This document shows positions 1-28,586 of a DNA stretch of 28,586 nucleotides, one piece after another. The position numbers and the translations under genes are program-made. The first letter of the stretch is position 1. Each line of letters starts with the position of its first letter. Below the pieces are notes generated by a model. That model did no database searches, was not told where the DNA came from, and saw only the letters and a program-made list of their open reading frames with translations. The DNA comes from a virus, in the IMG/VR virus record IMGVR_UViG_3300020731_000409, positions 1 to 28,586 of that record; one strand, 5' to 3'.

Positions 1-539
1 GGGTTGGCATCTTCACGTTCTAGTTCTTGGCCTGCGGCCTTGGCAACGTCACTACCAAATGCTCTACGCTTAACTCCGCCTTTGACCCAACCGGTTGGAG
101 GTTTACCATCCCAAGGAACACGAGTTGTGGTAGTGTTAATTCGACCACAGCCCCACTCCTCCCAGTTTTTTTCAATTGTACCGTCTAAGGGTTTCTGTGC
201 TACAAAGATAGGTTCGTGGGCTGGCTTGAGTCTATTGGCCTTGGCCATTTTGGTAGTAACCATCCACACTACCATATCCCGTGGTAGGAATCCGGCGTCC
301 TCTACATTAACTGCCATACGATGATAAAACTCTGGGTTACAAAAACTCAGCACAAAAGCACCGGGTTTAAGTACACGATAAACTTCACGCCAGGTTTCTA
401 CAGGTGGAACATTCTTATCCCACCCCACGTCGGCAATTTCCATACCATAGGGAGGATCAGTAATACAGGCATCAATACTATTTTCTGCCATTGTTCGCAT
501 AGCAGTTACGTTATCAGAACAGATTAGTGTATGTGTCAT
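1..539 (-). CDS. DNA methyltransferase, beta-class, C-terminus cut by window edge
   Basis: This is the N-terminal 179 residues of a SAM-dependent DNA N6-adenine or N4-cytosine methyltransferase. The catalytic motif IV is ITDPPYGM (DPPY at residues 28-31), followed by a hydrophobic VLKPGAFVLSF strand-loop typical of motif V. Having DPPY so close to the N-terminus, with no FxGxG before it, fits the beta class, in which the SAM-binding motif lies near the C-terminus; that part is outside the window. The ATG at 539 overlaps the stop of the upstream nuclease gene in an ATGA junction, so the two are co-translated. Known role of the family: protecting sites against a partner endonuclease, or acting as an orphan regulatory methylase. 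The nuclease neighbour favours a restriction-modification pair. Target sequence cannot be read. Confidence 0.85.
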   Translation of the reverse strand, partial: MTHTLICSDNVTAMRTMAENSIDACITDPPYGMEIADVGWDKNVPPVETWREVYRVLKPGAFVLSFCNPEFYHRMAVNVEDAGFLPRDMVVWMVTTKMAKANRLKPAHEPIFVAQKPLDGTIEKNWEEWGCGRINTTTTRVPWDGKPPTGWVKGGVKRRAFGSDVAKAAGQELEREDAN

Positions 540-1216
540 TGTCTAGCAAAGTCCAAGGCAAGTAGTTCACAGGATTTACGCTGTGGGTGAGTAAAATAGT
601 TGGTTTTAGCGCCGCCGCCTTCTTGAAAGAACTGTTGACGGGCTTTTAGTAACCAACCACGTTTAAAAAAGTCAAATGCCGGCATAATTGTTTTATACTT
701 AATAATAAGTTGTTTAAGTTCAGCTACAAATTGATCGCGACATTCCAATTCTTCTATGCTAATTACATCACGACCCATGAATACTGTAGTTTCATCTCTG
801 CTTTTAGTAGCAAATACATAAATGGTGTTAGGGTGTGGTAAGCTATCATTCCACATTGGACAAACACCTTTGCCGCTTTTACATTCAACGCAGACAAATC
901 TGTTGTTAAAATCTAAAACCAATACATCAGGGAACCCTTGACTACCAGCTGGCTGTAGTATATAACTGCCTGTCGCCAATCCCTGCGTTACCTGCCGCAA
1001 TTTAGTATCATTGCCATCTTGGGCAAACTTCTTGAGCATACTCTTAGTGATGCCTGGAAAAAGTGCTTTATCAACTTCTGTGAATCCTGCCGCTCGAATA
1101 CGTATACCTACAGCTTCTTCGTGTCCGTATGTAGCGCCACCACTTCGGGCCTGCTCGTTTTTATAGTAGGGCATCTTTAGGATTTCCGATACCGCTGTAT
1201 GTAATTGTTGGCTCAT
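536..1216 (-). CDS. PD-(D/E)XK-type endonuclease, probable restriction enzyme
   Basis: The 226-residue protein has a PD-(D/E)XK nuclease core: PD at residues 96-97 (GFPDVLVLDF), then a strand ending ECKSGKG with E111 and K113. An acidic pair in the N-terminal GHEEAVG (31-37) could complete the site. The last four bases overlap the start of a DNA methyltransferase (ATGA), the usual layout of a type II restriction-modification pair; the specificity is not recognisable. Start choice is uncertain. The ATG at 1216 has no Shine-Dalgarno and lies about where the promoter at 1222-1251 should start transcription. The internal ATG at 1174 (residue 15) has a weak GGAAA upstream and keeps all motifs. It could instead be a solitary phage nuclease used against host or competitor DNA. 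Confidence 0.75.
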   Translation of the reverse strand: MSQQLHTAVSEILKMPYYKNEQARSGGATYGHEEAVGIRIRAAGFTEVDKALFPGITKSMLKKFAQDGNDTKLRQVTQGLATGSYILQPAGSQGFPDVLVLDFNNRFVCVECKSGKGVCPMWNDSLPHPNTIYVFATKSRDETTVFMGRDVISIEELECRDQFVAELKQLIIKYKTIMPAFDFFKRGWLLKARQQFFQEGGGAKTNYFTHPQRKSCELLALDFARQ

Positions 1217-1221
1217 AATGT

Positions 1222-1251
1222 ATTATATAGCATACACCATATCACAGTCAA
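1222..1251 (-). promoter_or_regulatory. sigma70-like promoter for the nuclease/methyltransferase pair
   Basis: On the minus strand a TTGACT box (1251-1246) is followed after 18 bases by TATAAT (1227-1222). It fills the 36-base gap between the SleB-type gene and the nuclease gene. The expected transcription start is near 1215, at the ATG of the nuclease at 1216, so the message would be leaderless or start from the internal ATG at 1174. The -35 box begins immediately after the stop codon of the upstream gene. Confidence 0.55.
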
Positions 1252-1252
1252 C

Positions 1253-1789
1253 TTAAATTTCCAAATTACTGCCGCGACCTTTGGTGTAAAAAATATGAGC
1301 ACCAATCTGACCAATCTTGTGTACCGGGTCGGCCCAGTTAGGTGCTTTAATATAATCGGCGTGATACAATATGCTCTTTTCTAATCCCTTAACACGATAT
1401 CCGTTGAGAGCAGAAATAGCCACCTCCCGACTGCGAGCATAAAGATCGGGTTCAGGTTTGCGTAGACGTTTCAACAAAGTCCAACTAAATTGATAAGGAG
1501 CATACACTACTGAACAGACAGTATTGCCCCAACGGCCGGCACGAATACGATTAAGGGTAACAGTAGCCACAGCGTATTTGCCAATGTCTGATTGATTGCC
1601 GGCTTCGTAATAAATGTTCTTGGTCAAACACTCGACGTCGGCACTTGTATAAGTAAGATGGTGATTTGTTTTAACAACCACTTCCTCAAGTTGATTGACA
1701 CGATCAGTTAGTTGATCTGTCTTGCTGTCAATTCGATATAGCATTACTGACATAAGAATTAGTATCAAAACATTAAAACGCTTGGCCAC
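1253..1789 (-). CDS. SleB/CwlJ-type cell wall hydrolase with N-terminal membrane anchor
   Basis: The 178-residue protein belongs to the Hydrolase_2 (SleB) family of peptidoglycan hydrolases. Visible core: CLTKNIYYEAGN (residues 54-65, with the family's YYEA glutamate), a VATVTLNR helix, then VCSVVYAPYQFSW, which is the conserved V..Q.FSW segment. Residues 6-19 form a hydrophobic anchor or uncleaved signal, followed by a short coiled coil (22-40). The enzyme would therefore sit in the inner membrane facing the periplasm. In phages such proteins are candidates for lysis or wall remodelling. It is preceded by an 80-base gap, one of the few in the window. Confidence 0.85.
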   Translation of the reverse strand: MAKRFNVLILILMSVMLYRIDSKTDQLTDRVNQLEEVVVKTNHHLTYTSADVECLTKNIYYEAGNQSDIGKYAVATVTLNRIRAGRWGNTVCSVVYAPYQFSWTLLKRLRKPEPDLYARSREVAISALNGYRVKGLEKSILYHADYIKAPNWADPVHKIGQIGAHIFYTKGRGSNLEI

Positions 1790-1869
1790 GGTGCCCCCGT
1801 ATAAAGTTACAATTAAGTAACAATTATACTATTATGGGCTTTTTTGGTCTGTAGTCTTTTTACAACACT
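1790..1869 (-). promoter_or_regulatory. 80-base intergenic region with possible -10 box
   Basis: This gap precedes the SleB-type gene. On the minus strand it carries AGTATAAT with TATAAT at 1828-1823; the position 17 bases upstream (CAGACC) is a poor -35 match. An imperfect inverted repeat, GTTAC-6-GTAAC (about 1805-1820), follows. There is no U-tract, so I do not call a terminator. Promoter function is likely but weakly supported. Confidence 0.3.
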
Positions 1870-2250
1870 TTAACTGTTGGTTTCTAGGTTGTCTAGGTAT
1901 TGTTTAAGATTGTTGCCGTGTAAAGTTACCATCATGGCCTCCTGCTCTTCAAATACAATTATCTTTTGACGTTTAAGTAAGTAGTACATACCTTTAAACA
2001 ATCGTTCTAATTGTAGTAAGTTGTGATTGGTTAATTCATCGGGCAAGGCAAATTCATAACTTTCGATCTTAAGTCTGGCCTTGACAAATTGTAGACCTGC
2101 TAGGCTTAGTCTCAGGCTATCATCGTTGGTGGGATTCATCCACCAACGGCGTTGCATATTTGTAACTTCTGATAAAGGTATGTCAGCCTGATGGCAAAAT
2201 ATTTTTGTTAGCTGACGCTGTGTATAGCGTTTAAGGAAAGACTTGCTCAC
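1870..2250 (-). CDS. conserved-looking phage protein of unknown function
   Basis: The 126-residue protein is not recognised. It is basic and helix-rich, with an N-terminal SKSFLKRYTQRQL region, a tryptophan pair (RRWW, about 34-37) and a Leu-rich middle (HNLLQLERLFKGMYYLLKRQ). The reading frame opens with GTG at 2250, directly after an AGCAGG, and overlaps the upstream gene by 20 bases; the next in-frame Met is about 30 residues later. The frame is maintained without stops between two well-packed genes, which supports a real gene. Confidence 0.6.
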   Translation of the reverse strand: MSKSFLKRYTQRQLTKIFCHQADIPLSEVTNMQRRWWMNPTNDDSLRLSLAGLQFVKARLKIESYEFALPDELTNHNLLQLERLFKGMYYLLKRQKIIVFEEQEAMMVTLHGNNLKQYLDNLETNS

Positions 2251-2518
2251 CCTGCTTCAACAACACAACAGTAAACTTGTCTGTGCGGAACAAGGTGTTG
2301 AGTTTCTTACAAAGGTTAATTGCGTGACCCGGATTACTAAAAGAATTTTTCTTGTATTTTGGTCCAGGATATGACACTAAGATATTATGCGTCTTGAGAT
2401 TGATAGGTTGATTGTCGTAGAAGACCGCCCAGATCCCTTCAGAACTTAATACTTGTTCACTCTTATAAGTTGTTTTATTTACGTGGTCCAACAACACAGT
2501 TGGTTTTGGTCGGCTCAT
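2231..2518 (-). CDS. small hypothetical phage protein
   Basis: The 95-residue protein has no recognised domain. It looks like a small alpha/beta protein: KTHNILVSYPGPKYKKNSF in the middle, then a NLCKKLNTLFRTDKFTVVLL helix-strand end. The ATG at 2518 has AAGGAT 7-8 bases upstream, a good ribosome binding site. A late-promoter-like octamer lies upstream at 2542-2549, so this gene probably heads a short transcription unit. Confidence 0.65.
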   Translation of the reverse strand: MSRPKPTVLLDHVNKTTYKSEQVLSSEGIWAVFYDNQPINLKTHNILVSYPGPKYKKNSFSNPGHAINLCKKLNTLFRTDKFTVVLLKQGEQVFP

Positions 2519-2541
2519 TTTGCTATCCTTGGTGTACTAGT

Positions 2542-2549
2542 TATTTATC
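2542..2549 (-). promoter_or_regulatory. T4-type late promoter-like octamer (GATAAATA)
   Basis: The 47-base gap between 2518 and 2566 contains GATAAATA on the minus strand, one mismatch from the T4 late consensus TATAAATA. It lies about 24 bases before a good ribosome binding site. This is a short motif in AT-rich DNA, so support is modest. Confidence 0.35.
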
Positions 2550-2565
2550 TCAATATATACGTACA

Positions 2566-2787
2566 TTATTTAAAACCACCGCCATCCATACTAATTGAGG
2601 TAACAGTCCCGGGAGAGTCTGCGCTCTTACTTAAACCGGCAATAGTAGCCATAAGATCGTAAATTTCTCCGTGTAAGCTACGAGCTTCTTGTGCGCTCAG
2701 GGTAAGTACTTTACCGCCCGATTGATTCATAGCTCTAACTCGTTCGTTGAGCATACGAATATGTAACGGAGGATTACTGCTGTCCAT
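2566..2787 (-). CDS. small hypothetical phage protein
   Basis: The 73-residue protein is not recognised. Residues about 8-55 are predicted helical (IRMLNERVRAMNQ, LSAQEARSLHGEIYDLMATI), and the tail is short and glycine-rich (SMDGGGFK). The start at 2787 overlaps the upstream gene by 14 bases and has a GAGAAG ribosome binding site. A scaffold-like or regulatory role cannot be told apart. Confidence 0.65.
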   Translation of the reverse strand: MDSSNPPLHIRMLNERVRAMNQSGGKVLTLSAQEARSLHGEIYDLMATIAGLSKSADSPGTVTSISMDGGGFK

Positions 2788-3253
2788 TTGCTTCTCTCAT
2801 ACTTTCAATCATACGTTCTTGAGTCTTAAACGGACCTTGGTATTCATAGCGATTGAGAGTAATAAGTTTAGGACAATAGGCACGGACCCAGGTACTTGAA
2901 AATTTAATAATGTAGTAACCGGCACAGAAGAAACTCTTTGATTTGGCACCCTTGGTATAAATCGGCAAGTAACGTTGAACATCTAATACTTCATTGTGTG
3001 GACGACCATTAGTAGGAAATCCGTAGACGTCGTAGTTGTCTGACTTTTCTGCCTTGACTTTTTCGGCTTTGGCAAATTCAATATTGTATTTTTTACTTAA
3101 CAATTTAATGCTAGGAAACATTTCACGTTGGTCGTCGTGAATGTAAACCACGCCACCTTCGTCTACGGTCATGATATTACCAACCTTGGTTCCTTCTGAT
3201 TCGACTACCCAGATTTTATTTTTTACTACAGGTTTAGCGATTAATTCAGTCAT
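2774..3253 (-). CDS. hypothetical phage protein
   Basis: The 159-residue protein has no recognised catalytic motif. The N-terminal half looks like a beta-rich fold (NKIWVVESEGTKVGNIMTVDEG, GVVYIHDD). It is followed by a charged linker rich in KAEKVKAEKS and a C-terminal aromatic segment (SFFCAGYYIIKF, STWVRAYCPKL). Its start forms an ATGA junction with the SGNH gene upstream, indicating co-translation. Similar small proteins occur in aquatic T4-like phages, but I cannot name a family. Confidence 0.7.
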   Translation of the reverse strand: MTELIAKPVVKNKIWVVESEGTKVGNIMTVDEGGVVYIHDDQREMFPSIKLLSKKYNIEFAKAEKVKAEKSDNYDVYGFPTNGRPHNEVLDVQRYLPIYTKGAKSKSFFCAGYYIIKFSSTWVRAYCPKLITLNRYEYQGPFKTQERMIESMREANGQQ

Positions 3254-3648
3254 TGTGTTTCCTTTGCAATTTGTTTGTATCCAGCATAAGTCGGATGTAT
3301 ACCATCTTCACTACGCTTAACACCAGTTAAAACAACATCGCCATATTCTTTAGCTACAGTTGCTACCGCCTGCATAACACCTACTTTGATGCTAGGCATA
3401 ATCCAGTATACACGGTCGGCTTTGGTTAATTGACGTATGGTACGTAATTCTTCTTCAGTCTTTACATCCTTGAGATCGTTAGTACCTAGGCTAATAATAA
3501 CAGTCTTGGCCACATATGGACTCTTACTGATATTTTGATTTAACCAATTGCGGCTATTGATTCCCGACTTGACATAAGCCACACATTCAGTACGAATGTT
3601 ACTTACACCGTAGGCGATACTATCACCCATAATTAAACAGTCTAACAT
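3250..3648 (-). CDS. small SGNH/GDSL-fold hydrolase
   Basis: The 132-residue protein is a compact SGNH hydrolase, a serine esterase fold. Block I is CLIMGDSIAYG (Ser in GDS at 8-10), block III is SLGTNDL and block V is DGIHPTYAGY, giving the complete Ser, Asn and Asp-x-x-His set. It is shorter than the usual about 200 residues. Family members deacylate lipids, sugars or peptides; the substrate here is unknown. The start overlaps the upstream stop (TAATG) and has AGGATGAT upstream. Three further SGNH-like genes lie at 5204-7290, but this one is the most canonical and not obviously a recent copy of them. Confidence 0.8.
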   Translation of the reverse strand: MLDCLIMGDSIAYGVSNIRTECVAYVKSGINSRNWLNQNISKSPYVAKTVIISLGTNDLKDVKTEEELRTIRQLTKADRVYWIMPSIKVGVMQAVATVAKEYGDVVLTGVKRSEDGIHPTYAGYKQIAKETQ

Positions 3649-3842
3649 TATTTTATCATCCTTTGTTTTCTACATTCTTCTTTGACCTTAACAGGAACAT
3701 CTGGACTAATCTCAGCGATGCTACAGTTGTAGACAGCTTCTTGTGGTAATACTGTATGAATACCATATAGTATACCAACCAAGGCTGAGCCTAAGACTAT
3801 CAAGGCTGGCCACATAATTAAGTGTTCTTTAAGACGGGTCAT
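3648..3842 (-). CDS. small single-pass membrane protein
   Basis: The 64-residue protein has a basic N-terminus (TRLKEHL), one hydrophobic span (about 10-28, WPALIVLGSALVGILYG) and a short outer part with two cysteines (NCSIAE, EECRKQ) that could form a disulfide if periplasmic. It is linked by ATGA overlap to the gene upstream. The function is unknown; a lysis or membrane-modifying role is possible but only by size and topology. Confidence 0.6.
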   Translation of the reverse strand: MTRLKEHLIMWPALIVLGSALVGILYGIHTVLPQEAVYNCSIAEISPDVPVKVKEECRKQRMIK

Positions 3843-4006
3843 TGTTGATTTAGTTTATAATTAAGTGCTATTAACACAGCATCAAACGCAACACCTGCCC
3901 AATTGCCATGGCTAAACTCGTGTACCATATCTAAGGCTAGCCAGCCAATGATAAACCAAGTAATTTCGTTATAATAACGTTGATACCACCGAACAAATCC
4001 ATTCAT
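3839..4006 (-). CDS. small membrane-associated protein
   Basis: I place the start at the ATG at 4006 because it has AAGGAAA at ideal spacing and leaves only a 10-base gap to the gene upstream. A start at 4045 would overlap that gene and has no binding site. The resulting 55 residues begin MNGFVRWYQRYYNEITWF and hold one or two hydrophobic stretches (WFIIGWLALDMV, WAGVAFDAVLIAL). Function unknown. Confidence 0.6.
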   Translation of the reverse strand: MNGFVRWYQRYYNEITWFIIGWLALDMVHEFSHGNWAGVAFDAVLIALNYKLNQQ

Positions 4007-4016
4007 ACTATTTTCC

Positions 4017-4193
4017 TTATTTTGCCGCAGGGCGGCGTTGTTCATAATTAGTGCGTTTTAACTCTGCCCAGACTCGATCCTTATTATCTCGACGAGCCTG
4101 GCGCCAATCTAATATGCCAGCTACAAACATAGCACCAAAGAATCCAATGCCTAGTCCGCAAACTAAAAACAATGCTATATATACTAGTATCAT
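4017..4193 (-). CDS. small single-pass membrane protein
   Basis: The start at 4193 gives an exact ATGA overlap with the 5' nuclease stop and begins directly with the membrane span MILVYIALFLVCGLGIGFF. A longer reading from 4220 adds nine basic residues but has no ribosome binding site. The 58-residue product ends in a highly charged cytoplasmic-type tail (DWRQARRDNKDRVWAEL). Function unknown; it follows a replication gene but shows no DNA-binding motif. Confidence 0.6.
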   Translation of the reverse strand: MILVYIALFLVCGLGIGFFGAMFVAGILDWRQARRDNKDRVWAELKRTNYEQRRPAAK

Positions 4194-5182
4194 TTTTCTG
4201 GGTAACTTGCTTCTAGCCAATGAGTAAACTGTGTAGCATAATCACTCATTTTAACTAAATCATATTTGCCACAGAATTTTAAAAAGTGTGCGCCTATCAT
4301 TGGTCTATGCTGTGGTACACTACCACCGGCAATAGTTTCAGCAATTTTAACCTTGATATCGTCGGGCTGTGCTGTTAAATCCACTAGTTTGACGTTGCGA
4401 TTGTAGTCATCTAATACACGATGTTCTACACCATTATGGTCTACCCAGCGTTGTAACATTAGATTATTCCACGCAAAGCCTTTCGCATCTTTATCGGCAA
4501 ACGCCTCTGCAAGTCCCACCTTATTTTTACTTCCCACCTTACGGACCCCGGGGTACGCCGAAAAGATATTGTCGGAGGGGTCTCCCCGCATACACTTTTC
4601 GAAAAGAATCCACTTAGGGTCCGGAATTGTTTTTGCTTCCTTAGTTTTTTTATCTTTAACTGGGGCACCTTTTTTGTCGAAAATACCTTGTATAGTATGG
4701 AGCTCATCTGCTATCCCGTTATATTGATTTACGTTTTCTGCTAGTAGCTGATGAAAGTCTGTGTCGCTACTTACTATGGTGTGGTGATCCTGAGGGTGAC
4801 TCTGGATCCATCCTGCCACCAGGTCATCTGCTTCCAACTCTGGGTGCTGGAGAACAGTACAATTTGTCTTTTGCGACAGGAACTCTTTGAGAGCATCAAA
4901 AGTCTCCCAAAATAATCGATCTTCTTCGGCTTCTTTTTCTGTGAGTGCGGCACGGGCAACTGCGCGGTTTTTCTTGTACGGCTCATAAAAATCCTTACGC
5001 CAGCTACGGCCTTCGAGACAGAATATAACGTGGTCGGCACGTTGGTCTCTCCAACACTTATTAACACTATTTAGTGTTACGTGGATAGCAAAACCTAGTT
5101 TGTCCCAGGTGTCTGCCTGACGGTGTGCGGCGTGCCTAGCACGGAAAAAGGTATTAGCGGTGTCAACAATTAAATATCTCAT
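4190..5182 (-). CDS. rnh: 5'-3' exonuclease / flap nuclease, T4 RNase H-like
   Basis: The 330-residue protein is a PIN/FEN-superfamily 5' nuclease that removes RNA primers and flaps from Okazaki fragments. Metal-binding acidic motifs are present in order: LIVDTANTFFRARH (N-terminal Asp), ELEADDLVAGW, VSSDTDFHQLL and the helix-hairpin-helix entry RGDPSDNI. Length matches T4 Rnh (about 305). The start at 5182 is fixed by the conserved first strand. There is no Shine-Dalgarno; instead a strong promoter at 5189-5217 would start transcription right at the ATG. Codons across residues about 85-240 (bases about 4490-4930) use CCC, GGG, GGA, GTG and TCC far more than the surrounding genes. An internal inverted repeat (5063-5078) lies in the coding part. 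Confidence 0.92.
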   Translation of the reverse strand: MRYLIVDTANTFFRARHAAHRQADTWDKLGFAIHVTLNSVNKCWRDQRADHVIFCLEGRSWRKDFYEPYKKNRAVARAALTEKEAEEDRLFWETFDALKEFLSQKTNCTVLQHPELEADDLVAGWIQSHPQDHHTIVSSDTDFHQLLAENVNQYNGIADELHTIQGIFDKKGAPVKDKKTKEAKTIPDPKWILFEKCMRGDPSDNIFSAYPGVRKVGSKNKVGLAEAFADKDAKGFAWNNLMLQRWVDHNGVEHRVLDDYNRNVKLVDLTAQPDDIKVKIAETIAGGSVPQHRPMIGAHFLKFCGKYDLVKMSDYATQFTHWLEASYPEK

Positions 5183-5188
5183 AACATA

Positions 5189-5217
5189 ATAGTAGCATAT
5201 TACTCATTTAATGTCAA
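5189..5217 (-). promoter_or_regulatory. strong sigma70-like promoter for the 5' nuclease gene
   Basis: The minus strand reads TTGACA (5217-5212), a 17-base spacer ending in TGC, and TACTAT (5194-5189), so it has an extended -10 as well. The -35 box lies within the last codons of the upstream SGNH gene. The predicted start of transcription (about 5182) falls on the ATG, implying a leaderless message for the nuclease and its followers. Confidence 0.6.
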
Positions 5218-5899
5218 ACATTTTGGTAGCTATTTCGGTGGCCCAGGCACGATGCCCAGCAGATAAAGGGTGCCCGCCTAGTTCAAAATCAAAATTGTGC
5301 TGTTCGCACCAGGCCTTCATTGTAGCAGGCATAAATCTAGTTTGGTCAATTTGGGCTACTTTATCTTGAAGTATTTTGTTAGCGACCACTAACTTTTCAT
5401 CTAATTGGTGTTGCTCATATCTATAGTACTCGTGATAGTCTTTGAGCACTTCACTAAAGTTTGGTCGAGCAAACGCATAAAAGAAAACATAAGGGATATC
5501 TTGAAGTTTACATAATTGTTGAATAGTTATTATGTAGTTAAGTAAATCAACTGTAGTGATAAAATCATTGTGTAAATGTCTGTAATAGTAGTTGTGTAAC
5601 TGTTCGGCATCAGGGTTAGTAGATAACCGTTCGTGAAACAATACATCGTGACTTAGTATCCTGGCCCAGGTTCCGTTTACTACCGGCAACTCGTAGCGGC
5701 TAGTTTCTGTCCATCCGATAGCCACATAGTCAGGGCGGTTAGTTGATAGATAGTCTATAGTAGTACGAAAGATACGTTGATTACTTGCACCGCCCTGAGC
5801 TAAATTTACAGCATCAATGCCAAGTTGAAATGGCCAGGCATCTTTTAAGTTGTCAAGATAATAACCTTCGGTAAAACTACACCCATTAGCCAACAGCAT
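5204..5899 (-). CDS. SGNH-fold protein (tandem copy 3)
   Basis: The 231-residue protein has block I as LLANGCSFTEGY (Ser kept, Cys in place of the usual Asp of GDS), block II-like GGASNQRIFRTTIDYL, a strand DYVAIGWTE and a C-terminal GGHPLSAGHRAWA with the catalytic-type His. The Asp three residues before that His is absent, so either another acid serves or activity is altered. It shares SNxRIxRTTxxYL...KP/RPDxVxIGW with the gene at 6550-7290, so the two are paralogues. Predicted role is esterase-like action on a cell-surface or nucleotide-sugar substrate; the substrate is unknown. The start overlaps the upstream gene by 14 bases. Confidence 0.7.
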   Translation of the reverse strand: MLLANGCSFTEGYYLDNLKDAWPFQLGIDAVNLAQGGASNQRIFRTTIDYLSTNRPDYVAIGWTETSRYELPVVNGTWARILSHDVLFHERLSTNPDAEQLHNYYYRHLHNDFITTVDLLNYIITIQQLCKLQDIPYVFFYAFARPNFSEVLKDYHEYYRYEQHQLDEKLVVANKILQDKVAQIDQTRFMPATMKAWCEQHNFDFELGGHPLSAGHRAWATEIATKMFDIK

Positions 5900-6584
5900 T
5901 TAAAAACTTTCCAGCGATACCCTTTTGTGTTTCAAACCCAAAATGCATTCCGTCTCTAGCCGGGTCAACATTACCTCTCGGCATACCTCGACATACTGTA
6001 TACGCACTATCTTCGACAATTTTAAATCCGTATTGGTCACGTAACATATAGACTATTGATTGATTTTTATTAAAACGTTGCTCGGACATACTGTTATCCA
6101 TATACCACACTTCTTCAATCTTACTATATCCGGGGCCTTTTGGTATAATCTGAATACCGGCATAGGTTTCAAATCTTGCTTTTTCTGGCCATAGTATGAA
6201 CACAGTTTGTATATCATACAGTCCGGCTACGTTGGTTAATATTCTAGCGACAGTATCTGTGGTGCCAGTGCTGATTCCTAAATTTAACATTGGATAAGGG
6301 CGACCAAGGGCTAGTTGACTTGGCCAATTTGCTTCCACTGGCAATCCTATGCCTTCGGTTTGACTACATCCTAATGCCACATCAACTTTTTGTCTGTATA
6401 AAGAAATTAAATCGTGTGTGCGAAAACCCTGTGCGTTGTATTGATAGCTGATGTTAATGTTTGCCCAGTCAGCTTTTTTTGGGTTGGCTAGATAGTTAGA
6501 CTCAAGGTCGCTACCTGACCAAAGCATATTGGCATTTTTTGGTAGCCAACTATAAGGTATTTGTTTTTGTTGCCAGAAGTTCAT
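5886..6584 (-). CDS. SGNH-fold protein (tandem copy 2)
   Basis: The 232-residue protein has block I as VALGCSQTEGIGLP, a second block NLGISTGTTDTVAR and a C-terminal ARDGMHFG, which restores the Asp-x-x-His pair missing in its downstream neighbour. A strand TVFILWPEKARFE corresponds to the IGW strand of the other copies. An N-terminal region of about 65 residues (WLPKNANMLWSGSD, YNAQGFRTHD) precedes block I. It overlaps the upstream paralogue by 35 bases. It is a likely esterase or acyl-transfer enzyme of unknown target, and more divergent than the flanking two. Confidence 0.65.
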   Translation of the reverse strand: MNFWQQKQIPYSWLPKNANMLWSGSDLESNYLANPKKADWANINISYQYNAQGFRTHDLISLYRQKVDVALGCSQTEGIGLPVEANWPSQLALGRPYPMLNLGISTGTTDTVARILTNVAGLYDIQTVFILWPEKARFETYAGIQIIPKGPGYSKIEEVWYMDNSMSEQRFNKNQSIVYMLRDQYGFKIVEDSAYTVCRGMPRGNVDPARDGMHFGFETQKGIAGKFLNAVG

Positions 6585-7290
6585 TTACTGTAGGTAATAA
6601 AAAGTCGGCCCAGGCTTCGTGTGCTTGCCAGCCCAAATGATAACTTTTTGGGCCAACTGTCGGAAAACCTTGACTGGTTAGATAGTTATAGTAGGTCATT
6701 GAATCAGTGTAGGGCATAAGGTAACTGCCGTTCCAATCGTATTCTTCTGCTCCTAGATGCTGTAGATTCTTAATGTTAGCAAAACTGTGGAATGTACTAA
6801 AAAATAAATGCCGAATACCGCGTTCATTCAACAGTTGATGAAACTGATATATTTTATTGTGTGCGTCAATAGTACGTCTATTAATAGCGTCACTACTGCC
6901 TTGTTCAATAACCCAGTTACGATAACGCTCGGCAAACTCAGCAGGTACCGTGTCCCATCCACTGGCGGTGACCTGATAGTATGTACCTTCGTGTAGCCAC
7001 TCTTCTCGTTCCCAGGTAGCCCAACCAATGACAACAAGGTCTGGCTTTTCTGTTTCAAGGTACTCTAAGGTAGTACGCATAATGCGATCATTACTACTGG
7101 CACTTTCAGCATCACAATGTAGTATAGCGTAAAGGTGATTGGCCAACAAACAGCCATAACTAGCACGTTCGTTATCGGGGTGCGGACGTCTGCCTAATCC
7201 GTAGTAGAGTGGATCATCCTCGGCAAAGCAAAAACTATTGACTGCTTCTGCTCCGGCACTATGGCTGTCGCCGTTTACATATAAGATCAA
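6550..7290 (-). CDS. SGNH-fold protein (tandem copy 1)
   Basis: The 246-residue protein starts MILYVNGDSHSAG, a canonical GDS block I (residues 7-9). It continues with AESASSNDRIMRTTLEYL and PDLVVIGWATWE and ends in SYHLGWQAHEAWADFL, where the His lies in the block V position. Many aromatic residues and histidines lie between. It pairs with the gene at 5204-5899 by shared sequence order. Its ATG is in an ATGA overlap with the Lys/Ala-rich gene upstream. The enzyme class is inferred from the fold; no substrate can be assigned. Confidence 0.7.
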   Translation of the reverse strand: MILYVNGDSHSAGAEAVNSFCFAEDDPLYYGLGRRPHPDNERASYGCLLANHLYAILHCDAESASSNDRIMRTTLEYLETEKPDLVVIGWATWEREEWLHEGTYYQVTASGWDTVPAEFAERYRNWVIEQGSSDAINRRTIDAHNKIYQFHQLLNERGIRHLFFSTFHSFANIKNLQHLGAEEYDWNGSYLMPYTDSMTYYNYLTSQGFPTVGPKSYHLGWQAHEAWADFLLPTVNELLATKTNTL

Positions 7291-7715
7291 CTTACTTCGG
7301 TCTTTCCATCGCCAAGGTCTCGACGATTAATTACACGTGGACGATCACCCATTGGTTGGTTAGCTTCCCATTGTTCAAAGTTTTCTGCTACAACATTTCT
7401 ACAAACATCAGCAAACCATTGATCTACTAAGTCGGCATCGGTTTTGCCTTTAAATCCAGCACGTGCTAGATTAGTAATAAATTTATCATTCCAGTCTAGT
7501 TCAAAAGCACCGTTGCCGATATTGTCGGGGTCAAGTTCTACTGCTACAACACTAACCCATGGTTCGCCTTTAGCATCAGCAATTTGTCTAGGGGTCATTC
7601 CACTAAAATCAATTTTCTTTGTACGAGGTTTAGCCGCGGCCTTTTTTGCTACAGTCTTTGTTGCTACAGGCTTTTTTGCTACTGTCTTTTTTGCTACAGG
7701 CTTTTTAGTTGCCAT
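7287..7715 (-). CDS. phage protein with histone-like Lys/Ala tail
   Basis: The 142-residue protein has two parts. Residues 1-34 are a low-complexity KKPVAKK/TVAKK repeat like the tails of histone H1 and AlgP, likely to bind nucleic acid. Residues 35-142 form a compact acidic domain (MTPRQIADAKGEPWVSVV, GNGAFELDWNDKFI, DQWFADVCRNVVAE) of a type I recall from aquatic T4-like phages without assigned function. The start has a good site (AAGGAGAA) just upstream. It could package or organise DNA, or bridge DNA to another protein through its globular part; neither is proven. Confidence 0.75.
   Translation of the reverse strand: MATKKPVAKKTVAKKPVATKTVAKKAAAKPRTKKIDFSGMTPRQIADAKGEPWVSVVAVELDPDNIGNGAFELDWNDKFITNLARAGFKGKTDADLVDQWFADVCRNVVAENFEQWEANQPMGDRPRVINRRDLGDGKTEVS
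7613..7715 (-). repeat. short tandem coding repeat (KKPVAKKTVA units)
   Basis: The first 34 codons of the gene are built from near-identical 15-30 base units, visible on the plus strand as repeated GCTACAG and CTTTTTTGCTAC words. Repeats of this kind slip easily, so tail length probably varies between related phages. Confidence 0.7.
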
Positions 7716-8193
7716 TATTGTTCTCCTTAACTTCCATCCAAGTATGGTCGCCCATATATTTTACTTGAGTTATGTACTCGTAGTCAACCGGGACGCCAGT
7801 TGACCAATCTGTTGGACCATTATGTGTTAGAATGGTTTTATTTCTTCTTTGGTCCCATACTAACCAATACGAGTGGCCCATTACTACCTGAAATTGATAC
7901 TCTGCGGCGTGTACTGCATCTGTTACTTCTAGTCTACGTTTAATATCATCGGCCTGCTTTTGTAATACCTTAACCAATTCCATAATACGATCGTACTCTT
8001 GCCGGGCATAAATCCTAGCATGATTGATCATTAGATCCTTTTGTTTTTCAACAGGGATAAGATCAAACTTTGGACCACCTGCTTCCGTAGGATAAGGACT
8101 TACGTTCCTGTTAAAAAAAGGAATTAAGTCCCCAGTAGATGTTGAATCGTAACTGAGCCTACCATCGGCTGAGTTAGATTTTTTATCTGTCAT
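7705..8193 (-). CDS. DUF2452-family protein
   Basis: The ATG at 8193 gives an ATGA overlap with the gene upstream; a start at 8238 is possible but overlaps more. The 162-residue product matches the DUF2452 pattern by eye: PYPTEAGGPKFDLIPVEKQK, a central helix with DDIKRRLEVTDAVHAAEYQF, then a small beta domain (VMGHSYWLVWDQR, LTHNGPTDW, YMGDHTWMEV). DUF2452 proteins occur in bacteria and eukaryotes with no settled function. The N-terminal 35 residues are Ser/Thr/Asp-rich and probably disordered. Confidence 0.65.
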   Translation of the reverse strand: MTDKKSNSADGRLSYDSTSTGDLIPFFNRNVSPYPTEAGGPKFDLIPVEKQKDLMINHARIYARQEYDRIMELVKVLQKQADDIKRRLEVTDAVHAAEYQFQVVMGHSYWLVWDQRRNKTILTHNGPTDWSTGVPVDYEYITQVKYMGDHTWMEVKENNNGN

Positions 8194-8543
8194 TGAATCC
8201 AGTGTTGTGCTAGAACCATTAGGCTTAACCAAGCCCACATAGTATTAAAACCTACTAGTGTTGGCAATGCTTTTTTACGACTTGCCCAAATAAGTGTTAC
8301 GCTGGTTAATAATGTTAGATAGTACAGTTCCCAGATCTGAATTCCAAAGATTAGACCCGGGATGATAATGATAGCTTTAGCTAACCAGCTAACAAACTCT
8401 ACAGTATTGTAACCAGTCCAGTATTCCTTTTTAAACCACATCATATAGCAGTCACGCATATTTGCCCAACCACTGTGGCTATAACTGATTACCATTAACG
8501 CTACCCATACGCCTACTGCTAATAAGATTTGATTTGTTGTCAT
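8190..8543 (-). CDS. multi-pass membrane protein, unknown
   Basis: The ATG at 8543 is chosen because it makes an ATGA overlap and has GGAG nine bases upstream. The 117-residue product has about four hydrophobic segments: ILLAVGVWVALMVISY, LAKAIIIIPGLIFGI, YYLTLLTSVTLIW and FNTMWAWLSLMVLA. A short polar loop DCYMMWFKKEYWTGYN separates the first two. No transporter or holin motif is recognisable. It is co-translated with small genes downstream of QueE, which may only reflect packing. Confidence 0.6.
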   Translation of the reverse strand: MTTNQILLAVGVWVALMVISYSHSGWANMRDCYMMWFKKEYWTGYNTVEFVSWLAKAIIIIPGLIFGIQIWELYYLTLLTSVTLIWASRKKALPTLVGFNTMWAWLSLMVLAQHWIQ

Positions 8544-8773
8544 TGTTTTAAACTCCAAATTATATGTTCTACTGGTGCGTGATATCTAAATTCAATCACA
8601 GCATCTCCGGGCCCACCCCAGACTGCTAGACCTTGATACGCAAAACGTAACCATAACCAACGTCCAGTTATATGACTTCGCTTAGGCCACCACATAAAAC
8701 GTAATCGCCATAAAGCACGATCCTGAAAGGCATCGTATGTTTGTACATCTGGCTCATAACTATGACCCATCAT
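8540..8773 (-). CDS. small Trp/Arg-rich hypothetical protein
   Basis: The start ATG at 8773 overlaps the QueE stop as ATGA, so it is co-translated with QueE. The GTG reading from 8782 is not needed. The 77 residues are rich in Trp, Arg and Tyr (RALWRLRFMWWPKRSH, WLWLRFAYQG). This suggests a nucleic-acid or membrane-surface binding protein. No family recognised. Confidence 0.5.
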   Translation of the reverse strand: MMGHSYEPDVQTYDAFQDRALWRLRFMWWPKRSHITGRWLWLRFAYQGLAVWGGPGDAVIEFRYHAPVEHIIWSLKQ

Positions 8774-9627
8774 GTGCCCCACTCATTCTTAAACAGTGGT
8801 ACCTGTAGTCGATCACTGTAGCGTAGCCCACGTTTCATAGCCGCTAGTGCTACATTCTTGGCATTCAACGAATATACGCTTTCAACACCACCTACTGGCA
8901 TTAGATAAACATTACCTTTAAATCCTGCCGCACGATAAGCACCGATAGCACATTCAGCATCTGCTATATCTTGCTCAGTGGCAACAACAAACTTAAGATA
9001 TGTATGTCCAACATCTTCATACGCACACACAATTTCTGGACGAATAGCATCTTCCCACGCTTCGCCACTGGCTGGCAATTTAGCACTTACACTAAATGTC
9101 AGTGCTTCGCGCCCTCTGGATTTATTGCCCAACGACCAATTCAGCAAATAGTGTCTAAATTCTTTGCTGAGTTCTTGAGTGCCATTAGTCTCAAAAGTAA
9201 TTTCTTTAAGACCTTTCATCTTAGGATTGTCTAGCAAGTCTGGATAAGCACGTTGCCAACCTAGTAGTGGCTCGCCACCGGTAATAACTAAATGCTCATC
9301 TTGCCATTCACCGTGCGGAATAATTTCCATAATACGATCTACAATAGCATCTGTGGTAAGCATAGGACTTAGGTTCTTAAAGTCCGGATGCCAGCTAGCA
9401 TAACTATCACACCCTGTACTTACTAAAGGTAGTTCTTCATACTTTGTAAACATATGACTGACCTGAGCAATATCCTCAGCTTCGTTACTGAGTTCACCTC
9501 TAGGCATACCAAAGCCAGCACATTTAAAGTTACAACCAAATGTACGTAAGAAAACACTAGGCACGCCCATAAAGCGTCCTTCACCTTGAATACTATAAAA
9601 TAGTTCTGCTATTTTAATCTTGCTCAT
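8770..9627 (-). CDS. queE: 7-carboxy-7-deazaguanine synthase, QueE-like radical SAM enzyme
   Basis: The 285-residue protein converts 6-carboxytetrahydropterin to 7-carboxy-7-deazaguanine using SAM and a 4Fe-4S cluster. Evidence: the substrate motif FYSIQGEG(R) (10-17), GVPSVFLRTFGCNFKC (21-36), LVITGGEPLL (113-122, SAM-binding GGEP) and FETNGT (145-150). The usual CxxxCxxC cluster motif is split. C32 and C36 are followed by AGFG, and a candidate third cysteine appears 37 residues later in STGCDSYASWHP (C73), where GCDSY looks like the WCDTxY half of the normal motif. The protein is about 60 residues longer than bacterial QueE, partly from this insert. It lies two genes after QueD and directly after MazG, overlapping it by 14 bases. 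Confidence 0.9.
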   Translation of the reverse strand: MSKIKIAELFYSIQGEGRFMGVPSVFLRTFGCNFKCAGFGMPRGELSNEAEDIAQVSHMFTKYEELPLVSTGCDSYASWHPDFKNLSPMLTTDAIVDRIMEIIPHGEWQDEHLVITGGEPLLGWQRAYPDLLDNPKMKGLKEITFETNGTQELSKEFRHYLLNWSLGNKSRGREALTFSVSAKLPASGEAWEDAIRPEIVCAYEDVGHTYLKFVVATEQDIADAECAIGAYRAAGFKGNVYLMPVGGVESVYSLNAKNVALAAMKRGLRYSDRLQVPLFKNEWGT

Positions 9628-9892
9628 ATAATTTAGACCATTGTTTGAGTTTATCTTTTTTTGCCAATGCGGCTTTTTCTAATTGTACAGAATCAAGTAC
9701 GCCTTGGTCAACTAAAATATCAATCATGGCCAATACATCGCCGATTTCTTTTTCAAGGTTATCGCGTTGTGTACCTTGTCCATTTAGATATTCATTTTCT
9801 AAACCAAATCGTCGACACTTGCTGACGTTTTGTATTACTTCGGCACACTCTTCTTGTAGTATACCTAATGCTTCTGCTGTTTTTTCATTCAT
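9614..9892 (-). CDS. mazG: MazG-like nucleotide pyrophosphohydrolase
   Basis: The 92-residue protein is a single MazG/all-alpha NTP pyrophosphatase domain. Metal-binding motif EECAE (14-18) in LQEECAEVIQNVSK and the second acidic set EKEIGDVLAMID (47-58) are in place. The family cleaves (d)NTPs or, proposed for some phage versions, (p)ppGpp or damaged nucleotides. Its place between QueD and QueE may point to dNTP-pool control during modified-DNA synthesis, but MazG is also common in phages without 7-deazaguanine genes. Confidence 0.85.
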   Translation of the reverse strand: MNEKTAEALGILQEECAEVIQNVSKCRRFGLENEYLNGQGTQRDNLEKEIGDVLAMIDILVDQGVLDSVQLEKAALAKKDKLKQWSKLYEQD

Positions 9893-9895
9893 TTG

Positions 9896-10069
9896 TTAGT
9901 TCCAGTGTCTAATAACCCCTGCGATAATAAAGCAGTTAGTTATGATATATGTTAACACAATTACAGTACGAATACAAGCAACACGATCAGCTTCAGCATC
10001 AGTGTTGCCTGCTTTTTCACCCAGGGCCTTGGCCCAGATACGCCAAATTTTATGCGAATAAATCTTCAT
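9896..10069 (-). CDS. small membrane protein between QueD and MazG
   Basis: The ATG at 10069 has GAGTGGA just upstream and gives a 20-base overlap with QueD; the longer frame from 10195 would lie mostly inside QueD and is not favoured. The 57 residues begin MKIYSHKIWRIWAKALGEK and end with a hydrophobic span (VIVLTYIITNCFIIAGVI). The amphipathic N-terminal half plus single span suggests a peripheral/inner membrane protein. Function unknown. Confidence 0.65.
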   Translation of the reverse strand: MKIYSHKIWRIWAKALGEKAGNTDAEADRVACIRTVIVLTYIITNCFIIAGVIRHWN

Positions 10070-10553
10070 TCCACTCGCGATGGCCTTCACGGAATGCCAT
10101 ATTGCTTTGCGTTTCTCTAACTTCCACGCGATAGCACCAAAGTCTATCTGCTTCTGATTGCCCCCACATATCCGGGATATAAACACCATTAACATATTTG
10201 TATAATTGATCTGCTAGTGCTTCACAGCCTAATGCTGGAAGGATAGTTAGTTTAGCTAACTTACGACGTTCCATTTCTTTATAAAACTCTAGTTCTGGAT
10301 CATCTGCGGCTACCAGTGTAGTGTGGTCAAATTGACTTTCAAGGATACCCTTGAGTTCTTTAAGTCCACCGTAGTCTGCCGCCCAGTTACGTACATCCAG
10401 GCTGTCTGTGCCAAAGTAAAATTTCATACTAAATGAATAGCCGTGATTTAAATTACAATGACTATCAGCTCGCCATTGGCGGTAAGCGCAGGGAAATGCG
10501 TCGTGATACTCTTTGGTACTTGTGTATTTGTACTGTCTTGGTTGATTTGCCAT
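10050..10553 (-). CDS. queD: QueD-like 6-carboxytetrahydropterin synthase (divergent)
   Basis: The 167-residue T-fold protein is assigned to the 6-pyruvoyltetrahydropterin synthase/QueD family, the second step of 7-deazaguanine synthesis (dihydroneopterin triphosphate to 6-carboxytetrahydropterin). Matching pieces: HCNLNHGYSFSMKFYFG (32-48, the HGHxY region), WAADYGGLKELKGIL (57-71, the vvDFxxLK region), FDHTTLV (75-81) and YRVEVRET (141-148, catalytic-type Glu). Difference: the second His of HGH is Tyr39, so the zinc site differs from the standard three-His set. A 30-residue insert (about 84-115) is also present. The gene has AGGAG before the ATG and a promoter-like sequence with a palindrome just upstream. 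Confidence 0.75.
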   Translation of the reverse strand: MANQPRQYKYTSTKEYHDAFPCAYRQWRADSHCNLNHGYSFSMKFYFGTDSLDVRNWAADYGGLKELKGILESQFDHTTLVAADDPELEFYKEMERRKLAKLTILPALGCEALADQLYKYVNGVYIPDMWGQSEADRLWCYRVEVRETQSNMAFREGHREWNEDLFA

Positions 10554-10562
10554 ATTGATTCT

Positions 10563-10583
10563 CCTATGTTATTATAGCATAGG
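10563..10583 (-). promoter_or_regulatory. extended -10 promoter inside a palindrome, upstream of queD
   Basis: The minus strand reads CCTATGCTATAATAACATAGG. TGCTATAAT (TATAAT at 10576-10571) is an extended -10 element, flanked by a perfect 6-base inverted repeat CCTATG/CATAGG. Transcription would start close to the AGGAG ribosome binding site. No good -35 is seen. The repeat could be an operator or a 5' hairpin that hides the binding site. Confidence 0.45.
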
Positions 10584-10640
10584 CCTGCAGAATTTGTATA
10601 GCGGGATGAATGCCAGAAAGGCCGCTGTGTTGGGATAATA

Positions 10641-10808
10641 CTATTTAGTATCGTCTGTTTTTGCTTTTGGTGCTTCTGGTTTTGGAACCACTGCCGGCGG
10701 TGGTGCGGGTATTTGCTTTAGGTATGGATCAATGACATAAGCATTTGCCCCATACCAACCGATTGCTGACAGGAAACCTCCGCCTACAAGTGCTAGTGCT
10801 AGTAACAT
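10641..10808 (-). CDS. small membrane protein with proline-rich tail
   Basis: Reading the minus strand from the ATG at 10808 gives 55 residues. A hydrophobic N-terminal span MLLALALVGGGFLSAIGW is followed by YGANAYVIDPYL and a Pro/Ala/Lys-rich end (IPAPPPAVVPKPEAPKAK) before TAG at 10641. It begins one base after the stop of the GIY-YIG-like gene, which supports translation. The layout resembles a single-pass inner membrane protein with an extended periplasmic arm. Function unknown; a spanin-like part is one guess but no lipobox or coiled coil is present. Confidence 0.6.
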   Translation of the reverse strand: MLLALALVGGGFLSAIGWYGANAYVIDPYLKQIPAPPPAVVPKPEAPKAKTDDTK

Positions 10809-10809
10809 C

Positions 10810-11376
10810 TTATTGCTCAACGGCCCAAAGACCGTTGTCCTCTTCTACAAAATTATTATCCCAGGTAGTCTTACTAACAAATGCTCTGTTACGTTTGTTA
10901 GCTTCGTCATTGATATTGCCAATTGGCTTTTCGCCAAATTGTTCGCGATAGTTATTAATCAATTCACTTTCCATCGACTCAACTTCTTTAAATGGATCAA
11001 ATGATTGAAAGTTGTATTTGGTAACGTCCCACACAATCATTTTTAACTGACGATGATCTATGTCAATACCGTACAATTTTTTAAAATCACGTTCGATAGT
11101 TAACCAGTCTGATCCGCTTGAGCCGTCGATTCTAATACCGTCGCCCCAACTATAGCAATGAGCAATTTGACGATAAGCACGTTCGCCCCATACCCTAAAT
11201 TTACTTTTTGGTGCGCTCATACCAAACTTGATAATAATACCTTTGAACATTAAACAATATACATACTTGTCAATTTGGTATTTTTTAAAAAACGCACAGA
11301 TTTCAGCTGGTACGTTAAGAAGACCAACATCAATAGTGTATTTTGGAAACGATGCCCAATCGTATTTACAATTCAT
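10810..11376 (-). CDS. GIY-YIG-like nuclease domain protein
   Basis: The ATG at 11376 has GGAG at good spacing and begins two bases after the upstream stop; the frame reaching back to 11415 is not favoured. In the 188-residue product, KYVYCLMFKG and IIKFGMSA (about 37-55) occupy the places of GIY and YIG, with conserved Arg residues after (KFRVWGERAYRQ). A helix ESMESELINNYREQFG (about 135-148) supplies the catalytic-type Glu, and PIGN supplies the Asn. Residues are degenerate relative to free-standing homing endonucleases, so activity is uncertain. It may be a nuclease, a homing enzyme relic or a structural GIY-YIG protein. Confidence 0.5.
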   Translation of the reverse strand: MNCKYDWASFPKYTIDVGLLNVPAEICAFFKKYQIDKYVYCLMFKGIIIKFGMSAPKSKFRVWGERAYRQIAHCYSWGDGIRIDGSSGSDWLTIERDFKKLYGIDIDHRQLKMIVWDVTKYNFQSFDPFKEVESMESELINNYREQFGEKPIGNINDEANKRNRAFVSKTTWDNNFVEEDNGLWAVEQ

Positions 11377-11378
11377 TT

Positions 11379-11921
11379 TTATCTCCACCATTCTTCCCAA
11401 GGAAACACACACCATATGGGTTCCTCGAGTTTATTGATATGTAAGCCTACATAGTCTACATCTTTAAAATTGCTTGCGGCATTGTCGATCAACACAGCAA
11501 CACGAACATTATTGCCCCAAATATTATCCCAGCGTGGATCATTGGGTAAACATCCACTGGGCCAGTCTTCACGAATCCAGTTAAGTGTAGCACCGGTGTC
11601 ATTGATGTCATCGACAATAAGAATGTTCTTACCACGTTGGCTACGTGGTGCGTCTCCGTCTACAGTAGGATCATTGTAGCCAAACGCATCTTCAGCCATC
11701 CAGCAGTTTGATTCTGGACCTAACTCACTGTCACGTAAACTAACACTAAGAGTATGCATAGGCACTTCTAGATAGTGGCTCAACATTGTAGCCGGAATCA
11801 ACCCCCCACGAGTAAGCCCTACAATATAATCAGGTTTCCAACCGTCGGCATTCATACAACGAATAATATCGTGTAACCAACCTTTGATAGTTGAATCTTT
11901 GTAGTAAACTTGTCTAGACAT
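11379..11921 (-). CDS. phosphoribosyltransferase (type I, hypoxanthine/xanthine-like)
   Basis: The 180-residue protein has the PRPP-binding loop ILIVDDINDTGATL (VDDINDTGAT, 103-112) and the upstream YIVGLTRGGLIPATML strand-helix typical of type I phosphoribosyltransferases, with a C-terminal PIWCVFPWEEWW like that of xanthine/guanine types. It would salvage a purine base with PRPP to the nucleotide. Its presence beside queD could relate to base salvage, possibly even of a 7-deazaguanine base, but ordinary purine salvage is the simpler reading. Confidence 0.85.
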   Translation of the reverse strand: MSRQVYYKDSTIKGWLHDIIRCMNADGWKPDYIVGLTRGGLIPATMLSHYLEVPMHTLSVSLRDSELGPESNCWMAEDAFGYNDPTVDGDAPRSQRGKNILIVDDINDTGATLNWIREDWPSGCLPNDPRWDNIWGNNVRVAVLIDNAASNFKDVDYVGLHINKLEEPIWCVFPWEEWWR

Positions 11922-12237
11922 AGTATTCTGCTTCTCGTAAATTGTGTGTTTGAATTTGATCTAAAAACTTTATTAAAAACATACTTGCGACACTGGCATC
12001 TGCTCCATCAAAACGTATCAAAGTTAATCCGGTACCATCCTGCATTTTATAACTTGCTTTGGCTTTACCGTATTGTACTTGATTTGTAAAATGTTCGCGA
12101 CCTTTATTATCCCACCATTGTACTCTGGTAGCCAATCCGCCAATCATATTAAACCATTCGCCCATTTCGTCTGTAAGTGCTGGAACCATAAAACGGATTT
12201 CATAGGCTACCCGACATCCTGGGGGAAGTTTTTGCAT
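11914..12237 (-). CDS. hypothetical phage protein
   Basis: The 107-residue protein is of mixed alpha/beta type with no recognised motif: VAYEIRFMVPALTDE, VQWWDNKGREHFTNQV, GTGLTLIRFDGAD and a helical end. It overlaps the phosphoribosyltransferase start by 8 bases and shares a stop/start point with the cupin gene upstream, so it is part of the same operon. Function unknown. Confidence 0.65.
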   Translation of the reverse strand: MQKLPPGCRVAYEIRFMVPALTDEMGEWFNMIGGLATRVQWWDNKGREHFTNQVQYGKAKASYKMQDGTGLTLIRFDGADASVASMFLIKFLDQIQTHNLREAEYYV

Positions 12238-12689
12238 TACTTAAATAACCTTGACCCTAAATATTCTTCGTGCGGTACCCAACCTTGGCGAGTTAAGAAT
12301 CCCCACTCTTTACGTTTACGCATAGGCATAAACAAAGTCCAGGTTTCGACCTCGGGATCAATTTCAATACGATGGTAACTGTTGGCGCCACAGATACGAA
12401 AGTGCCCGGCACCACGCCAGTGCGCTATTTCCCCAAACTTTTCTCCACGATTGTTGATTTGTGGAATCCATTCCCAATAACCACCTTTTAAAATAACAGT
12501 GGCATAGTTCCAAGGGTGATCGTGTGGAACATCTGGATCCGACTTTAGGAATTTATGTAAGAATATGTTAAATGGAAACCAGGTGCGATCTTTAAGAAAC
12601 ACATAGTAACGTTCTAGATATGGCTCTTCGTTTACACGATCCATAATAATACGTCGACGTCCAATACTTTCTAACCATTTAAGTAACAT
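12237..12689 (-). CDS. cupin-fold protein
   Basis: The 150-residue protein has a cupin-like metal-site pattern: VPHDHPW (H56, H58), VILKGGYWEW and GANSYHRIEI (H106), with regular beta strands between. The HDHPW and YHRI segments resemble phage and bacterial cupins of unknown substrate. The start overlaps the upstream stop (TAATG). It may be a dioxygenase, isomerase or sugar-binding protein. Sugar-nucleotide genes are nearby (14766-16740), but no direct link is visible. Confidence 0.6.
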   Translation of the reverse strand: MLLKWLESIGRRRIIMDRVNEEPYLERYYVFLKDRTWFPFNIFLHKFLKSDPDVPHDHPWNYATVILKGGYWEWIPQINNRGEKFGEIAHWRGAGHFRICGANSYHRIEIDPEVETWTLFMPMRKRKEWGFLTRQGWVPHEEYLGSRLFK

Positions 12690-12916
12690 TATTTCTCCAA
12701 CTTTGTTAAACGAAAACTAAGTTCTCTATCCTCTGCAACCATTTGATTTCTCATTGATTGAAGCAGAAGATAAGCACGATTAATACGAATGTGAGCATAA
12801 ATGATAGCGGCAACTACAGCGGTAAGGGTAAGTCCCCATCCGGCCACAATACCAATTATCCATGACCATAGTCCGGTGATTTCGTTAGTTAATGCTGTTA
12901 GTGTTTGAGCAATCAT
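12689..12916 (-). CDS. small membrane protein with C-terminal helix
   Basis: The 75-residue protein has a hydrophobic segment WSWIIGIVAGWGLTLTAVVA (about 17-36) continuing into AAIIYAHI. A charged helix follows (residues 45-75, LLLQSMRNQMVAEDRELSFRL), which could form a coiled coil. It is ATGA-coupled to the fiber-like gene upstream. Function unknown. Confidence 0.6.
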   Translation of the reverse strand: MIAQTLTALTNEITGLWSWIIGIVAGWGLTLTAVVAAIIYAHIRINRAYLLLQSMRNQMVAEDRELSFRLTKLEK

Positions 12917-13266
12917 TCGACATCCGTTAGAGTTAGTACCATCTTAAGTTGTTCTTGAGCTTCTTCATATCGGGCAAGTGCATCAGCTACAGTAATATTG
13001 GTAGCCGCAATTTCTTTGATTTTGGCTTCTTCGTTCATTTTCTTTTGCGCCCACTCTAACGCACTAACAGCCGTTCCATTTAAGCCAACAGTGGGATAAT
13101 TCATTTGTATTTGGGTCCACATATTACCGTCGTAGACTTCCATATTAGTACCGTTAAAACGTACCTGTCCGGAGGCAGGGTTGTTTGAACTCATATTTAC
13201 ATATTGGCTACTTGCGTAACCGCCTTGTACCTCTATATAAGGTCCGGCATTAATAGTTTTGATCAT
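12913..13266 (-). CDS. small virion-fiber-like protein
   Basis: The 117-residue protein has a Gly/Asn/Ser-rich beta N-terminal half (AGPYIEVQGGYASSQYV, ASGQVRFNGTNMEVYDGNMW), a pattern common in phage fiber and decoration proteins where G-x-IR(F/Y)N..T..xEVYDG.xW recurs. The C-terminal half is helical (SALEWAQKKMNEEAKIKEI, ADALARYEEAQEQLKM). This suggests a trimeric or surface-exposed virion protein, although it sits away from any recognised structural module. Confirmation would need proteomics. Confidence 0.55.
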   Translation of the reverse strand: MIKTINAGPYIEVQGGYASSQYVNMSSNNPASGQVRFNGTNMEVYDGNMWTQIQMNYPTVGLNGTAVSALEWAQKKMNEEAKIKEIAATNITVADALARYEEAQEQLKMVLTLTDVE

Positions 13267-13598
13267 TCTTTTAACTTCGTCATTGTAATAATCTTGCCTA
13301 GCTCGCGATCAAAGTCTGCATCGTCGGCAATGATATATAGACTTTCTGAGCTAATTTGACTAGCAACTGATACAATACTACCGCCATTGGCTGGTGTAAT
13401 TTTAAGTGTTAGTGTTTGTCCTGTGATAGGACCTTGTGTGGTTGGCCCAAGGGTAAGGCCACCTATGCCATTGTAGCCATTGCCACCGATTTGGTATGTA
13501 TTTGCCATTTTATATTCCTGCGGGTTATCTTGTGTTAGTGTTAGTTTACCTGCGCCGAGCCAATTAAAAATTCGTATACGCCAACTTTTTGGTATCAT
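13263..13598 (-). CDS. small virion-like protein, paralogue of the next upstream gene
   Basis: The 111-residue reading starts at 13598 in an ATGA overlap. An alternative ATG at 13508 has AGGA at good spacing and would remove 30 residues. The N-terminus IPKSWRIRIFNWLG is a basic amphipathic helix. A Gly-rich part follows (YQIGGNGYNGIGGLTLG), then a beta domain with PANGGSIVSVASQ and DFDRELGKIITMTKLKE. The last part parallels PARGGTVVQIRQ and DIADRIGQIVSLELLRV in the gene at 13595-13873, so the two are diverged tandem copies. Function unknown. Confidence 0.6.
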   Translation of the reverse strand: MIPKSWRIRIFNWLGAGKLTLTQDNPQEYKMANTYQIGGNGYNGIGGLTLGPTTQGPITGQTLTLKITPANGGSIVSVASQISSESLYIIADDADFDRELGKIITMTKLKE

Positions 13599-13873
13599 AC
13601 TCTTAACAGTTCCAGGCTAACAATTTGACCAATGCGGTCGGCAATATCGTCACCATCGGGGATCACGTGTGTGATATAGTTATTGCGATCCGTTTTACGA
13701 TCATATTGTCGAATCTGAACCACAGTACCGCCACGTGCTGGCATAACACTAAAGCCTAGTCCTTCTACTTCAATTGAGTTGGCACCACGTGATATAGATA
13801 CAGATTCTACCACGGGATAGCTGTCCTGTGCGCTGTTAACCCAGCGGCGTAGTTTAAGTTTTAACCAGTTCAT
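13595..13873 (-). CDS. small phage protein, paralogue of the gene downstream
   Basis: The 92-residue protein starts with an amphipathic MNWLKLKLRRWVN helix and has a beta-rich core (SVSISRGANSIEVEGLGF, ARGGTVVQIRQYDRK) and a closing IADRIGQIVSLELLRV. The start overlaps the FolE stop (ATGA), so it is co-translated with FolE. A similar order of elements in the downstream protein indicates duplication. The first helix could bind membrane or a partner. Confidence 0.6.
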   Translation of the reverse strand: MNWLKLKLRRWVNSAQDSYPVVESVSISRGANSIEVEGLGFSVMPARGGTVVQIRQYDRKTDRNNYITHVIPDGDDIADRIGQIVSLELLRV

Positions 13874-14688
13874 TTTCCTGCGTACTCCTGTTGTAGTTTA
13901 ATATTATCAAAGAACTCTTTTTTAGTATTCATATCAGTTTGGAAAGCACCAGTTAACACAGTAGTTTGTGTTAACGAACTGGCAGCCATAATGCCACGAT
14001 TTTCGCAACAACCGTGAGTAGCTTGAATATAAACTGCTACATTCTTTGATCCTGTTGCGTTACTGATTTCCCTAGCAATATCGTTACACAGCTCTTCCTG
14101 GAGAGTGCCGCGACGAGCACACCACTGAGCAATACGAGTGTACTTAGACAGACCAATAAGCCTATCCGCGGCGATGATACCAATGTAAGCGACACCAACA
14201 ACGGGCTGATGATGATGGCTACACATAGAGCGCAACTCACTTCGTACCACCAACATACCTTTGTATCCATCATCTACCTCGTTAGGAAAACTTGTTGCGT
14301 CTGGAGCAGGTTCATAACGACCTGCCATAATTTCGTTAAAGTACATTTTAGCCAGACGTTTAGCAGTACCTTGACTGTTAGGATCGTTTTCACGGTCAAT
14401 CAGCAAGCGATCTAATACCATTTCAAATGCTTCTGTTGCTTCGGATATTAGAATCTTTTTATCTTGCTCGCTTACATAGTCGCTGATGTTGTCTCCTGCC
14501 CAAAAACGCTTGCCTTCACGTTTCATTCGAAAGCGGATAACGTCAGCTAGGTTAGCTTCTTCGTAACCTTTGTCGCTCATATGATTGGCTCCCGTTATTA
14601 CAGCATCTTCATATCCGGGATGATACGGTGCTTGTTGTACTAGTAAATCTGCTATTTTTTGTTCTTCTGGTGATGCGTATTTAGGCAT
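13870..14688 (-). CDS. folE: GTP cyclohydrolase I, FolE type, with N-terminal extension
   Basis: The 272-residue protein opens the 7-deazaguanine (and folate) pathway: GTP to dihydroneopterin triphosphate. The catalytic domain is clear: VRSELRSMCSHHHQPVVG (zinc Cys156, His159), GLSKYTRIAQWCARR (180-193) and ATHGCCENRG (zinc Cys227 and catalytic His225), then SLTQTTVLTGAF. The first about 75 residues (APYHPGYEDAV, RFRMKREGKRFWAGDNISDY) are an extension not found in the compact bacterial enzyme. A promoter with 17-base spacing and a GGAG site precede it; the gene starts an operon. The catalytic core uses CTG, CTC and CAG codons more than its surroundings. Confidence 0.93.
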   Translation of the reverse strand: MPKYASPEEQKIADLLVQQAPYHPGYEDAVITGANHMSDKGYEEANLADVIRFRMKREGKRFWAGDNISDYVSEQDKKILISEATEAFEMVLDRLLIDRENDPNSQGTAKRLAKMYFNEIMAGRYEPAPDATSFPNEVDDGYKGMLVVRSELRSMCSHHHQPVVGVAYIGIIAADRLIGLSKYTRIAQWCARRGTLQEELCNDIAREISNATGSKNVAVYIQATHGCCENRGIMAASSLTQTTVLTGAFQTDMNTKKEFFDNIKLQQEYAGK

Positions 14689-14727
14689 TCAATTTCTCCG
14701 AGTTAGTGTCGTGGATGACCATATTGT

Positions 14728-14756
14728 ATTGTACTATAAATGTTGTGTAATATCAA
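14728..14756 (-). promoter_or_regulatory. sigma70-like promoter for folE
   Basis: The minus strand reads TTGATA (14756-14751), a 17-base spacer, then TACAAT (14733-14728); a second TACAAT follows at 14728-14723. It fills the 77-base gap between the aminotransferase-like gene and folE, leaving a leader of about 35 bases with CGGAGAA before the ATG. This is the clearest promoter of the pathway. Confidence 0.55.
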
Positions 14757-14765
14757 TAGGTATTT

Positions 14766-15407
14766 TTAAATCATGTTACCGATTATTGCGTTCATTACTG
14801 CTGGATCTACCGAAGTAGGCACAGGAGTTAAGTTAAAATCTATTTCTCGTAGATCTGGATATTGTACATACTCTGGTGTATGATTTATAGTTGGTAATTT
14901 TTGTATTCCAAATAAACAGGTTTCTAGTGTAGGGCAATAGTGATATCCTTGTATAAAGTTCTGCTGTTTGATCCAAGGATCAATACGTAAATCTCTACCA
15001 TCGCTACGCATCATACTAAGTGTTTGGTAAGACTTTTCATCGTCTAAGAGTATAGCACCTGCCCTGCCCAATGTCATTGGTTTACCGTTGCCAAAACTTA
15101 AACATTGTAAACGCCCTGGTTGATACATACCACGTTCTAGTCTACGAGCACTATCCATAATGCGTGTTCCGTAAAACTCGTATTCGCCAATCCACGGATC
15201 GTCCATATAGGTATACTTTACACCTAGTTGATTAAGCATCTGCGGAATACTAAGGTATGTAAATGCTGTAAGTCTACATTGACGTATTTGATCTAGTCTA
15301 AAACATAATTCTAGTGCGTGTGTACAACTATCAGTTACTACCGCATAAGGAGCACCAGTATATTCAGCTAGATCACGTTCAAACTCAAATAGTATATCGT
15401 ATCTCAT
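14766..15407 (-). CDS. short DegT/DnrJ-type sugar aminotransferase-like protein
   Basis: The 213-residue protein matches the fold type I PLP family used for amino sugars. It shows YAVVTDSCTHALELCF (21-36, phosphate/cofactor loop), IMDSAR with D85 in the place of the (E/D)DAAQ aspartate, and SFGNGKPMTLGRAGAILLDD with K109 as the PLP lysine. Normal family members have about 370 residues, and the C-terminal third to half is missing here, so the protein is either a minimal variant or a catalytically altered one. It lies in an ATGA-linked chain with a DUF6165-like protein and GalE, suggesting a surface-sugar module. Confidence 0.75.
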   Translation of the reverse strand: MRYDILFEFERDLAEYTGAPYAVVTDSCTHALELCFRLDQIRQCRLTAFTYLSIPQMLNQLGVKYTYMDDPWIGEYEFYGTRIMDSARRLERGMYQPGRLQCLSFGNGKPMTLGRAGAILLDDEKSYQTLSMMRSDGRDLRIDPWIKQQNFIQGYHYCPTLETCLFGIQKLPTINHTPEYVQYPDLREIDFNLTPVPTSVDPAVMNAIIGNMI

Positions 15408-15763
15408 TCTGACAAGTGATCCTGTTTAATTTCGCGTACTGGGCATTCTAATTGTTCAGCAATTGCATTTTTAATGCGTATGCGTTCATTGTTATGATCT
15501 CTAATAGCAATAGCACGTCTACCGATTTCTTCCAACGGCAGTTCAGCTTCACGGCCTGTTTTAAGTTCAGATTCTAAATCCCAGATAGTGTTATGTACAG
15601 CCACTAGATTCATATAAAGATCTTCAACGTCTTCTATGTTATATTTTATGGCCTGATTCATATACCAGGTTAGTTCTTCAGCATTGGCGCCGTGGGTGCG
15701 TTTAAATTTTACTTCGGCAATGGCCAAACGATCAATTAATTCAATTACAGGGAATTTTATCAT
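15404..15763 (-). CDS. DUF6165-like helical protein of a sugar cluster
   Basis: The 119-residue protein is nearly all helix. The order FPVIELIDRLAIAEVKFKR, then VAVHNTIWDLESELKTGR, then IAIRDHNNERIRIKNAIAE, resembles DUF6165 proteins found beside glycosyltransferases in lipopolysaccharide clusters (LxxLIDKxxILxIK...LxxVNxxLW...NDxRxxIKxxIN). The genes on both sides (GalE and a sugar aminotransferase) support this. Biochemical role unknown. Confidence 0.55.
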   Translation of the reverse strand: MIKFPVIELIDRLAIAEVKFKRTHGANAEELTWYMNQAIKYNIEDVEDLYMNLVAVHNTIWDLESELKTGREAELPLEEIGRRAIAIRDHNNERIRIKNAIAEQLECPVREIKQDHLSE

Positions 15764-16740
15764 TTACGAACATACCACTTATAGGCAGAGTCAATAATAG
15801 TTTTAATATTACTGTGTTGCGGAGTCCACCCAAGTTCTTCTCGGGCACGACTCGAATCAGCTACTAGCTCTGCTGGATCGCCTGCTCTCGGTAGACCGTA
15901 GTTAACAAAACTAATTCCGTATTTGTCAAATACATAGTCTACAATTTGTTTATTGCTTACACCTACGTTAGTACCTAGATTAAATGTTTCGGCAATGTTT
16001 CCGCTAATACGTCCTTGCCTTTTGCGAATAACGTAACCTGCCGCACGTACATGAGCTAGGGCAATATCCCATACGTGAACATAATCTCTAATACAAGTTC
16101 CATCTTCGGTCTCAAAATCGCTACCGTTGATAGTAACACCACGTCCGGCAATAGCGGCTTCTAGTACACGAGCAACAATATGTGTAGCTTCAGGTTCTTG
16201 GCCAAGATCATATGTGCCAGGCATAGCACCTGCCGCATTAAAGTAACGGAAGCATACAGTATCAATTCCGTAGGCACGACTATAATCTTGTAGTATAAGC
16301 TCGCAGGTGGCCTTAGTACTACCATAAGGGCTTAAAGGTTTTACTTCGTCGTATTCTTTGATAGGCAAGCAGTCCGGTTCGCCGTATACACTTGCGCTTG
16401 AACTAAACATAATAATAGGTTTTTTGTCTAGGTTCTTAACCAAGTTCATCAACCCTACAGTTTTAACTACATTGTTTTCGTAGTATTCTGCAGGATTTGT
16501 CATACTAGGACCAACTAAACTAGTGCCAGCACAATGGACGATAATGTCCGGAGCCACATCATAGATAGTAGCAAGACTAGCATCACTAATAAAGTCTCCA
16601 ATAAAGTATCCATCGATATCCTTTAATGTATGTTCACGTTTAACACGGTCGATAATGTAAACTTCGTCGCCGTTCATCTTAAATGCACGGGCTACGTGGC
16701 TACCAATATAACCACATCCGCCGGTAACCACAATTTTCAT
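15760..16740 (-). CDS. galE: UDP-glucose 4-epimerase
   Basis: The 326-residue short-chain dehydrogenase-type epimerase interconverts UDP-glucose and UDP-galactose (or the N-acetyl forms). Evidence: NAD-binding VVTGGCGYIGSHV, HCAGTSLVGPSM, SSSASVYGEP (catalytic Ser), the YGSTK pair (Y139, K143) and CFRYFNAAGAMP. The start at 16740 overlaps the CDGSH gene as ATGA; the frame upstream (to 16761) is not needed. It is full length, so an active enzyme is expected. It would supply sugar nucleotide for the glycosyltransferase (19536-20714) or alter host envelope sugars. Confidence 0.92.
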   Translation of the reverse strand: MKIVVTGGCGYIGSHVARAFKMNGDEVYIIDRVKREHTLKDIDGYFIGDFISDASLATIYDVAPDIIVHCAGTSLVGPSMTNPAEYYENNVVKTVGLMNLVKNLDKKPIIMFSSSASVYGEPDCLPIKEYDEVKPLSPYGSTKATCELILQDYSRAYGIDTVCFRYFNAAGAMPGTYDLGQEPEATHIVARVLEAAIAGRGVTINGSDFETEDGTCIRDYVHVWDIALAHVRAAGYVIRKRQGRISGNIAETFNLGTNVGVSNKQIVDYVFDKYGISFVNYGLPRAGDPAELVADSSRAREELGWTPQHSNIKTIIDSAYKWYVRK

Positions 16741-16958
16741 TCTGGTTTTCCGCCTGTACACGATCCGCCATCAAACCAAAGTCCCATGGCTTCTTGACGA
16801 TATTTTTCTAATTCTACTCGATCTGCCCAATCTTTTAATTCTTGATCATTGCGAGCGTGGCTACCATCGCAATAGGGTTGGTGTAGGCTTTTGCCACAGC
16901 CACACCGGGCGCGACCGTCATCAATTGCTTGCCTATCTTCTGTTGTAAATGTTGTCAT
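16737..16958 (-). CDS. CDGSH iron-sulfur domain protein
   Basis: With the ATG at 16958 (ATGA overlap with heme oxygenase) the product has 73 residues. It contains the complete signature C-x-C-x2-S-x3-P-x-C-D-G-S-H: CGCGKSLHQPYCDGSH (19-34), which in mitoNEET-type proteins binds a 2Fe-2S cluster through three Cys and one His. Such clusters take part in electron transfer or iron/cluster handling. The short C-terminus ends in FDGGSCTGGKPE. Being co-translated with heme oxygenase suggests a redox partner or iron acceptor role. Confidence 0.85.
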   Translation of the reverse strand: MTTFTTEDRQAIDDGRARCGCGKSLHQPYCDGSHARNDQELKDWADRVELEKYRQEAMGLWFDGGSCTGGKPE

Positions 16959-17476
16959 AGTGAATATTGTTCCATTAATTGAATAGCCCAATCAAATGCT
17001 ACGTTAGCTTCAACGGCCATTGTATCATCAAGTTTAGCACGAATAGCATTTTTTAACAAGTCTGCATTGGCAAAATCTAATGCTGTATGCGGTGCGTCGA
17101 TTACCTTTTTAATCATCTGCCCGCCAAACAAATCGCCCATATGCCAGGTATATAAATGTGCCATTATACGTTCTGGATAGTCCTTAATACTAATTAGATA
17201 TTGTACGTAATCGTGTGCCACCGGATTTAAACTATCGAGTGTTGGATTCATTTCTTTAGCATCGTTTAGTAATAGTCTAGCACGTTCAATTCCTGCTAGG
17301 TCAGTTAATAGTCCGGCTTCTCTAGCAATATTTTCGATAGCATTATATATTGATGCCTTTTGGAATGTAAAGTCGGCCCATATATCCAATGGTAGTGTGC
17401 CGGCAAATACTGCTTTCATAAAAGCAGTTTGCTCAGCACGATCGTGGCTGTCTTTAGTTAGGTCTTTTAAACTCAT
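16955..17476 (-). CDS. ho1: heme oxygenase
   Basis: The 173-residue protein is a heme oxygenase (biliverdin-forming): an N-terminal helix with the proximal His (KDSHDRAEQ, H11) and the distal helix MAHLYTWHMGDLFGGQMIKK (GDLFGGQ at 114-120), which carries the flexible glycines over heme. It is shorter than plant or cyanobacterial HO1 (about 240) and has no membrane tail, so it is soluble. The reaction gives biliverdin, CO and ferrous iron from heme with reductant. No bilin reductase (PebS/PcyA) is in the window, so iron release or heme removal is as likely as bilin synthesis. Confidence 0.88.
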   Translation of the reverse strand: MSLKDLTKDSHDRAEQTAFMKAVFAGTLPLDIWADFTFQKASIYNAIENIAREAGLLTDLAGIERARLLLNDAKEMNPTLDSLNPVAHDYVQYLISIKDYPERIMAHLYTWHMGDLFGGQMIKKVIDAPHTALDFANADLLKNAIRAKLDDTMAVEANVAFDWAIQLMEQYSL

Positions 17477-17755
17477 TTAATCCTCTTGTATATGATCGGG
17501 TTTAGGTCCAAATTGGTCTAGATATTTTGTTTTATAATCTTGTTGGCTTTGTTCGCTATTGTATTTAGACGCACTATTACTGGTCAGTGCTAAAATAATT
17601 GGATGATTTAATTTTTTCATTATACGATAGCTGACTTCTTCTAGCACAGCTTCAACATCGGCGCCTTGTGCTAGTTTCATTAACGCACGACCATATTCGT
17701 ATTGCTCAACACGTTTAGCCCAATTTTCGTAGGTTTCGTTAGGTAGTTGGTTCAT
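17477..17755 (-). CDS. small helical protein resembling the HemA C-terminal dimerisation region
   Basis: The 92-residue protein includes EYGRALMKLAQGADVEAVLE and EVSYRIMKKLNHPIILAL. The pattern of charged helix, D(V/P)E-x2-(L/I), R-x3-KL-x-HP is like the C-terminal dimerisation domain of glutamyl-tRNA reductase (HemA), without its catalytic part. It lies directly before heme oxygenase with no gap, consistent with a tetrapyrrole connection. The likeness is short and could be convergent. The tail is Gln/Lys/Asp-rich and probably disordered. Confidence 0.5.
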   Translation of the reverse strand: MNQLPNETYENWAKRVEQYEYGRALMKLAQGADVEAVLEEVSYRIMKKLNHPIILALTSNSASKYNSEQSQQDYKTKYLDQFGPKPDHIQED

Positions 17756-17921
17756 ACGGCTCGGTTAACCCACGCCACTGTACGACATCAACATTGTTGG
17801 CCCAACCAATGCCTTTGGTCCACTCACAGAAAAAACTCCAAGGCCAATGCGTTGATTCAACTTCATACAGGCCATTGTACCTTGGTTTATATCGTTTAGA
17901 GAACCAGTCAGTTACAGTCAT
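17739..17921 (-). CDS. small aromatic-rich hypothetical protein
   Basis: The ATG at 17921 overlaps the upstream stop (TAATG); a TTG reading from 17933 is less likely. The 60 residues have many Trp, Tyr and Pro (YKPRYNGLYEVEST, WPWSFFCEWTKGIGW, VQWRGLTEPYEP). The form is that of a compact beta domain found in small phage proteins; I cannot assign a function. Its end overlaps the HemA-tail-like gene by 17 bases. Confidence 0.55.
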   Translation of the reverse strand: MTVTDWFSKRYKPRYNGLYEVESTHWPWSFFCEWTKGIGWANNVDVVQWRGLTEPYEPTT

Positions 17922-19108
17922 TAAAAAGGCCAACTAGCTTCTTTTTCTTGTTCTTTGGCTAATACAATTCGTTCCAGTGACACAACTGGATCCCAAGGTT
18001 TACAGTATTTGTCACGGTTAGCAAGACCTTCTTTAGAGTCTGGGTCGTAGCTGATCCATTCTAGATGGTCGTAACCGCTATGGCATTCTGGGCATTGGTA
18101 TCCATCGTCGGTGTCTTCCATATCATCGCGATTGCCAATCCAATGACAGTTTTTACATTCTGCTTCTGGAGGGGCTGGGGGTTGATTAACCCAACTGCTA
18201 GTGTCCCAATTATAACCCGACCAGGTATCAACACCAGTAATAACAGTAGGCTTACCGTAGTTGTATTCTACAAAGTTTTCGCCGTCCCAGTATAGTGTGC
18301 CATAGGTTGTGCCATAGTTACTCCAGATAGCATTGTACCAACCTACGTGTACTGGTTTGTGTTTTTTAAATTTAAATTTAGGAGACCTTTCCCAGTCGTC
18401 TGGACTAGGACCAGTCGCCGGCACATCATATGATTCTTCTGGATCATACGCTTCTTCGTCACCGCCTAATAGCCACTTGCTTTCGCCCCATTTACCTGTA
18501 GTGCTAATATCGTTATTGTCAATATCGTCACCGTCGTAGACAACGCCGTGGCATAGATGCCAACCATCGGCGTCACTATATGTTAGTTTTAATTTTTTAG
18601 GATCAAACGGTTCTTTGAGTTCAATCTCTCCACCAAACAGCAGGCCTTTTTCTCCTTGGGCTCCCCAGAACGCAACCCCACCATCGGGAATTTCATCAAC
18701 ATAAAACTCTTCATCTTCTTCGACTTCAACACCTTCAGCTTCTAGCTCAGCACGAGTTAGTTGGCACTCCCATACTACATTGCCTTTTTCATCAAAGACC
18801 TGAACACTATTACCATCATCCATTGTAGCACCACTGGCGTGAATTAAGTCATCGCATTCGTATGGACTTCCTGGTGGGAAAGGTTGCATATCATCAGGAA
18901 CATCTAATTCGTTGTCCCAATCGCCATTGTACTCGTCTAAGTCAATATTATTTGCCTTAAAGTAATCATAGACTTTGCGATCAACACGCCCACAATAGAC
19001 TTCTCCTCCGTAGTTACCTAATTCAATACGATAGGTCTGAGGAGTCCATTTAAGAACAGCGATTAGTTCTTCTGCTGTAATTTCTTTAGTTTTTGCTTGG
19101 TTTCCCAT
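17921..19108 (-). CDS. large acidic zinc-ribbon phage protein
   Basis: The 395-residue protein is strongly acidic (for example GVEVEEDEEFYVDEIPDGG, VYDGDDIDNNDIS) and has a four-cysteine zinc ribbon near the C-terminus: CKNCHW and CPECH, about 20 residues apart. The middle holds Trp/Tyr/Gly repeats of beta type (WYNAIWSNYGTTYGTLYWDG, WSGYNWDTSSW). Zinc ribbons often bind nucleic acid or RNA polymerase, whereas the acidic body looks like a DNA mimic or protein-binding part. A regulator or an anti-host protein are both possible. It begins inside the upstream coiled-coil gene (46-base overlap). Confidence 0.65.
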   Translation of the reverse strand: MGNQAKTKEITAEELIAVLKWTPQTYRIELGNYGGEVYCGRVDRKVYDYFKANNIDLDEYNGDWDNELDVPDDMQPFPPGSPYECDDLIHASGATMDDGNSVQVFDEKGNVVWECQLTRAELEAEGVEVEEDEEFYVDEIPDGGVAFWGAQGEKGLLFGGEIELKEPFDPKKLKLTYSDADGWHLCHGVVYDGDDIDNNDISTTGKWGESKWLLGGDEEAYDPEESYDVPATGPSPDDWERSPKFKFKKHKPVHVGWYNAIWSNYGTTYGTLYWDGENFVEYNYGKPTVITGVDTWSGYNWDTSSWVNQPPAPPEAECKNCHWIGNRDDMEDTDDGYQCPECHSGYDHLEWISYDPDSKEGLANRDKYCKPWDPVVSLERIVLAKEQEKEASWPF

Positions 19109-19314
19109 AATTCGCCTCTTAGTTTAGTTTCTAACAATCGGTACTGTTGTACTTCGGATAACAAGGTTTGGTTTAATGTTACTTGGTAGTCGTGTTCTCG
19201 ACGTTCTTTATCAGTCATTGCAACTTCTTGCACTATCTCTTTAGGTGCAGATGTACGGCCTGCTAAAAAGCAAACAAGGCCCACAACTAGATGCAATACC
19301 AAATCTCCGTTCAT
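19063..19314 (-). CDS. single-pass membrane protein with coiled coil
   Basis: The 83-residue protein starts with a membrane span (LVLHLVVGLVCFLAG, 5-19) and continues as a long charged coiled coil (about 35-80, LLSEVQQYRLLETKLRGEL, LWETKQKLKKL). The ATG has AGGA nine bases upstream. The topology is that of an i-spanin (Rz-like) protein, but no outer-membrane partner gene is seen inside or beside it, so this is only a suggestion. Confidence 0.6.
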   Translation of the reverse strand: MNGDLVLHLVVGLVCFLAGRTSAPKEIVQEVAMTDKERREHDYQVTLNQTLLSEVQQYRLLETKLRGELWETKQKLKKLQQKN

Positions 19315-19315
19315 A

Positions 19316-19552
19316 TCAATTCCTATTCAAAGTTGACCAAGTCAACCATTCCTTAAAGCAATTATATACTTCTTTGATTTCTTTGTCATCCTGTTCGAGC
19401 TTGACACCGCGAACATAAAACCCATCTTCGGCAATTCTAAGCATTTCGGTTGTGCCTGAATTTAGGACAATATTATTTGTAGGCTGTTGAAAAGTCATTA
19501 TGGGAATAGGACCGCGATAGTTCGGGTCTTGAAAATCAATATTTTGATTCAT
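19316..19552 (-). CDS. small hypothetical phage protein
   Basis: The 78-residue protein has an extended Pro/Asn-rich N-terminus (NYRGPIPIMTFQQP) and a folded C-terminal part, EMLRIAEDGFYVRGVKLEQ then KEVYNCFKEWLTW. The EMLRIxxDGFxVRG pattern resembles short virion or chaperone-like segments in T4-like phages. It overlaps the glycosyltransferase end by 17 bases. Function unknown. Confidence 0.65.
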   Translation of the reverse strand: MNQNIDFQDPNYRGPIPIMTFQQPTNNIVLNSGTTEMLRIAEDGFYVRGVKLEQDDKEIKEVYNCFKEWLTWSTLNRN

Positions 19553-20714
19553 GTGTATGCTTACGATAGTCTGTGCTCATACGTAACCATTGTTCGCCCG
19601 AGCCTTCCAAAATATCAACAATGCGATCAATAGTGCCGTTGGTCCAATCACTGATCTTGCCCATATTCTTATGTGGGTTTTGTAGTAGTGGGAATAACTT
19701 ATTAATTGCGTCATCCATTGACCAAGGAATATACAGTCGATCTAGGTCGTTAGCAAAAGTTTCAGGGAAACTGCGATAAGCAGGATATAACACGTTACTT
19801 CCCAAAGTATCAGCTTCCGAGACTGTGTTTGATACCCAATCTTGGAGAGCACAATTGAACAAGACACGAGTATCATTAAGCAAAGCATAGTAATCATTTT
19901 TTTCTAAGTCCTCATAAACAGTTAGTAGTCCACGGGCCTGTAGATCACGGGTACGAGCCATATAGCTGTCGTTATTGGATTTAAGTTTGGCCCCGCTAAA
20001 GATACAGAACTCTACACCCATATGCGGATATCTACGATTCCATTCTTCAATTAAATCCATATAAAAATCTGGTTGCTTCTCTTGATCCCACCGTGCCGCA
20101 AAGCCTACACGCATCTTACGTTCTGCGAACGGTTTAAGTTCACCAGCGACACGACTGCGTACTTCCTCTTTGCCAAATGCTAGGCCGCTGATATTGTAGA
20201 TGGGAGCCTCCCACCCAGCAACCTTCATATGCATCGCCATCTCTTCATTGCTGGCTAGTACGATATCAGCAAACTGATCAACCATACGTTCGTAAGTAGC
20301 CATCCACTTAGACATACCCCATACGTGTACGAAATCGTCAGGGTCGATAGTCTGTGCCAAACAACGAACGGCAATGCGAGGACGCATATGAACAGGCACT
20401 TGATTGATAATATAAGGTAAGCTCTCGATACCTGGCTGGAACATATCTTCAAAGTAGATAATATCTTCATTTGTAACTTCTCCTGCTTTCATCTTCTTAA
20501 CAAGATTCATTAGTTGGCTCATACCAAAGTAAGTACGACCGTGGGCGTCTAATACCTGCCCGGTTACAATGGCCTGATCGTTACTGAGTGTTTCACCTGT
20601 AACAATTTCATAGTTAATACCACGTTGTTCAAACACACGCACGTTCCACTCTTGTAATTGTAGTGTGTAACGTGCTTTGTAGGGCTCTAGGCCCATATAC
20701 CATAATTTTCTCAT
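19536..20714 (-). CDS. GT-B-fold glycosyltransferase
   Basis: The 392-residue protein has the two-domain shape of family 1/4-type glycosyltransferases. The N-terminal Rossmann-like half ends around ADIVLASNEEMAMHM. A linker GKEEVRSRVAG follows. The nucleotide-sugar domain begins KMRVGFAARWDQEKQPDFYM, then VEFCIFSGA and VLFNCALQDWVSNTVSEADTLG, the latter carrying the Glu of the EX7E-like donor motif. Substrate is unknown: options are the host envelope, virion protein, or modified DNA bases as in T4-type glucosyltransferases; no similarity to T4 alpha- or beta-Gt is obvious. GalE nearby could supply the donor. Confidence 0.75.
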   Translation of the reverse strand: MRKLWYMGLEPYKARYTLQLQEWNVRVFEQRGINYEIVTGETLSNDQAIVTGQVLDAHGRTYFGMSQLMNLVKKMKAGEVTNEDIIYFEDMFQPGIESLPYIINQVPVHMRPRIAVRCLAQTIDPDDFVHVWGMSKWMATYERMVDQFADIVLASNEEMAMHMKVAGWEAPIYNISGLAFGKEEVRSRVAGELKPFAERKMRVGFAARWDQEKQPDFYMDLIEEWNRRYPHMGVEFCIFSGAKLKSNNDSYMARTRDLQARGLLTVYEDLEKNDYYALLNDTRVLFNCALQDWVSNTVSEADTLGSNVLYPAYRSFPETFANDLDRLYIPWSMDDAINKLFPLLQNPHKNMGKISDWTNGTIDRIVDILEGSGEQWLRMSTDYRKHTHESKY

Positions 20715-20851
20715 TCTTCTACCTTGTCAATTCCGTAAAGATTCATTGGTCCAATTTTTCCGTACACTGAAAAACGAATAGCTTCACTTAATGTCTTAAA
20801 GTATTTAGACACTAAGCTATCGCCGGACATATAATATTTTACTCTATACAT
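20711..20851 (-). CDS. very small hypothetical protein
   Basis: A frame from the ATG at 20851 gives 46 residues: MYRVKYYMSGDSLVSKYF, then KTLSEAIRFSVYGKIGP and NLYGIDKVEE. It fills the space between two genes exactly. Its stop overlaps the glycosyltransferase start as ATGA, and its start overlaps the upstream stop by 8 bases, which strongly suggests translation. The motif looks like a minimal alpha/beta domain. Confidence 0.55.
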   Translation of the reverse strand: MYRVKYYMSGDSLVSKYFKTLSEAIRFSVYGKIGPMNLYGIDKVEE

Positions 20852-21188
20852 TTTTCTTTTTAAAATTTTCTACATCAACAACAGCAGAACGTAAAGTCTC
20901 CGCATAGTTAAGAGCCTGTTGTTGTGTTAAAATTAAACTGGTCTCGTATTCGACATAACCTCGAGTAAGCAAACGCCACATAGTTTGCCAACGATTCAAC
21001 TTCCACCATTGACTCTTAACTTTTGTATAGACAGTAACACTAATCTTATTAGTGTCGTCTGCTTCTACCCACAGATTGTGTGAGTGATTAAGATCTTGGC
21101 ACTCACAGACAATCTGGTATGACTTAGCATCACCCCACTCGCCTTGTTTTAAGATACCTTCAGCAGGTTGCTGTGGTGCCAGTTTCAT
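20844..21188 (-). CDS. hypothetical phage protein
   Basis: The 114-residue protein has strand-rich centre segments (SYQIVCECQDLNHSHNLWVE, KISVTVYTKVKSQWW), then helices LNRWQTMWRLLTRGYVEYE and TQQQALNYAETLRSAV. C28/C30 with two nearby histidines (about 35-37) could bind metal. The start is ATGA-coupled to the gene upstream. No recognised family. Confidence 0.65.
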   Translation of the reverse strand: MKLAPQQPAEGILKQGEWGDAKSYQIVCECQDLNHSHNLWVEADDTNKISVTVYTKVKSQWWKLNRWQTMWRLLTRGYVEYETSLILTQQQALNYAETLRSAVVDVENFKKKNV

Positions 21189-21454
21189 TGTTGTTCTCTC
21201 GGGCGCCAGTTAGTATCACGTGGTCGGAAGTCCTTGCGTTCACGCTTAGGAGTACGCCATTGGTCCCAAGGTTCACGACCTTTAGTCATTTTAATGTACT
21301 CGCCATATGGAGTACGCTCGTTATACAGATTGCGCTCATCATACGGGTATCCGTAATCAATACAAAACTGTTTGTAAACTTCCAAATCTTCAAAGATCTG
21401 GGCCACTTCGGGTTTCATACGAAGATACTTATTGAGCCATTCTGGTTTGGCCAT
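21185..21454 (-). CDS. conserved-type T4-like phage protein of unknown function
   Basis: The 89-residue protein begins AKPEWLNKYLRMKPEVAQIF, then DLEVYKQFCIDYGYPYDE and RNLYNERTPYGEYIKM, and ends in an Arg/Lys-rich tail (RKDFRPRDTNWRPREQ) likely to touch nucleic acid. This arrangement is one I recall from aquatic T4-like phages without an assigned role. A good site (AAGGAAA) precedes the ATG. Confidence 0.7.
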   Translation of the reverse strand: MAKPEWLNKYLRMKPEVAQIFEDLEVYKQFCIDYGYPYDERNLYNERTPYGEYIKMTKGREPWDQWRTPKRERKDFRPRDTNWRPREQQ

Positions 21455-21465
21455 GATATTTCCTT

Positions 21466-21930
21466 TTAAATAACGATTGATTGACTCGGACGGGTAAGGT
21501 TATAAGAAATTGAACATCCGTTTTCACCGTCCTCGGATACTTCAATTGTTACAGCACGATTTGGATACCGTGCGGCAATTTGGTCGTATAAATCATCTGC
21601 GATCATTTCGCAAGACTTATAGTTAAGTTCTAGAACTCGATTTTCATTATAGGGACCGGTCCCACTGTATAGGTTCTCGAGCCAGCGTTTGAATTGGATG
21701 AACTCGATGTCCCGGTCATTATGGAAGACATCGATTGACACCCTAAAATGGAAAATGTGACGATGAGGGCTAGCAAGAAACGAAACATCGTATTCATCAC
21801 CTGTTGCTAGTTGTGGGTCAGTTGCCGCGGCTGGATAGCAGTGGACACCTTCACGTTGGAAGGTAACCCAAATTTGTCGTTGTGCGGCTGTTTTAATACG
21901 CTCAATTTGTTCACGTTCTGCTTGAATCAT
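21466..21930 (-). CDS. QueD/6-pyruvoyltetrahydropterin synthase-like T-fold protein
   Basis: The 154-residue protein has pieces of the pterin synthase family in order: VHCYPAAA (29-36), the HxH zinc-type pair in SPHRHIFHFRVSIDVF (H56, H58), DIEFIQFKRWLENLY (the vDFxxLK segment), LELNYKSCEMIADDLYD (the LNxxxPTxE segment) and IEVSEDGENGCSISY (the catalytic-type Glu segment). Unlike the queD at 10050-10553 it retains the HxH pair but lacks a typical HGHxY. It lies two genes after DpdA on the transcript (co-translated), so it may be the true QueD, a paralogue with another step, or a regulatory form. Confidence 0.55.
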   Translation of the reverse strand: MIQAEREQIERIKTAAQRQIWVTFQREGVHCYPAAATDPQLATGDEYDVSFLASPHRHIFHFRVSIDVFHNDRDIEFIQFKRWLENLYSGTGPYNENRVLELNYKSCEMIADDLYDQIAARYPNRAVTIEVSEDGENGCSISYNLTRPSQSIVI

Positions 21931-22442
21931 TTAATCACTTCGTCTTGTGTATATTTAGACCAATCCGTAAATACTTTACGGTCCCGTAATTCGTGTAAAC
22001 TATGACACCAGACTCCTGGGTTTGTAGCACGGAAGTCTTTGTCGTCTAGCTTAATTATAGCATTATATCCCATTAGTTGTATATAGGGCAATTTAACCGA
22101 AATCATCGGAATAAAGTTATTGTACTCAACCAAACAGCTTTCGGCTAGGCCTTCGGTACAAGTAACATCCAAATCCAAAGTACACAGAAATCCTTTTTGT
22201 AAACAATCTGTGATCATAGATTCCCATTCACGCCAGTTGTCACCATCATCTGTATCTAATTTAGGAAAACTTTGGTTAGCACCAAAATACAAATGCGTAC
22301 AGTCGTTATTGGCCGCTAGAGTCATAATAATTTGACTGTCCTGTATGCCTACCACAAACAAAGTTCTGCGCCCAAAAGCTGGGCTATGTTCTACTTCGTC
22401 GCCGATAAAAAAACTAATATCGTTGTGTCCTGGTCTATCCAT
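21927..22442 (-). CDS. unknown protein between DpdA-like and QueD-like genes
   Basis: The ATG at 22442 is chosen over the TTG at 22466. The 171-residue product has FFIGDEVEHSPAFGRRTLFV, QIIMTLAANNDCTHLYFG, a Cys-rich LCTLDLDVTCTEGLAESC segment, and IQLMGYNAIIKLDDKDFRAT. The TIM-barrel-like strand order (TLFVVGIQDS, CTHLYFGANQ, LDLDVTCTEG, PMISVKLPYI) recalls the last strands of a radical-SAM or TGT-like barrel, but I see no CxxxCxxC. It is ATGA-linked to the QueD-like gene, overlaps the DUF465 gene by 8 bases and lies close after DpdA. This makes it a candidate for an extra step in base modification. No family name is claimed. Confidence 0.6.
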   Translation of the reverse strand: MDRPGHNDISFFIGDEVEHSPAFGRRTLFVVGIQDSQIIMTLAANNDCTHLYFGANQSFPKLDTDDGDNWREWESMITDCLQKGFLCTLDLDVTCTEGLAESCLVEYNNFIPMISVKLPYIQLMGYNAIIKLDDKDFRATNPGVWCHSLHELRDRKVFTDWSKYTQDEVIK

Positions 22443-22638
22443 TCTTTGCTTTCTTGCTGTTTTCAAATGCTAGTGTTTCTTTAAGTTTAACAATATCGTC
22501 TTTAAGATGCAACCTTTGTTTTTTCAATTTGTTTAACAATTCATCTTGGAAAGCTCCGGTACTTTCGAGTCCGTTGATTTTCTTATCCAATTTGGCGTGT
22601 TCGTCTTCTAAGTGTTTAATACGGGCAGTAATAGTCAT
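22435..22638 (-). CDS. DUF465-like coiled-coil protein
   Basis: The 67-residue protein is a short helical hairpin: RIKHLEDEHAKLDKKINGLE, then DELLNKLKKQRLHLKDDIVK. The pattern RIxxLxxEHxxLDxxI...LKKxxLxLKDxI is that of DUF465 (YdcH-type). Function of the family is unknown. The start overlaps the stop of the DpdA-like gene (ATGA). Confidence 0.65.
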   Translation of the reverse strand: MTITARIKHLEDEHAKLDKKINGLESTGAFQDELLNKLKKQRLHLKDDIVKLKETLAFENSKKAKNG

Positions 22639-24173
22639 TCGTTCTCCAATGCTTCTAATTTTGATTCATCAAACTCGGGCTCATCTTCTTCAACAACATT
22701 ATCTTCAAACTCAAATAGATCATCAAAGTTAGTAAACGAATTCATAGCACGTTTACCTTTAAATCCACGAGTGCCAACAATCTCCATCCAATAAATGTTG
22801 TATTCGTCAATGATAGCATCAGCAGTAGCTCGATCTGGGGCGGCAAATATTGCTTCTACTATATCTTCAAATTTATCTTGGCCTGGCGCACTATACGTCA
22901 TCATTGCCGGACGAGTGCCAGTATCAAAACGCCTATTGGCTTCCTGTACTGCGGTTAAGTGCATCCATACATTATGACCCATTAACAATGCGTAACTAAA
23001 ACTGTCCCAAGAAGTTTTACCTTCTTTGCCATTCTTGTTTAGGTCTCCAGGTTTGTAATAGCAAATATCTTTCATCTTCAGCATATCAGATATAGGACTA
23101 TCTTCCCATCGTGGGTAGATACCATCTGCTACTACACCATCACTCCATTTACGTGTATCTAGTGCGTATTTCTTATCGTCGGCACTAGGAGCCATACGAT
23201 ATGACCATTTGTCATTGTCTTTAAAGACATTTTCAAAATAGACCTGTCCGTTAGCAGTAGCTAAAAATGGACTGGCGCAATCAAAACTAATTGTAAATGA
23301 TGGGTTCACATATTTACGAATTGCTCTTTGAATAGTAGTCAATAATACTGCCCACTCTAGTTTACTTGTGCCCAAGAAATGCATCCAATCGTGTACACCT
23401 TCTTGTAGTAAATTATCATAGCGTAAGGCTACCAAACGCTTAAGGATTAGGTGTACGTCACACATATTCTGACCGCCCATTGCCCATCCATCAAAGTGAG
23501 TGTCAGGATACTTCGAAGGATCACAATACTTTTTCATTGTTTGATACCAGTTCTCGGCATTCTTATGATTGTCGCCTTGTAGAACATTTAGAATACGTGT
23601 ACCACCGTTCTTAACACCCTTACGGTGCTTCATGAAATATTCGTTATTGTATTTGGTGGCTTCTACTGCTTCATTTAACGTAGTAATTTGGCACTTAGCA
23701 CTGGCGTTCTCATCGTGAATAACCCAAGTAGGAATATCTAATGTCATACAGTAGTTACTGATTGTGTCAAGCCAGGTTAATACGGCCTTGCGTTTAGCTT
23801 CAGCCTTAGGACATCCGCTATTGGCCTTCCAATCACCTTCCCATAACCCTTTGGCTATCTGGAAACCTCCAGAATCGCCTAGGATTAGTGTGTTGGGATC
23901 GCGATTGCGAACCATATCCTCTGACCAGTCTTGCTTATTAAGGTCGAGGTTGGCGTGTCCACCGGAGTACAGTGACCATTTATATGGAAACAGGGCTTTC
24001 TGGTCATTGAGCCAATTAAGCTGTTCCATATCTGTTATACCCTGCGGAAAACGTGCAGGATCAACATAATTTTCGTTACGCTGTTTACCTATAAATGTAG
24101 CATAGAATCCACTGATAGCTGGTAAAAATATAGCGTAATCGTTTTGTTTATCTGTTAATCTATCTTGAGCCAT
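22635..24173 (-). CDS. dpdA: DpdA-like DNA guanine transglycosylase (TGT superfamily)
   Basis: The 512-residue protein carries the ordered motifs of tRNA-guanine transglycosylases: GDSGGFQ (D100, acid/base position), NVLQGDN (the IVQGG position, 197-202), FDGWAMGG (227-234, GYAIGG), HFLGTSKLEWAVLL (the LMGVGxPxDL segment) and SFDCASP (D298, nucleophile). No clear CxCxxC-H zinc set follows. DpdA enzymes are the DNA-acting branch; they exchange guanine for a 7-deazaguanine base in phage or Dpd-system DNA. The phage context with FolE, QueD and QueE supports that role over tRNA modification. Residues 480-491 (FTNFDDLFEFED) mimic the DNA polymerase C-terminus (SFDDLFTFE), followed by an acidic tail. 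It overlaps the sulfotransferase by 14 bases. Confidence 0.82.
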   Translation of the reverse strand: MAQDRLTDKQNDYAIFLPAISGFYATFIGKQRNENYVDPARFPQGITDMEQLNWLNDQKALFPYKWSLYSGGHANLDLNKQDWSEDMVRNRDPNTLILGDSGGFQIAKGLWEGDWKANSGCPKAEAKRKAVLTWLDTISNYCMTLDIPTWVIHDENASAKCQITTLNEAVEATKYNNEYFMKHRKGVKNGGTRILNVLQGDNHKNAENWYQTMKKYCDPSKYPDTHFDGWAMGGQNMCDVHLILKRLVALRYDNLLQEGVHDWMHFLGTSKLEWAVLLTTIQRAIRKYVNPSFTISFDCASPFLATANGQVYFENVFKDNDKWSYRMAPSADDKKYALDTRKWSDGVVADGIYPRWEDSPISDMLKMKDICYYKPGDLNKNGKEGKTSWDSFSYALLMGHNVWMHLTAVQEANRRFDTGTRPAMMTYSAPGQDKFEDIVEAIFAAPDRATADAIIDEYNIYWMEIVGTRGFKGKRAMNSFTNFDDLFEFEDNVVEEDEPEFDESKLEALENE

Positions 24174-24792
24174 AATATTTTACTGAGTTAATTAAATCAT
24201 AATCTGCGGCAAAATGCCGTTTAACATTGTCTAAGTATTTAGAATTTTGTATTGTTGCTTTAAATAATTCTTTAAAATTATGTCTAATAGGATCGTTTTC
24301 ACTTACGTGTTGGTACTCGTATCTATGATATCTATTAGCCATACCCCGTTCGTCTAAAAATGTACTAAAGTCTTCTCTGTAGTATTGGTCGCATCTAAAA
24401 AATACACAACGATCTGTGTCCAGGCCTTGTAAGAATTTTACTTGTTGTTCTGTGTGATCGTCAAATGTTATAGTATCAAATATTATATCAAATACGTGTT
24501 CAGTCCATTCCCCGTTGCCAAAGTTGGGATGATATAGTGTTAGATATTCGGCGATGCCACTAAGCCAACGATCTACTGGATCACGCAATACCACAATAGC
24601 AGTTTTATCAAGCTGGTCAGTGTGATAGTTGTAAAACTCCCACCCCCAATCTAATAAATTAGGTTTAGTCCACGAACTAGCATTTTTAGGAATGTTTACA
24701 TACATAAGGTCACTGTCGGGGCGACTCATACATTCCCCAAACACATGACCTTTATGTGCCCACTTGTCTAAATTGCTAGAATTGATTATCAC
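24160..24792 (-). CDS. sulfotransferase-like protein
   Basis: The 210-residue protein has both PAPS-binding signatures: YVNIPKNASSWTKPNL (31-46, 5'-phosphosulfate loop, here IPKNASS) and IVVLRDPVDRWLSGIAEYL (66-84, the 3'-phosphate RDP-x2-R-x3 segment). A central helix and DRCVFFRCDQYY follow. It is compact, like the sulfotransferase-2 type of marine phages. Target (envelope sugar, protein or lipid) unknown. It lies between the clamp and DpdA genes, ATGA-coupled to the clamp. Confidence 0.75.
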   Translation of the reverse strand: MIINSSNLDKWAHKGHVFGECMSRPDSDLMYVNIPKNASSWTKPNLLDWGWEFYNYHTDQLDKTAIVVLRDPVDRWLSGIAEYLTLYHPNFGNGEWTEHVFDIIFDTITFDDHTEQQVKFLQGLDTDRCVFFRCDQYYREDFSTFLDERGMANRYHRYEYQHVSENDPIRHNFKELFKATIQNSKYLDNVKRHFAADYDLINSVKYYGSR

Positions 24793-25514
24793 TTAGTCTG
24801 CGAAGGTAGCATATAACGATAAACAGCAATACCTGAATCTACAGTAATTTCAGCAACGTTCTCATCGCTGATCTTAAATGTTTTATCTCCAGGCAAGCTC
24901 AAAATGCTAATAACAACATTAACTGGCCAATATAGTTGTTTAGTTAACGCACCGCCACAGCCTTGAGCAAAAGTAAAGTCGCCAGCATGACTGCTATGGT
25001 CACCAAAGTAAAACTTTAGATCCCCGTTGTCAACCTTAGTTGAAAAGAATGTAGCATCACTGTGTGCCTGTGCTTGGAATTTAAGTTTCTGGATGCTTAC
25101 TACAGTTGGAGTAATTTCTACACCCCACTTGACCTGTTTCTTCATTGAAACACTTTTAAGTTGGTCATTGATAATAGCTGAACCCATAAAACGATAATTG
25201 TTTTTAAAGTCGCCATCTTTGTTTACAAAAGTAATTCCACTAGGCTCTCCGTCCTGTTGAGTTACTGTAATTTTAGCATCTTCCTTGTAGACTGGAAGAT
25301 TAAGGATAGTGTTTAGTCTATCTAAGTTTGGCATACCAAATGTGCCAACAAAGTCAGCTACTGGTGCTTTGAATTCGGCATTTAGGATAACTGTTCGGTT
25401 ATCTTGATCAAACGCATTAATTGTAGTGCTAGTTTGATCGCCAGTAATCTTAATTAAATTAAGTACTCCAAGGCCTTGAGTGTGTTGTACGATATCGAGT
25501 AAGTGGTCACGCAT
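24789..25514 (-). CDS. 45: sliding clamp, T4 gp45-like
   Basis: The 241-residue protein matches T4-type processivity clamps in length (T4 gp45 is 228). It shows ITGDQTSTTINAFDQDNRTV early, then FVGTFGMPNLDRLNTILNLP, which is the conserved gp45 segment, and the beta-rich second half ending SGIAVYRYMLPS. Three copies form the ring that holds polymerase on DNA and, in T4, activates late transcription. A promoter at 25538-25566 and an ATGGAGAA ribosome site precede it. The clamp is the predicted receptor for the C-termini of gp43 and of the DpdA-like protein. Confidence 0.9.
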   Translation of the reverse strand: MRDHLLDIVQHTQGLGVLNLIKITGDQTSTTINAFDQDNRTVILNAEFKAPVADFVGTFGMPNLDRLNTILNLPVYKEDAKITVTQQDGEPSGITFVNKDGDFKNNYRFMGSAIINDQLKSVSMKKQVKWGVEITPTVVSIQKLKFQAQAHSDATFFSTKVDNGDLKFYFGDHSSHAGDFTFAQGCGGALTKQLYWPVNVVISILSLPGDKTFKISDENVAEITVDSGIAVYRYMLPSQTK

Positions 25515-25537
25515 TTATATTCTCCATTAATGTTAGT

Positions 25538-25566
25538 ATTGTATAGATGTATTTAGAAAAAGTCAA
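25538..25566 (-). promoter_or_regulatory. sigma70-like promoter for the clamp operon, with late-type CTAAATA inside
   Basis: The minus strand reads TTGACT (25566-25561), a 17-base spacer, then TACAAT (25543-25538). The spacer contains CTAAATAC, like the late motif of aquatic T4-like phages, so early and late expression could both use this site. The -35 overlaps the last codons of the methyltransferase gene. Leader length to the ATG is about 18 bases. Confidence 0.55.
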
Positions 25567-26495
25567 AGGTTAAATCTTTTTATTTCGCCCATTGCTTGGT
25601 GGGCTTTTACTGTTTTTAATTCTCCGGGTTTACGAACTTCTAACCAACTAATGGCCATTTCTCTAGCCTGATCACTGACTACTTCAAACCCTAAACTTTC
25701 GCATAAGGGTATTAGTAATGATTTTGGCATATAGCTCATAAAGAAGTTTTCGGTGTAGCCAGCACCAGCTGGACGATCACCATCGTTAAAGCTAAACAAG
25801 AACACACCACCCGGACGTAGTAGTTCAAATGCCTGTTTAAGATATTCTTTAAACGTATCCATACTTCGATAGTTTAAAAAATTCCAGCACAGGATAAAGC
25901 TAAATTGGTTTTTTGGTAGTACACTTAGATCGTGATCGGGTGTTAGGTACACACGAATACGACGTCGATACTCTTCGGTAAAGGAAGCTGTGGCGCTATC
26001 TGTAAATTCTCTATAGTGATCCACAATGTACAATGGATCAGCACTGACCATATACTGTGTCCATTCACCGTCGCGACATCCAATTTCCAAGGCTGGGTAT
26101 TGCCAACTGGTGTGTATTCGAATTCGATTTAGAATTTCGCTGTGTATTTCATCACTGAGTGGTAGTACACGTATCTTACGAATATTTTCAACAGCATCGT
26201 ACTTGAGTTCTAACTTATAATTTTCACCAAAAAACTTTTGACCTTCTTGGCTAATTTTAAAATTTAGTTCAGCGATCATGGCATCGTACATATCGCGATT
26301 ATAAGACAATGCGTCTTTGACAGTTTGTAAATGATCAATTACCTTGCTGATTTCACCAACAAAATAATCAGGTTGACTGGTACTACGGATAGCTTTAATT
26401 TCGTTATCTAACGATATAAGTTCATTACTAGCTGGCTCAATTGTATAAGCCTGCCGTAGTCTATCTCGAAGTTCTACTAGTTCGCTAAATTTCAT
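25563..26495 (-). CDS. SAM-dependent methyltransferase with N-terminal helical region
   Basis: The 310-residue protein has a class I methyltransferase domain from about residue 130: motif I ALEIGCRDGEW (135-145), YIVDHY after it, FILCWNFLNY (motif IV-like) and LLRPGGVFLFSFNDGDRP (the post-IV strand-loop). Residues 1-85 form a helical region (LVELRDRLRQAYTIE, DHLQTVKDALSYNRDMYDA). No DNA-methylase DPPY-type motif is present, so it more likely acts on a small molecule, protein or sugar. The polymerase gene upstream overlaps it by ATGA. Confidence 0.75.
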   Translation of the reverse strand: MKFSELVELRDRLRQAYTIEPASNELISLDNEIKAIRSTSQPDYFVGEISKVIDHLQTVKDALSYNRDMYDAMIAELNFKISQEGQKFFGENYKLELKYDAVENIRKIRVLPLSDEIHSEILNRIRIHTSWQYPALEIGCRDGEWTQYMVSADPLYIVDHYREFTDSATASFTEEYRRRIRVYLTPDHDLSVLPKNQFSFILCWNFLNYRSMDTFKEYLKQAFELLRPGGVFLFSFNDGDRPAGAGYTENFFMSYMPKSLLIPLCESLGFEVVSDQAREMAISWLEVRKPGELKTVKAHQAMGEIKRFNL

Positions 26496-28586
26496 TCAAA
26501 TGTAAATAAATCATCAAAACTTGTTTTAATATCAGTATTTTCTTCAATCTTCCAGTCTAGCACACCTAATAGGTTTTCGACCTTTTGATCTACAATAGTC
26601 ATTTCCATACTCGAATCATCAAATGGTAATTCTTTAAACCATTTAGGTATATGTAATTCATCTGTTGGATAGCCTACACTAGTAAGTCCAAGTGGATTAT
26701 CTTTGAGCTTACATACAATAGTTTTCATACCGTCTACAATACTGGTACTATAGTTATCGCCGTGCATCTTCTTAAGACGATTCCAGTTCATTGCCGCACG
26801 AACGTGTCCAGGCATATTGGCTTTGCCTAGACGTTCTTCTTCGGCTGTGTACTTGGTTAAGTTGTTTACACGTTTAGGTGTACCCTTTTCCCAGGCTGGT
26901 CGTCCAGCAAATAGTATTTTAAAGTCTTTGACCTTGGCGATAACGTCATCTCTAGTAGCACCAGTTAAGACATCCATTAACAGTTCACTCAAGAAGTCTT
27001 GTACTACCTTAGGGGTATCTGAACGCTTAAGGTCAAGACCCATGGCTTTCATCTTACCTGGCTTGCCGTGTGTGTCTAAACGCACACCTTCCATATCAAA
27101 GATTAATACCCCATAGCGTTTTTTCTTAATAAACAACCCCTTAGACGCAATAAGTTCGCGACCCGCCGCAATAATAGCACCCATCTCACGCGGACAATGA
27201 CAAGCACGTTCCATAAATGCCGGGAATGAGTCATTAACCGAGTCGGCAATAGTATCATATAGTTGTACACAGATTTCTCTGTTCCATTCCATATTACCCT
27301 TGGCTACTTCCTCTTTAATTTGCGGCCAGGCTGAGAAATAGACCGAGTCCGTGTCCCCGTAGATGATTGCGTCTCCGATATGATCGTACTTCCCCGTAAT
27401 TGCTTCATTAACGTGCGAGTCCATGTGCTTCGCGATAATACGACCCGTAAGCGTCGTACTTTGCCCAATCCTTTGGTCGAAGAACCTACAGCCCGGATTA
27501 AGGATCGCGCCATAGAGCGAATTGAGGTTAATTTTTTTGACGAGTTGCCTCTTGTCCCAGAACGCTTGATCTTCCTTAGATGTTGCGGCTTTCTTTTTAG
27601 CTTGCATTTCTTTACGTTCGGCATACCATCTCTCCAATAAGCCCGGGATAATACCCTTTATATCAAATCTAAATATAGTACCATTGGCACTGATAGTCCA
27701 AGGTTGGTTGCTGTCAAATATCAGCTTCCATACATTGGCCGCACTCAGTACATCACTGGATCCATCTTGCCAGTCAATGGTAATTTCTGTACCAACTTCC
27801 ATATTCATTACTGCCTGATACTCTAGTGTACCAAACATATTTTCCCACGCATCCGCAAAACTTGATCCCCCGGCGATCTTTTCACGGATATAGTGATCGG
27901 TCATTGTCGTTCTAAGTTGTCCGACGATTGTTTCGGGCCCCATGTTAAGAGCACGGATCGCCGACGGGTAGAGCGAATTGATATCGATCGCTCCGATGTA
28001 TTCGTGCATACCTCTTTTGGGATAAGCAACATAGGCACCTGCGGCCTGCGTTTCTCCTTGATCATCTCTACTCCTTCGGTTAGGTACAATCATATTACGA
28101 CTGTGGGCTTCATTAATAATAGCTTGTTCAGTAACTGCTACAGCACCCATTGTAGTCTGTAGCAATACTGTGTTGTCGTGTGCTAGTTCGTTAGCTAAAT
28201 CTAAGAATCTTAGTTTCTGATCCAGTTTAGATAACAACATAGTATCTTGTCGGTTATACTCAATAAACGTTGGAAAGTCTTTGTTGTAAAGTTGATCTAA
28301 TGTACCTTCGTACGGCGTTTTACTATCGCCTAATTCGTATTCAGCAATTGCATCTAGGCTATAACTGTGACGTTCTTCATAGGTATATTTTCTATACAAC
28401 TGCATATAGTCCATATGTACGCGACCAATTAAATCAAATGTTAATTGTTCTGCGCCAAAACGTTCAAAGGTACGTTGCTTAGGAAATTGTCCCCACAGGC
28501 ATAAACGGCGAGTATCGTCTTTGCTCAATACTCGATGAATACGCATAACAGTATAGGGAATATCGAAACCTTCCGAGTTCCATCCG
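26492..28586 (-). CDS. 43: DNA polymerase, family B (T4 gp43-like), N-terminus cut by window edge
   Basis: The frame is open to the window end: codons beyond 28546 read WNSEGFDIPYTV, the exonuclease II motif of T4 polymerase, so the visible Met at 28546 is not the start. About 698 residues of roughly 850-900 are present. Motifs: GAIDINSLYPSAI (motif A), KKINLNSLYGAI (motif B), AIIYGDTDSVYF (motif C), then the thumb and the C-terminal TSFDDLFTFE, the clamp-binding peptide. It copies the phage genome with 3' proofreading. Two stretches (about 27340-27560 and 27880-28050), exactly over motifs A, B and C, use ACG, TCG, CTC, GGG, GGA and GTC codons unlike the rest. Confidence 0.96.
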   Translation of the reverse strand, partial: GWNSEGFDIPYTVMRIHRVLSKDDTRRLCLWGQFPKQRTFERFGAEQLTFDLIGRVHMDYMQLYRKYTYEERHSYSLDAIAEYELGDSKTPYEGTLDQLYNKDFPTFIEYNRQDTMLLSKLDQKLRFLDLANELAHDNTVLLQTTMGAVAVTEQAIINEAHSRNMIVPNRRSRDDQGETQAAGAYVAYPKRGMHEYIGAIDINSLYPSAIRALNMGPETIVGQLRTTMTDHYIREKIAGGSSFADAWENMFGTLEYQAVMNMEVGTEITIDWQDGSSDVLSAANVWKLIFDSNQPWTISANGTIFRFDIKGIIPGLLERWYAERKEMQAKKKAATSKEDQAFWDKRQLVKKINLNSLYGAILNPGCRFFDQRIGQSTTLTGRIIAKHMDSHVNEAITGKYDHIGDAIIYGDTDSVYFSAWPQIKEEVAKGNMEWNREICVQLYDTIADSVNDSFPAFMERACHCPREMGAIIAAGRELIASKGLFIKKKRYGVLIFDMEGVRLDTHGKPGKMKAMGLDLKRSDTPKVVQDFLSELLMDVLTGATRDDVIAKVKDFKILFAGRPAWEKGTPKRVNNLTKYTAEEERLGKANMPGHVRAAMNWNRLKKMHGDNYSTSIVDGMKTIVCKLKDNPLGLTSVGYPTDELHIPKWFKELPFDDSSMEMTIVDQKVENLLGVLDWKIEENTDIKTSFDDLFTFE

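Follow-up and report, generated by a model that had tools for sequence, protein, structure and literature searches.

The locus analysed here raises the question of why an enzyme predicted to exchange bases in DNA should carry, in its C-terminal tail, a near copy of the peptide with which the DNA polymerase of the same virus ends. The window (the whole stretch of DNA that was analysed, 28,586 nucleotides) codes for both proteins. A preliminary description, made from sequence alone, had stated that the polymerase ends in SFDDLFTFE, that residues 482-491 of the DpdA-like protein read NFDDLFEFED and precede an acidic tail, and that a sliding clamp gene lies between the two genes, and all of this held. 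It had further suggested that the DpdA-like enzyme rides the clamp so that modification is coupled to replication; this is supported by the results below, with both binding and coupling remaining inferred. The genes of the locus are as follows.

22635..24173, minus strand: DpdA-like (DpdA2-like branch) TGT-superfamily putative DNA guanine transglycosylase, 512 aa (ORF, AF2 model, PDB comparison, conserved Asp, hhalign)
24160..24792, minus strand: sulfotransferase-like gene, between the DpdA-like and clamp genes (ORF; absent from some relatives and outside our proposal)
24789..25514, minus strand: sliding clamp, 241 aa, predicted PCNA fold, phrog_12062 (profile match, AF2 model, PDB comparison)
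25563..26495, minus strand: methyltransferase-domain gene, between the clamp and polymerase genes (divergent across relatives)
26492..28585, minus strand: family B DNA polymerase, C-terminal 697 codons (ORF, profile match; the 5' end is cut by the window edge and the start lies outside)
26495..26521, minus strand: polymerase C-terminal peptide SFDDLFTFE (sequence; clamp-docking role inferred)

The polymerase ORF, listed at 26492-28546, ends in ...IKTSFDDLFTFE, its last ten residues being TSFDDLFTFE. The AF2 model of the clamp has a pLDDT of 92.6 and aligns with yeast PCNA along 225 residues at a Z of 18.7, and the Vibrio homologue of the clamp matches the phrog_223 processivity factor.

The identity of the 512-residue protein had to be established by other means than sequence searching. 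No Pfam, PHROG or NCBIfam profile matched it, a PDB sequence search gave no meaningful match and searching phage records at the nucleotide level returned no hits. As the profile and PDB sequence searches left the protein without an identity, it was fold comparison that decided the matter: the top seven Foldseek matches of the AF2 model were all TGT (E 7e-6, probability 1.0), and comparison with TGT (VIA) gave a Z of 17.9 with 306 residues aligned and an rmsd of 5.2. The catalytic aspartates are Asp100 (in DSGGFQ) and Asp298 (in ISFD), which we take to be the TGT general base and nucleophile, respectively; both are invariant across 47 homologues and are present also in the enzymes of PA5oct, Vibrio phage 2.275.O and Phosso. 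By hhalign the family is related to KVP40 DpdA2 at 85%, whereas no homology to the 9g-type DpdA could be detected. Since there was also no match to a curated model, we label the protein 'DpdA-like, DpdA2-like branch', outside the curated 9g/bacterial DpdA family. Both assignments, TGT-superfamily enzyme and sliding clamp, are confirmed by the predicted structures.

The window also contains genes for 7-deazaguanine synthesis.

13870..14688, minus strand: FolE, GTP cyclohydrolase I of the 7-deazaguanine pathway (profile match)
10050..10553, minus strand: QueD-like 6-pyruvoyl-tetrahydropterin synthase (sequence analysis)
8770..9627, minus strand: QueE-like radical SAM 7-carboxy-7-deazaguanine synthase (sequence analysis)

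No QueC was found in four long relatives or in PA5oct. QueD, which has EDLFA at its C-terminus, was weighed as another clamp client and was dropped, as the motif is not retained in every relative. We consider it likely that the DpdA-like protein inserts 7-deazaguanine in DNA, although the DNA specificity is inferred. That the protein is instead a tRNA-modifying or other TGT-like enzyme might be argued from the lack of profile matches and from this same reliance on inference; however, the best fold matches are all TGT, both catalytic aspartates are retained, FolE, QueD and QueE lie within the window, the family is related to DpdA2 and its neighbours are replication genes. We regard this alternative as very unlikely.

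Where the shared peptide lies in the DpdA-like protein is set out below.

22638..22841, minus strand: C-terminal extension, residues 445-512, past the predicted TGT fold, with an acidic end (AF2 model; low pLDDT around the motif)
22701..22730, minus strand: candidate clamp-docking motif NFDDLFEFED, residues 482-491 (sequence; binding inferred)
22641..22676, minus strand: a further conserved block of the tail, residues 500-511, EFDESKLEALEN, modelled as a short helix (alignment, AF2 model)

The TGT alignment ends by residue 444 and pLDDT is only about 45-53 for residues 471-500, and the motif is accordingly predicted to sit in a floppy tail outside the catalytic fold.

A referee might object that so short a resemblance arose by chance, or reflects a structural feature of DpdA such as a fold-back helix or dimer contact that has nothing to do with the clamp. 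In favour of this, the motif is predicted as a short helical turn, and among the 53 ORFs of the window 0.65 occurrences of F-x-x-[LM]-F would be expected in the last 70 residues, with three seen, of which one is probably chance. The window alone is therefore only modest evidence against coincidence, and it is comparison with relatives that excludes chance. The polymerase-logo motif (F-x-x-L-F-acidic) is retained in 71 of 74 non-redundant DpdA-like relatives and degenerate in the other three, and the DpdA logo, F-[NGD]-[ASN]-L-F-[ED]-[FVI]-[ED], matches that of the polymerase, F-[NDG]-[SK]-L-F-[DS]-F-[ED]. The anchor columns F483, L486 and F487 are kept in 41/47, 42/47 and 41/47 homologues while the rest of the tail varies, and a clamp gene is found upstream, within 1.5 kb, at 155 of 162 loci. 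Absence of the segment from close relatives would have refuted the preliminary description, but the segment is retained in close and distant homologues alike, and the few relatives that lack it at the usual place have it relocated to the extreme C-terminus (LNPELFGE; LFG(E)). Among the 400 ORFs of a 331-kb relative, the motif occurs in this context in the polymerase and DpdA alone, and neither shuffles nor the whole-genome census leave chance able to account for it. A looser pattern for the tail fitted too many of the shuffled sequences (mean 27.5/74), and we have therefore placed weight on the stricter logo, on covariation and on the 9g family. Scans with the single sequences of the Vibrio 2.275.O and PA5oct enzymes returned no relatives; an alignment query found them.

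The preliminary description had also proposed examining covariation with the polymerase C-terminus, and this was seen. In one clade both DpdA and polymerase have switched to ...FFEF (4/4; Fisher p 2e-5 without correction for kinship), and in Vibrio phage 2.275.O the two proteins carry the pair ...NTDLFDW/NNDLFGW. The motif therefore changes jointly with the polymerase end, in few independent events: the FF covariation is a single event on the tree, which was a quick tree and not a careful one.

An independent test is offered by the 9g-type DpdAs, in which 53 of 55 proteins have a bacterial clamp motif within five residues of the end, compared with 12 of 529 neighbouring ORFs. The terminal motifs are DQxGLF, QELF and also QLGLF, the last being the E. 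coli Pol II peptide, and they fit the validated beta-clamp consensus (PMC3716654). The motif Leu is among the 33 columns that never vary in a family whose members are as little as 26% identical, whereas the linker before it is unconserved. Gene order is dpdA-clamp-pol in both lineages. The finding is thus broader than the preliminary description supposed, because 9g-type DpdAs bear a bacterial clamp motif.

Conversely, eight DpdAs without an adjacent clamp gene have no motif. KVP40 and pf16 DpdA2, which are T4-like and were checked as hoped-for positives, lack it; the Phosso-type DpdA, which does not adjoin a clamp, has only a weak terminal IVEGLF/GGIFS; and the motif is absent from actinophage DpdAs adjoining ParB-like genes and from the enzyme of phage Hedgerow, which belongs to the Rosebush species. 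Rosebush DNA has dPreQ0 at a level like that of CAjan (PMC6884629), and high modification therefore does not need the motif. A ParB_N scan gave zero matches in the clamp-linked DpdA phages, but its profile is too insensitive to bear on an exchange of partners, as it failed on the annotated ParB-like genes of four out of five actinophages. The motif is widely retained, has been moved and not lost, covaries with the polymerase, has a convergent counterpart in an independent DpdA lineage and is absent from DpdAs not beside a clamp, and these points together all but exclude a chance or purely structural origin.

It could also be argued that the motif docks on another replisome protein, such as the clamp loader, SSB or primase. 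Short tails of this hydrophobic-acidic kind are able to bind various replication proteins, and no modelled complex shows the clamp as partner. Against this, the logo is identical with that of the cognate polymerase C-terminus and the two change jointly, the 9g-type motif fits a beta-clamp consensus that includes QLGLF, and the clamp is the adjacent gene; we think this alternative very unlikely. We conclude that DpdA is likely to be a sliding-clamp client, with physical binding and the pocket inferred in the absence of binding data or a model of the complex.

The mechanism we propose is that the flexible C-terminal tail of DpdA, in which the polymerase's clamp-docking peptide is duplicated, would insert this peptide into the hydrophobic pocket on one of the clamp protomers and so keep the base-exchange enzyme attached to the DNA-bound ring. 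Loading of the clamp takes place at primer-template junctions and a ring offers up to three pockets, and DpdA could therefore sit beside or follow the polymerase, exchanging guanine for 7-deazaguanine in freshly made phage DNA ahead of restriction enzymes. In the 9g type, the other main lineage of phage DpdA, the same arrangement would have arisen or persisted, with the bacterial-type QxxLF at the very C-terminus and a beta-like clamp of its own next door. Because the tail matches the polymerase's clamp-docking peptide, DpdA probably rides the replication machinery and modifies phage DNA during copying; action at or behind the fork is likely, though replication coupling is inferred.

A possible alternative is that the tail binds the clamp for some purpose other than nascent-DNA modification, acting on leftover clamps or on recombination or packaging intermediates, or competing with the polymerase. 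Clamps act as a sliding tool-belt for many clients (PMC2988020), the DpdA peptide almost equals that of the polymerase, so that competition is possible, and in T4 the contact between alpha-glucosyltransferase and gp45 has only a minor part in setting the proportion of alpha-glucosylation (PMC13216743). However, the dpdA-clamp-pol order of both lineages suggests joint expression with replication genes, and T4 gp55 and gp33 have the motif yet co-exist with the polymerase. Even on the preferred reading of replication-coupled modification, the small T4 effect means that a real DpdA-clamp contact may have a small effect.

A clamp tether would provide a concrete mechanism for how DpdA finds phage DNA and for its timing against host restriction, and would explain why so many phages have dpdA beside the genes for clamp and polymerase. 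Should the motif prove a true ligand, polymerase and DpdA would share or compete for the clamp, linking fork speed with modification density. The motif may also serve as a sequence tag for spotting unrecognised replication-coupled modification enzymes. A bolder reading, towards which we remain slightly sceptical, is that phage DpdAs are in general delivered by clamp tethering, which was acquired separately in at least two TGT-superfamily lineages, in each case with a motif that fits the type of clamp, and which replaces the ParB-family DpdB of clamp-less DpdAs. Were this true, 7-deazaguanine modification of phage DNA would be replication-coupled, like maintenance methylation on PCNA.

The preliminary description knew of no clamp-tethered DpdA, and we likewise found no earlier report of a clamp-docking tail on DpdA in the literature searched. 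The 9g/CAjan DpdA (phrog_887; Hutinet et al., 2019, PMC6884629) is, like the DpdA-like protein, a TGT-superfamily enzyme that occurs with preQ0-pathway genes, adjoins clamp and polymerase genes and has a C-terminal clamp-type motif, the 9g-type motif having been found in the present analysis. It differs in length (300-317 aa as against 512), in the lack of detectable homology and in having QxxLF at its very end and not FxxLF-acidic inside the tail. DpdA2 of Vibrio phage nt-1 (PMC6884629; homologue KVP40.0122) has profile similarity and the DSGG, HxLG and ISxD blocks in common with our protein, but DpdA2 of KVP40 and pf16 lies in the preQ0 cluster, apart from the clamp, and has no such motif.

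The C-termini of T4 gp43, gp55 and gp33 have interchangeable clamp motifs in common (PMC2988020), and show the same plan of a hydrophobic-acidic peptide on a variable linker in the polymerase and other gp45 clients (PMC2988020, PMC7892883); these are, however, a polymerase and transcription factors and not base-modification enzymes. Closer in function is T4 alpha-glucosyltransferase, which modifies phage DNA and binds gp45, the sliding clamp of the phage (Sommer et al., 2004, cited in PMC13216743). It is a partial precedent for a clamp-bound DpdA, although its chemistry and fold are different and the contact has little effect in vivo on the pattern of modification. Finally, the bacterial Dpd system (PMC6392294) shares with phage DpdA the exchange of bases in DNA, but there DpdA works with the ParB-family DpdB, whereas clamp-linked phage DpdA is proposed here to be tethered to the clamp.

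The window is a virus record of 28.6 kb, with relatives of the same group reaching 331-353 kb. Its minus-strand gene order is family B polymerase, methyltransferase-like, sliding clamp, sulfotransferase-like and DpdA-like, and it also encodes FolE, QueD and QueE for 7-deazaguanine synthesis. The principal features are:

26492-28585, minus strand, family B polymerase, truncated (5' end beyond the window)
24789-25514, minus strand, sliding clamp
22635-24173, minus strand, DpdA-like protein, 512 residues

TSFDDLFTFE closes the polymerase, and NFDDLFEFED begins at residue 482 of the DpdA-like protein; the near-identity of FDDLF peptides at the polymerase end and DpdA-like residues 482-491, claimed in the preliminary description, thus held as stated.

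No profile in Pfam, PHROG or NCBIfam named the DpdA-like protein. An AlphaFold2 model built from 47 homologues (pLDDT 76) gave only tRNA-guanine transglycosylases (TGT) as its best seven Foldseek matches (E 7e-6, probability 1.0) and in all 50 rows listed by VIA (top Z 17.9, 306 residues, rmsd 5.2). Both catalytic aspartates, D100 in DSGGFQ and D298 in ISFD, are invariant, including in relatives with no more than 32-37% identity. It was found with hhalign that the family is related to a KVP40 DpdA2 homologue (85%), with no relation detected to the classical 9g-type DpdA, and we therefore place the enzyme in a DpdA2-like branch; that it acts on DNA is an inference from its fold, the pathway genes and the gene neighbourhood. 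For the clamp, the model (pLDDT 92.6) resembles PCNA (Z 18.7), and the homologue in a Vibrio phage hits a processivity-factor PHROG. Separately, the DpdA of Vibrio phage 2.275.O (L083:5902-7692) has some 90 additional Lys/Glu-rich residues midway through the TGT fold, and in Pseudomonas phage PA5oct a Hef-like homing endonuclease gene splits the polymerase gene (L081:2006-4828) and the clamp homologue is annotated "structural protein".

TGT structures align up to residue 444. The motif sits further on, in a tail that is modelled with low confidence and has a helical turn at residues 483-486. Across the 47 homologues the anchors F483 (41/47), L486 (42/47) and F487 (41/47) stand among variable neighbours. 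Four close relatives (L001, L003, L051 and L076) lack the motif at the usual place; their C-termini read LNPELFGE or similar, and we therefore regard it as relocated to the protein end. The motif is present again in 80 more distant loci, with DpdAs 40-53% identical to the PA5oct enzyme. With close and distant sets combined, it occurs in 71 of 74 non-redundant proteins, the other three having degenerate versions, so that the proposed retention in relatives held, and 155 of 162 loci have a clamp gene no more than 1.5 kb away. These homologues share kinship and the motif counts are not independent events. Sequence logos of the DpdA motif and polymerase end are nearly equal, and among 400 ORFs of a 331-kb relative only polymerase and DpdA have the motif in this context. 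We conclude that the motif is under selection. A second conserved block, D-x-x-x-L-x-x-L-E at residues 500-511 (window 22641-22676), is a predicted helix, also seen in PA5oct as NDEKLTELEQ; LFGE-ending relatives have lost it together with FxxLF.

The expected covariation with the polymerase C-terminus also held, in one clade and in Vibrio phage 2.275.O. Members of that clade have FFEF as the polymerase C-terminus and FF in the DpdA motif too; two of the DpdAs finish in exactly NEFFEF. The clade is single on a quick tree (support 98), indicating one joint change rather than several, and the Fisher value of 2e-5 therefore overstates independence. In 2.275.O the polymerase ends in NTDLFDW and the DpdA in NNDLFGW, with no other such ends in the genome. 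PA5oct has HFDSLFGW in the polymerase and SFNSLFDVD in DpdA.

Clamp-type ends are also found in 9g-type DpdAs. Phage 9g has the order polymerase-clamp-DpdA, and its DpdA ends in RLQDLFDE; others end in QELF, QMELF, QPGLF or QRLF, and that of Streptococcus phage Dp-1 in RQRRLF. In a systematically gathered set, [LMIF][FW] falls within the last five residues in 53/55 non-redundant 9g-type DpdAs, compared with 12/529 other ORFs from the same loci, and a few residues upstream in the remaining two; DQIGLF and DQMGLF are typical. The motif Leu is invariant, and the preceding linker is not alignable. Three proteins end in QLGLF, which is the E. coli Pol II peptide (PMC3716654), the C-terminal beta-binding consensus being QLxLF (PMC4549789, PMC3716654). 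The adjacent clamps fall in a processivity-factor PHROG.

The motif is absent from the DpdAs of actinophages Typha, CRB2, Hedgerow, Sour and Nicole72, which have no adjacent clamp gene, and from Flavobacterium phage immuto DpdA and the DpdA2 of KVP40 and pf16, whose genes are not beside a clamp. The Phosso DpdA gene is far from the clamp and encodes a weak IVEGLF end. At five actinophage loci (L163, L173, L174, L175 and L176) the gene adjoining or close to that of the motif-less DpdA is ParB-like or annotated as a regulator, in place of a clamp; one DNA-bound partner, the clamp, could conceivably have been swapped for another, ParB-like one.

Two further ends were noted. The window QueD (10050-10553) carries a short C-terminal extension, HREWNEDLFA, which long relatives G001 and G010 share unchanged and G002, G011 and PA5oct lack; it may be another clamp-type end or a lineage mark. 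Beside folE in Phosso, an unidentified 180-residue frame (153352-153894; L145:13352-13894) ends in NLNDLFDFG, resembling the Phosso polymerase end FNDLFTF, and is another possible client. FolE, QueD and QueE are found in the group (window; L023, L036, L230, L244, L081). No QueC turned up in the four long relatives examined or in PA5oct, which suggests that the inserted base might be 7-carboxy-7-deazaguanine or one finished by the host.

The best reading, and a likely one, is that DpdA is a sliding-clamp client; binding is inferred, without binding data. The enzyme would dock through the peptide that the polymerase also uses, and base exchange would therefore take place on DNA at the fork or behind it. 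In E. coli, phage 9g DpdA is active in the absence of phage replication proteins (PMC6884629). The host's own beta clamp is available there, which is compatible with tethering and is not evidence for it. The dPreQ0 level in Rosebush DNA is on a par with CAjan's (PMC6884629); Hedgerow, a phage of the Rosebush species, encodes a DpdA without the clamp motif. Tethering is therefore no general requirement for a high level, and would more probably affect timing, distribution or efficiency than level.

Our search for DpdA with sliding clamp covered the open-access literature and could have passed over work behind subscription; it returned only incidental co-mentions. The founding DpdA paper says nothing of a clamp. 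Clamp clients as a kind are already known: in T4, clamp peptides are interchangeable and common to the polymerase and other factors (PMC2988020). A clamp-bound phage modification enzyme also has precedent in T4 alpha-glucosyltransferase, which binds gp45, a contact accounting for little of the enzyme's share of glucosylation (PMC13216743). What appears to be new is the inferred clamp-tethered base-exchange enzyme, in two DpdA lineages.
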